Positions 1-64,000 of a stretch of DNA of 64,000 nucleotides are shown here, one piece after another. Positions within the stretch are counted from its first letter, which is position 1. Each line of letters starts with the position of its first letter. This DNA is from Physcomitrium patens (lineage: Eukaryota; Streptophyta; Bryopsida; Funariales; Funariaceae): NCBI RefSeq assembly GCF_000002425.4, contig NC_037262.1, positions 5,488,623 to 5,552,622 on the forward strand, in the 5' to 3' direction. Under the pieces are notes generated by a model. It was given only the letters and a program-made list of their open reading frames with translations, was not told the origin of the DNA and did no database searches. Both the position numbers and the translations under genes were made by a program.

Positions 1-2712
1 TTTTTTTGTATAAAAATACCTTCAAAAAGTCGACACAATACAAGATTGGTGCAAAAATAAACTCTTTTTTTAATACATCAAATGATACTTTTGCTTCTTT
101 ATTCCACTCAAGTTTGTCTTTATAAGTCAAATGTATAAGTAGAGCTGTAACTTGAAAAGAGTTCTTGATGAAGATTTGGTAGTAATTTACAAAGCCTAAA
201 AAATATTATATATTTTATATTGTTCTTAAAATCTTCTAATCTATGATAATTTAGATCTTCTTAGAATCTATCATAAGGCCTTTGTTGGAAATGATGTATC
301 CTAAAAAGTCAACTTGAGTAGTGTAGAATATACACTTTTCTAACTTGGCATATAATCTTGCATCTCTAAGTTTTTGTAATACATGATAAATATAAAATTC
401 GTATTCTTCTCTCTTCTTAAAATAGATTAGAATATTATCTAAATAGTAAAAAATAAAATCATCTAAAAACTCATAAAAAATATTATTCATAAGATATTGA
501 AAAGTAACTGATGCATTTGTGAGTCCAAAAGGCATGACATTATAATCAAAATATCTATACCTAGTTCAAAAAGTAGTCTTCTATTCATCTCTTTCTTTGA
601 TACAAACTAAGTGGTATGCTCCTCATAGATCTATTTTGGTATAGATCTTTGCTTGATTGAGTTGGTCAAGCAGTCCTAAAATCAAAAGCAAAGGATACCT
701 ATTTTTGATGGTGATCTTATTGAGCCTTCAATAATCTACACACATCCATAGAGATCCATCTTTTTTCTTCACAAATAAGATAAGAGCCCTAATTGGAGAT
801 TTAGAATGGAGTATGAGATTCTTTGCCAAGTTTTCATCAATGTGTTCTTTTAATGCAGCCAATTCATTCTACGACAAGCTATAGATTGGTCCGAATAGTG
901 GTTGAGCTCCTTCTTGTAAATTAATTGAATAATCATAATGTCAATATTCTAAAAGAATATCTGCATTCTTCTTTTCAAAAACATCTAAGAATTCTTTATA
1001 TTGGCTAGGAATACCACTTGATATTTTTTTACCATCAAAAATGGGCATAGCATATGTAACAAAAGATGTTCCTTCTTTTGTAGCATACATGAAAGCTCTC
1101 GCACCTACGAGTAAAGTTTTGGAAGTATTAGACTTTTATATTTCTATTTTTCTAACTCGACCTTGGATTATACTACCAAAAAGTTAAGGTTACAAAAAAT
1201 CCAATCTATTTGAGAGTTATATTTTTTTAGTGACAATAATCTTAGAATAACCGGATTAGAGGGAGATCTTATTACATTAAATACTACCATGTTGTTATGA
1301 TCTTTAATCTAAAGGAACAGTCTTATGATCTTTAATCTATAATCTTAGATTACATCTAAAGAAATAGTCTCATGGATAACATTTTGAGAAGATAATGAAT
1401 GACCATCTATGACTTCTACATATACGGATTTAGTTTTCTTGATTAAAAGTATTTTTTTATTTTTGACAAAATCTTCATTTGTAAAATATGCTAAGGCTCT
1501 TGAATCTAATAAGGCAAAGACTTTGTATTTTTTAGGTCCTAAATAGGCATCTATTATGAAACAAGGTGAAGAATCTAAGGAGAGAATACAATCTTTACTA
1601 AGTATTGCACATGATTCCAGCCGCACGATCCCTATTGTAATTGAGAAAACTTGTTTTCTGACAGATTATCTTTTTTGGTAATTGTGCTCCTTATTTTATA
1701 ATTGCATTGCTTCTTTGGACAATGTTGAGCAGTGTACTTAGCTTCTCCATAATATAAACACATACCCTCTTGACGAAGTCAAGTTTTTTTCTACTCTATA
1801 AGAGGTTTAAAACGTATTGTATCAATTTATATTAGTTCCAGCCTTAATGAATATGTTTGAGAATCTTTGGAGCTACTGCTATTACTTAACTTATTCATCT
1901 CAAGTCAAGTCTTTATTCTTGATGCCTTTCAAATAATTGATTGTCGGATGCAATGGCTTGTGTAATAAATTATTCTAAAGATTCTACTTTTGGTATTATT
2001 AATAATAAATGTTTGATACTATCTTTCAATCTATATCAAAATTGATTGATAAGTGCTTTGTCATTCCAGTGCATATCACAAGCGAGGTTTTGGAATTCAG
2101 TAGCATATATGGTGGTTGACCGTGATCCTTATTGTAAAGAAAAGAATTTGGTCTCTACTACACTTTCTCGAACAATTTCTCCAAATGTGGCCATAAATAC
2201 TTCTAGGAATGAATTCAAATCATAAAGGAGTCATGAATATTTTTTCATTAAAGGTGCAAATCAAGAGAGAGCACTTCTTAATAGAAATGCATATATGAAT
2301 CTGACTTGAATAAATCCATTGGAATATTAGAAAAGATGCAACCTTATATAGAGCTTGACTTGTTGCAAAAATCCTCAAAATTTTGATCTTGTTCTATCAA
2401 ACTTCTCAGGCATACTAATCCTTGCTCTTGTTATACTTGTAGAAGTATAACTCCTTAGATTTGGTTGTGAGGTTAAACTACTTGCTTCCTTTAACTGCAC
2501 AATTTTTTGTTGTAGACTCTAGACTTCTTTCATAGGTATAGGTATATAGTATTTCCATGAATCACATTGGAAATATATAAGATTTTTATTCTTAGGGTGC
2601 TGACAAGTTCATGAAGATTTGTAATAGTTACAAATCTATTTTCACTTCGATTAAAAATATCATACATAATCTTTTCTTCTATAGATAATTCAAACAAATT
2701 TCAAAAGTTAAA

Positions 2713-2839
2713 TTAGAGGAGGGTAATCTGCAACCTCTAATAAAAATTTCCACAAAGATGGATAATCTACTCTCTTTAAGGAAAAGATCGGTATTAGAAA
2801 AGAAGATTTTTTATTTAAAGGTTGGTAGTCTGCAACCTT
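2713..2839 (-). promoter_or_regulatory. Two leader hairpin modules of CV1-A
   Basis: Two short hairpins lie between the LTR and gag. One has stems TTAGAGG/CCTCTAA (2713-2719 with 2734-2740); the other has AAGGTT/AACCTT (2818-2823 with 2834-2839). Both display a GCAGAYTACC loop on the element strand. They correspond to the hairpins at 47100-47128 in CV1-I and at 24019-24156 in CV2-D, so this looks like a conserved RNA module in the leader. A role in packaging, dimerisation or translation is inference. Confidence 0.6.
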
Positions 2840-2919
2840 CAAAATACAACAAAATAAGTAGAATAATCCACTCACTTCTAAAACAAGATAGAAATAGTAA
2901 ATTAGCACTCTTATCAAAC

Positions 2920-3470
2920 TGTCAAGAACATAAATCTTGAAGAAAGGAAATTTTCAATATACTCTTGTATCACTAAAAAAAACTAGAAAGTCACTCAAGA
3001 GGTGATGTAATATTTAATTAGAATGGCTATTGCCAAAAAACAAGAGGACTAGAAATTCTTGAAATAAGACTAAGGACTAGAAAGGCGTTGACAAGAATGA
3101 AGAAAGCTTCATTCTTGCCTCCATATATACTCTTAACTAGGAGCTACATGGTGATGTCCTATAGGACCTCTAAAACATGTTGACTTTGCTAGCCACATGA
3201 CTTAACTTACAAGGCAAGATATCTATGTATGCGCCACATGGTTAGCTTGTTCTACAAGCTATTATGCAGAGTTAACTTGTTCTACAAGCTACCAATACGT
3301 GGTTAACTTGGTAGCTAAGTTTTTGACCTACAAATACATCTAAAGTCAAAACCACATCTATGAAGCTTCTAAGAAGCTTCACTATAAGACTTTATGAAAT
3401 TAATTTATATTTATCTACTTCTATTGAATTATATAAGTAATTATTGAAGCAAATGTATATGTCCATGATA
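2920..3470 (-). repeat. 5' LTR of CV1-A
   Basis: On the minus strand it begins with a decayed form of TGTCATGGACATATAC and ends TTCTTGACA, about 551 bp, matching the other CV1 LTRs along its length (GAAGCTTC palindrome, TATATA box, GCCATTCTA block). The inverted repeat just downstream of the TATA box is kept (about 3090-3120). Both ends are visible, but no target duplication can be tested because the partner end lies outside the window. Confidence 0.9.
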
Positions 3471-5880
3471 CCCACCTACAAATGATACATGCTAAAGTAT
3501 CCCTTTAACATGACATAAGAAGAATAGTAAGTAAAGAAATAAGGTGCTATTATGGGGTTGCCAAAATTATGAAGGATGTAGTAAATTAGAAGGATATTTA
3601 AAGGTAAAAAAAAAATATAATCAAATAGCCAAGAATTAGCATAATACTTAATTGATTTCATTCAATAATAACTTAAGTTAAGATAATATTTCGTCAAAAG
3701 CCATGTAATTTTGACTAAGTAATATATATTTTTTTTTTTTAATCATCATATATACTATGTTTGATCTTGTAGGATCTTATTGCATGCTTGTTGGTAATCC
3801 CAAAAACCTAAGTAACATACTTTGACTTACAAACCTTTTTTTAAGCGTATTAAATTAAGAACTTATTAAGATTATGACTATTTATATTTAATAATTATTT
3901 CAAATCTTCTAATTCTCTACCTTCTATTGAATATAGTTCTTCCAACCTTTATAATAGATATTTCACTAATTCATAATTTTGAGCATGATCTTGTTTATTT
4001 GCAAGGATTAATCTTTTATGTTGTTATTTTTTATCACCTTTAATTTCATCATGGATTATTAATAATCAACCTATAATAATTAGAATATCAATAAGCATTG
4101 AATTTGAAATTATTAATTTTATTATTTCTTAAACCTCTTTGAATATAAACCTATTTATTATGCCTTCAATAGTAACCTTAACACCAAAATATAAATTATA
4201 TAAATATGACATTATTTTAATAACTACAAATATAGCCAATTAAGTCTTACTTATTCTTTTGGTAAGTATTTAGAATGTCACTTTTGATGATATCTTGCTT
4301 AATAGAGGATTAAATTTAAATTGCATCATCAAAAAAATAAGTGATATGAAAAGATATAAATAATATATTATCAAAAAAATTCTAACAGATTGTATGTATG
4401 TATGTAAGTATGTAATTGCATATTTTGATATATAATTGTAGGTAGAATTTGTTTTAATATAAGAATAAGTTCAAATTTTTATTATTATATATATATAAAT
4501 TTTAATAATGAGATATTATAGATTTTTATCAAAAAATAAAATCATAATTTTTATATATTCAAAATATTACTTTTATTAAATTTTAATAATTCAATTTTAA
4601 AAAAAATTATGATATTTTCTGAATTAAGATATGAAAGTTTTAGAAATCAATCTATTACAATAAAAATGTAAATATTTTATTTTTATTTCAATAATTTATT
4701 TTTTATTTGAATAAAATTTTAGACTTTATTTTTTTTTAATATGTGAATGTCTTGTAAGCAAAAAATTTGTTTTTTTGAACATGCTTAACAAAAAAAATAT
4801 ATAAATTTTAGAAATTTTATCTTAAAAGAAAATTCAAAAATATAATCAATTACTTTTTCAGGAGAAGTTATATCTTTATAAAGCTTAAATATTTTCTTCA
4901 AATTATAAATTTGATTATTTATTTATAAAAATATTAATACACATATTCAAATACAATTTTAAATATTAATTAATATTTAATTAAAAAATTATTGTCAAAT
5001 AATAATTAGTTAAGAAATTAACTTTTTTTATAGAATGATTAATTTGAAATCAACACTCTTTATTATTTTTCATTTTTATTTATTAAAAGACTTGGATTAT
5101 TCTGATATTAGATGTATATGTATATATATATATATATATATATTTCTTCTTAAGATAGAAAGATATAATAAATTATTAGAAATAATAAAAAACATAATAT
5201 TTTTTTACTTTAAAATAAAAAATTAATTTATAGAATTTTAATATTTTATTTGTTTATAAATATAGATATATTTGAAGAATCTTAAATTTTTTAATAAATT
5301 TGTTTAAAACTTATATTATTTAAAATCTATACAGATTAAATTCGATTTTGAAAATATATTAATTAAGTATATTAAAAAATTAACAAAGCATGGTTTTATT
5401 TATGAATTTTAAAATATATATTATATTATTAAAAATATTATGAATATTCTTGCATAATGTAATCGAAAAAATAAATTTTTATATATTTATATTTCTAATA
5501 TTTTTATGGAAACCATTAAAGAATCTTTAAAATAATTTAACTCCTAATGAAGAAATACAACAAGACTTTTCCTAAACTTTTAGATTTATACAATAATTAT
5601 CAAAATATTATGAAATAAAATCGTTTTAATTTGAACATACTTTTAACAACTTAGATATTATCTTAAAAAATTGAATAATAGAAAAGGATTATATTTGTTA
5701 TTTAAAATATAATAGATTAAAATTTATCTTTAAAAATAGAAGTCTATTTCTTTTTTCTATAATGCCTATAATCTTTTCTTCTTCTTTTTAATTTTAAAAT
5801 AAGCTCTTGGATAAAAAAAACTCATTCTCAAAGAAAAAAGTTTTAAAAAAGTGAAAGTTAAAGCCATTAGGAAGAAAAGT
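3471..5880. other. AT-rich spacer, nothing recognised
   Basis: Very AT-rich sequence with short simple repeats (TATG-type near 4390, a TA run at 5121-5143). Open frames here are short and of low complexity. I see no gene, LTR or RNA. Confidence 0.7.
5121..5143. repeat. TA microsatellite
   Basis: Uninterrupted TA run. Confidence 0.9.
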
Positions 5881-6240
5881 TTGGACATCATGTATGAAGT
5901 GCCTCTCTTGTCGTCTTCCTCCCCTTCGTCATCTTTGTTTTTGTTGCCTAGTGTTGTGTTGTGAGAGAGAGAGTCTTTTTCAATTACAGGAGCTTGGTGA
6001 GCCTTGGAATGCACAAGCGCAACCCCATAAGGAGGAATACAGGCTCAAATCTGAACTGACTTCTAGCATCAGGGGCTTCATGTCCTATCAATTTCCATCC
6101 ACACAGATACAGCACAGATTCACCATCGTCACCATAGTGTGAGTTATGAAGAAGCTAAGAATCGTAGAAATTGAAGAGGGTGAAGATGAGGGATAGAAAT
6201 GATGAATGGAATATAGACATGCCGGCTGTAGAAAACCTTC
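5881..6240. other. GC-richer pocket, unrecognised
   Basis: A 360-bp island clearly richer in G and C than the flanks. It holds a plus-strand open frame (5894-6142, 82 codons, ATG start) with protein-like composition in its second half (for example EPWNAQAQPHKEEYRLK) and an overlapping minus-strand frame. I recognise no family. It may be an exon fragment or part of an old insertion. Confidence 0.3.
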
Positions 6241-6506
6241 ACATTTATAAAGTGTAATTTAATTTCTATTCTTATGTTATTTGTAATTCCACTTTAATGT
6301 ATACATCATGTATTTTTTTTTGCAAGAAATGTTATTAAACTATGTGACATTTTGTGTTCTACAAGCTTGACTGAGTTGATTTGTTTGATTCTTGTATCTT
6401 GATAAGTCCACCATTCTTGCCATTTGACATCATACAATCTGAAATTCAAGGTTGTATATCATTGTTGAAATTCATCACAAGCTAATGCACTTGCTTTGGT
6501 CATGTA

Positions 6507-6661
6507 TGTCAAAATATCTCGCATAGGATCATAGGATATTGAACCCAATGGTCATGTGTCAAAATATCTCGCTTAGGGTCATAGGGTATTGAACCCAATA
6601 ACAAAGTGATTAATCTGTTCATCAATGGTCTCTGTGCATCCAGTCATTAGATTGAGTATAT
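6507..6661 (+). repeat. Copia LTR fragment, left part
   Basis: Matches the 3' LTR of copia J at 57133 onward (TGTCAAAATATCTCGC, ...GTATTGAAC, ...GTGCATCCAGTCATTAGA). The first 50 bp are tandemly duplicated (6507-6556 and 6557 onward). The LTR is interrupted at about 6661 and resumes at about 8279. Confidence 0.8.
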
Positions 6662-8278
6662 TATTAGCAAAATCAACCAACCTTAATTGCATTTGGTAGT
6701 GTAGTGGAGTAACTTCACTCACATAAGGTTAGATGTCTTCTATTCCTTAATCATTATTTATCTATGGTTTTATTTTATCAAAAAATTTATGTATTTTCTT
6801 ATTTATTTTATTTTATTTATTTATATAAGTTATTTATTTATATATTTATTTAAAAAAATTAAATTTTAATTTTTTTTTAATTTATTATTTTATTATTATT
6901 ATAATTTATATATATTTTATTTTACTTTATTTTATTTTAGTTTTTTAATTATTTAATTATTTATTATTATTATATATATTATTTTAATTAATTATTTATT
7001 TAAGCTTTCAATAATCAACTCATGAGAGTTTTTACACTCATTACTTTCTTCAGCAAAGAACAACCATATTAAAACATTAATCATAACACCACCATTGCTT
7101 ATTATCACACAAAAATATATACAAGAATCTTTTCAAACTTGTTGTCTGACTACTACTAGAAATCATCTATCATCTTACAACAACATAACAAATCATGCCC
7201 AATCTACCATGGTTATCAACTTCCAAGCCATGTCATCCCTTGTCGCTATTACATTGTCTCTATGTCCCTCCAACACCACTGTTCTAATTTCCTTTGATAG
7301 AAATGCCTTCACCTCACTACCTCTACTAAAAATAGCTACACATCTTTGATTTGTCAATACCAATCTATTGCAGCACAACTATTGCTTCTCTTTTAGTCAA
7401 CTAGAGATCTTTTAAAATTGGCATCTCTTCTTCCTCCTAATTGACAATCTTCTCTACTGATTTAGATCTATTTCTATACGTACAATCAATGACTTCTTTT
7501 TGTCATAAATCTCAACTTTTTTTTTAGATTCTCCTATTCACTTTCTAAAAATAAATCATAATTTGATCTTTTATATAGCTTTAATATAAATTACTATCTT
7601 CTTCTCCAATCTCTACTTTTCTTCTTAAGCATGAAATTTTCTAAGTAGCGTACATGTCCCCCCTAGATCTGCTACTACTTGACTTCCTCATCTATTGCAT
7701 ATCACCCTTCTGTTGCCTCGCCTTGCTACCCTCATTAATTTTGCTGCATTCAAATTTTGGCATTCCATACCTTGCCTGCCCTATATTATTGATATAACTT
7801 GTCCGGAACCATCTAGATTGAAACTTGCGCAACTCAGATTGGTCCAACAAAGTATGTCATTGATCTCTGGATTTTATTTATTTTTTATTTTTTTATTTTT
7901 TAAGTCTCCAATATACCTTTAAGAAAGATTATTACGGGCCCTTTTAGAATTCTTTCTTACTCTATTCTTTCTTAGAAATAGTATATTAAAAAAATTACTA
8001 TTATTGATATATTTATTTAATTCTAAAGGTTCAAATAATATATTTTCTATCATTAATCTCTTTTTTCACCGCTTTACTAACATGACACTATTATTCCTAT
8101 TTAATCTAATTTTTTAATTATAATTTTTTTACCCACTATTATAATTGAACTCAATTCTTAATACTTAAATGAGACTTTTCTTCAATACTTTATCTTATTT
8201 AACTAGATACAAACTTCTTTCTTTTTAATTCCATTGATTTATTTTAACTACATTGTGAGTCATAAAATTTGGCTCACA
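6662..8278. mobile_element. Unclassified 1.6-kb insertion in a copia LTR
   Basis: This stretch separates two halves of one copia LTR, so it is an insertion by comparison with the uninterrupted LTR at 57 kb. A possible TATAT duplication lies at both borders, but the site is TA-rich so this is weak evidence. The interior holds a low-complexity AT block (about 6770-7010) followed by less extreme sequence with short open frames (7095-7349 and 7695-7922) that I cannot assign. Its termini do not match the N family. Confidence 0.45.
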
Positions 8279-8328
8279 TATATATAGAGAGCCTAAGCAT
8301 TATGAAATATAATCTCTTCTTAATTTAT
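8279..8328 (+). repeat. Copia LTR fragment, right part
   Basis: Continuation of the copia LTR (TATATATAGAG, GCATTATGAAATATAATC) corresponding to about 57230-57280. It ends where the CV1-B LTR starts. Confidence 0.75.
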
Positions 8329-10485
8329 TGTCACTAACATATACATACAAACCAATAATTACCTATATGATTATATAAAAGTACATAAAAATAGATTAAT
8401 TCTTTAATATCCTCTATAGAAGCTTCTTAGAAGCTTTATAGACACTGCTTTGACTTTATAGGTGTTTATAATTGACTTTTTAGATTAGAAACGTCATCAA
8501 CAAATTGGCCATGTACGACTCATATTGGTAGCTTGAAGAATAAGCTAACTATGTGGCCTACACGTTGTCGTGTTGTAATTTATTTATAGTGTAAAAATAA
8601 TGGTTATTATATTGATGTTATTTAATAATGACCCTAGAAAATAATGAATTATTTTTTATAGAATTTCATGGTTTATAGAAATCTTAAATAACTTGTGTAA
8701 GTTTTATAAATAAAAGTAGAAGTATTAGGATTATTTAATATGAAAGATGTAGAAAGATGTAGAAAGATATGGATGTTGATATTATAGTATTAAGGCCTTA
8801 GGCCATCTACATGGATAGATAAGGCAAGGATAAGAAGATCTTCACTCTCATTGGCTATAGGTCATGACCAATGAGTTTCAAGGGATTGTCCAAGAGAAAA
8901 CCGAAGGGGAAGCCACTTCTTTGGAGGCATTCGAGGATTTAGAGGGGAGATTCAGAAAGCTTGTGTTTTGGGCTATAATTTTGGTGTATAAAGTTTGTTA
9001 TTTGAATTTTTTATGAAGAAGTTAAAGTTGTTTGAAGTTAGGATATGAATTGTTTACCAATTGTCACTCTTTTAAGCATACAGAAAGTTGTAGAAGGTTT
9101 TTCTAAAAAACAAAAGATGTCGTTGAAAAGCTGGTTTGAAGAAATATAATTTTTGTATAAGAATTGTTAACTTTGAGTTTGAAATGAGAGAGTTATGACT
9201 ATTTAAAGTCTAGATGTGAAAGTTGTACCTAGTGTCACACTTTCAAGTAAACAAAGAGTTGTAGAAAGGCATTTAATAATTGGAAGGTGGAATTGGAAAG
9301 CTGACTTGAAGGGCTTTAAGCATTATGCAAGATTTGGTAAAATCAGATCTAAAGTGAGGAAGAAATGGTTGGTCGAAGTCAAAGCTTACAAATTAAGGTA
9401 GTAAGTGAGCTGAATTGTTGATGGCTATGTTTTGAGCCATTTTTTTTGAGCATTTTTTAATGAATTTTGGCTCAAACTTACTAAAGGTGTAGTTATAATA
9501 TTAAAAAGCTATACCAAAAAAAATTCATGTCATTTGAGTGTTGGATTTGTAAGAAATCACAAAATCAGTACATAGGTATTTGTAAGTCTACATGTAAAGG
9601 CCATGCTACTAAAATTGTGTTATCTAGAATTTTGTAAAGAATCAATGGTTGAAAATTGGATATAAAAGATTTAAAGGTACTGCCTTATTTTTCAAATAAC
9701 TTGAGCTCAATCTAACGGTTGGATTGAGAATTATCAAAATTTAAGTTCAGTACATCAAAGGGATTCGGTATTGAAGGAATTTTGGTATTACAAGGATTTT
9801 ACTACTACAAAAAGGATTTTGGAAATTACAAATTTTTTTGTAAATTACTGATTGATTTTACTATTAGTAGAGGTTGAGTAATTATTATTTATTACTATAA
9901 TTTTTACTATTATTAGAGGTCAAGTCATTATTATTTATTACTATAACTTTTACTATTATTAGAGATATAATAATTATTATTTATTTTTGTAACTTTTACT
10001 ATTACTAGAGGCTTGGCATTTGATGTTTATTGCTATTATGTTTAATATTATGGAAAGGAATAAAAAAAAAATTATAAATAATTTTGGAATATTTTTCATC
10101 TTATAATTAATTGAAAATTTAGTGTCATCCAAAAGTCTAGTGTTTTTTCAAGGTAAGCTCTCTTTTCCTTGACAACGTAGAAAATTTGCCTTTTAAGCTA
10201 AAGCATGCATCTTACAAAGTCAACACATATTACAGGTCCTATAGAACATCACCACTTAGCTCCTAGTTAGATAGTATATATAGAAACAAGAGTAAAGCCT
10301 TCTTTACTTTTGTCAATTCCTTTCTTGCTTCTAGTCTAGATTTAAGAGTCTCTAGTTTCTTTGTCTTTTGACAATAGCCATTCTAGTTTCTTTTTAATAT
10401 ACATACTACTTTATTGCTATTTTTTTACTTTTCTGTTAATATATACTTTTCAAGTTTATACATCTTCTAGTTCATGTCCTTGATA
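8329..10485 (+). repeat. 5' LTR of CV1-B, split by N1
   Basis: LTR sequence occupies 8329-8565 and 10179-10485; N1 and one copy of its ACGT duplication lie between. It begins TGTCACTAACATATAC and ends TTCATGTCCTTGATA. The TATA box (about 10274-10281), the following inverted repeat and the predicted RNA start near 10306 are still visible. Confidence 0.88.
8566..10174 (+). mobile_element. N1: 1.6-kb N-family insertion
   Basis: Starts TGTCGTGTTGTAAT and ends TTCCTTGACA, flanked by perfect ACGT duplications (8562-8565 and 10175-10178). The uninterrupted site is visible in the CV1-I LTRs as CACACGTAGAAA. The interior is AT-rich and has no convincing coding sequence. It shares extended similarity with N2 (around 8840-9400 versus 13010-13460) and with the reverse complement of N6. 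Either a solo LTR or a non-autonomous DNA transposon. Confidence 0.85.
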
Positions 10486-10697
10486 GATTGATAAGAATAT
10501 AATTACAGTATTAGAACTTTGTCTTCTCTTAATTGAAAGTAGAGTACCTATTTTTTTTGATAAGACATAAGTATATTAGAAGTTGTAGATTACCCTCTTT
10601 TAAACTAATTTTTTTCTTAGTATCTTCTTTGTTTTCAAGTCTTCTTTTCTACTTATCTTGAAAAATATTAAACATTTATTTTTTAAATATTATTATA
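10486..10697 (+). promoter_or_regulatory. CV1-B leader with priming site
   Basis: GATTGATAAGAAT directly after the LTR is complementary, allowing wobble, to the predicted RNA start near 10306. A decayed hairpin module follows (about 10580-10610, TAGAAGTTGTAGATTACC). Confidence 0.55.
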
Positions 10698-12116
10698 GCA
10701 GAGCTTATTGAAATGAAAAGTGCAATGATATAAATGCAAGAACAATCTAGGAAGTTAATACTTGCCATGCATGACCTCAAATTACCACTACAAGGAGCAA
10801 CAATAATGGCAAGAAGTAAAGATATAGATATGATTAGAGCTGCTTCAATATCTGCATCCAATCATGTTTCTTTTTTTACAGTGGAATATCCTTTTGGTAC
10901 TAGAGAACTAAGAATTGTTGTACTTAAGAAGTTTGATGGCTCAAGATCCAAATTTCAAAGATTTATCAATTAAGTATAACTTGTAATTAAACTTCAACTC
11001 CAAAGCTATCCAACTCCAACATCACAAGTTAGATTCATTGATACACTTCTTTCAGGTTCAACACTATTATAGTTTTCATCTTTTTTTGAATGATGAGATT
11101 CAATATTGAATAATTTGGAGGTTTTTTTAGCAAAATTTTTGATCCGTGTGTAAAGAACATAATACAACTCGTGTTGCAACCAACAAGATCCGTATTTTAT
11201 GACAAGGTAATTGATTTATAATATTATGTGCTTCATAATTTTAATAACTTGTAATTAATATCAAGTGAGATGATGCTGCACTTATTAGCCACTTTTTCTA
11301 TGGATTATAATATGAGGTTAAGAAATTGATGCTCAACTTATTTAATCGTCAAACATTGAGTCAAACAATTGACTTTGTTGTGAAGTATAAGAATCAACTT
11401 TTTGAATTTTAATATGAGAGTTAAACAAGTGGGCCTCAATGTTACTATAATTCAATAGCAACTCCAAGGCCTCTTCAACACATACATTCAAAAGTAGAAA
11501 ATATACAAATTGATGCAATATGTTTCAAACTTCTTAGTGAACAAAAAAAGACACGTTGCCATCAAAAAAGAATTATGCTTATATTGTGGAGAATCTAAAG
11601 ATATTTTTCAACATTATTTAAAGAAGTGACATAATTATAAAATAAAAAGTATAAATGTCAAAGAAGATAATATATCAAAAAATAAGTTTGTCGAGCTATA
11701 ATAAGAACCGTGTGACTAGAACCTTGTATAATATCTAATAAAGGTCTTATTCTCTCCTTAGAATCTTTTCTTTATTTTATATTAAATATTATTTTTGGAC
11801 CTATATATTACAAAGCCTCTACCTTATTAGATTCAAGAGCCTCAACATGTTTCTTAAATGAAGAATTTGCTAAAAGACTTAGCATATTTTTAGTAAGGAA
11901 AACTAAATTTGTTCACATAGAAAACATAGATGGTCATTTATTATTTTTTAGAGATGTTACTTACAAAATCCTTCCTATAGAAATAATAACCAATAGTCAT
12001 AATAACTTTGTAGTATTTAATATCATTAGATCTCCTTCTAATCCAATTATTTTAGACTTATCATGGTTAAAAAAATACAACCCTTGAGTAGATTGAATTT
12101 CTCGTAATCTTGACTT
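10690..12116 (+). pseudogene. CV1-B gag and protease relic
   Basis: Matches CV1-I gag and protease by nucleotide alignment: an N-terminal stretch like AELIEMKSAM, the retrotransposon gag core, a zinc-knuckle region near 11580-11630, then a protease-like stretch (DSRASTCFLN type) near 11830. Decayed, with many breaks. Confidence 0.75.
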
Positions 12117-12618
12117 CTTAGATTACGTCATTTCAAACAATACACTTATGATGGATCTTAAGAAAGTTCAAACTATTATAATTCAAAGATCCAAAAAACG
12201 GTCCGAGATATCCAACATTTTTAGGATTTGCCAACTACTATTGCATCTTCATCAAGGACTTTTCTTGAATTGCAACTCTACTTACATGTTTGACTTATAA
12301 AGACAAACTTCAATAGAATCAAGAAGCAGAAGTAGAATTTAAAGCTTTAAAGATAGCCTTTGTTTTTACACCAATCTTATATTGCATTGACTTTTTTAAG
12401 GCATTCTTTATAGAAACAAATTTATCGAACTTTGCTTTAGATGTTATACTATCAAAAATGGAAATAGATGATAAACTTCACTTAGTAGCTTTTCATTCTA
12501 GAAAATTTTTAGCAGCCGAGATTAACTATGATATCCATGATAAAGAACTTCTTATAATTATAGATTCTTTTCAAAAATGGCATCATTATCTAAAAGATGC
12601 TTCCAATTTAGTCACTAT
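12117..12618 (+). pseudogene. CV1-B RT end and RNase H relic
   Basis: Carries the end of the RT region and RNase H motifs (INYDIHDKELLIII near 12515-12560). Most of the RT is not present in this copy. Interrupted at its 3' side by N2. Confidence 0.75.
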
Positions 12619-12646
12619 TATCATATTGTAGTTTGACTGCCATGTA

Positions 12647-12692
<46 letters not shown>

Positions 12693-13965
12693 AAAAATAT
12701 ACTAGACAACATGGTGAGAGCCATGTTAGTAGATTTTGTTGATTATAAGATGTGGATAGATTACTACTCCAAAAAGAGTTTGTTTAAAAAAGATTCCATT
12801 AAAATTTATATAATTTTATTTTCTTTTGATAGTGACTTTTGAAGTTGGTTTTATTGGTAGTAACTTTTATATATTTAGAGTCTTCTTTATTAGACATTGG
12901 TGATTCTTGAAGTCTTATTTTGTTTCTTTTAATTGATGTTTAAAGCATATATTATATAGAACTTGTAAGAAAAATGATTGGAGAGGGATTTTGGTAGCAA
13001 AAAGAAAAGTTAGAGCATCCATATGGATCAATGGAGATGTATGATGAAAATCTCTATTCCTATTACTTAAAAATCATACCCAATGGGCTTCAAGGAGGCT
13101 ATTTGAGGCCCTTTTAAAGATTAGGATTATTATTTCGAGGCCATTTGAGCTTTGGAAGCTAAGATCAGTAATTTTAGATTTTTGGCTATAGTTTTGGTAC
13201 AAATTTTGTATGATTTGGAGTTTATATGAAAGAGATATAGGCAGTCAAAGTTAAGATGTTAATTTTATATCTATTGTCAATCTTTTGGACATAAAGCACA
13301 CATACACAAAGAAATAAAAGATTGGTGATCAAAATTGAAGAGAGCATTTTTTTGGCTACACTTTTGGCATATTTTTTGATAGATTCTAAATTGGAATAAA
13401 GGAAATTTTGGAGGTTGAAATCAACACTTGCAAATCGAAAGATAGTAAGTGATCCGATTGACTAGTGGTTATATTTTGAGGTATATCTTGAGCAATTTGA
13501 TAAGATTTTGGCTCAAAGTTTTTTAGATTATGTATAGTCATATTAATAAACTTTGTGAATAAATTTTGTGGCATTTGAATTTTGGATTTTTGAAATATGA
13601 AGAAAATAATTTTTAGGTGCTTGTAGATTAGGGTTTAGAGTATCTTCTAGGATTTCTAAGATGCCAAAAGATTGGTAATAGATTTAAAGTTCATTTATTT
13701 TTTGATAAAGATTAAAGATAGAATCTATATTATATAAAAATTTTAAAAAAATAGAATAGTAGGATCAAGAGATATGAATTTTTAAAATTTAAGGTAAAAA
13801 TATCCTTTGTAGAAAGAAAATATTTTAAAGGATTTTGTTATAATTTGAGCTTTTATGCAAAATAAAGGAATTTTGGGAGCTAAGACATCATACATAAGTC
13901 AAAGCTAAATTTTCTATGGCTGAGTATCCAATGTATTTCTAGATTACACATCATGCCACATGACA
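12619..13965 (+). mobile_element. N2: 1.35-kb N-family insertion
   Basis: Starts TATCATATTGTAG (decayed TGTCRTATTG) and ends CCACATGACA. The flanking 4-mers CTAT (12615-12618) and CCAT (13966-13969) are both derivable from CCGT; the sister copy CV1-I has CTGT at this place in RNase H. Its 3' end matches that of N6 strongly (GAAATACATTGGATA). A TA run fills 12652-12689. No coding sequence seen. Confidence 0.8.
12652..12689. repeat. TA microsatellite inside N2
   Basis: Uninterrupted TA run of about 38 bp near the 5' end of N2. Confidence 0.9.
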
Positions 13966-15310
13966 CCATATATATGGATCACAAGAACCTCAAGTATTTC
14001 CTATTAGCTCGTATTTTGAATTATCGCCAGGCTCATTGCAACATGTCTTTGTCAAGATTTGAATTTAATATTATTTATTGGCAAAAAAATTAACAAGGTT
14101 TTTTTATAGCCTTTTTAAATATTCTTATCTTACACTTGAAGAAAGAGATGCAGTTTTTGATCAAAGAAGGAAAATTTTATTAAAGCTAAATTAATTTCAT
14201 CTTGAAGCAATAAAATCAATATTGACTATTGATTCAACTTTTTTCAAATAAATTCAATCAAATATGTTCTCTAATCCTTTTGTTTATAATACCAAGAATA
14301 CTTCTTCTTAGTCTTGTAATAATTTTAAGTTTGAGTTCAAGAATAACCTACTTTATTTTGAAGGACGCATATATGTGCCAGTAGAAAAAGTACATTTATG
14401 TATTTTTCAAGCATGTCACGACTTTCCAACATTAGGATGTTTTTGATACAAGACTTTGGAACTAATATCTAAAGATTTTTGGTAGCTACAAATGTGAAAC
14501 GCTATAAAATAATTCATTCAATCATGTGATATTTGTTCAAGGTCAAAAACTCTTTAGCATCAACTTTATGGACTTCTTCAGCTATTACCTATTTCAGAAC
14601 AACCATGGTCTTTTAATTCTATGGATTTTATTACAAATCTTTCAATCTCAGGATTGTGTGATTTTATATTCATGATAGTAGATCATTTTTTCAAAATGGT
14701 ACATTTTGTACTACGCAAAAAATCTATTATAGGTAAAAAAAATACCAAGCTTTTCTTTGATAATAACTATTGATATCATAGATTGCCAAAAGATATTATA
14801 TCAAATAGAAAGATTCAATTTGTATTAAGATTTTAGAAAACTCTTTTTAAAAATCTAAAGGTAGATATAAAGCTTTTTTTGGTCTTTCATCTTCAAATCG
14901 ATAGATAGAGAGAGTACGTAAACTAAGTTTTGGAGCAATACTATAGATGTACCATCAATTATTAAGAAGACAATTGAAGAACCCTCTTGCCATTGGCAGA
15001 GTTTGCTTATAATAATATAATATATTTTTCTATCCAACAAACAACTTTCTTTTCTAATTATGGTTATCATCCATGACTTGATACTTTTGACTTTTCAAAA
15101 ATTGATAATTCTATAGTAGAAAGTTTGAAAAATCATTTATTAGAGCTACATGCAGAAATAAAGGTATAAATAAAGAAAATTCAAGAACGATAAAAGATTA
15201 ATGCAGATGCTTATCGAAAGGAACAACCACAATTTAATGTAATTGACAACATATGGTTACTTCATTATAATATCAAGATTACTTGTCCTTGTGATAAATT
15301 GGACTACCAT
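13966..15310 (+). pseudogene. CV1-B RNase H end and integrase relic
   Basis: Resumes exactly where RNase H was interrupted by N2 (DHKNLKYF type) and continues through the integrase zinc-binding region (CDICSRSK type near 14527) and catalytic core (MDFITNLS type near 14620). Ends at N3. Decayed. Confidence 0.78.
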
Positions 15311-16554
15311 TGTCATGGTAGAGAGAATTTGCTTCAAGAAAGCACTAGGCTCCTACCTATCACTAATTGCTCAATCAAGTCTTGAAATAAGAAAGACCAA
15401 GTATATATATCACTTTTAAGAGCAATTACACTAATCATATAAGTCTTTAGTTCCCAAAAACATCCAAAATATGATTAAAAAAACTCTAAATCCTTATATA
15501 TCCTTATTAGATATTATTTCTAAATTTCAACAACTCATATCTCTCAATTGGACTATTCAACTATACTCAAATTTTACATAAAGTACTAATATACTTTTAA
15601 CAACTACCACATCAAATTTCAAATGCATATTCATTGTAAAACTTAAGTTATCACCGAAATCCTAACAGTAGCTTTAAACACTAGTTTTTATACATTCATA
15701 TATAATTTTCTTTATATCTTATAAAATAAGCATTTAAATACCACAAAATTTCTATTTATAGATTTTTAATACATTAATCTATCTTTTCCAAAAGGTTTGA
15801 ACCAAAAATTTGTCAAGATACTCAAGATATGGCTCCAACCATTACTATGAATAAAATCACTCACTTACTGCCTTTGATTTGGACGTATTGACTTCAACTC
15901 TCTATAACTTCTTTATTTAGATTCTAAATATAATAATTCTTTCAAAAAAAATGTAAGTCATAAAATTGCTATTCTAACCATATCTTCCGATCTCCAAAAA
16001 CTATCATAAAACTCCTTTTATGCTCAAAAGAATAATAGTATGTCTTAAAATAATACCTTAACTTTAAACGGCTATAACTTCTTTACCTTGATTCCAAAAT
16101 CATTAATTTTTCTGCCCAAATTATAGTCCAAATTCTAAAACTTACAAACTTAGCTTCTAATTTTTAAATTTTTCTTTTAAAGTTGCCAAAATACTTGTTA
16201 TGGACGTAGATAGCCTATTAAATGTCCATTTGGCATGGCCTTCAATTACTAGGAATAAAGATCTTTACCTTTTGCCTTCATTCGACCATGCTTAGATTTC
16301 ATCCTTCTCCATGAGCCTCTTAGTAGTTTAGATTTACATCCTTAGGCTTCTATCTTTTCTTAAAATTCTATACTAAACATCTAAATCTTATATAATTTAA
16401 ATATTATAATAAAAATAGCTAAAATTCAAAATAAAGTTTCTTATATCCATTCTTTTTAAATTAATTATTAACCATTCTAGTATATATCAAGACTTATGAA
16501 CATAAAATATTTTTTAACTAATTTTTATATATTATTAGTATTTATAATATGACA
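15311..16554 (-). mobile_element. N3: 1.24-kb N-family insertion
   Basis: Plus-strand left end is TGTCATGGTAG and right end is ATAATATGACA, so both ends read TGTCAT inward. Flanking 4-mers are CCAT (15307-15310) and CTGT (16555-16558), which jointly reconstruct to CCGT. The interior matches N6 in the same orientation (GTCAAGATACTCAAGATATG near 15810). The host sequence resumes at TAGGCTTAAATC, as in CV1-I TAGGCTTGGCCC. No coding sequence. Confidence 0.85.
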
Positions 16555-16895
16555 CTGTAGGCTTAAATCTTTTTCTATTTGTGAACAAATCAATCCATTT
16601 GCTTATTGATTATATCTATTGGAGTCAATGAAGATCTATCATGTCTTCTACAAGTCTCTTCTTAAACCATACAAGACTATGAATATACCAAGAAGAAGAC
16701 AAGCTCAATCTCTTTCTGTAGAAGTGGACAATAATGAAGAGTTCAAAGTGGAAGAAGTTCTAGACTTAAGGTGGCGCCAAAATAAATTGAAATATATTGT
16801 CCATTGGCACAGATATGATATTAGTGAACTTACATGGAAGCTAGTAAAAAATCTTACAAATACAGCATAGATGATAGAGGCTTTTCATTGATGAC
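16555..16895 (+). pseudogene. CV1-B integrase tail and chromodomain relic
   Basis: An open stretch (16619-16870) holds the integrase C-terminal MKIYHVFYKSLLKPYK motif followed by a chromodomain (EEFKVEEVLDLRWR, then KYIVHWHRYDISELTWK). The chromodomain is known to bind methylated histone H3 tails and to guide insertion into heterochromatin. Confidence 0.85.
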
Positions 16896-17016
16896 ATCCA
16901 TCAAAAATAAGATGAAGAATAGTAAGTCTTTGCTATAAAAAAAATAAGATCTAGAGAAGATTATATTTTATCTTCTATCTTTGTTTATAATTTTTGTATA
17001 TTTATAACATTAAAGA

Positions 17017-17440
17017 AATGGAGAATCAAAAATTAGCAAATTCAACTCAAGAGCCTTCGATTGCTGACTTAACAAATGAAATATTATGATTGTTATAACC
17101 TTTAAGATGATGCATTCAAGATGAAGATCCTCAACAATAACATGTTATTCTTTGAATAGATGGCAAGATACAATGTGTTTGGTATCACAACCTTGGAACG
17201 GACTTCTAATATTTAGTGATTTTACTATAAGTAGGAACAACTCTAAATGGTGTTCCAAATAATTTATTTGAAAGAAGTTATGAAGGCCTCAACAATTGAT
17301 GAAATAATTGGGTGGTCATTTTGCATTGGTATAAGACACTATCAATAGTTGAGAGGTCCTATCAACCATCTTCAAAGAAAATAAAGATCAGAGTATGTGA
17401 TAAATATAATTTGCTACATCTTGGATTTTTTCAACATATG
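17017..17440 (+). pseudogene. CV1-B ORF3 relic
   Basis: Downstream of the chromodomain, this stretch aligns with ORF3 of CV1-I (51846-52268), including the block around 17330-17420 that corresponds to the HYxWLxGPxxHL motif. Decayed; product unknown. Confidence 0.6.
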
Positions 17441-17482
17441 ATGACTACTTATTGTGGAACTAGTTTCTTAAAGAGAAGGTAA

Positions 17483-18030
17483 TGTCATGGACATATACAT
17501 GTAAATCAATAATTACCTAATCATATTAGATAAAAGTAGATAAAAATAAGTTAATTCTATAATATCTTCTATAGAAGCTTCTTAAAAGCTTTATAGATAC
17601 TGCTTTGATTTTATAAGTATCTATAATTGATTTTTTAGGTTAAAAACGTGATCAAAAAGTTGGCCATGTGCCATATATGTTGAGAGCTTGAAGAACAAGC
17701 TAAGTATGTGACAGACATGTAGAAAACTTGCCTTGTAAGTTAAAGCATGTACCTTGCAAAGTCAACTCATATTAGAAGTCCTATAGAATGTTGCCACATA
17801 GCTCCTAATTAAATAATATATATAGAGGCAAGAATGAAGCCCTCTTCACTCTTGTTAATTCTTTTCTTGCTTTTAGTCTAGATTCAAGAGTCTCTAGTTT
17901 CTTTGTTTTTTGTCAATAGCCATTATATTTTCTTTTTGATATACATACTTCTTTATTTCTATTTTTTTATTTTTCTTTTGACATGAATTTCATAGGTTTA
18001 TGCATCTTCTTCTACTTCATGTTCTTGACC
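17483..18030 (+). repeat. LTR shared by CV1-B and CV1-C
   Basis: A 548-bp LTR from TGTCATGGACATATACATG to CATGTTCTTGACC, preceded by a polypurine stretch (AAAGAGAAGGTAA). It is the 3' LTR of B; pol sequence of a second copy (C) starts almost directly after it, so it also serves as C's left LTR. Confidence 0.85.
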
Positions 18031-18045
18031 GTTTGATGCTTTGTA

Positions 18046-18732
18046 GAAAGATTTTTTTTTGTACCAACTTTATAATAAGTCGACTTTTTTAAAGCATTTT
18101 TTATGAAAACACATGAATTGGACTTTGCCTTAATTGCAATATTATTACAAATAGGATCGCACAACAAATTCCATCTAATAGCTTTTAATTCAAGAAATTT
18201 TCAGCAATAGAAATCAATTATAAAATCCATGATAAAGAACTTCTTGCAATTATAGATTCTTTTCAAGAATGGTATCATTATCTAAAAGGTACTTTTAATC
18301 TATTCATGATATATATAGATTACAAAAATCTCAAGTATTTCATGTTAGTATGAGTGTTGAATCATTGCTAGGCTTATTGGAGTATGTCATTATCAAGATT
18401 TGATTTTAAGATCACATATTAACTTAAAAAATAATAAGGTTTATTAGACATATTTTTTAAACATTTTTTTTTGTACCAAAAGAAAGAGATGTAATTTTTG
18501 ATCAACAAAGAATAGTAGTCTTAGAACTTGAGCAATTTCATCTTTAAATAATAAAATCAATATTGATTGTTGATTCAACTTTTGTCAAGAAAATTCAATC
18601 AAGTATGTTATTTAATTTTTTTTTTTTTGTGATATCAAAAATACTTCTTTTAAGTCTTATAATACTTCTAAGTTTAAGTTCAAGTACAACCTATTTTATT
18701 TTGAAGGTTGCTTATATGTTCCAGAATGAAAA

Positions 18733-18772
<40 letters not shown>

Positions 18773-19276
18773 TTCAAGCATATTATGACTTTCTAGCAGT
18801 AGGATATTTTAAATACAATAAGACTTTGAAGCTTATATCTTTTTGTGGCTGCAAATGTAAAAAGCTAAGAAAGACTTTGTACAATTATGTGATATTTGTT
18901 CAAGATCAAAAACTTCTTATCATCAATCCTATGGACTTTTTCAACCATTTCTTATTCCAAAACAATGATAGTTTTTTTATTTCTATAGAATTTATTATGG
19001 ATCTTCTAAGTTCAAATTTATATATCTTTATATTTGTGATTATAGATTGCTTCACCAAAATGGTACATTTTGTACCATGTATAAAATCTATTTTACGTGA
19101 AGTAATAACTAAGCTTTTTCTTAACAATATTTATTGCTAGCATTGATTGTCAAAGGATATTATATCAAATAGAGAGACATAATTTGTATCAAGATTTTAG
19201 AAAACCTTTTTAAGTTATTGAAGATAGATATAAAACTATCTTTGGTTTTTCATCCTCAAACTAATGGACAAATGGA
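18046..19276 (+). pseudogene. CV1-C RNase H and integrase relic
   Basis: RNase H motifs (INYKIHDKELLAII near 18215-18255) precede integrase zinc-binding and core sequence; an open stretch at 18826-19140 carries YIFIFVIIDCFTKMVHFVPC of the core. A TA run at 18735-18770 occupies the place where CV1-I has its 21-bp tandem repeat. Ends at N4. Confidence 0.75.
18735..18770. repeat. TA microsatellite in CV1-C integrase
   Basis: TA run of about 36 bp replacing part of the integrase N-terminal region relative to CV1-I. Confidence 0.85.
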
Positions 19277-19280
19277 ACGG

Positions 19281-20794
19281 TGTGGTATTATGTGAAGTCT
19301 TGTTTGAGAATGCACTAAGTACTTGATTATGGAAGATAAAAAAAATTGCAACAAAAATCTTAAGAATTCTAATAGAATCATATATAAATTGTTTTTAAAG
19401 CTTAACATTTATAATCAAATATTCATCAAATCCAATTAAATTTTTAAATAAATTATAAAAAAAATATAAAAAATAATTCTAAATAAATCCTAATTAAATC
19501 TTAATCAAATCAAAGATAAATCTTATATAAATTATAATAAAATATTATATAAATTTTATTCAAATCCTATATAAATCCTAATCAAATCCTTAAAAAATTC
19601 TAATAAAATCTTAGAAAAATCCTAAATAAATCCTAATTAAATCCTAGACTAATTTTAAATAAATTCTAATAAAATTTTAGATAAATCTTAAAAAAATCCT
19701 AATCAAATTTTAAAAAAATCTTAGAAAAATTCTAATTAAATTCTATAAAAATTCTAATAAAATCTTAAACAAATCATAATCAAATCCTAAACAAATCTTT
19801 AAAAAATTCTAATCAAATCCTTAAAAAATCCTAATCAAATCCTACAAAAATCTTAAATAAATCCTAATCAAATCTTAGATAAATCTTTAAAAAATCTTAA
19901 TCAAATCTTAAAAAATCCTATACAAATTCTAATTATATTCTAAAAAAACTTCAATTAAATCCTAAAAAAATCATAATCAAATCCTAAAAAAATTCTAAAC
20001 AAATCCTAAATCTTAAATAAATTCTTAATAAATCCTATAATTAATCGAAACCTCCATAATTAACAATCAAATCATTGATTTTAATTCAATTTTTTTATAT
20101 CTTTCAATAATTGAGCTAAAAATAAGCATAAATATTTTTAAGAAGATCAAACTTACCAAATAGAATATAAATCCTAAAATCCGCTCAAGTATTAGCTAGC
20201 CTCCTTTTCTAATCTTAATGCCAATCTTTTTAATCCAAAATCTCTTAATTCTATCATTAAATATCTCACAAAATTTATATATATGTTGGAAATCAGTCTA
20301 CTATCTACATATGCATATTTCACCTTAATTCAATTAATAGATTGCTAAAGATCTTAAAATTCCTCACTGATCTTCAAAATTCTATTTTTAAGACCTCAAT
20401 TTGTTTAATTTTTAATAACCTTCAATATAACTATTTGATCATGCTCGAATTTACAATAAGAAATAAAAACAACTATTATTATAAATCCACATAATTTTAT
20501 CTATAGATCTATAAAGAAATTTATAAAATTCTCTCAAATATAAACTCTTTTTTTTATTTTACAAAATCAAATTTACCAAAACAACCTTCACTTTGCAAAG
20601 CTCTCATAAAGTCATTACAAATTAAAATTTTTCAAAATCCATGCTTGAAGAAATCCTATGAAGTCTTCTCTCAAATTCCATTCTTTAATTTGTAAAAGAA
20701 CCTTAGAATTGTTGTAAGTGCATGGTTTTTAAGAACTTCTATAATATTATATTTTCTTCATTCTTTTACTTATTAGTTTTATTATATCATGACA
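19281..20794 (-). mobile_element. N4: 1.5-kb N-family insertion with internal minisatellite
   Basis: Plus-strand left end TGTGGTATTATGTG, right end ATATCATGACA; both read TGTSRTRTTA-like inward. Flanked by ACGG (19277-19280) and ATGG (20795-20798), the latter a CpG transition of the former; CV2-D shows the uninterrupted site (GAACGGATGAA). The left end matches the inverted right end of N5. The left half is filled with a degenerate AAATCCTAATC array (19370-20040). Confidence 0.85.
19370..20040. repeat. Degenerate AAATCCTAATC minisatellite
   Basis: About 670 bp of imperfect repeats of roughly 10-12 bp, variants of AAATCCTAATC and AAATCCTAAA. A reverse-orientation counterpart (ATTAGGATTTTTTGGG type) sits near the corresponding end of N7 (about 63330-63700), so the array belongs to an N subfamily. 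Confidence 0.75.
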
Positions 20795-20798
20795 ATGG

Positions 20799-21530
20799 AT
20801 GAATCAAGATTTAGAGCAATATTTCAAGTATATCATCAACTATCATTGAGATGATTGAAAAATTCTTTTGTCATTGGCAAAGTTTATATACAATAATTTG
20901 ATATCTTCTTCTACTCAATAATCACCTTTCTTTGTCAATTATGATTATCATCTATGACTTGATACTTTTGATTTTTAAAATTTAATAATCCTATAATAGA
21001 AGATTTAGCAAATTATTTGTTAGAGTTACATGCAAAAATAATAGTACAATTAAATAAAATTTAAAAATAACAAAAAAATAATACAGATGTATAATGCAAG
21101 GAACAACCACAATTCAACATGGGTGATAAAGTATGGTTATTTTTTTGCAATATTAAGACTACTTCTCTTTTTGACAAGTTGAACTATCATAAACTGAAAC
21201 CATTTCTTACTTGTAAACAAGTCAATTATGTATTTGCTTATCAATTATATCTAATGAAGTCTATAAATATTTATTTTATATTCCATATATCTCTTCTTGA
21301 CCCATATAAAATAATGAATATCTTAAAAAGAAGACAAATGCCACCTCTTCTTATTGAATTGAATAATAATTAAGAGTTTGAAGTAAAAAAAATCTTAGAT
21401 TTAAGATAGAGCCAAAATAGATTGAAATATCTTATTCATTAGTATGGATATGATATTAGTGAATGCACATAGGAATTAGCAAAGAATCTTATAAATGTAA
21501 TAAAGAAGATTAAAGATTTTCATAGATAAC
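20799..21530 (+). pseudogene. CV1-C integrase end and chromodomain relic
   Basis: Resumes with GATGAATCAAG after N4, continues through the integrase C-terminal region (open 21119-21373, MGDKVWLFF ... NIYFIFHISLLDPYK) and into the chromodomain. Decayed. Confidence 0.72.
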
Positions 21531-21639
21531 ATCTATCAAAATCAAGATAAATAATAGTAAATCTTTGTTATAAAAGAAACAAGGTTTGGAAAAGATACCA
21601 TTTTACTTTTTTCCTTTGTTTGTAGCTTCTATGTATTTG

Positions 21640-21960
21640 TGATATTAAAAAGATAGAAAATTAACAACCAAAAAATTCAACTCAGGAGCTATCGTTTCTT
21701 GAATTACTAGACAAGACATTGCAATTATTACAATCTTTTAGACGACATAATTAAAATGAAGTTCCTCAAAAATAACATTTTTTTCTTCAAATAGATGGTG
21801 ACATACAACATATTTGGTGATTTTATTAAAAATAAGAATAACTATTTTTGGAATTTTAAATATTTTATTTGAAGAAAGTTATGAAAGTCTCAATAATGAT
21901 CAAATCAAAATATGGAACAAACATAATTTATATTATTTTTAATTTTTTCAATATATAATG
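21640..21960 (+). pseudogene. CV1-C ORF3 relic
   Basis: Colinear with ORF3 of CV1-I by position and patches of nucleotide identity. Poorly preserved. Confidence 0.4.
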
Positions 21961-21999
21961 ACCATTTCTCATAGAATTCATTCTTAAAAAGAGAAATAA

Positions 22000-23078
22000 T
22001 ATCATGGACATATATATTTATTCCAATAAATATATATATGATTAAATAGAAATAGATAACAATAGATTAATTTTATAATAACTTTTAGAAAAGGTTTCTA
22101 AAAGCTTCATAGATGTTGCTTTGTTTTTACATATATTTGTGGTTAATTGATAGATTAAAAATTTGATTAATAAATTAGTCATATGTTATACATGTTGGTA
22201 GCTTATAAAATAAGTTAGCTATATGGTATACATATAATAAACTTGCCTTGTAAGATAAAATATGTGTCTAGTAAAGTCAATTTATGTTGGAGGTCTTATA
22301 GAACATTGCTATGTAGCTCTTAATTAGAAAATATATATAGAAGTAAGAATGAAGCCTTCTTCAATGTATTCACTCTTATCAATGTTTTTGTAATCCTTAG
22401 TCTTATTTCAAGACTTTCTCGTCTTGTGATCTTTGACAATAGTCATTCTAATTCAATATACTACCATTTTTGAATAACTTTTTAATCTTTTTGAGTGATA
22501 CAAGAGTGTATTATCAAGGATATGAATTAAAAAATTTGTATTTAAAGAAAAGTGATAAAATAACAATAAAATAGTATGTATATTAAAAAAAAATTAAAAT
22601 GGCTATTGCCAAAAGATAAAGAAACTAGAGACTCTTAAATCTAGACTAGAAGCAAGAAAGGAGTTGACAAAAGTGAAGAGGGCTTTACTCTTGTCTCTAA
22701 ATATACTATCTAACTAGGAACTATATGGCAATGTTTTATAGGACCTCTAATATATGTTGACTTTGCAAGACTCATGCCTTAGCTTATAAGGCAAGTTTTC
22801 TATGTGTAGGCTACATAATTAACTTATTCTTCAAGCTATCAACATGTGTGGTACATGGCCAACTTGTTGATTACGTTTTCAACCTAAAAAATCAATTATA
22901 GACATCTATAAAGTCAAAGTAGTATCTATAAAGCTTCTAAGAAGCTTCTATAGAAGATATTATGGAATTAATTAATTTTTATCTACTTTTATAAAATCAT
23001 ATAGGTAGTTATTGGTTTACATGTATATGTCCGTGATATGTATTGAATTTTATTTCTTTAATATTCATGTCCTTGATA
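22000..23078 (+). repeat. Right LTR of CV1-C, split by a solo LTR
   Basis: LTR sequence lies at 22000-22511 and 23044-23078 and ends ATTCATGTCCTTGATA. The interruption is an oppositely oriented LTR of the same family with its own duplication. Confidence 0.82.
22512..23038 (-). mobile_element. Solo CV1 LTR inserted in an LTR
   Basis: A 527-bp minus-strand CV1 LTR with decayed TG...CA ends, flanked by a perfect 5-bp duplication TGTAT (22507-22511 and 23039-23043). No internal region is present, so it is a solo LTR formed by LTR-LTR recombination after insertion. The host LTR resumes directly after the duplication. Confidence 0.88.
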
Positions 23079-23629
23079 CTACTATAGGAATTAAAGTGGA
23101 TGACTTTGATTTCATTCAAATTATTATCAAAGCTCTATATAACTCTTATCATAACTTTTTAAGTAACTATACTAATACAAAGATTATCCTACCTTAGAAA
23201 AACTTCAATCTTGATTCATGCTTAAAAAAAGTTGTATACAAATGAGATCTGGAAGGCAAAATACTACCATCAAAGTTTTCTATTTTTGCTTGAACTATAG
23301 AAACAATCAATCTCATCAACATCATGGCAATTTTGGTTCTTATTATATCTATTCTAATATGCTAAGTCAACCAAATATAACTCAATATATATATTATAGA
23401 AGACATAGTCATCCAAAACATATATGTCTTGAAAGACTTAGTGACATAAAAAAATTTAAAGTGAACAAAATGCCAAAGCTATAATTATGTTTTTAATTTG
23501 TGGACATAGTTCACAATCACACTTCATGGCCAAAATTTGATGATAATTTGATTCCATTTCTCTCAAAGATAAAAGCAACAATCAACTATTCGAAGTAGTA
23601 ATTTCTTTGTTGAATATTCACAACCATAA
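23079..23629 (+). pseudogene. Copia E gag-like relic
   Basis: DDFDFIQIIIKALYNSYHNF resembles the copia gag segment that in other plant elements reads L..LPPSY..F. A low-complexity RNNQSHQHHGNFG stretch and a histidine-rich region follow, as in copia gag upstream of the zinc knuckle. Assignment rests on general pattern and on the integrase downstream. Confidence 0.5.
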
Positions 23630-23926
23630 TGTTAGGGACATAGTCCTTAGAACCTTCTAGAGACAAGTTTCTAGAACCTTCTACAAGCAAGTCTCTGGAA
23701 CCTTCTAGAAGCTTCTTAGTTGGTAGAAGTTGCTTGAGAAGCTTCCTAAATAGGAGTATATATTGGAATCGAGGCTGAAGAGTTCTTCAGTCTCGACAAT
23801 ACATCTCTTGAAGCTCTAGCTCACCTCTCTAGTGTTGTTCTTGTATTCATCTGATTAATCTAGTTCTTACTAGTTCTTCTTGAACTTCTTGTTAGATCTC
23901 GAGTCTATATTTCTGTGTCCGTGACA
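23630..23926 (+). repeat. 5' LTR of CV2-D
   Basis: TGTTAGGGACATAG ... GTCCGTGACA. Short repeated GAACCTTCTAGA blocks (three copies) lie in the first 100 bp, perhaps a transcription-factor array. TATA box at 23757-23764. Confidence 0.93.
23757..23799 (+). promoter_or_regulatory. CV2-D TATA box, start-site palindrome and self-primer
   Basis: TATATATT (23757-23764) is followed by an inverted repeat TCGAGGCTGAA / TTCAGTCTCGA (23769-23779 and 23786-23796) with a 6-nt loop. The predicted RNA start, 32 nt after the TATA box begins, is the A of AGTCTCGACAA (23789-23799), which is complementary, with one G-U pair, to the site at 23929-23939. Confidence 0.7.
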
Positions 23927-23939
23927 GTTTGTTGAGACT
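23927..23939 (+). promoter_or_regulatory. CV2-D self-priming site
   Basis: GT + TTGTTGAGACT immediately inside the 5' LTR. The 11-mer pairs with the predicted RNA 5' end at 23789-23799. An iMet-type 9-mer TATCAGAGC lies further down at 23954-23962. Confidence 0.65.
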
Positions 23940-24018
23940 TCACTGACCTCAGATATCAGAGCTAGTTTCTTCCTCGTTAGAGTGTGGATTACTCCTCTGC
24001 TTGGAAGTGTACTAGCAT

Positions 24019-24156
24019 TTTAGAGGTTGCGGATTACCCTCCTCTAAACTGATACTTCTTTTGTTACAATATTGGAGTCTTATTCTTCTTGGAAAGAGTG
24101 GATTATCCCTTTTCTTGAAGCTCTTAAGGCATTTTAGAGGATGTGGAGTATCCTCT
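24019..24156 (+). promoter_or_regulatory. CV2-D leader hairpin modules
   Basis: Hairpin 1: TTTAGAGG / CCTCTAAA (24019-24048) with a loop containing GCGGATTACC. Hairpin 2: AGAGGA / TCCTCT (24136-24156) with a 9-nt loop. Each is preceded by a single-stranded-looking GTGGATTACTCC or GTGGATTATCCC, so the leader is a repeat of two modules. Confidence 0.65.
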
Positions 24157-24206
24157 TCTAAACTAATATTGTCTTCTTGTACAATCATTTCTGTCCTTCT
24201 CTTAGA

Positions 24207-26820
24207 ATGGCCGGAGGCCAAGACATTAGTATGACAGAAAGTTCAGAGTCCAAGTTGGATGCTATTATGAATGTCCTCGCTACATTGTCGTATTGTAACA
24301 CGAGTATACTGTGAAAATATAAAGGAAGAGGACTTTTATTAATGTTCAGTTACCTCGAATATTGGGAGCAACAACCAATTCCAATGCAAATACTGAGAGG
24401 CTAGGTTCAGTCACCCCGTTACAGTCAGCCGGGGCATACTGAAATGCTCCGTTCGATTCCAATAACGGGAGGCAGTAGGAAGGAAAAGGACCAATTCATA
24501 CGACGTGTGAGCCTGGTTTGAAGAGCCAATTGGATCCAATTTCAAGAATCCAATCCGGGTCTTCTTACCCAATATGAGACCTGAATTGGTCGAGCAATCC
24601 AATGCAGTCTAATTACGGGAAAATCCAGGTCTTACTACGAGCCTCAATCAATCTCACGCGAAGGACCAATTTGATCCAATTACGGGAACATCCGGGTCTT
24701 ACTACTGGACTTTTAGCTAATATGAGACCTGAATTGGTCGGGCGACTCAATGTGGTCCCGATTACGGGGTTTCGATTCTGTTTCAGGTAGTCATGTTCTC
24801 TGTGTCATTTCAGGGAACATTGTTTTCGGTAAAAGGATCTCTTAAAGGTAAAAACGGAGGAGAAAGCTCTGACGGTGAGAGCCAATTCTGGATCCAAGAT
24901 GGAAAGAGCCAATTCCGGATCCAAGATGGAAGATTGAAGAAATTCAGAGGCTAGGATTTGAAAGAGGAGAGAATTAGGGTTAAAAGAGAGGAAGGTTAAG
25001 AAATGAGGGATTTTTTCAGATCAGATTTTTGGATCGAAGAGCTAGCTTCAAGCTCTTTTCAAGGTCACTAGTTTGGTTTCATTAGGGTTTGTGAGGAGAG
25101 AGCAATCGCTACTCAAAGTTAGTGTTTATTTTGGTGTTACGGATTTTATATAAAACATTGATGGTTCGCATTCTCAATCGATTTGTGCAAGTCGTGTAGC
25201 ATCTATGGATCAAAATTTGGTATTGTCTGGATAGTTGGGTGTGCTAAGTGTATACAAAAATTTGTATTAATCTAACGATGCAATCAAGAGATATCTGGGT
25301 TTTAGTACAAAGGGTTGTCGGAGGTTGGCAGTCTAGGGTTGGATAGGGTTCTGTGATATCTGAAGATCTACTAGTTGGATCAACGTAATTTTTGGCTTAG
25401 TAATAGAAGATTTGGAGATCAAGCGGCTATTCAATTTTGAGCTGGAGTTAACGGTTGACAAAGGAGAAATCACTTCTGGAGTTTCTCCATCAAATTTTAA
25501 GGTTGCGGCCGAGTATCATCAGTGCGGTTTTTGGGCGTTTTCTTGCAATCTGTAAGTTGGATTGGGCTGAAATTTTTTGAGCATATAGAAGGCTTATACT
25601 GGTATTTGGATGCAAAATTTCACACTAAGTGGACGGTTGGATCAAAAGTTACAGCTTGTCAAAGCTCACTTGCTAGGGTTAGGGCTTATTAAGAAAAACA
25701 AAAACAACTTAATTGTAAAAGAAATAAAGCAATTGGAATATTGTATGGTTAAAATGACTATGAGGAGTGTTTTTAAATACTTGGAAATTGATATTTCAAT
25801 TATATTCTTCATACATGGATAAAATCTATTAGGATTCTTTGTTATTTGTAAAAACAACTATACTTTCCACAACCAGATACCCAGTGTATTCCCAAAGAAG
25901 ACAACACGTAATACGACAACGTTATCACAAAGAATTGCAGAGATTGAAGGAGTTGTGGCAAGGCTTCATAATGATGGAGCATCTGGGATGGCACAACCTA
26001 GGTTGCACCAGCTTCAAACTTCTGCACTTTGAGAAGCAACTTTACCTCAGGTTCGACAAGCATCGCTGGTTCTACAACATAAGGAGCCCCGAGTTAGCCT
26101 TCCGGACAAGTTCGATGGTAAGCGTTCCAAGTTTCAAGGATTCGTTAACCAAATCAGGTTGATAATAGTTTTACAGCTCGAACGCTATCTAACGGAGGAG
26201 TCACGTGTTGGGCTTGTTGGAACCTTACTTACAGGGAAAGCTCTATCATAGTTTGCTCCTTTGTTTGAGAAACAATCGTCCATACTAAACAACTTTGAAA
26301 CCTTTTTGGAGGCGTTTGCAAAAGCATTTGGTGAACACGACAAGGTTCAATGGGCTACAATAAAGATCCGGTCACTACGACAAGGGATGCACTCTACATC
26401 AGTCTATGCATCGAACTTCAGGCAATTAGCATGCGACATCAATTGGGACGAAGAAGTGTTGATGAATCAATTCTATTGGGATTTAAGGGACAATGTGAAG
26501 GATTTGCTCTTAACTCTTTCTGATCCGCAAATGCTCAACGAAGCTATTAGCCAAGCTATGAAGTGCGATAATCGCCTATTCCAACGCTGCCAAGACCAAC
26601 GTTCAAGACAACATACGGTTCGCCACGCCCCAACTATGTCAACAAGCAACTTGAATTCACATTAAGAGGTAGAAGACATGTAAATTGATGCGGTACGTGT
26701 CAAATCCCTTACTCTAGAAGAAAAAAAATAGCATATAGAGAAAGGTCTATGCTTGTATTACGGTGAAGAAGGCCACAAAGTTGAAAACTGCCCCAAGAAG
26801 CAAAATCGAGCTCGGTAGAA
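24207..26820 (+). pseudogene. CV2-D gag (interrupted by N5)
   Basis: ATG at 24207 (MAGGQDISMTESSESKLDA) opens the gag region. N5 sits inside (24286-25918) and gag resumes with LSQRIAEIEGVVARL. The gag core follows (FLEAFAKAFGEHDKVQW, then YASNFRQLACDINWDEE near 26405-26460), and a zinc-knuckle region near 26745-26795. Homologous to CV1 gag (47222-48225) but clearly divergent, which defines a second family. Confidence 0.85.
24286..25918 (+). mobile_element. N5: 1.63-kb N-family insertion in CV2-D gag
   Basis: Starts TGTCGTATTGTAACACG and ends CACGTAATACGACA, giving terminal inverted repeats TGTCGTATT. Flanks ACAT (24282-24285) and ACGT (25919-25922). GC-richest and probably youngest N copy. 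The interior holds repeated blocks such as TTACGGGAA and GAGACCTGAATTGGTCG, and GAGCCAATTCYGGATCCAAG twice (near 24875 and 24905). No convincing coding sequence. Confidence 0.87.
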
Positions 26821-26829
26821 TATGTCGCT

Positions 26830-28410
26830 ATCTAGGTTCGATTTTGTTATCACTTATTGACCTGGAAAGCAGCAAGGACTATCTGATGCCTTATCGAGGA
26901 GATCGTATCTTGTACCAAAGGTTGGAGAAGTAGTGTTTGATCAACAATATACGACGTTGTTGAAGCCAGAGCAATTTTGGCTTTGCACTACTATTATGCC
27001 AATTGATGCTGACTTCCTGAATCAGGTACATGCCGTGACCATTGAAGATTCAGTAGCCATTGATATCAAGCAGTGTGCCAATGACAACAAGTTCAAGGTG
27101 GAGGGAGATCTTTTATACTTTGAGGAGCGGTTGTATATTCCAAAAGGACCAGCACGACTCTGAGTTCTTCAATCTTGCCACGATTTTTTAGCTGCGAGAC
27201 ATTTTAGATTCAACAAGACCTTGGAGCTTATTTCTCGAGATTTTTGGTGGCCCCAAATGTAGAACGATGTGAAAGATTTTGTCCTCTCCTGTGACATCTG
27301 TTCAAGATCCAAGAATTCTCGGCATCGCCCTTATGGACTCTTACAGCCATTGTCGATTCCATGTCGACCATGGTCTTCAGTTTCTATGGACTTCATCATG
27401 GATCTGCCATCATCGAACTCATTTGACAACATCTTTGTCATGGTAGATCGGCTTACAAAGATGGCGTACTTTGTCCCTTGCAAGAAGACATTATCCAGTG
27501 AAGTCATAGCAAGGCTCTTTCTCGATAATGTGTATCGATATCATGGACTACGAGATGATATCGTATCACATCGAAGAACCTAGTTCGTATCAAAGTTTTG
27601 GAGATCTCTCTTTGAGATACTGAAGGTAGATATCAAGCTTTCTTCGACTTTTCATCATCAAACTGACGGCCAAACGGAACGGATGAACCAAGTCTTGAAA
27701 TAATACTTACGATGCAGCATCAACTATCAGCAAGACAATTGGACCACATATCTGCCACTAGCCGAGTTTGCATATAACAACATCTTCTATGCCTCGACTC
27801 AATACACACTATTCTTTTTCAACTATGAGTATCATCCAAAACTTGATTTATTGAGTCCGTCAATAAATAACAATCCAGCAGCTGAAGGTTTTGCGAAACA
27901 ACTATCAGAGCTTCAAAATACGTTGAAGCTTCAATTACAATCCGCTCAAGAATCCTACAAGGCGTCTGTAGATAGATTTCGGAATCAAGCACCTACTTTC
28001 AAAATTGGAGATAAAGTATGGCTTCTTTGATGGAATATCAAGACCAAGCAACCATGTGATAAGTTGGACTATCGAAGATTGGGACCATTTATCATCCAGA
28101 AGCAAATCAATCCAGTGGCGTACCGTCTGGAATTACCGGCTTCTATGAAGGTACATCCAGTCTTTCATGTTTCTCTATTGGAGCCTTATCGAGAGTCGTC
28201 TTTTCCTGGAAGAGTGCAATGTCCGCTACCTAGTATTGAAATCAAGAACCACAAGGAATACGAGGTTGAAAAGGTGTTGGATTCATGGCGAAGGTGGGGC
28301 AAGTTGGAGTATCTTATTCATTAGTGCGGCTACGACATTAATGAGTAAACGTGGGAGCGAGCTGAAAATCTCACCAATGTGCTGCAAAAGGTACAGGAGT
28401 TTCATCAACA
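26830..28410 (+). pseudogene. CV2-D integrase and chromodomain
   Basis: Begins with the RNase H/integrase linker (MSLSRFDFVITY ... GLSDALSRRSYL). Then come integrase zinc-binding CDICSRSK (near 27291), core SMDFIMDLPSSNSFDNIFVM, the conserved HGLRDDI region, and the C-terminal [20 protein letters not shown]. The chromodomain follows ([14 protein letters not shown], then LEYLIH). Few breaks remain. Confidence 0.88.
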
Positions 28411-28575
28411 ACATCCTCATAATCCTAAGCCGGTTCGATGATAGCTTCCTTCTAAAGCTTGCTCACCCAAGAATATAAGAAAGGAGGAGAGCACCACCAA
28501 AATTCGCAATTAATGTAGTTATTTTCTCTAAGATAAAGTAGAATTTTTTCAGTAGCCATAGTTTGGTCTTCTGAT

Positions 28576-28929
28576 ATGGATAGCCAAGAGATAGATACTA
28601 TGCCAGTCAGATTATCTCAACCGACTAGCTCACGAAGGCGACCCTGAGATGAAGAACCGCCCACACCACGATGACGACGGAGGATACCGAGTAACCGATC
28701 ACTAGTGATTGTATTTGAGTTCAAGCTTGCTTATGATGGTCAGCCAGAAGGCGTGTTTGTGGGACAATTTCACAATGAGGACACGAAAGTTCATACTTGG
28801 TCAGAAGTCGAAGGAGTGGGCCACTACCATTGGCTTCAAGGATTGCTGAACCACTTGCCTCGTGAACAACAATTGGAGTTCATAGCAGACGTTATGCGAC
28901 AGATCTTCATTTTCTTGCATTGGTACTGA
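28576..28929 (+). pseudogene. CV2-D ORF3, unknown product
   Basis: Starts MDSQEIDTMPVRLSQPTSSR, then an arginine-rich stretch, then a hydrophobic/aromatic C-terminal part with HYHWLQGLLNHLPREQ. CV1-I has the same order at 51846-52268: an RLSQP start region, a basic stretch, and HYRWLRGPINHL. About 118 codons. No family recognised. Lies between chromodomain and polypurine tract, where most chromoviruses have no gene. Confidence 0.65.
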
Positions 28930-28965
28930 TTAACAACAACATTGCTTCTCAGAGACCTCGAAGCT

Positions 28966-28979
28966 AAAGGAGGGGGTGA
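28966..28979 (+). promoter_or_regulatory. CV2-D polypurine tract
   Basis: AAAGGAGGGGGTGA directly before the 3' LTR, the plus-strand primer position. Confidence 0.85.
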
Positions 28980-29276
28980 TGTTAGGGACATAGTCCTTAG
29001 AACCTTCTAGAGACAAGTTTCTAGAACCTTCTAGAAGCAAGTCTCTGGAACCTTCTAGAAGCTTCTTAGTTGATAGAAGTTGTTTGAGAAGCTTCCTAAA
29101 TAGGAGTATATATTGGAATCGAGGCTGAAGAGTTCTTCAGTCTCGACAACACATCTCTTGGAGCTCTAACTCACCTCTCTAGTGTTGTTCTTATATTCAT
29201 CTGATTAATCTAGTTCTTGCCAGTTCTTCTTGAACTTCTTGTTAGATCTCGAGTCTGTATTTCTGTGTCCATGACA
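28980..29276 (+). repeat. 3' LTR of CV2-D
   Basis: 297 bp, same length as the 5' LTR; about 11 differences by hand count. TATA, palindrome and predicted RNA start (about 29139) are conserved. Confidence 0.93.
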
Positions 29277-29281
29277 CATAA

Positions 29282-30325
29282 TTCAAATTGGTACCTTAAT
29301 TCCAAGGCCATACAACATGTCTCCAAAGGATGATACAACTTTAATTGCATAAAAAGATTTAGTAGCAATATGAAAATAGCAAGAAGTTACATCTACCAAA
29401 TAGTCAATTGTAGCACTATATATCTAAAGTTTCTATTGGAAGAAATACAAGAGGTATTTCATATTTTATATATTTCTAGATTATAAAAAAATCTTTTTTC
29501 TATTGGCTCATTCATTGATAGAGGCCTTATAGCATGATTTAACAACAAAAAAATATATTTTGTACAAAAAAATCCTATGATTACATAATAACCAAAGGTA
29601 AAAAAATAGAAAAAATAAAATATATCAACTCAATACAAGAAATTAAAAAAATACAATGAATTTGGCTTAGAAGATTTATATATAATCAAATTGTGGCATT
29701 ATAAGCTAGAACACATTAGCTACTTGAGACTTCATGATCTATCAATTCAAAACATAGTTGATGTGATTCTATACATTTCAATATACAAAGAAGTCTACAA
29801 ACATTGTTAAATGGATAAGCAACATTGAGAATTATTTTCCAAAATGAGTGTTAGAAAGTCATCAAAAATTTTATAATTACAACACATAGATTTATATGGT
29901 TCCTTCTCAATCATATTTCTAAATGGTTCCAATTACATGCTAGTTATAGCTAATGACTATAGTTGATATATATGGATCTGTTTTCTTTGATATAAGACAT
30001 AAGCAATCTATCTATTCCAAATCTTCAAAACTATAATAGAAACTCAATACCAAAAGTGGATCTTATCTATACAAAGTGACAAAGGTGGTAAATTCTTCTT
30101 GTAAGAATTTATAACCATATGTGAGAAATCAAGCATCAACAAACAATTAATCAATACAAGAATGCCAAAACAAAATAGAGTTGTCAAAAGGACAAATTGT
30201 AAATTTCTTGACATAGTACACAATATGACCACTCAGGCCAATACATTTTGTTTTCTCTAAAACAAAAGCTGTCAACACCAAGACTCCAAGATAATACCAT
30301 ATCAATGTTTCTATTATAAAAAACT

Positions 30326-30357
<32 letters not shown>

Positions 30358-30590
30358 GTAAATTTTTGGATCTACTATACCTATTTGGATAGAAAAAAAG
30401 CAAAAGTATTAAACTACAGGTGTATTCTAAAAGATGCATCTTTTTTAAATACAACTAAAATACCAAAGAATATCATATTTGGATGCCATCCAAACATAAA
30501 CTTGTTATCTCCAAAAACATCAAATTTGAAAAATTTAGTATTTTAGATTGAATTTGACCATTCCATCTTAATATAATTCAAGCACTAATT
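29282..30590 (+). pseudogene. Copia E integrase relic
   Basis: Copia integrase signatures in order: a LWHYKLEHISYLRLHDLS zinc-binding start near 29690, DLYGSF near 29893, IANDYS near 29950, SDKGGKFF near 30080 and a QNRVVKRTN-like stretch near 30175. The C-terminal part near 30370-30540 corresponds to the copia block usually reading CIFLGY. A 28-nt T run (30330-30357) interrupts it. Old, many breaks. Confidence 0.78.
30330..30357. repeat. Poly-T tract
   Basis: Homopolymer T run inside the copia E integrase. Confidence 0.9.
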
Positions 30591-32262
30591 GCTTCATACT
30601 CTATGTGAATAAAAAAATTGACTCACTTGGATATTTGGTACATAAATAGATTTATTGTGCTTTAAATCATAGATTTTGTAAGTTAGTAAAGAAATTAATA
30701 AAAAATTAAAAAAAGTAGAAATACTAGTATAAATTACAATCTATAGCAGAAGTTTTTTATACAAATTTTTTAAATATTTTTTTTTTAATTTAGCTAATAT
30801 TAAATTATAGTTCAATGAAGGTAGTTTATTATTATTGATTTTTTATTATGATATGAATTAAAAAAGAATCATAGATTTAAAAAAATACAAAAAATAAAAT
30901 AAATAATAATAATAATAAAAATAATTTTTATATAAATAAAATATAATGAAATTATTAAATATAAAAATAAAATAAAATAAATAGAAGAAAAAAACAAAAA
31001 AAATAATGACAGAGAATAAAAGAGAAACAAGAAAAGAATCCTTACCTTCCTAAAAATTCTAAACTTTGGATGATGAGGCAAAATTCTAAGGAGTTGTCAA
31101 TGTCCAACAAAATGTACAACTTGATAGCATTCTTTTTTCTTCTTTGTTTTTTTTATGGGCAAAAATTCCAACTTTTTTATGTGTATGTTCTTTTCATCAA
31201 AAATTTACTAAGGTCATTGCAGTCCTAGTGTGTAAAAAAAAATATTTTTTGACATTATCGAGTAATAAAATTCGAAAGTATGGTGGCCTTTGTAATTCTA
31301 ATTTTTTTATTATTATCAGCAACAATTCTACTTCAAAGTGTGTTGTAATCAAGGCTACATACAAATTCTTATCTTTTCTAATATGCAATCATATTGAAGG
31401 TTACTTAAAGGGTATTAAAGAAGCCTTTATTGTTGACATAATCTAATCTTATTTTTAGCATAAAGAAGGAGTAGTATGGTGTGATTGGTTGAAGGGTCTA
31501 GTATCAATAATAGTATATTTTTTTATTCTTAGAATTCCAAAAAAATATTAGAGATTCATATTGGTATTGAATTAGCATTGAAATAAGTGCACAAGAATTT
31601 TTCATTTCATGAGAAGTTTTTTGTAATATGGTGGCATTGGTTTGTATTTATTTTTGTTTATTTTTTTGCTTTTATTATGTTAGTATTGTTAATAGAGGCT
31701 TATCTGCATTGCTTGTATTTTTGAGATACATGGCAATCAAGTAGAATAATTGGATTATTTCATCTTGTAACTTATGGTCACATGAAAATAGTAATATAAG
31801 TAGTTAAATATTATTTTACACATCAAAGTAGGTAGTGATTCGTGAAAGCATGCCAATTTGATTGAATTAGAGGTTATTTGATAATGAGATTGTCTTTGAA
31901 TTATAACCATAGATTGTCAATTTTTTAGCTAAAGCAGCTCTTAAAAGGAGCTAGTCGCTTATTCCATTGCTAGCCTAATGTTTTTATATACTCTCATGGT
32001 GATTCAACTATCTAGATTTGTTTTCTAAGAAGAGTTTCAAAAGTATGGTGGCCTTTGTAATATGGATATTAATAGAGCCAACTTCTTATTTGTTATTATC
32101 ATTGTCATTGACATCCTCATAAATTGGTGTAAATAGCCTTCAATTAATTTTTAATCAAAATTGGAAGTATTAGACTAAAAATGATTTGATATTACAACCA
32201 AGCCACACATCATTATCTAAAGGTATTTGTATGGTTCATCAATAGGAATAAATATTCAAAGG

Positions 32263-32293
<31 letters not shown>

Positions 32294-32659
32294 TATAATC
32301 TTGAAAAGCTTATTTGATTTCCAAGAGTAATTTTTTATGAATCTTTTGAGTCATCAAATTAACTCACTAGTTATTTTAAGACAAAATAATACATGTAGAT
32401 TGCCAAAATTAAAATTTTTAGGTAAAGATGTACTTAAAGGATATTAAATGAAAGAAAATAGTATTAGTAGAGAATCAATGGAGTCTTAATAAAACTTGGA
32501 AGAAATTATTTTAGTTAGTTTAAGATTTTACTTATTATTGACTAGTGAGGATTATTTACGAAGGTCAATATTTATATTGGCCTTCTATCTATACATATTA
32601 CTTATAAGAAAAACTATAAATATTAGTTAGTAGTTAGAAGAAGCATGAGAAAGAACCTC
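30591..32659. other. AT-rich DNA, nothing assigned
   Basis: Low-complexity and AT-rich. A short phrase, AAGTATGGTGGCCTTTGTAA, occurs at about 31275 and again at about 32040, suggesting two copies of one old repeat. A frame at 31144-31446 is open but unassigned. A 29-nt A run lies at 32263-32291, possibly an old retroposon tail. Confidence 0.5.
32263..32291. repeat. Poly-A tract
   Basis: Homopolymer A run. Confidence 0.9.
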
Positions 32660-33542
32660 ATGTCTTTTTAGTTAATTATATAGAAAGTAGGATTTATATT
32701 AGATTTAAATTGATTTTACTAATATAAAAATCATCAAGATAGGAAACTATAGCCTTTAATTGCTTTTAGTATTACAAAACCATCATAAGAATTTTTAGAA
32801 TTTATTTAGAAGTTTTTAGGAATTTTTAGAGCAATTTCCAAGACTTTGGTAAAATTATGTTTTACTACTTCAAGAGCTATTATGAAGAAATGGAGCAAGA
32901 ATTGAAGGCCACACAAGGTTCTTGCCTCATACAGTGTTTTTAAACACTATGGTGAAGTCCAAAATTTAAAAAAATGAGTTTTACTAGTAGAAAATAGGAG
33001 GACCAGCAGCTAGCCTAGTCTTTGTAGGAAGGGAGGTATACAAGTCTCATATGGATTGTAGCACCTTGGGTATAGGTAGGAAGATAAAACTAAGGCCTCG
33101 TGGCCTCTCTAGAAATCCATATACACTACATGTGAGCCTTTGTGAGGCTCGAACCCTTGATTTATAAGCAAATTATCCTTGAGGTAAAATATTTTTACTT
33201 CACTTTTTAATTATTTACTTCTTATTTTTAAAACTTCATAACTTACTCATAATAATTTGGATTTATATGTTTCTTATGTCATTGGAAAGATAATAAAACT
33301 ACCTATCTAAAAATATACTTTTTATTTTTTATTTTTACTTTATACTAGATGAAAATACATTGAACAAACTGTGATTTAGTTTTGGATGTTGTAATTACTT
33401 GATTTTATTTCTTCCACTTGTATTATGGTTGTTCTTCTTTGGTTTTGTGCCAATTGCATACTTCACTTCACACCACCAATTACAAGCAACTCTTAATCAA
33501 AGCCATCTTGTAATTGAATTATGGAGTGAAATTTACACTCAT
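32660..33542 (+). repeat. 0.88-kb dispersed repeat, copy 1
   Basis: Closely matches 53427-54306 from TTATATAGAAAGTAGRAT through CATCTTGTAATTGRATTA, then diverges abruptly on both sides. Contains a tRNA-like (SINE-like) segment on the minus strand. Could be an LTR or a composite retroposon; no coding sequence. Confidence 0.85.
32975..33200 (-). mobile_element. SINE-like, tRNA-derived segment (copy 1)
   Basis: On the minus strand from about 33195: CCTCAAGGATAATTTGC, a stem-like GCTTATAAATCAAG, then GGTTCGAGCCTC, which closely fits a pol III B box (GGTTCGANNCC); the upstream ACCTCAAGGATA could be an A box. A body of about 170 bp follows, with GGTGCTACAATCCATATGAGAC. No poly-A tail or target duplication of its own was seen. 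Tentative. Confidence 0.4.
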
Positions 33543-35298
33543 ATTTTGGTACATTTGTCAGGAGATGGTGCTTCTAATGGTGTGTGTGAATGTGAAGTTT
33601 GTTTGTTGTGATTGATCTTTCTTGGTTGTATTGACTAGAGAATTCAAGTAGCTCATTATTAGGGGTAAGTGTTCTTCATCTCTTCCTTATTAGTGTAAGT
33701 AAAGCATTTCTATTTCTCAATTTGTAAGATAGTTAAAATTTTCATTGTTAGGCTAGATGTTGAATTGCTCTCGGATTTTCATCAATCCATTTTTATATGT
33801 TGCATTTTTTAAGTCGAAAGTTTTTGAGGTTTTGTGTCTGGACGTTAGCTTTCCAAAAAGCTATCACATATTCAAATCAAAGTTGATTTGAATTTGTAGT
33901 GAGTTTTAGAGTAGGAAGAGGTTCATTGCCTTGGCAGTTTCATATATCTCATGTTTGGAAAGGCATTTCTTAGTACTTGGTGATTCTTTTATAGTGGAAA
34001 TTTCATTGTAAAAAAACCTTAAAGATGAGGTTGTAGTGGTATAAAATTCACTGCAATTGAATCAAAACTGAAATTTTGGCGATTTTTGGAGTGGAAAGAG
34101 CTTGCTGCCTTAAGCAGAATACAATAGAGGTTAGTGATTTCTATCTCTTTAATCATTTACATGGTTGATTTTATATTGTAATTTTAAATTGTGTATTTAA
34201 ACCTCCTTTTTTTTAACTATATCAAATCATAATAAATAAAATAGAATAGAATAAAAACTGAATTACTCATAATAATAAATTAAAAATAAAGTAGAAATAT
34301 AAATAATAATATTATATTATAATAATTAATTTTTTAATTAAAAAATAATAAATTTAATTAATATTTTTAATTTAAATTTAACTTTTATTTTTTTATTTTT
34401 ATTTTTTTCCTTTTATTTGTACTTTTATTTGTCTTTTTATCTTTATTTTTCTTGTTTACTTTTTTATTCGTACTTTTATTTAATAATATTAATTTTTATT
34501 TTATATACATGATAAGCTTTATATATTGAATTAATTTTAATATATTTATTTATTTATTTATTTATTGACTTTTATGCAATATTGTTATTTCTAATCTTAA
34601 GTAATATTTGAGTAGTGTAATATTAGTATTAGCATTATTTGGTGGTTTTCTTAAGTTGGTTGTCACTTCCGAAGCCTAAAAAGTAGAGCTTGTCTTTAAG
34701 GTTTCATCACTCTTCTTCCTTGCAATTTTTCTAGTTGAAGGTTTTTTTTCTAGTGGTAGGGGGATTTGATCACTCCCTCTATCTCTCATACCATCTTCTT
34801 GCATCTTTGTAAATTCCAGTGGATGGCCTTTTTCTACTGGTAGAGAGATTTAATCACTCCTATCCTTCATATCTCTTCTATTCATAGAAATAGTATAGAA
34901 GGAATTTAAATAAAATTCAAGTGAATACTTCATCAACAAAAAAAAAAAAAAGAAGAAAAGAAAGATCATCAAGTTTGAATCATAATCCAAGGTGAATATT
35001 TTCTTAATAAATTCATTGAATTTTACTTTATTTTACCAATACAAATTGTGGTTGAAGGAGAAACAGCACAAGTAGAAGGAAGGAAAGCATTAATAGCTTG
35101 CAAACAAGTTAGTCATTGGGCCTTGTCTATTATTAATTTTTTTGAGATTTTAGCAATTTTCTTGAATATAAGGAGTAAGAGCTAGGAGTTGGAGGGTAGA
35201 ATCTAAGAAGAAGAGGCAAAAAGAAGTAACCTACTAAACCTTCTTATAGAATTTATTTTCTTTAAAATCAATAGAATCTTAAAATCTTTTCCTATTCC

Positions 35299-35351
<53 letters not shown>

Positions 35352-36124
35352 CCGTTTACTTTGGATTGATTAGAAGGAAGTTATTCATTTTAGAAGTTTG
35401 TTAACAAGTGCTAGATTGGCTAGAAATACAACCAAGTGAGTTCTTCTTTAATGTAGTATGAATGTTTGGAAAGAATAATTTTTGTACCATAAAATTGTAT
35501 CATTGACTGTTATAGTAGGTAATTCTTTAATAATCTTATTGTGAAAAGTTAAAAAAAAGAGAGAGCTTGGACTCCCTATTGTCTCGATATGGAATTCCTT
35601 TTCACGATTAAGATTGATTAAGGTCACTTCTACACAATAGTAATTCCGTATAATAATTAAAGTCAAGAATAGTCTTGCTTGGGATAATACTTAAGCAAGC
35701 ATTCATCTTTTCGTTGTTTCTATTTTTTTTTCCTTTTCTTTCAAAAGGTACTTTAAATGGGTTGTAGGTAGAAGAGTCAAAATATTTTAACTGGATTTTG
35801 TAGAAATTGATATGTTTAAATTATAAGTCTAGATGAATGTTATATTTATAGTCATATTAGATACATCATTCTACTAGATCTAAACAATCTAAATTAGTTT
35901 CATCCATTAAAAATCTGAAGAAGGCTATTAAAAAATCCATACTATAATTTAGAAAAATTGAGGTCCAATAGTTGGACAAACAAGATTTACCTATAATGTC
36001 ACAATATATATTTGTCATCAATCTATTGGAATTAAATCCTAACTAAGTGGTAGGAAAAGAAAGGTTGGATTTGGGATCTCTTAATTTTTCCATAGGAGTA
36101 AATTAAGAAGGAAAAGAGTCAAGA
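33543..36124. other. AT-rich DNA with simple repeats
   Basis: No gene recognised. Contains a near-duplicate block (GGTAGGGGGATTTGATCACTCC near 34757 and a second version near 34840) and a long TA run (35305-35347). May include leader sequence of the gag fossil that follows. Confidence 0.5.
35305..35347. repeat. TA microsatellite
   Basis: TA run of about 43 bp. Confidence 0.92.
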
Positions 36125-37450
36125 CCTAGTTTTCCTTTAATGGATTATAGAAGAGAAGCCTCTCCAAATTCTATACTTATAAATCCATTGATTCAACCAA
36201 GAGGTTTGTCTATTGTAATTCCAAAGGGATTGCAAGTAGTTCTCATGCCTCACAATCTTCTAAACTTTAGAGGAACTATAGACAATGATCCATCCGTACA
36301 CATAGAGAGATTCATAGAACTTCTCATAACATGCTTAATTACCAATCAAGGATACTACCTAGTATGGTTTTTGAGTAAATTGAAGGATGGAGCCTACAAA
36401 TGATATAGAAACCATCTCCTTCAAACCTTCAAGAATTAAAATATACTCATGAAAGCATTTTTAGTAAAGTTTAGACCAAAAGTGGAGCAAAGTAATGCCA
36501 TCATAATCCTTTCTTCTTTGAAACAAGGAAAAAGAGAAAAAATTACAAAATAAATTTGGAAATTTGACCTTGTAGTAACCCAATTCATAAGAACTCTTTT
36601 CACAAATGATACCCTCATCTATTTTTTTATTCAAAGATTTAATAGTAAAAGAATAATTTAGGAGATCCTCAAAAGAAGGCCAAAAAATTTAGAAGAGGCC
36701 AAAACAATAGCTTAGATGATTGAAGATATTGAGAAGCAAGAAGAGCAAATGTGGAAGAAGGAAGATCATAGAATATCCAACTTTATCTCAATACATGCTC
36801 AAAACATAGGAAATTCCTAGGAACATTCATATAGGACTGAGAGAACTCAATTTCAACCTATAAACTACTATCCAACATCCTTAGAGGTTAGATTGCCTCC
36901 CCACCTTCTTAAATTAATATAACCAAAAGATAGGAATAGATGGAAGGAAGACTTTAAGAATAAAGTCCTTCAAAGTCAATAAAGATTCCAAAATGAACTT
37001 GTCCATCAAATGAAGATTATGCAAGAACAAATAACTCTTTTAATTGAGAGTCGAAATCCACCTCTTCCACCTCTTATAGAATCCAATAGGCACACCTCAC
37101 GGCTTTGGTGCATTCAATGCTACCAATTAAGGCATACAAGTCAATTTTACTTAAACCAACAAAATCACCAATAAAATCAAAGAAGGTATTAATTGTATGC
37201 TCTACTTCATAGAAATTAAGGTATGATAGGTTTTAATTCTCAATTCTAACCTTAAAAAAATTTCAACTAAGGTTTTAAGAACCTACAATGACAACAAAAC
37301 GAGGTGTACTACCTTTGTAGAAAAAGACATCTATTAGGTAGTTGTTAGATAGAGAATAGAATAGTATGTAAAAATTGTCAAAGAAACCATTCAAGAGATG
37401 TATGTGAACAACCTGACAAGGTGGTTCCCTTAAAATTTCTGCAAAGAAAT
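36125..37450 (+). pseudogene. Gag relic of a different LTR-retroelement lineage
   Basis: An open stretch at 36140-36403 reads LLNFRGTIDNDPSVHIERFI and LSKLKDGAYK, the pattern of the plant retrotransposon gag core (F.G....DP..H...F). A zinc-knuckle-like stretch (CIQCYQLRH) lies near 37115. It does not resemble CV1/CV2 gag. No LTR or pol was found with it. Old, several breaks. Confidence 0.6.
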
Positions 37451-37934
37451 TATCAATAGCAAGTCTACGACTATTTGAAAGGGGGCAAGAAATTCAAATC
37501 TAGACAATACTTTAAGATCTTTTAACTTATTTTATAATTATAATAATAATAAAAAAATCCTATACTTTTTCTTAAGTTTAAATATAAAAAAAAAGATTTA
37601 TTTCATTAAACGTAGATCAATCTCAAAATGGCCAACAAAATGAGGGAAGAAATTCAAAAGATGTAAGGTATTTAAAAATACCAATTGAAGAACAAAGTTC
37701 TCAAATTCTTAGAGACCAACCATTGTCTTCTCACATACATTACATCTTTCATGAAGGAGCATCTAGTAAGGATAAAGGAATTTCTAATATACTAGCCTTG
37801 ATAGTTATGATAAGGTCTAGATATACTAGTCCTCCTCCTCCTATCTCAATAAATAGTGAGAATAATTCAAAAGATTCTTCTCACTTTTTTTATTTAAAAA
37901 AAGCCGTGAGTTGTGCCTATTAGATTCTATAAGA

Positions 37935-38514
37935 GGTGAAAATAGATGCAAAGAGTATCAAGTGTGATTTTTATCATACATGTAGTCAAACAGCTCATCT
38001 TTAGAATTACTTTGATTTTACTCTACAAAAGGTAAATCATCAAGACTAAGTAGAATTTAGAAAGCTAAAATATTTAAGTTTAAGACAAGCTATAGTTGTA
38101 CTCATTTGTCTTATCTTTTTTTTAATTTAGTTCTTTCACCAAATAAAAAAAATAAAAAAAAAATAAATAAATAAATATTCTAAGTGAGAGAAATGAATAC
38201 TTGATTAGATTTTTATAATTTTTATGTAAATATATATATATATATAAAAATACATAAAATAAATAAAAATAAAATATATATATTAATAAACATCCAAAAG
38301 ATGTAGAAGTATTTGTCATATGAGAGGTTATCAAGTGAGTGTCCTAGGTTTGAATCCGGATGGAAAAATGGGTTATTCCAATGAATTAGTATTAATACAT
38401 GAAAGATCAACATTACACATCCAATGGATATGTAACTCTAAAGATGAGCCATTTGACCACACATATGATAAAAATCACACTTGATACTCTTTGCATCTAT
38501 TTTCTAAAGTTCTA
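37935..38514. repeat. Large inverted repeat, about 80-bp arms
   Basis: The arm at about 37935-38018 (ATAGATGCAAAGAGTATCAA ... CTCATCTTTAGA) recurs in reverse complement at about 38433-38512 with few mismatches. The loop is about 415 bp and holds simple repeats (TAAA and TA runs). A fold-back or MITE-like structure is possible; I could not fix a target duplication. Confidence 0.7.
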
Positions 38515-38611
38515 GTAGAAAAATCTTCAATGTTGAGAATTTATAAACAAACTTAATTATTTGGAAAGACTTCTTTAACTAGATATGATCCCAATCATAT
38601 GACTATTAGAT

Positions 38612-39002
38612 TAGAAACTTGGTCAATAACTTAATCATGTACGTCACATGTTGATAGCTTGAAGAATAAGCTAATTATGTGGCTCACATGTAAAAAACTT
38701 GCCTTATAAGCCAAGGCATGTGTCTTGCAAAGTCAACACATATTAGAGGTTCTATTGAACATTACCATGTAGCTCTTAGTTAGATAGTATATATAGAGGC
38801 AAAAGTGAAGCCTTCTTCACTTTTGTCAACTCTTTTCTTGCTTTTAGTCCAATTTCAAGAGTCTTAAGTTTTCTTGTCTTTTGGCAATAAGCCATTCCAG
38901 TTTCTTTTTAATATACGTATTTTCTTATTTCAATTTTGTCATTTTTTCTTTGACATAGATTTCATTAATTTATGTATCATCTTCTAGGTCATGTCCTTGA
39001 TA
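38612..39002 (+). repeat. Partial left LTR of CV1-G
   Basis: Matches the CV1 LTR from GATTAGAAACTTGGTC to CATGTCCTTGATA. The TATA box and inverted repeat (AAAAGTGAAG / CTTCACTTTT) are kept. Relative to CV1-I, both arms carry matching changes, so the pairing remains intact. Confidence 0.85.
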
Positions 39003-39208
39003 AATTGACAAGAATACACTTATAATATCAAAGCTTTGTCTTGTCTTGATTAATAGTAGATTATCCATTTCTCATAATAAAATATAAGCCTATTAGAAGT
39101 TATGGATTACTCCATTTTAAACTAATATTGTTCTTAGTATTTTATTTATCCTTAAGTCCTTTCTTTTATTTATCTTGAATAGTATTAGATATTTTTTTGA
39201 GTGTTATT

Positions 39209-40200
39209 ATGGCAGAGCTTATTGAAATAAAGAATACAATGGCACAAATACAAGAGCAATTGAGAGAGTTAATGCTTGTGATGCATTAATTTAGCTTACC
39301 ACCACAAGGATCAATAAGAATGATAGAAAGTGAGGATATAGAGATGATTAGAATTTCTTCAACATCTGCAAAAAAATCATATCCCTCTACCTATGATGGA
39401 ACATCCTTCAAGTATTAGAGAACTAAGAGTTGCCCTATTTGAGAAATTTGATGGTATAAGATCTAAATTTTGAAGATTTATCAATCAAGTACAACTTGTG
39501 ATTGAACTTCAACCTCAAAGCTATCCAATTCCAAGATCATAAGTTAGATTCATTAGTACACTTCTTTCAAGTTCAATTTTATTGTGGTTTTCATCTTTTC
39601 TTGAATGACAAGATCCAATATTGGATAATCTGGAGGCATTTTTGACAAAATTTTGGTCTATGTATAGAAAACATAATACAACTCATGTTGCAACCAACAT
39701 GATCCATATTTTATGACAAAGCAATCGATTTTGTAACATTATATGTTTTATAATTTTGACAACTTACAACTAATATCAAGAAAGATGATGTTGTACTTAT
39801 TAACTAATTTTTCTATAGATTATAATATGAAGTAAAGAAATTCATGCTCAACTTACTTATTCCTCAAACATTGAGTCAAGTAATTGACTTTGATGTGAAC
39901 TGCAACAATCGACTTTTTGAATTTTAATTTGAGAGTCTTACAAGTAGGCCTTAATGTTACTACAATTTGATGGCAATACCAACATCTCTTCAACACATAC
40001 ATTCAGAAATAGAAGATATATAAATTGATGTATTATGTTTTAAACCTCTCACCGAGCAAGAAAAAACTTGTTGCCATTAAAAAGAATTGTGCTTATATTA
40101 TAGAGAACCTAAACACACTACTTAATATTATCCAAAGAAGCAATAAAACCACAAATGAAGAGCACAACTATCAAAGAAGATAATGTGTCAAAAAACAAAT
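39209..40200 (+). pseudogene. CV1-G gag relic
   Basis: Starts MAELIEIKNTMAQIQEQL, the same start as CV1-I gag (MAELVEMKSAMAQMQEQM), followed by the gag core and a zinc-knuckle region near 40095-40135. Decayed. Confidence 0.8.
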
Positions 40201-40222
40201 TTGTCCAGGTATAATAAGGACC

Positions 40223-41898
40223 ATGCGGCTACAATCTTATTCAATTTCTAATGAAGGTCTTATCCTCTCTTCAAAATCCTTTCCTTATTTTATAATAGAT
40301 GTGCATTTTAGACCTAATAATTATAAAGCCTCCGCCTTCATAGATTCAAGAATCTCAGCTTATTTCTTAGATATAGAATTTGTTAAAAGTCATAAAATAT
40401 CGTTAGTACAAAAAACTAAACCTGTTCATGTAAAAGTCATAGATGGTCGTCCACTATCTTTTAGAGATCTTACTCATAAAACACTTCCTATAGATATAGC
40501 AATAAATGGTCATAGTAATTTATAATCTTTAATAAAATTAGATCTTCCTCTAATTCAGTCATTTTACGTTATCATGGTTAGAAAAGTATAATCCTTACAT
40601 ACAATGGATTTTTCATACTCTTGACTTCTCTAAAAGTATAACTTAGAGTGAAATTAATTTAGTAAAAAGTCATAAGTCTAGCACAATAAAACTTATGTTT
40701 GTAAGTGCAAGAGCTTTCTTGCATGCTGTAAAAGAAAGATCACCTTGTGTCATTTATGCCACATCTATTTCTAATGATGCAGAGACTTCAAGTGGCATTT
40801 CTAGCCAATATCAAGAGTTTTAAGATATATTTTAGAAAAAGAATGTGGATACTCTTCCAAAACATCGTCCCTATGATTGCTCAATTGATCTTTATGAAGG
40901 AGCACTATTGCCATTTAGACCAATCTATAGTTTATCACAAAATGAATTGGCTCAATTTAAAGAATATATTGAAGAGAATCTAGCTAAGAATTTCATACGC
41001 CATTCCAAATTGCCAACATGAGCTCCAATCTTATTTATAAAGAAGAAAGATGGATCATTGCAGATGTGTATTGATTATCAAGGATTCAACAAGATCACTA
41101 TCAAGAATAGATACCCTCTACCTTTGATATCTAGACTTCTCGATTAACAAAATAAAACTAAAATGTACACAAAAATAGATCTACAAGAGGTATATAATCT
41201 AGTAAGTATTAAAGAAGGAGATGAATGGAAGTCTATATTTTGAACTAGGTATGGACATTTTGAATACAACATCATGCCTTTTGGACTTAAAAATGCATCG
41301 GTATCTTTTCAACATCTAATGAATGATATTTTTTGATATTTTTTAAGCAATTTTTTTATTTGTTATCCGAAAAATATCTCAATCTATTCTAAAAAAATAG
41401 ATAAAGATGAAATTCATGTTTTTCATGTGTTATAAAAATTAATAGATGTAAGACTCTATGCCAAGATAGAAAAGTGTATATTTTACACTACTCAAGTTGA
41501 CTTCTTAAGATACATCATTTCAAATGATGGACCTATGATGGATCCTAAGAAAATTCAAACTATTATGGATTAGAAGATTCTAAAAATGATAAGAGATGTC
41601 TAATGCTTTTTGAACTTTGCTAACTATTATCGAATCTATATCAAAGACTTTTTTTGAGTTGCAGCTTCATTTACACATTTGACTTGCAAAGACAAACTTG
41701 AGTCCAGCATAGAAGCTAAAGCATCTTTTGAAGCTTTAAAGTTAGCTTTTATTTTTGTACCAATCTTGTATCACATTTTTATCTTTGACTAATTTTCATC
41801 TTTGAGTAATGAAATCAACATTGATTGTTGTTTCCACCTTTGTGAAACAAATTCAATGAAGTCAATTATATGTTCCAAAAGAAGAGGCATAATTACGT
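40223..41898 (+). pseudogene. CV1-G protease, RT and integrase start relic
   Basis: Protease-like stretch (FIDSRISAYFLD) in 40223-40525; RT motifs [14 protein letters not shown] near 41050, IMPFGLKNA near 41270 and FLRYIIS near 41500; then a short integrase N-terminal part with YVPKEEA just before N6. Decayed. Confidence 0.78.
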
Positions 41899-43232
41899 TG
41901 TTGTATAGCATGATTTGCTATCTGGAAATACATTGGATATCTAGCTGTATAGAGTGTAGCTTAAACCTTTATATGATTCTTGTCTTGGCTTCCAAAACTC
42001 CTTTATTTTTGTATAAAACTCCAAATATAACAAAATCTCTTCAAAACATATTTTTCCTGCGAAGGATTTTCTTACCTCAAACTTTAGAAAATTATAACTA
42101 TTGATCTAGCTATTTAGTTTGTCTCAAATTTACAAGATGGATAGAATTCACTCTTAAATTTTATCAAAAAAAAGAACAACTACAAAGTCACTCCTAATCT
42201 TCTGGAATCTAAGAAATCCTAGTAGGCACTCTAAACCCTAATTTACAAGCAACCAAAAAACTATTTTCCTTATATCTCAAAAATCCAAACTCCAAATGTC
42301 ATAAAACTTATGCACAAAGTTTAATAACATGAAATTACACATTTCCTGTAATTTTGAGCCAAAATCTTGTCAAATTACTCAAGATATAGCTCAAGAGACA
42401 ACCACTAGTAAATCGGTTTACTTACTACCCTTAGATTGCATGCGCTGACTTCAAAATCCAATAACTCCTTCATCCCAACTTGGAATTCAGTAAGCAGTAT
42501 GTGAAAAATATAGCCGCAAAAGTGCTCTCTCCAGTCGGATTGCCGATCCTCAATTGCTATCCGTATGCGTGCGTTATGCCCAAAAGAGTGACAGCAGGTC
42601 TAAAACTAATACCTTAACTTTGAGCGCCTATAACTTCTTCATAAAAATCCCAAATGAAACAAAACTTGCACCAAAACCAAAGCCAAAAACCTAAACCTTC
42701 TGATCCTAGCCTTTAAAACTCGAATGGCCTTGAGAAACTGACCCTAATCCCTAATATGGCCTTGGGCAGCCTCCTCAAAGCCCATTGGTCATGATTTTTG
42801 ACCAATAGAAATGGAGATTTTCATCATTCATCTCCATTCATCTATATTGGTGCCCTAATTACTCCCTTTGCTACCAAAACCCTTCTTCAATCCTTTTTCT
42901 TATAAGATTTACATAATTTATGCTCTAAATACCAAAATAAAAGAACCAAAAGAAGTTTTCAAAGGTCACCAATGTCTAACAAAGGTAACTCTAAATATTT
43001 AGAAGATACTATGAACTAAACCAATCTTAAAAGCCACTATCAAAAAAAAAATTAAAGTTATATAAATTCTATAGCAGTCTTTTTAAACAATCTCTTCTCA
43101 GGATAATAACCAAATTATAATCTACAACCAACTAAAATCTACTAACATAGTTTTTACCATGTTACTTAATAAATTATATATTAAGTACATAATTACATTA
43201 TTTTCATATAATAGCCGAATCACAATACGACA
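41899..43232 (-). mobile_element. N6: 1.33-kb N-family insertion in CV1-G integrase
   Basis: Plus-strand left end TGTTGTATAGCATGATT, right end AATCACAATACGACA; the two ends read TGTYGTAT inward, with patchy similarity for about 30 bp. Flanks ACGT (41895-41898) and ATGT (43233-43236). CV1-I shows the uninterrupted site TTTACGTGTTC. The interior is AT-rich without coding sequence and matches N3 directly and N1/N2 in reverse. Confidence 0.88.
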
Positions 43233-44490
43233 ATGTGTTCTTCAAGCATATTACAACTTTCTAGCACCACAATATTTTGGATATAATAAGACTTTGGAGC
43301 TTATATATAGAGGTTTTGGATAGCCACAATGTAGAAGGATGTGAAAGACTTTGTTCAATCATGCAACATTTATTCAAGATCAAAAACTCCTCATCATCGA
43401 CCTTATGGACTTCTTCAACCATTACCTATTGCAGAACAACCATGTTCTTTTGTTACTATGGATTTTATCATGGATCTTCTAATCTCAAGTTCTTATGACT
43501 CTATATTTATGATAGTAGATCATTTTACCAAGATGGTAAATTTTGTACTATGTACAAAATTTATTACACGTGAATAAATAATTAAATTCTTTTTTAATAA
43601 TATCTATTGCTATCATGGATTATCTAAGGATATTATATGCAATAGAAAACTCAATTTATATCAAGATTTTAGCAGACTCTTTTTAAGATTCTAAAAGTAG
43701 ATGTAAAAATATCTTTGGCATTCCATCCTCAAATTGATGGACAAACGGAGCGTGTTAATCAAGTTTTGGAATAGTATTTAAGATGTACCATCAAGTACCA
43801 ACAAGATGATTGGACAATTTTTTTGCCATTGGTAGAGTTTGCTTATAATAACATGATACATTCTTCTACAAAATAAATACCTTTCTTTGCCAATTATATT
43901 TATCATCTATAACTTTTTATTTTTGAATTTTCAAAAGCTGATAATCCTACAGTGGAAGATTTGACAAATCATTTGTTAAAGCTATGTGCAATAATGAAGG
44001 CGCAATTAAAAGAAGCTCAAGAACAAAAAAAGATCAATGCACATGTCTATCAAAAGGAATAAATATCATTCTATATGGGTAACAAAGTATGGTTACTTTG
44101 TCATAATATGAAGACTACTTGTCCTTGTGACAAGTTGGACTATCGTAGACTTAGGCCATTTCCTATTTCTACACAAATCAATCCAATTAAATATTGTTTA
44201 TACCTACCAGAGTCAATGAAAATCCATCTAGTATTCCACATAACTCTTCTTGAACCATACAAGACAGTGGACATACCAAGAAGAAGACAAGCTCTACATC
44301 CTCGTATAAAAGTAGACAATAATGAAGAGTTTGAAGTAGAAGTTTTAGATTCAAGGCAATGCCAAAATAAATTAAAATATCTTGACTATTGGTAGAGATA
44401 TAATATTAGCAAATGCACATAGGAGCCAATAAAGAATCTTGCAAATGCAACTAAGATGGTGGAGGCTTTTCATCGACGACATCCATCTAA
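43233..44490 (+). pseudogene. CV1-G integrase and chromodomain relic
   Basis: Resumes with GTGTTCTTCAAGC. Zinc-binding region near 43360, catalytic core (TMDFIMDLLISSSYDSIFMI) near 43460, an HPQIDGQTERVNQ stretch near 43730, C-terminal MGNKVWLLCHNMKTTCPCDK (44075), and chromodomain (NNEEFEVEVLDSRQCQNKLK). Confidence 0.83.
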
Positions 44491-44596
44491 ATCAAGTTAA
44501 AAATCTTTTATATAAAAAAATAAGATTTAGACAAGATAACATTCTACTTTTAATCCTTATTTATAGCTTCTTTGTAGTTGTGATGGTAAAGAGATG

Positions 44597-44998
44597 GAGA
44601 ACCAATAACTAGCAGATTCTATTGAAGAGCCTTCATTTGTTGACCTATCGGATGTGAAATTAAAAATTGTCACAACCTTTAAGACGACAAAATTGACATG
44701 AAGATCCTTAAAAATGACATGTTTTTTCTCAAATATATGGTAAGATACAACCTTGGAAGAGATTCCAGATGTTTGGTAATTTTATTAGAGGTAAGAACAA
44801 CTCTTGTTAGTGTTCCAAATATTTTATGTGAAGGAAGTTATGAAGGCTTCAATAACAATCAAATAACACGGTGGTTTTTCCGCCCTAGTATAAGATACTA
44901 TCGATGGTTGAGAGGCCCTATCAATCATCTTCAAAGAGAACAAAGATCTGAGTATATAACAAATATAATTTGTCGCATCATAGATTTCTTCAACATAT
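44597..44998 (+). pseudogene. CV1-G ORF3 relic
   Basis: Includes RDSRCLVILLEVRTTL, then YEGFNNNQITRW and YYRWLRGPINHLQREQRSEY (44698-45000), colinear with CV1-I ORF3. Its long readable stretch suggests the region was once coding. Confidence 0.7.
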
Positions 44999-45041
44999 GA
45001 TGACCGCTCCTTGTAGAACTCGTCCCTAGAAGGAGGGGTAA

Positions 45042-45600
45042 TGTCACAAACATACACATGTAAGCCAATAATTACCTATATAAATAAGTAGAAATAAATA
45101 GAAGTAGATAAAAATAAATTAATTCTATAATATCTTCTATAGAAGCTTTTTAGAAGCTTCATAGATGGCGCTTTGACTTTATAGGTGACTATAATTGATT
45201 TTTTGGATTAGAAAAGTGGTCAACAAGTTAACCATGTGCCATACATGTTGTTAGCTTGAAGACCAAGCTAACTATGTGGCCCATACGTAAAAAAACTTGT
45301 CTTATAAGTCAAAGCATGTGTCTTACAAAGTCAATACATATTGGAGGTCCTATAGAACATTGCCACATAGACCCTAATTAGATAGTATATATAGAGACAA
45401 GAGTGAAGCCCTCTTCTTTCTTGTCAATTCCTTTCTTGTTTCTAGTCTAGTTTCAAGAGTCTAAAGTTTCCATGTCTTTTGGCAATAAGCCATTCCAATT
45501 TCTTTTTAATATATGTATTTTCTTATTTCTATTTTGTTACTCTTTCTTTGACATGGATTTCATTGGTTTATGTATCATCTTTTAGTTCATGTCTTTAATA
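45042..45600 (+). repeat. LTR shared by CV1-G and CV1-H
   Basis: TGTCACAAACATACACATG ... CATGTCTTTAATA, 559 bp, after polypurine AGAAGGAGGGGTAA (45028-45041). It is followed directly by late pol sequence of H instead of a leader. Confidence 0.87.
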
Positions 45601-46030
45601 CAAGGTATGATTACTTTATTGCAATATCAAGACTATTCGTTCTTGTGACAATCTAGATTATTGTAGGCTTAGACCATTTTTTATTTCTATACAAATCAAT
45701 TCATTTGCATATCATTTACACCTATCAAAGTCAATGAAAATCCATCCAGTATTCCATGTATTTCTTCTTGAATTATACAAGACAATGGATATACCAAGAA
45801 AAAGACAAGCTCCACCTCCTCTCATAGAAGTAGACAATAATGAAGAGTTCAAAGTAGAAAAAGTCTTAGATTTAAGGCGACGCCAAAATAAATTGGAATA
45901 TCTTGTCCATTGGTAGGGATATGATATTAGCAAACACATATAAGAGCCAATAAAGAATCTTGCAAATGTAGCAAAGGCAGTGGAGACTTTTTATTAATAA
46001 CATCCATCAAAATCAAAATGAAAACCTTTT
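45601..46030 (+). pseudogene. CV1-H integrase tail and chromodomain relic
   Basis: MKIHPVFHVFLLELYK, then NNEEFKVEKVLDLRRRQNKL and EYLVHW (45734-45916). Confidence 0.82.
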
Positions 46031-46458
46031 ATATAAAAAAAATAAGATCTAGACAAGATAACATTCTACTTTCAATCTTTCTTTGTAGTTTTTTTATAGT
46101 TGTGATGCTAAGGAGATGGAGAACCAACAACTAGCAGATTTGACTGAAGAGACTTCATTTGTTGACCTACCAGATGTGACATTGCGATTATTACAACCTT
46201 CAAGACAATACAATCGAGAAGAAGATCCTCACAAATGACATGTTTTTCCTCAAATAGATGGCGAGATACAATGCGTTTGATATTACAACCTTGAAAGAGA
46301 CTCCCGATGTTTGGTAATTTTATTAGAAGTAGGAACAACTCCTGATGGTGTTCCAAATGTTTTATTTGAAGGAAGTTATGAAGGCCTCAACAATGACCAA
46401 ATAACACGATGGTTTTCCTACCCTAATATGGAACACTATCAATGGTTGAGAGGCCCTA

Positions 46459-47010
46459 TGTCACAGCCATAATCATGTAAGCTAATAATTACATATAGAA
46501 ATAGGTAGAAGTAAGTAAAAGTAGATAAAAGTAAGTTAATTCTATAATATTTAATGTGGAAGCTTCCTAAAAACTTCTTAGACGCTGCTTTGACTTCATA
46601 AGTGTCTTTAATTGACTTTTTGGATTAGAAACGTGGTCAACAAGTTGGCCATGTGCCACACATGTTGTTAGCTTGAAGATCAAGCTAACTATGTGGCCCA
46701 CACGTAGAAAAACTTGCCTTGTAAGTCAAGGCATGTGTCCTACAAAGTCAACACATATTGGAGGTCCTATAGAACATCGCCATGTAGCCCCTACTTAGAT
46801 AGTATATATAGAGACAAGAGTGAAGGCTTCTTCACTCTTGTCAACTTCTTTCTTGCTTCTAGTCTAGGTTCAAGAGTCTTTAGTTTCTTGTCTTGTGGCA
46901 ATAGCCATTCCAGTTTCCTTTTAATATACATACTTGTTTATATTTTGACTTATTATATCGAGATAGCCTTTTTGTGTATATTTTCCCTCATCGAGTCTTT
47001 GTCCTTGACA
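46459..47010 (+). repeat. 5' LTR of CV1-I
   Basis: TGTCACAGCCATAATCATG ... TTTGTCCTTGACA, 552 bp. Contains a TATATATA box at 46803-46810 and GAGTCTTTAGTTTC/GCCATTCCAG blocks shared by all family LTRs. Confidence 0.95.
46803..46844 (+). promoter_or_regulatory. CV1-I TATA box, start-site palindrome and self-primer
   Basis: TATATATA (46803-46810), then a perfect 12-bp inverted repeat GACAAGAGTGAA / TTCACTCTTGTC (46813-46824, 46831-46842) with a 6-nt loop. The predicted RNA start is the A of ACTCTTGTCAA (46834-46844), 31 nt after the TATA box begins. That 11-mer pairs with 47013-47023, with one G-U pair. The left arm therefore resembles the priming site itself. Confidence 0.75.
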
Positions 47011-47023
47011 GATTGATAAGAGT
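47011..47023 (+). promoter_or_regulatory. CV1-I self-priming site
   Basis: GA + TTGATAAGAGT directly inside the 5' LTR, complementary to the predicted first 11 nt of the RNA. The same 2-nt spacing occurs in CV2-D. Known precedent: Tf1 of fission yeast primes reverse transcription with the 5' end of its own RNA. Confidence 0.7.
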
Positions 47024-47099
47024 ACACTTACAATATCAGAGCTTTTTTTTTCTTGAGTAAGAGTGGATTACCCCTTTCTCTTGACAAGACATAAGCGTA

Positions 47100-47128
47100 T
47101 TAGAAGTTTGCGGATTACCCACTTCTAA
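47100..47128 (+). promoter_or_regulatory. CV1-I leader hairpin
   Basis: TTAGAAGT / ACTTCTAA stem with loop TTGCGGATTACCC; a second GTGGATTACCCC lies upstream at 47063. Stem bases differ from CV2-D (TTAGAGG/CCTCTAA) in a compensating way while the loop is conserved. Confidence 0.65.
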
Positions 47129-47221
47129 ACTGATATTGTTCTTAGTATCTTCTTTATTATCAAGCCTTTCTTTTCTTTTGTCTTGAGCAGTATCAAACAA
47201 ATTTTTCTTCTTAGTATCATT

Positions 47222-48225
47222 ATGGCAGAGCTTGTTGAAATGAAGAGTGCAATGGCACAAATGCAAGAGCAAATGAGGGAGTTAATGCTTGCGATGTATC
47301 AACTCAATTCACCAACACAGGAAAGAATAAGAATAGCAGAAAGTGGGGATATAGAGATGATCGGAGCTGCTTCAACATCTACAAAAAATCACGTTCTTTC
47401 TCCAATTGTACAACACCCTGTAAGCACTAGATAACCAAGAATTACCTTACCCGAGAAATTTGATGGTACGAGATCAAAGTTTCGAGGGTTCATCAATCAA
47501 GTACAATTGGCAATTGAACTTCAACCACAAAGCTATCCAACTCCAGGATCACAAGTCAGGTTTATTGGCACTCTACTTTCTGGTTCTGCATTATCGTGAT
47601 TTTCGTCTTTTCTTGAACAACAAAATCCAATATTGGACAATTTGGAAGCTTTTTGGCGGAGTTTCGATCTATGTATGGTGAACACGATGCAACTCGTGTT
47701 ACAACAAATAAGATCCGAATTCTGCGACAAAGAAATCGCTCAGTAACAGTGTATGCTTCACAATTTCGACAACTTGCAATTGACATCAAGTGGGATGATG
47801 CTGCACTCATCAGTCAATTTCTTTATGGATTGCAATACGAAGTAAAGAAATTGATGCTCAACTTACCTGATCCTCAAATTTTGAGTCAAGCAATCGATTT
47901 TGTGGTAAAATGTGATAATCGACTTTTCGAATTTCGATCCGAGAATCATTCACGAGAACCTCAATGTTATTACTCAATGGCAACATCAACATCTTTGCCA
48001 AACATACATTCGGAAGTAAAAAACATGCAAATTGACGCAGTACGTTTTAAACCCCTAACTGAGCAAGAAAAGATTCGTCGTCGTCAAGAAGGATTATGTT
48101 TATATTGCGGAGAACCTAAGCACACTGCTCAACATTGTCCAAAGAAACGACGCAACTATAAAATGAGGGGTACGACGGTCAAAAAAAACAACATGTCGAA
48201 AAACAGATTCGTCCAACTACAATAG
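47222..48225 (+). pseudogene. CV1-I gag
   Basis: ATG at 47222 opens MAELVEMKSAMAQMQEQMRE, a probable coiled coil. The gag core follows (YASQFRQLAIDIKWDDAALI near 47755-47810) and a CCHC zinc knuckle, LYCGEPKHTAQHC (about 48100-48140), then a lysine/arginine-rich tail. It would form the particle shell and bind RNA. Very few breaks. Confidence 0.88.
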
Positions 48226-48230
48226 GGACC

Positions 48231-51200
48231 ATGCAGCTAGAACCTTGTACAATTCCTAATGAAGGTCCTATCCTCTCCTCAGAACCCTCTCCTTGTTTTA
48301 TAATAGACTTATATTTAGGACCTAAGAATTACAAAGCCTCTGCTTTATTACATTCGGGAGCCTCAGCATGTTTTTTAGATGAACAATTTGTTAAAAGTCG
48401 TAAAATACCTTTTGTACAGAAACCTAAACTAGTACATGTAGAAGTCATAGATGGTCGTCCCTTGTCTTTTGGAGATGTCACTCATGAAACTCATCCTATA
48501 AAAGTAACAATAGACGGTCATGATAGCTACATAGCTTTTAACATAATTAAATCCCCGTCCAATCCAATTATTTTAGGTTTATCCTGGCTAAAAAAATATA
48601 ACCCTCGAATAGATTGGAATTCGCGTAAACTTGACTTTTTCCAGAGCGTTATTAATAGTTCTACCAACCAAGTAAAAAATTATAAGTCTAGTATAGTAAA
48701 ACCCGTACTGATAGGTGCAAAAGCATTTATACACACAGCAAAAGAAGGATCAACTTTTGCTATTTATACTGCACCTATTTCTAAAAATGTAAAGACTTCA
48801 AGTAGCATTCCAAGTCAATATCAGGAGTATCAAGACGTTTTTGAGAAAAAGAATGCAGATATTCTTCTTGAGCATCGCCCATATGATTGTTCAATCGACC
48901 TCAAGGAAGGAACTCAGCCACCATTTGGACCAATTTACAGTTTATCGCAAGATGAGATGGCTGAACTCAAGACATATATTGACAAGAATTTAGCGAAGAA
49001 TTTCATACACCATTCAAAATCTCCAGCAGGAGCTCCAATTCTATTCGTAAAGAAAAAAGATGGATCTTTACGAATGTGTGTTGATTATCGAGGACTCAAC
49101 AAGATCAAAATCAAGAACAGGTATCCATTACCTTTGATATCAGGATTCCTTGACCAGTTGAATCAAGCTAAGATCTATACAAAAATAGATCTAAGAGGAG
49201 CATATAATCTAGTACGGATCAAAGAAGGAGATGAATGGAAGACTGCGTTTCGAACCAGGTATGAACATTTCGAATATAATGTCATGCCCTTTGGACTCAC
49301 GAATGCACCAGCTACTTTTCAACATCTCATGAATGATGTATTTCGTGAATTCTTAGACAATTTTGTCGTATACTATCTAGACGATATCCTGATCTATTCT
49401 AAGAACGTCGAAGAACATGAAATACATGTTCGTCAAGTATTACAAAAACTTAGAGATGCAGGATTGTACGCCAAGATGGAAAAGTGTGTATTTCACACTA
49501 CTCAAGTTGAATTTTTAGGATACATCATTTCAAATGATGGTCTCATGATGGATTCTAAGAAAGTCCAAACAATCATGGATTGGAAGATTCCAAGGACAGT
49601 AAGAGATGTCCAATGTTTCTTCGGATTTGCCAATTACTATCGGATCTTCATCAAAGATTTTTCACGAGTTGCAGCTCCACTTACACGCTTGACTAGTAAA
49701 GATAAATTCCAATGGAATCAAGAAGCGGAAGCAACATTTGAAGCCTTGAAGACATCGTTTGTCTTTACACCAGTCTTATATCGTGTTGACTTTTCCAAGG
49801 CATTTTTTATGGAAACAGATGCATCAGATTTTGCCTTGGGTGCAGTTTTATCACAAATGGGAACAGATGACAAACTTCATCCGATAGCTTTTCATTCAAG
49901 AAAATTCTCAGCAGCCGAGATCAATTATGAGATCCACGATAAAGAACTTCTTGCGATCGTGGATTCCTTTCAAGAATGGTGTCATTATCTAGAAGGCGCT
50001 TCTAGTCCAGTCACTGTGTATACAGATCACAAGAACCTCGAGTATTTTATGTCAGCACGCGTATTGAATCGTCGTCAAGCTCGTTGGAGTATGTCTTTGT
50101 CAAGATTCGAGTTCATTATCACTTATCAGCCAGAAAAATAACAAGGTTTGTCCGATGCCCTATCTAGATGTTCTTATTTTACATCAAAAGAAGGAGATGC
50201 AGCTTTTGAGCAACAAAGAACGGTCCTCTTGAAACCAGAGCAATTTCATCTCCGAGCAATGAAATCAACATTGATTGTTGATTCAACTTTTCTCAAGCAA
50301 ATCCAGTCTAGTATGCCCTCAGACCCTCTTGTTCATGATATCGAGAATAATTCTTCCAAGTCTCATGATCCTTCTAAGTTCTTGTTCAAGAATAATCTAT
50401 TATATTTTGAAGGACGCCTATATGTTCCAGAAGGAGAAGCACGTTTACGTGTTCTTCAAGCACGTTTACGTGTTCTTCAAGCACATTTACGTGTTCTTCA
50501 AGCACGTCATGACTTTCCAGCAGTAGGACACTTAAGATATAATAAGACTTTGGAACTCATATCAAGAGATTTTTGGTGGCCACAAATGTGGAAGTCAGTC
50601 AAAGACTTTGTACAATCATGTGATATTTGTTCAAGATCAAAAATTCCTCGTCATCGACCTTACGGACTTCTTCAGCCATTACCAATACCAGAACAACCAT
50701 GGTCTTCTGTTTCTATGGATTTCATCACAGATCTTCTAAGCTCAAGATCTTATGATTCTATATTTGTGATAGTAGATCGTTTCACCAAGATGGCACATTT
50801 TGTGCCATGTACAAAATCTATCACAGGTGAAGAAACAACTAAGCTTTTCATTGATAATATCTATCGCTATCATGGATTACCTAAAGATATCATATTGGAT
50901 AGGGGAACTCAATTTGTGTCAAGATTCTGGAGGACTCTTTTCAAGATTTTAAAAGTGGACATAAAGCTATCTTCGGCTTTCCATCCTCAAACTGATGGAC
51001 AAACAGAGCGCGTAAACTAAGTCTTGGAGCAATATTTAAGGTGTACTATCAACTACCAAAAAGATGATTGGACAACCCTTCTGCCATTGGCAGAGTTTGC
51101 TTGTAATAATACGGTACATTCTTCTACGCAACAAACACCTTTCTTTGCCAATTATGGCTATCATCCACGACTTGATACTTTTGATTTTTCAAAAGTTGAT

Positions 51201-51730
51201 AATCCTGCAGCAGAAGATATGGCAAATCAGTTGTCAGAGTTACATGCAATAATGAAGGCGCAATTGAAGGAAGCTCAAGAACGACAAAAGATCTATATCG
51301 TAAGGAGCAACCACAATTCAACGTGGGTGATAAGGTATGACTACTTCGTCGCAATATCAAGACTACTCGACCTTGTGACAAGTTGGACTATCGTAGGCTT
51401 GGCCCCTTTTCTATTTCCGAACAGATCAACCCAGTTGCATATCGGTTACATCTACCGGAGTCAATGAAGATCCATCCTGTATTCCACGTGTCTCTTCTTG
51501 AACCATATAAGACAGTGGATATACAAGGAAGAAGACAAATGCCACCGCCTCCTATAGAAATAGATAATAATGAAGAATTTGAGGTGGAAGAGATATTAGA
51601 CTTAAGGCGGCACCAAAATAAGCTGGAATATCTTGTTCATTGGCGCGGGTATGATATTAGTGAACGCACATGGGAGCCATCCAGGAATCTAGTAAATGCA
51701 TCAGTTAAAGTCAAAGTTTTTCATCAATGA
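48231..51730 (+). pseudogene. CV1-I pol: protease, RT, RNase H, integrase, chromodomain
   Basis: Begins six bases after the gag region ends. Domains in order: aspartic protease (about 48330-48600); RT (about 48990-49600) with KKDGSLRMCVDYRGLN, VMPFGLTNAPATFQHLMN and YYLDDILIYSK; RNase H (about 49800-50140) with ETDASDFALGAVL, HDKELLAIV and TDHKNLEYF; integrase (about 50150-51450) with CDICSRSK, FVIVDRFTKMAHFVPC and HPQTDGQTERVN; chromodomain (about 51560-51730) with NNEEFEVEEILDLRRHQN then HWRGYDISERTWEP. DYRGLN and LRGAYNLVRI are typical of fungal/Tcn1-type chromoviruses. A few breaks only. Confidence 0.93.
50440..50502 (+). repeat. Three tandem 21-bp units in CV1-I integrase
   Basis: CACGTTTACGTGTTCTTCAAG is repeated three times, encoding repeated RLRVLQA in frame just before the integrase zinc-binding domain. 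CV2-D and the other CV1 copies with this region readable appear to have a single unit. Confidence 0.9.
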
Positions 51731-51845
51731 CATCCATCAAAATCAAGATGAAAATCTCTCTTATAAAAGAGACAAGATTGAGGCAAGATAACATTCAATT
51801 TCCTATCCTTGTTTGTAACTTCTTTGCATTTGTGATGCTAATTAG

Positions 51846-52268
51846 ATGGAGAGCCAACAACCAGCGGATTCAACTCAAGAACCTTTGTTTGCTGACCTGC
51901 CGGACGAGACATTACGATTGTCACAACCTTCAAGATGACGCAATCGAGATGAAGATCTTCAAGAACGACATGTTCTTCTTCGAATAGATGGTGAGATACA
52001 ACGCATTTGGTATCAAGATTTGGGAAGGGACTCCCGATGTTTGGTGATTTTGCTAGAAGTAGGAACAACTCCTGATGGTGTTCCAAATATTCTATTCGAA
52101 GGAAGTTACGAAGGCCTCAACAATGATCAAATAATTGGGTGGTCTTCCCGCCCTGGTATGGAACACTACCGATGGTTGAGAGGCCCTATCAATCATCTTT
52201 GAAGAGAACAGAGATCAGAGTATGTAGCAAATACAATTCGTCGCATCATAGATTTCCTCAACATATGA
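51846..52268 (+). pseudogene. CV1-I ORF3, unknown product
   Basis: Begins MESQQPADSTQEPLFADLP and has an RLSQP patch and a charged stretch. It then reads GRDSRCLVILLEVGTTPDG, a YEGLNNDQIIGW stretch and MEHYRWLRGPINHL, ending in an amphipathic RRIIDFLNI. About 141 codons between chromodomain and polypurine tract. Counterparts in CV2-D, CV1-B, C, G and H. Function unknown; some chromodomain elements carry extra 3' genes, but I cannot match this to one. Confidence 0.65.
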
Positions 52269-52295
52269 TGACCGCTCCTCGTGGAACTCGTCTCT

Positions 52296-52309
52296 AGAAG
52301 GGGGGGTAA
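52296..52309 (+). promoter_or_regulatory. CV1-I polypurine tract
   Basis: AGAAGGGGGGGTAA immediately before the 3' LTR. Confidence 0.88.
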
Positions 52310-52861
52310 TGTCACGGCCATAATCATGTAAGCTAATAATTACATATAGAAATAGGTAGAAGTAAATAAAATTAGATAAAAGTAAGTTAATTCTATAATA
52401 TTTAATGTGGAAGCTTCTTAGAAACTTCCTAGATGCTGCTTTGACTTCATAAGTGTCTTTAATTGACTTTTTGGATTAGAAACGTGGTCAACAAGTTGGC
52501 CATGTGCCACACATGTTGTTAGCTTGAAGATCAAGCTAACTATGTGGCCCACACGTAGAAAAACTTGCCTTGTAAGTCAAGGCATGTGTCCTACAAAGTC
52601 AACACATATTGGAGGTCTTATAGAATGTCGCCATGTAGCCCCTAGTTAGATAGTATATATAGAGACAAGAGTGAAGGCTTCTTCACTCTTGTCAACTCCT
52701 TTCTTGCTTCTAGTCTAGGTTCAAGAGTCTTTAGTTTCTTGTCTTATGGCAATAGCCATTCCAGTTTCCTTTTAATATACATATTTGTTTATATTTTGAC
52801 TTATTATATCGAGATAGCCTTTTTGTGTATATTTTCCCTCATCGAGTCTTTGTCCTTGACA
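52310..52861 (+). repeat. 3' LTR of CV1-I
   Basis: 552 bp, equal in length to the 5' LTR, about 14 differences. TATA, palindrome and predicted start (about 52684) conserved. Confidence 0.95.
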
Positions 52862-53419
52862 CCCTATCAACCACCTTAGAAGAGAACAAAGAACTGAGTA
52901 TGTGACGAATACAATTTGTCGCATCATAGATTTTTTCAACATATGATGACCACTCTTCATGGCACTCGTTCCTAAAAGGGAGAGGGGAGGGTAATATCAT
53001 GAACATATATATGTAAGCCAGTAATTACTTATATAAATAGGTAGAAGTAGATAGAAATAGATGAAAATAAGTTAATTCTATAACAAGCTAACTATGTGGC
53101 TTATACATAGAAAACTTACCTTGTAAGTTAAGGCATGTGTCTTGCAAAGTCAACACATATTGGAGGTCCTATAGAACATTGCTATGTAGCTCCTAGTTAG
53201 ATATTATATATAGAAGCAAGAGTGAAGCCTTCTTTATTCTTGTCAATTCTTTTCTTGCTTCTAGTCCAGTTTCAAGAGTCACAAATTTTCTTATCTTTTG
53301 GCAATGAATCATTTCTATTTCTTTTTCATATATGTACTTCTTTATTTCTATTTTTTTACTTTTTCTTTGACATGGATTTTATTGGTTTATGCATCATCTT
53401 CCAGTTCATGTCTTTGACA
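52862..53419 (+). repeat. End of CV1-H: ORF3 remainder and right LTR
   Basis: CCCTATCAACC continues ORF3 exactly where CV1-I interrupted it at 46458. The right LTR (52995-53419) runs from TATCATGAACATATATATG to CATGTCTTTGACA and is shorter (425 bp) than other family LTRs. Confidence 0.83.
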
Positions 53420-53426
53420 AAAGCTA

Positions 53427-54306
53427 ATATCTTTTTAATTAGTTATATAGAAAGTAGAATATATAATAGATTTAAATTGATTTCATTACTATAAAAATCA
53501 TCAAGATAGGAAACTATAGCCTTCAACTGATATTAGTATTATAGAACCATTATAAGAATTTTTAGAATTTATTTAGAATTGTTTAGGAATTTTTAAACAA
53601 TTTCAAAGACTTTGATAAAATTATGTTTTACCACTTCATGAGCTATTATGAAGAAATGGAGTAAGAATTGAAGGCTACACAAGGTTCTTCAGCTAATAGG
53701 GTATTTTTAAACACTATGGTGAAATCAAAAATATAAAAAAATGAGTTTTACTAGTAGAAAATAGGAGGACCAACAGCTAGCCTAGTCTTTATATGAAGGG
53801 AGGTATATAAGTCCCATATGGATTGTAGCACCTTGGGTATAGGTAGGAAGATAAAACTAAGGCCTCGTGGCCTCTCTAGAAATCCATATATACTACATGT
53901 GAACTTTGGTGAGGTTCGAACTCTTGATCTATAAGCAAGTTACTCTTGAGGTAAAATATTCTTACTTCACTTTTCAATTATTTACTTCTTATTTTTAAAA
54001 CTTCATAACTTATTCATAGTAATTTGGATTTACATGTTTCTTATGTTATTGGAAAGATAATAAAACTACCTATCTAAAAATATACTTTTTATTTTTTATT
54101 TTTACTTTTTATTAGATGAAAATATAGTGAACACACTCTAATTTAATTTTGGATGTTGTAATTACTTAATTTCATTTCTTCCACTTATATTGTAGTTGTT
54201 CTTCTTTGGTTTTTTGCCAATTGCATACTTCACCTCATACCACCAATTACAAACAACTCTTAATTAAAACCATCTTGTAATTGGATTAAGGAATGAAATT
54301 TATACT
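53427..54306 (+). repeat. 0.88-kb dispersed repeat, copy 2
   Basis: Second copy of the 32660-33542 block, in the same orientation, starting a few bases after the CV1-H LTR. Includes the same minus-strand tRNA-like segment (about 53740-53960, GGTTCGAAC near 53912 read in reverse). Confidence 0.85.
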
Positions 54307-54612
54307 CACAATTCTCAAGAGCTAAGGATAATGATGTGGATTTAAAAAAAAAACCATGTTACCTTGTAGATGTGATTCCATAATTAAGCAGATAGAATAA
54401 TAATAATAAAATAATCATAATCATAATAAATAAATTTTAAATGCATGGAATTTTTAAGTGACTTATTATAATAAGTGTGAATGGTAGGAGAGGTTTTGCT
54501 TGACTATTTGATTGATTTAGGAAGGTTAAGATTGATTTAATCCAGATTGAATAAGAGCTAAAATTTCCATTGTTAATTCACTTATTGTGAAATAGAATAA
54601 ACTTCCAATCAG
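54307..54612. other. Spacer, nothing recognised
   Basis: AT-rich with an AATAAT patch. The sharp rise in GC at about 54613 marks the start of copia J. Confidence 0.6.
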
Positions 54613-54899
54613 TTGAGTCACACTCCACGAGAACCTCGGCCTCCGATCCAATCGAGCAGCAAAGCGCCCAAAAACCACCGATCTAGAAAAAAACGCTGCC
54701 GCTGCCAACAGACCATACAATCCAGCACGAGTATGCTAACTCCGCCAGTAGCACCCTGCCGGAAGTGCTGCCACCAACTGATCATGCCGCACCACTCAAT
54801 TATACTGCACCACCCACAGAAATCGCCCTGCCGCTGTAGTTGCTGCAAATGCCAAATCGGACTAGACAGCCATCATCCCGCCTTAGTGACAGCGTCACT

Positions 54900-56560
54900 T
54901 TTGCCTTAGAACCAGAACCACACTACCCCTACATTCCAGTCGACTTCATCAAGCTCTCCTATCCAACCGACATTAATTGTTTCTTCGGAATCTCCCTTGA
55001 ACCTTTAGAATTGGTCACCTTTGCAGAGGCAAACCTTCATCCTGGATGGCGGGAAGCAATGGACCAAGAACGCACTGCCGTTCTCAAAAATAAATAAATA
55101 AATAAAACTGGAAACTCTGCAGCCTGCCCCCAGGAGCTTCAACCATCTCAGAAAAATGGGTATATAAAACAAAAACAGGAACCGATGGGAAGCCTAGCAA
55201 ATTAAACGCCAGACTTGTTGCATGGGGCTTCCAGTAAAAAAAAAAAGTATCGACTATGACGAAGTCTTCGCCCCCGTCACCAAGTGGAAAGTCGTTGCAC
55301 TTGCTTCAAGTCACCAATGGCCGATCTTCCATTTAAATGTTAAGACCGCATTCTTGCGTGGCGACCTCAAGGAATCCGTTTATATGGAGGTCCCAGAGGA
55401 CTTCCGACACTCTACCACACACAAAAAAGTTTGTCGATTGAAGAAATTCCCCTATGGGCTCAAACAATGGGCTCAAACAAGCTCCCCGTGCATGATTCAA
55501 GAAAATCAATACATTTCTAGACGATCATGGTCTCTCAAGTACTGAAGCCGACTACAATTTATACAACCTCCGAGACTCTAATGGGAGTCACATTTCTAAT
55601 CCTCTATATCGACGACCTTTTTCTCATAGGATCAAACTCTGAAAAAATCCTGTGGATCAAGACAAAACTCATGAAAAGGTTTGAAATGTCGGACCTAAGG
55701 AACATCAAATACTACTTGGGCGTAGTGTTCATCCGGAACCCTAAGGGAATCTTTCTCGCCCAACGGGCATATGCCTCTCATATATTGACAGAGTTCGGTA
55801 TGCAGGATGGCATACCGTCAATGGTCCAAAAAATGGCGGAAGATTTGAAACTCAGTAAAGAGGAGAGTTCACCCTTAGTCGATGCCCAAAAGTTCTAGAA
55901 ACTCATTGGTATGCTAATCTACTTAGTCAACACAAAACTTGAAATTTTATTTTCCATAGGGGTTCTCAGCAAGTTCATGCACAGTCCGAGAGTGCCCCAC
56001 CTTCATGCGGCTAATCAGATACTCAAATATGTGAAAAGAACACTAGATCTCGGGATCTTCTACAAACACAACAAAAGCCTCACCATTTTGGGATATACAC
56101 ACTTGGACTAGGCAACTGCCAAGTCGATCGAAAATCCATCACGGGATAGGTCTTCGAATCAGCAGGAAGTCCAGTCTCCTGGGCATCAAATAAACAATCA
56201 ACAGTGGTTGCATCCTCCACTGATGCAGAAGCCCGAGCTCTGGCCGAAGGGATCAGAGAAGCAATATAGCTTCGAACACTATCTTCCTGAATCCACGGCA
56301 CAGTTCCAGATCCCATCTCATTATTCTGTGATAGCCAAAGCTCATTCAAATCGACACGCAATCCTGTCGTCCATGATAAATCAAAACACATGGAGATGTG
56401 GTTCCATTACATCCTAGACAACGTGCTTACAAGAGTGGTAGACCTCTTCTACAAACCCACCACAGAAAAAATCGCGGATCTTCTCACCAAACCACTAGGA
56501 AAATAGCGAATTACTAAACTTCGAGAAGAAATGGGCATACAAGATTGAAACACGCTAATG
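54900..56560 (+). pseudogene. Copia J RT and RNase H relic
   Basis: RT signatures: WREAMDQERTAV (near 55050), KPSKLNARLVAWGF (near 55195), YDEVFAPVTKWKVV, HLNVKTAFLRGDLKESVYME, KFPYGLKQ, FLILYIDDLFLIGS (near 55590) and KYYLGVVF. RNase H signatures: KYVKRTLDLGI (near 56030), STDAEARALAEGIRE (near 56215), a FCDSQSS stretch and ADLLTKPLGK near 56490. The order is that of plant Ty1/copia pol. Confidence 0.9.
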
Positions 56561-57132
56561 TAAGTCACCTCTTACAAACGACTCTGCCTCCTCAAACTCT
56601 CTGAATTTTCTATACCTCGCCCCTCGATATCCACGGACTTGGTCCTCGCACTCCGACCAAGACAAGTATACACCAGTCTTTCGTTCGCGCAACACACCAT
56701 AGAATCTCTTCGACGAAAGCACGGGGCTACTCCCAGACAAACAATTTGTCTGCTGGTCACCTTTGACTCGCGGCGTACTCTTGGTATGCTCATCCTCCTC
56801 TAATGATTGCCTCACAATTCCAGAAAAACAATCTAGAAACGAATCGCAGCAACGACGCAATGCGGCAATGAAGAACCACAAACCAATCAAGATGCACCAC
56901 AACGGAATAAACAAAATAGTTTCACAAGTAAGATCAAAACCTTCAGCTCAAGCACTATGAATAGGCAAAAAGAAAAATAGGAGGTACATGCCTACCACCG
57001 ACATCTCATCAGCATCCCGAAGACCCAAGAATCTCGGCCGACAACCAACCATCTCTTCGACCTTCATCCTGAACAAAAGCACAACTACAGAGCAATGCTC
57101 CCCGAATCATGAAGACTCCATGCGCGAGCGGG

Positions 57133-57318
57133 TGTCAGAATATCTCGCTTAGGGTCATGGGGTATTGAACACAATAACGAAGTGATCTGTCCGTTCACCA
57201 ATGATCTCCGTGCATCCAGTCATTAGACTGAGTATATATAGAGCCTCAGCATTGTGAAATATAATCTCTTCTTGATTCATTTCCATTGATATGTATGTAT
57301 TCGATGCTTTCTCTAACA
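57133..57318 (+). repeat. 3' LTR of copia J
   Basis: Begins TGTCAGAATATCTCGC after purine-rich GAGCGGG. TATATATAGAG at about 57235. The 3' end at CTAACA (57318) is a guess from the TG...CA rule. The same LTR family appears at 6507-8328. Confidence 0.7.
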
Positions 57319-57326
57319 ATGTGCAG

Positions 57327-57434
57327 GTCGAAGGTTCAGATCATTCCTCATTTACAACAAATGAGAATGAAATAGTTCTTCAATATCTTTGGACAGATGC
57401 GCTCTTGTGTCTCAGGAGAAACACACTTAGTGCT
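57327..57434 (+). CDS. Candidate exon, 36 codons
   Basis: Preceded by CTAACAATGTGCAG and followed by GTAAGTTCT, good acceptor and donor sequences. Exactly 36 open codons, beginning VEGSDHSSFTTNENEIVLQY and including LWTDALLCLRRNTLSA. Product not recognised. Confidence 0.35.
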
Positions 57435-58586
57435 GTAAGTTCTCACTTTATCGGAGGTCATCCTTCCGCTAAATTATGATTCGTGACTTGCAGGTAGTTA
57501 ATTTGTCTCCAGTGAAGCAGATAGTATCTGAATATATTGGTTATTTTCCTATTTTTCTTTGTGGAAGATGGCTAGGGTCCGAACTGCTCCAATGATTGCT
57601 GATCAATATTTTTCGAAAGAGCAAGGGTTTGTATGGGCGCTTGTCCCCATCGTTACTGCATCTAATTGACAGGGAGCTGAAGTGCAGTTCTTCTGTGCCA
57701 CTAATCTGGTTCTGTTATATAATATATTATAGACACTTTAGTCCAAGTACTATCTATGATACTCTTGCTTCAGTGTGATAATTAATTCTAGGCTGTTAAT
57801 CTTAAGATGTCAACTTCGGAGTGTCGTCATGAGAATTTGTTGACCAGTGGAGAAACAAAGCTGATGTTGCAATGGTTGCGCAGTTCGTATTTGAGCTACA
57901 GATTCTTGTTTCTCTCAAGGATCATTAAAAACCTGTTTAAATATTCTTAGCAGCAAGGACTGATCGACTGGTTCTAGGTGTGTAAATACTTTTGTTTCAC
58001 TTGGACGTCGTTCAAATTTCATGTTTGAAAATAACAATACTAAACATCTATTAGCACTTGCTTCGATTTTTCTTAGTAATTATATTAATAATTATTATGA
58101 AATCGGAGAAAATTGATAAACTATGATTGGGATTTCGTGCTGGCTTATCACTTGCCAATACCAACAAGCTTACGTGTACTTAACACACAACGTACTGGAG
58201 ATAGGTTTTGACACATACAATATGACCACTCAAATCAACAAATCCAAGTTCTAGCTCAATTAATAGCTCGAAATAACCATCCTCAGGAAAATACAGTATT
58301 TTCAGCTCACTTACAAGAAACCCATTACAACTATAAATTGCCAAATCCGTATGATTAGGAACAACCAGAATTTACGTTGTTCTCTCTCCAACATCTTTCA
58401 CAAATTTTCACCATTTTTCACTTTGAATACTGAGAATCAGATGATTAGATGCCTCACTTTAAACGTTTTTTTTTGAGGACTTACCAATGAAACGCGTGAT
58501 TCTTGAAATATTCACTGGACTGTGTCTGTCTGTGTGTGTAAACCACATTTTTATGGTTCCTTTGCATTTCCTCTCTCTGATGCAGT

Positions 58587-58724
58587 ACTTTAGGTCTGCA
58601 TGTTCCTCAAAATCGTGTTGAGCTTGCGGCAATGTTGTCTTTTAAGGACGTCGTGGTGAGACCCTTTGAGCACGTAGCTTACATTGAAGCAGCGGAACTA
58701 CTCAAGAACACAATGAAAATGTGA
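58587..58724 (+). CDS. Candidate terminal exon, 45 codons
   Basis: Follows a pyrimidine-rich CTCTCTGATGCAG acceptor. Reads LGLHVPQNRVELAAMLSFKD, then VVVRPFEHVAYIEAAELLKN, and ends at a stop codon. Protein-like composition; not recognised. Confidence 0.35.
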   Translation, partial: TLGLHVPQNRVELAAMLSFKDVVVRPFEHVAYIEAAELLKNTMKM

Positions 58725-58968
58725 ACTTCCGGTCAGGTGTGTAACCTGTTTTGCGTAGAGCGTATTAGAAGTTGCTTATCTGCATCACTTCAGAATTGAG
58801 TGCTGTTATGGATCACGGTACACCCATGAAACGATAATGTGGACCATCCTTCTAACTTCATAGGTGATTGTGCATGCCGCTGCAGCACTGACTTTGAGGG
58901 CCTTGCTCATTAGATGGGGTCTGATTTTCAGAGTAAATATGAGCTTCATCTTACAGGAGTGATTTACA

Positions 58969-59196
58969 GTGGTAACTCGATCATTACTACGGACTTCCCA
59001 ATGGTGTTGTCAAGATTTTAAGACTTCCTTAGATGAAAGATTTAATAGTAGTCGATGTACTGCATGTAGTGAAAAGATCACATCTGCATTTGATGTGTTC
59101 TTTAATTTGACCTTTTGTATGAGGCAAATTAAAGATGGCATAAGTTTGGCTCCCATGGATATTCTGGTTCCCGTTTGTACGGTCCTTCCACGTTAA
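58969..59196 (+). CDS. Open frame, 75 codons, unknown
   Basis: Reads MVTRSLLRTSQWCCQDFKTS, with a CTAC-like cysteine pair and a C-terminal DGISLAPMDILVPV. Could be chance. Confidence 0.22.
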   Translation: MVTRSLLRTSQWCCQDFKTSLDERFNSSRCTACSEKITSAFDVFFNLTFCMRQIKDGISLAPMDILVPVCTVLPR

Positions 59197-59541
59197 CCCT
59201 TTCAAATACTTCGCTCACTGAAGCCTGTGACGTGAGAAACTGCGCAACAATCAGCATGTATCAGATCTCAACTTTCATGTGCTCTGTAGATGGAAAAACC
59301 CTCTTGAGTATAGTGTGCTTTGAGCAATGTTTATGTTTGTGTAGAATGATTAATATTGTTTGCCATACAATGCAGCTCATCTTTTGGCAACCTGTGACAT
59401 CGAGTTAAGTACTCTCTCCTGTGCCTTTCGACACATGATATGTAACAGGAGAGACTCAAGTCGGAGGACATTCAACCATGTGAAATTGTTGCACGATAAG
59501 ATTGGGAGATTATTAGTGATAGTCAATTCGAGGGGTAGGTA

Positions 59542-59688
59542 GAAGTTTTTAAGAGAAGGATCGAGGAAGTTAAACTTAATAAGAAGGGCCACTGGCTGCA
59601 TCTCGATCTGCAACGTGTTAATTCTGGAATGCTCTTCAGAATAAACAAGACTTGTTGGGAAGCACTTTTTCAGCCGGGGTCAAACTAG
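59542..59688 (+). CDS. Open segment, 48 codons, exon-like
   Basis: EVFKRRIEEVKLNKKGHWLH, then LDLQRVNSGMLFRINKTCWE, then a stop codon. Charged and aromatic composition typical of a folded protein. Family not recognised. Confidence 0.3.
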   Translation, partial: EVFKRRIEEVKLNKKGHWLHLDLQRVNSGMLFRINKTCWEALFQPGSN

Positions 59689-61000
59689 TCATACGTGATT
59701 ATAATGAGTTTTTTGAATGTCCTGATTTTTTGGCAATTGTTCTGAAGCATCTGTACTTGTGGATGCTCCACATGCCGAATTGGTAATGCTTTGAACTATT
59801 CGTGCAGTTTGCGTAAGGGATTGAAGACATACGAAATCTTCATTCCATTTCCAAGAACTACCAAATCAGCAAGGCAACAATGGCCACGACCTTTTTCTGC
59901 AACAATTTTTCGCAATTTAGTTCCGAGAAACCCGTCGAGGTGTTACTAGGGAGAGATTCAAACTACCACCATTTGGCCAACCCCAGCAGAATTGCGATTC
60001 ACTCCCAAACTGCCATCAGGTACAAAGCACGTTGAACAGCTCACACTTCCAAAGCTTGTCGTGGAGTAATGCCATCGTACTGTCCGGCTGTTCTTGAGCA
60101 TCTAAGGACTGCGTCGCTACATGGCAGCAGAACGATTAAATGCCTGGCACCATTTTCATTGCTTTTCGAGTCTTTATGTTCTGGAGAGAACTTTAGAGCT
60201 TTGCAGTTAATGCCTGGTACGTACACATCGAGTGCATCGAGACTCCTGGAGACACATAGCATTCTAATCTGTCGAGAGCCCTGGACGGCTCAATATAATG
60301 TGATTGATAATCAATAGGGGCGCGGACTCTGCAGTTTCTTCTTCCTGGAAGAGCCTCAAGATCCAAACATCTTCTGGTCTCCTAGCCTTGGGATGTGAGC
60401 ACATTGCCGAGGTCCTTGATCTGGACTGACAGTCTTCACCGCTGTCTCCATCGATGGATATATTCCTTCCATTCGAGAAGCATTCAAATTAAACTAGTGA
60501 AGTAAATGACCACCCAGTTTGGATTGTAGTGCAAGTGTCCATTTAATGGATCCTGAATAGAATACACGGGAGCCAGATCATTCCAGCAGAAAGTGGAAGT
60601 TGACACTGGTCGTGGAAAAGCTGTCTGGCTCCTCATGAAGAGAACCAAACTCAGCTTCACAGTCCAAGTGTGCTCCAATCCCCTCCCAAGAAATATTGTT
60701 TCGGTGAACGATGCCCGAGACCATTGTGCAAAATTTCTGACAGGTCTTTCTTCATTTTCCATTTCTTTTTTCTCCCTTGTCACGTTTTGAATGAATTCAA
60801 AGGAGGAATCTTATCAAATGCTGAATGACGGAGCTGGATGCATGTTCAGTTCAGCTGGGAAGCAGTGCCCAGGAAGAAATCTGAACCGTGACCCAGTTTC
60901 ATCTGTTCGTTTGTTCTTTTTTCTTATTGTTTTTTTTTTTACTTTTTTCTTTTCTTTTCTGTAATTAATTCTGCTCCTTGATTTTTTGAGTTGTTGAGAG

Positions 61001-62091
61001 TAGTTCAAATTTGAATTGGTAATTAGTACAATCTGTTGAGTGATTTAACAAACTGAAGGGATTTATTTGTTGTTATCATTATTATGTAAATTGAATAAAG
61101 GCTGTTTTCTCCGCACGCCTAAGGTATGTAACGCTTGAACTTTATTACCATTCATGTGTGATAGAAAGTATTTAACATGCAAGTTGATGGCAATTGATAA
61201 AGGCTATTCAAATAAATAAGCATTGAGAATAAAATCTATGTTTATAGTATAAAATTCCTAAGAACTGAAAATATTGGTCAATTTTCTTTTTATTTGAATA
61301 GTGCATTCAACACACGGAGAGAAAATATTAAAAATATTGGTGACATCAACAATAAATAATATGTTTCTACAATAATAAACTATATAAGAGTAAATCTAAT
61401 ATGCTTTTATTAGAATAAATCTAAGAGGCAATCATCAAAGATTATATATATATATATATATATACATGGATAGGCTTAGGCTACAAGCACACTCTAAGTT
61501 GCTAAACATGCACTCCAAATTACTATATATAGATACAAGAAAAATAAAAGCCTCTAATTTGCTAGTTTCTATTGTATAAAGCTTGATACTTGCAACCACT
61601 ACATATAGGTTGAGAATGTGGCAGCCCCCTTGCAAGGATTTTTGAAGGCAAAGCTCCAAAAAAAAAAAAAAAAAAAAAAAAAAAACTTTATATGGACTAA
61701 TCAATTTTGTAATCTTAATATATTTTTTTAAAACCTCGTCTCTCAGAATTTATATCTCTCTCTCTACATATTTCTCACTTCTTTTCTATCCTAATTTCTT
61801 TCTTTTCACTCTTCTTTGTTCTCTTCTTCTTTTTATTTCTTACTCTTTTTTTTATTGGATAATAAGTCTTCTTCTACCAAACTCAAAAAAATATATAAAT
61901 CATGAAAAGAGTTTTTTTAAAATGTTAAGATTCATTTATTTATACATGCAATTGTTGCCCTCCTTGACCCTTCTCCCTCCCTTCCATCATCATTGTAGAT
62001 ATGAGGCTCTATATAATAATCAACCAATTAAAAGCTTTTATTTTTCTTAGATATGCATGTGGCAACTTGAGATGTGCTTGTAGCTTGAATC

Positions 62092-62129
<38 letters not shown>

Positions 62130-62353
62130 TTATATATTTAAAGTATTTTCTAAAAATAAATTTATTTTTTAAAATATTAAATTAATTATTAAATTTAAAA
62201 ATATATTTTTTAAATTTATTTTAAATTTAATAAAATATTAAACTATCCATACAATATATAATTATTTTTAAAAAATCAATATCAACACTATAGTATAAAA
62301 AATCTAATTTATACAAATAATTTTCATTCATATAGATCTTGTAAATAAAACCA
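61001..62353. other. AT-rich DNA with simple repeats
   Basis: TA run at 61443-61464; a CAAGCACACTC...CAAGGATTTTTGAAGGC stretch ending in a 28-nt A run (61658-61685), possibly an old retroposon end; pyrimidine-rich DNA at 61750-61855; TA run at 62096-62123. No gene seen. Confidence 0.55.
61658..61685. repeat. Poly-A tract
   Basis: 28 consecutive A. Confidence 0.9.
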
Positions 62354-62357
62354 ACAT

Positions 62358-63773
62358 TGTTGTATTGTAATACTACTATAAGGCAAAGAAGAAATATAAA
62401 TTATATTTTAAAAAGATATAGATAGAAGATAGAAAGGTTATAAATATACATAGTGTTAATTTCTTTTAATATAAAAAGACTTCTACTTCCTTTATAAGAC
62501 CATAGAAAATTAAAAAAAACAAAAAAAAACAAAAAAAAACAAAAAAAAAAAAAACAAACAAACAAACAAACAAACAAACAAAGTTGAATAGCAAAAATTA
62601 CCTTAAAAAGCTAAAAATTGATACTCTAAGTCGATCAGTTAGTTGTGAACCAAGGTTAAAACCAAACCTTGAGGCACAAAACTACATACCTATGATATTT
62701 CTAAGGTTCTTTTATTAATTAGAAAAAAATGATAGAGAGAAAAATTGATAGAATTTATTAAAACATTAATTTTGAATGATTTGGATTAATACAAAGTTTT
62801 TTAGGGCTTTTCAAAATTAGAGATATTAAAAACGATAAAAGTTTTGAGAAATAAAAAAGAGTTTACATATTTAAGGACTATATAAGCATTGTAGCAAATT
62901 GACAAGTAAAACTTTATATGATTGTTGATTTTCTTGTCTTCAATGTGTTTTGTAAAATTATAATAAATCAATTAATTAGATTATATATAGTTAAAATTCA
63001 ATTGGATTAGAATCTTGAAATTTAAATTTCATGGATCAACAATAGTATCTTTGATCTTGTGCAATCTACTAGTTAGATTGAGATGAAATTTTGTGATCTA
63101 ATAGTTTACTTAGTTTGAAACATTTTTGTAAAGTTTGAGGGCAATAAAACTATACAATAAGAGGACACAATCACTAGTAGATTAATATCAAGGTTATAAA
63201 AAGTGGATAATCGACATCCAAGAAAATTAGGAGTTTTTTCTTCTAATTGGTGAATTGGATTCATTTCAAATCTTTTGTGCTTGTTTTTATCAAGAAAATT
63301 TCTATGTATAAAAATTTTGAAATAAATTAATGGTTTTATTAATAATTATGGTTTTTAAGGATGTTTTAGGATTTATTTAAGATATATTAATAATTTCATT
63401 AGGATTTTTTGGGATTTTATTAGAACACTTTTAAATTTTATTAAGAGTTTTTTTAGGGGTTTTTTTATTTAATTCTTAAATTTTTTATTTTTTAGAATAT
63501 TTTAAAGAATAAATAATACTTTATTTTAAAATTTTCTTTATGATTTCTATGATTATTTTTTAGTATTCTTCATGATTTATTTAACGTTACATTAAAGATT
63601 TTTTTAAGATTTTAAAGATTTAATTAAGGTTTAATTTGAATTATTAAGGTTCAATGAAGATTTATTTAAGATTTTATTAAGACTATTAGATTCTTTGTTT
63701 GTTGCAAACTACAAGTTACTTCCATAGCAAAGTGCCCAAAGAGTTCTTAAACAAGACAACAGGTAATATAACA
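62358..63773 (+). mobile_element. N7: 1.42-kb N-family insertion
   Basis: Starts TGTTGTATTGTAATAC and ends AGGTAATATAACA; flanks ACAT (62354-62357) and ACGT (63774-63777). The 3' end matches N5 (CAAAGAGTTCTTAAACAAGA against CCAAAGAAGA, both followed by CAACACGTAAT-like sequence). Near that end it carries reverse-orientation ATTAGGATTTT repeats like those of N4. This is the only N copy not evidently inside a chromovirus. Confidence 0.8.
62511..62581. repeat. A-rich and (AAAC)n microsatellite inside N7
   Basis: Runs of A9C followed by about eight AAAC/CAAA units. Confidence 0.9.
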
Positions 63774-63777
63774 ACGT

Positions 63778-64000
63778 TTAAAGATAATTAAAATAATAAT
63801 ATAATGGAATGCTTATGCATTGATGAACTTTGTTTTTGGAAGTTTAATTTTTTATAATCTAGGTTTATTTATTAATAGTTTAAATCCATAATATAAACTA
63901 TATAATATTTAAAAATAAAAATAAAAAACAATGTCAATTTTATTCTATTTTATTTTAACAAACATTAAATTATTTTAACTATTTAAAATATATATATATA
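63778..64000. other. AT-rich end of window
   Basis: Nothing recognised. Confidence 0.6.

What the first reader, a model, noticed from the sequence alone, without database searches (positions are those of the whole stretch)
46803..47023. Self-priming geometry conserved with co-varying sequence in two chromovirus families
In CV1-I, the predicted RNA 5' end ACTCTTGTCAA (31 nt from the TATA box start) pairs over 11 nt with TTGATAAGAGT, 2 nt inside the LTR. In CV2-D a different 11-mer, AGTCTCGACAA, at the same distance from its TATA box, pairs with TTGTTGAGACT at the same 2-nt offset. Each duplex contains one G-U pair at the same position. Changed sequence with kept pairing is hard to explain unless the pairing matters. 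Tf1/sushi elements prime reverse transcription with their own RNA 5' end. I know of no description of this for elements in plant-like DNA.
Basis: partly seen in the sequence, partly recalled or inferred. Interest (0 to 1): 0.88.

Follow-up and report, generated by a model that had tools for sequence, protein, structure and literature searches.

The report
Self-primed retrotransposons with primer hairpin
Two related jumping-gene families in what looks like a moss genome appear to start copying themselves with the tip of their own RNA instead of a borrowed cell tRNA, a mechanism already predicted for this group of elements in mosses; what is added here is a matching hairpin at the start of the RNA and a tRNA-like second site.

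Summary
The pairing is real. In CV1-I the predicted RNA 5' end (46834-46844) pairs over 11 nt with 47013-47023; in CV2-D 23789-23799 pairs with 23929-23939. Each site starts 2 nt behind the LTR end (fixed by the 3' LTR and 5-bp target duplications) and is the only 11/11 complement of its primer on the window's + strand. In genome-order listings the site is the perfect complement in 88 of 100 CV1 and 78 of 100 CV2-type places, so the 'same-position G-U' is a C-to-T change in these copies, not a conserved feature. All three primer differences between the families are compensated in the site.

Best explanation: Tf1-type self-priming in Tcn1-like chromoviruses. It is not new for plants: Neumann et al. 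2019 predicted it for most moss/club-moss Tcn1 elements.

Additional: (1) a U3 arm between TATA box and start site forms a 12-13 bp hairpin with the primer and co-varies with it; it could mask the primer copy in the RNA's 3' LTR; (2) both leaders carry TATCAGAGC, and a third family (281 matches) has the full 12-nt tRNA-iMet complement 10 nt behind a self-primer site. RNA 5' ends were not tested.

The parts
46459..47010 (+). CV1-I 5' LTR (TG...CA)
   Evidence: matches 52310-52861 at 97.5%; 5-bp TSD CCCTA
46803..46810 (+). TATA box of CV1-I
   Evidence: TATATATA, starts 31 nt before primer
46813..46825 (+). U3 arm complementary to primer region (hairpin left arm)
   Evidence: 13-bp stem with 46830-46842, -19.8 kcal/mol; covariation
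46834..46844 (+). predicted RNA 5' end / self-primer ACTCTTGTCAA
47013..47023 (+). primer binding site TTGATAAGAGT (majority of copies TTGACAAGAGT)
   Evidence: only 11/11 complement in window + strand; 88 of 100 listed places perfect
47034..47042 (+). TATCAGAGC, 9-nt core of a tRNA-iMet primer site, 10 nt behind the self-primer site
   Evidence: tRNA 3' end seen in this genome
47030..47039 (+). leader stem, left arm ACAATATCAG
   Evidence: pairs 47130-47139 in the MFE fold
47130..47139 (+). leader stem, right arm CTGATATTGT
47653..48225 (+). CV1-I gag piece
   Evidence: PF03732 E 6e-10
48231..50141 (+). CV1-I protease / reverse transcriptase / RNase H piece
   Evidence: PF00078, PF17917, PF08284
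50148..51020 (+). CV1-I integrase piece
   Evidence: PF17921, PF00665
51341..51727 (+). CV1-I SH3_Tf2-1 and chromodomain piece
   Evidence: PF24626 E 3e-19, PF00385 E 9e-14
52310..52861 (+). CV1-I 3' LTR; primer copy starts at 52685, hairpin 52664-52693
23630..23926 (+). CV2-D 5' LTR
   Evidence: matches 28980-29276 at 96.3%; TSD CATAA
23769..23780 (+). CV2-D U3 arm (hairpin left arm)
   Evidence: 12-bp stem with 23785-23796, -18.9 kcal/mol
23789..23799 (+). CV2-D predicted RNA 5' end / self-primer AGTCTCGACAA
23929..23939 (+). CV2-D primer binding site TTGTTGAGACT (majority of copies TTGTCGAGACT)
   Evidence: 78 of 100 listed CV2-type places perfect
23954..23962 (+). CV2-D TATCAGAGC core, 14 nt behind the self-primer site
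28980..29276 (+). CV2-D 3' LTR; primer copy starts at 29139

Best explanation
CV1-I and CV2-D are copies of two Tcn1-like (Tf1/sushi-type) chromovirus families that prime reverse transcription with the first 11 nt of their own RNA. Transcription starts 31-32 nt after the start of the TATA box. The 11-nt 5' end pairs with the site 2 nt behind the 5' LTR. By analogy with Tf1, RNase H cuts between nt 11 and 12, and the freed primer is extended into U5 and R. Shown here: anatomy, 11-nt length, position, retention in near-identical copies, compensation between families. Inferred: the RNA 5' end, cleavage and extension, and the clade. I further infer that the U3 arm masks the second copy of the primer, in the RNA's 3' LTR, by a hairpin, so that the binding site takes the 5' copy.
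For: Position and uniqueness. In both window copies the duplex ends exactly at nt 11. Perfect site in 88 of 100 CV1 and 78 of 100 CV2-type places in genome order, and in 14 of 14 fetched copies of a third family. All 11 positions form standard pairs in 29 of 34 CV1 and 22 of 32 CV2 copies compared, and in 25 of 25 and 19 of 22 of the closest ones. The 11-bp helix dominates the predicted fold in 5 of the 6 leaders folded. Chromodomain and SH3_Tf2-1 domain in CV1; SH3_Tf2-1 in CV2-D. Tf1: first 11 bases pair with the site, RNase H cuts between 11 and 12; fungal Tcn1 was proposed to self-prime (PMC7175516, passages). Plant Tcn1 clade predicted self-primed (PMC6317226, passages).
Against: No RNA 5' end was mapped. 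Where the primer changed within the CV2 group (A8 to G), the site did not follow: 4 of 4 fetched copies with leader keep T, a G-U; one copy has the opposite, a changed site (C) with the old primer, which breaks the pair (L087). The primer ACTCTTGCCAA with its matching site TTGGCAAGAGT occurs in 0 of the 45 matches of a pattern that would have listed it. So compensation is shown only between the families. The two flanking duplexes of the Tf1 'pretzel' are not clearly better than shuffles: reached by 13 and 57 of 500 in CV1, 499 and 237 of 500 in CV2. The window's own CV2 copy forms the helix with probability only about 0.13. A tRNA-iMet-like site lies close by. No tree was made.
Confidence: 0.85

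Rival explanations
1. tRNA-iMet primes at TATCAGAGC / TGGTATCAGAGC, and the 11-nt pairing serves something else.
For: Both window leaders carry the 9-nt core; a third family (281 genome matches) has the full 12-nt complement of the tRNA 3' end; the genomic tRNA-Met(cat) ends GCTCTGATA, to which CCA is added (CCA addition recalled). tRNA-Met is the commonest primer type among plant elements, 39% (PMC6317226, passage).
Against: The site lies 23-27 nt inside the LTR end, so cDNA would not end at the LTR (inference). CV1 and CV2 lack the TGG that pairs with CCA. In CV1 the core is paired in a predicted leader stem.
Confidence: 0.06
2. The primer/site pairing is a real RNA structure but works in dimerisation, packaging or translation, not priming.
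For: No priming was observed; the leaders fold into further stems.
Against: 11-nt length and LTR +2 position are those of a primer site, and I found no other primer site abutting the LTR.
Confidence: 0.07
3. The U3/R hairpin is the selected feature (promoter palindrome or RNA 3' end signal) and the binding site resembles one arm by chance or descent.
For: 12-13 bp stem; covariation score 0.300 against 0.170 shuffled, 0 of 500.
Against: It does not explain a unique 11/11 complement at LTR end +2 in both families.
Confidence: 0.02

Closest known systems
Tf1/Tf2 of Schizosaccharomyces pombe and the Tf1/sushi group
   Same: 11-nt RNA 5' end complementary to a site beside the 5' LTR (PMC7175516, passages); chromodomain; SH3_Tf2-1 domain
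   Different: flanking 'pretzel' duplexes not supported above shuffles; tRNA-iMet-like core present; U3/R hairpin (Tf1 LTRs were not examined for it)
Tcn1 clade of moss and club-moss chromoviruses (Neumann et al. 2019; Novikova et al. 2010)
   Same: chromodomain elements; self-priming predicted for the majority of members (PMC6317226, passages)
   Different: for the club-moss SM-Tcn1 the 2010 paper found evidence for neither tRNA nor self-priming (PMC2864245, passages); clade placement by tree not made here
RLG1 of Physcomitrium patens
   Same: most abundant chromodomain gypsy element of that genome, 5092 complete copies (PMC7466625, passages); CV1 also has thousands of matches
   Different: identity inferred from copy number and genome size only; no RLG1 sequence was compared

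Membership tests
Tf1/sushi self-primed elements | RNA 5' end complementary to a site directly behind the 5' LTR | tested here: met
   11 of 11, LTR end +2, both families and a third; the 5' end itself is predicted
Tf1/sushi self-primed elements | 'Pretzel': two further duplexes between site-adjacent and LTR sequence | tested here: inconclusive
   shuffles reaching the observed energy: CV1 13 and 57 of 500, CV2 499 and 237 of 500
Tf1/sushi self-primed elements | RNase H cleavage after nt 11 and extension of that RNA | not testable with these tools
   needs cDNA or RNA ends
Chromoviruses | chromodomain after the integrase | tested here: met
   CV1: PF00385 E 9e-14 in 51341-51727; none in the 7 of 13 plus-strand CV2-D pieces scanned
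Tcn1 clade | groups with Tcn1/Tf1/sushi in an RT-RH-INT tree | not tested
   no reference sequences of these clades at hand
tRNA-primed plant chromoviruses | tRNA-complementary site abutting the 5' LTR | tested here: not met
   the abutting sequence is the primer complement; the iMet-like core lies 23-27 nt in; other tRNAs were not compared

The most novel reading that the evidence does not exclude
The element solves the two-copies problem of self-priming: its primer sequence occurs at both RNA ends, and a co-evolving U3 arm, present only at the 3' copy, locks that copy into a hairpin (-19 to -24 kcal/mol) stronger than the primer/site duplex (-12.5 to -16.2), leaving only the 5' copy free. 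The tandem self-primer and tRNA-iMet sites of the third family record a change between the two priming modes in this lineage.
Probability: 0.25. Interest if true: 0.68.

Novelty: new member of a known kind. Interest (0 to 1): 0.45.

Why it matters
Self-priming is demonstrated for Tf1 of fission yeast and, in what I read, only predicted in plants. Families with thousands of matches, one of them the most highly expressed element of its genome if CV1 is RLG1, give exact coordinates for a direct test. The U3/R hairpin offers a checkable answer to how the binding site chooses between two identical primer copies. The family with both sites bears on how elements move between tRNA priming and self-priming.

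Tried and rejected
A third primer type: two patterns for leaders with TATCAGAGC but other spacing or other primer sites showed no new type among their 45 and 19 matches; families without that core were not reached. Within-family covariation at primer position 8: not seen in the binding site. For the U3 arm it is confounded: many listed CV1 LTRs with C8 have G opposite, but arm-G is also common in old copies with T8. Selection for pairing after insertion: no sign. A copying mechanism, in which the site is rewritten from the primer at each round and so tracks it automatically: not supported, since 4 of 4 changed primers keep the old site. De novo search of twenty 10-kb samples listed repeat pairs; I recognised CV1- and CV2-type LTRs and did not examine the other pairs for self-priming. 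Equal spacing from the TATA box (31 and 32 nt) is what any promoter would give.

Full report
What is there. The window lies in a 470-Mb assembly (G000) whose size and content suggest Physcomitrium patens (recalled, not shown by name). CV1-I is an LTR element with LTRs 46459-47010 and 52310-52861 and TSD CCCTA; CV2-D has LTRs 23630-23926 and 28980-29276 and TSD CATAA. CV1-I pieces match gag, protease, RT, RNase H, integrase, SH3_Tf2-1 and chromodomain models. Of 13 plus-strand CV2-D pieces of 70 aa or more I scanned 7: one matches gag, one integrase below its cut-off (E 0.0098) and one SH3_Tf2-1; no RT or chromodomain model was hit, so this copy may be defective.

The pairing. ACTCTTGTCAA (46834-46844) pairs with TTGATAAGAGT (47013-47023), and AGTCTCGACAA (23789-23799) with TTGTTGAGACT (23929-23939). 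Both sites start 2 nt behind TGACA, where 5' and 3' LTR contexts diverge. Each primer has exactly one 11/11 complement (G-U allowed) on the window's + strand. The duplex stops at nt 11 in both window copies; nt 12 could pair in 3 of 34 CV1 and 0 of 32 CV2 copies compared. Eleven is the length reported for Tf1 (PMC7175516, passages).

Copies. After dropping duplicate loci and rows not alignable over both parts, 34 CV1 and 32 CV2 copies remained. All 11 positions are standard pairs in 29 of 34 and 22 of 32, all Watson-Crick in 23 and 12; among the closest copies (96% and 94% identity or more) standard in 25 of 25 and 19 of 22. These were mostly chosen as best matches to the window, so I also took listings in genome order. 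CV1 sites: 2589 matches, of the 100 listed 88 perfect, 6 with T at position 5, 8 with A at position 10, 2 of these with both. CV2-type sites: 1484 matches, of the 100 listed (13 of them third-family places, by comparison) 78 perfect, 7 with T at position 5, 13 with CA in place of CG, 2 with other single changes. These patterns admit only transitions at named positions, so other decay is not counted.

Covariation. Between the families the primer differs at positions 2, 6 and 8, and the majority site differs at exactly the three partners, each compensated. That is one evolutionary comparison, not many. Within the CV2 group four fetched copies have primer AGTCTCGGCAA and all keep the T (G-U) in the site; one (L087) has a changed site with the old primer. 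In CV1, C8 with the matching site occurs in none of the 45 matches, all of which have one partner changed without the other. So neither lineage-level tracking nor automatic rewriting is seen below family level.

A third partner. Between TATA box and start site lies a U3 arm complementary to the primer: 46813-46825 with 46830-46842 (13 bp, -19.8 kcal/mol) and 23769-23780 with 23785-23796 (12 bp, -18.9). At least 11 of 13 pairs are standard in 54 of 59 CV1 and 32 of 36 CV2-type LTRs examined. On 51 distinct 32-nt rows, 88.5% of cells pair against 80.6% shuffled (0 of 500), 8 of 13 pairs have a change on both sides (8 of 500 shuffles reach that), the covariation score is 0.300 against 0.170 (0 of 500), and sliding by 1-3 columns gives 0.053-0.145. 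RNAalifold on its own predicts 8 of the 13 pairs with a small covariation term, -0.57 of -3.74 kcal/mol. Relatedness inflates the shuffle test: most of the signal is the CV1/CV2 split. There all three primer differences are compensated in the arm too; two further arm differences give one G-U and one mismatch at the stem's outer end. A further lineage (L086) has G8 with a C in the arm and a perfect 12-bp stem of -24.0. A G-U at one pair in 33 of 36 CV2-type LTRs favours RNA pairing over a DNA palindrome. The arm is not in the predicted RNA 5' end but is in its 3' LTR; there it would bury the second copy of the primer. This role is inference.

The tRNA-like site. TATCAGAGC lies 10 (CV1) and 14 (CV2) nt behind the primer site; the pattern TGACA, 12-22 nt, TATCAGAGCT has 3502 genome matches against 1 for the reversed pattern, and in nearly all of those listed the TGACA is that of the CV1 primer site. 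Diverged copies have lost the core, for instance at L047 and in the window element with leader at 10486. A third family has 281 matches with the complete TGGTATCAGAGC; 14 of 14 fetched copies examined have a perfect primer/site pair and this 12-mer 10 nt behind it. The genome's tRNA-Met(cat) gene ends GCTCTGATA, so with CCA the 12-mer is its exact complement. Because it lies well inside the LTR end, priming there should not give integrable ends; I read it as a relic or as part of the leader stem (47030-47039 with 47130-47139). Chance is not excluded for the TGG extension.

Folding. Of six leaders folded, the 11-bp helix has pair probabilities near 1 (lower at its ends) in CV1-I, L044, L031, L040 and L034 and about 0.13 in CV2-D itself. 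The extra Tf1 'pretzel' duplexes (PMC10085805, passages) are not supported beyond shuffles, except weakly one in CV1 (13 of 500).

Prior knowledge. PMC6317226 (passages): the majority of plant Tcn1-clade elements (moss, club-moss) lack tRNA sites and are predicted self-primed; self-primers were called by blastn as regions complementary to at least 10 bp starting 0-5 bp behind the 5' LTR. PMC2864245 (passages): SM-Tcn1 showed neither. PMC3601003 (passages) mentions 5' hairpin priming in chromoviruses and promoter hairpins in general. I saw no description of a U3 arm complementary to a self-primer, or of tandem self and tRNA sites, in the listings or the passages read; two searches worded closer to the arm failed on their terms, the library covers open-licence papers only, and the one original Tf1 paper I looked up is not held.

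Verdict.

Noticed in passing
L094-L097, L100-L109; 281 genome matches: A third family with a perfect self-primer site and, 10 nt further, the full 12-nt complement of the tRNA-iMet 3' end.
   Followed up: yes
46813-46842 and 23768-23797: Inverted repeat across the U3/R junction that includes the first 8-9 nt of the predicted RNA and co-varies between families.
   Followed up: partly
47044-47130 and 23970-24172: Leader repeats of small hairpins around GGATTACCC-like loops (two units in CV1, about four in CV2, by eye), possibly a packaging signal.
   Followed up: no
19376-19947: Tandem array with 11-bp spacing, registered copies at 60-79% identity.
   Followed up: no
L034:3496-3916: A CV2-type LTR lies directly against the U5 and leader of a CV1-type element, either an insertion or a recombinant.
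   Followed up: no
23927-28979: CV2-D: gag match only at 26252-26662 and no RT model hit in the 7 of 13 pieces scanned; possibly a defective or rearranged copy.
   Followed up: no
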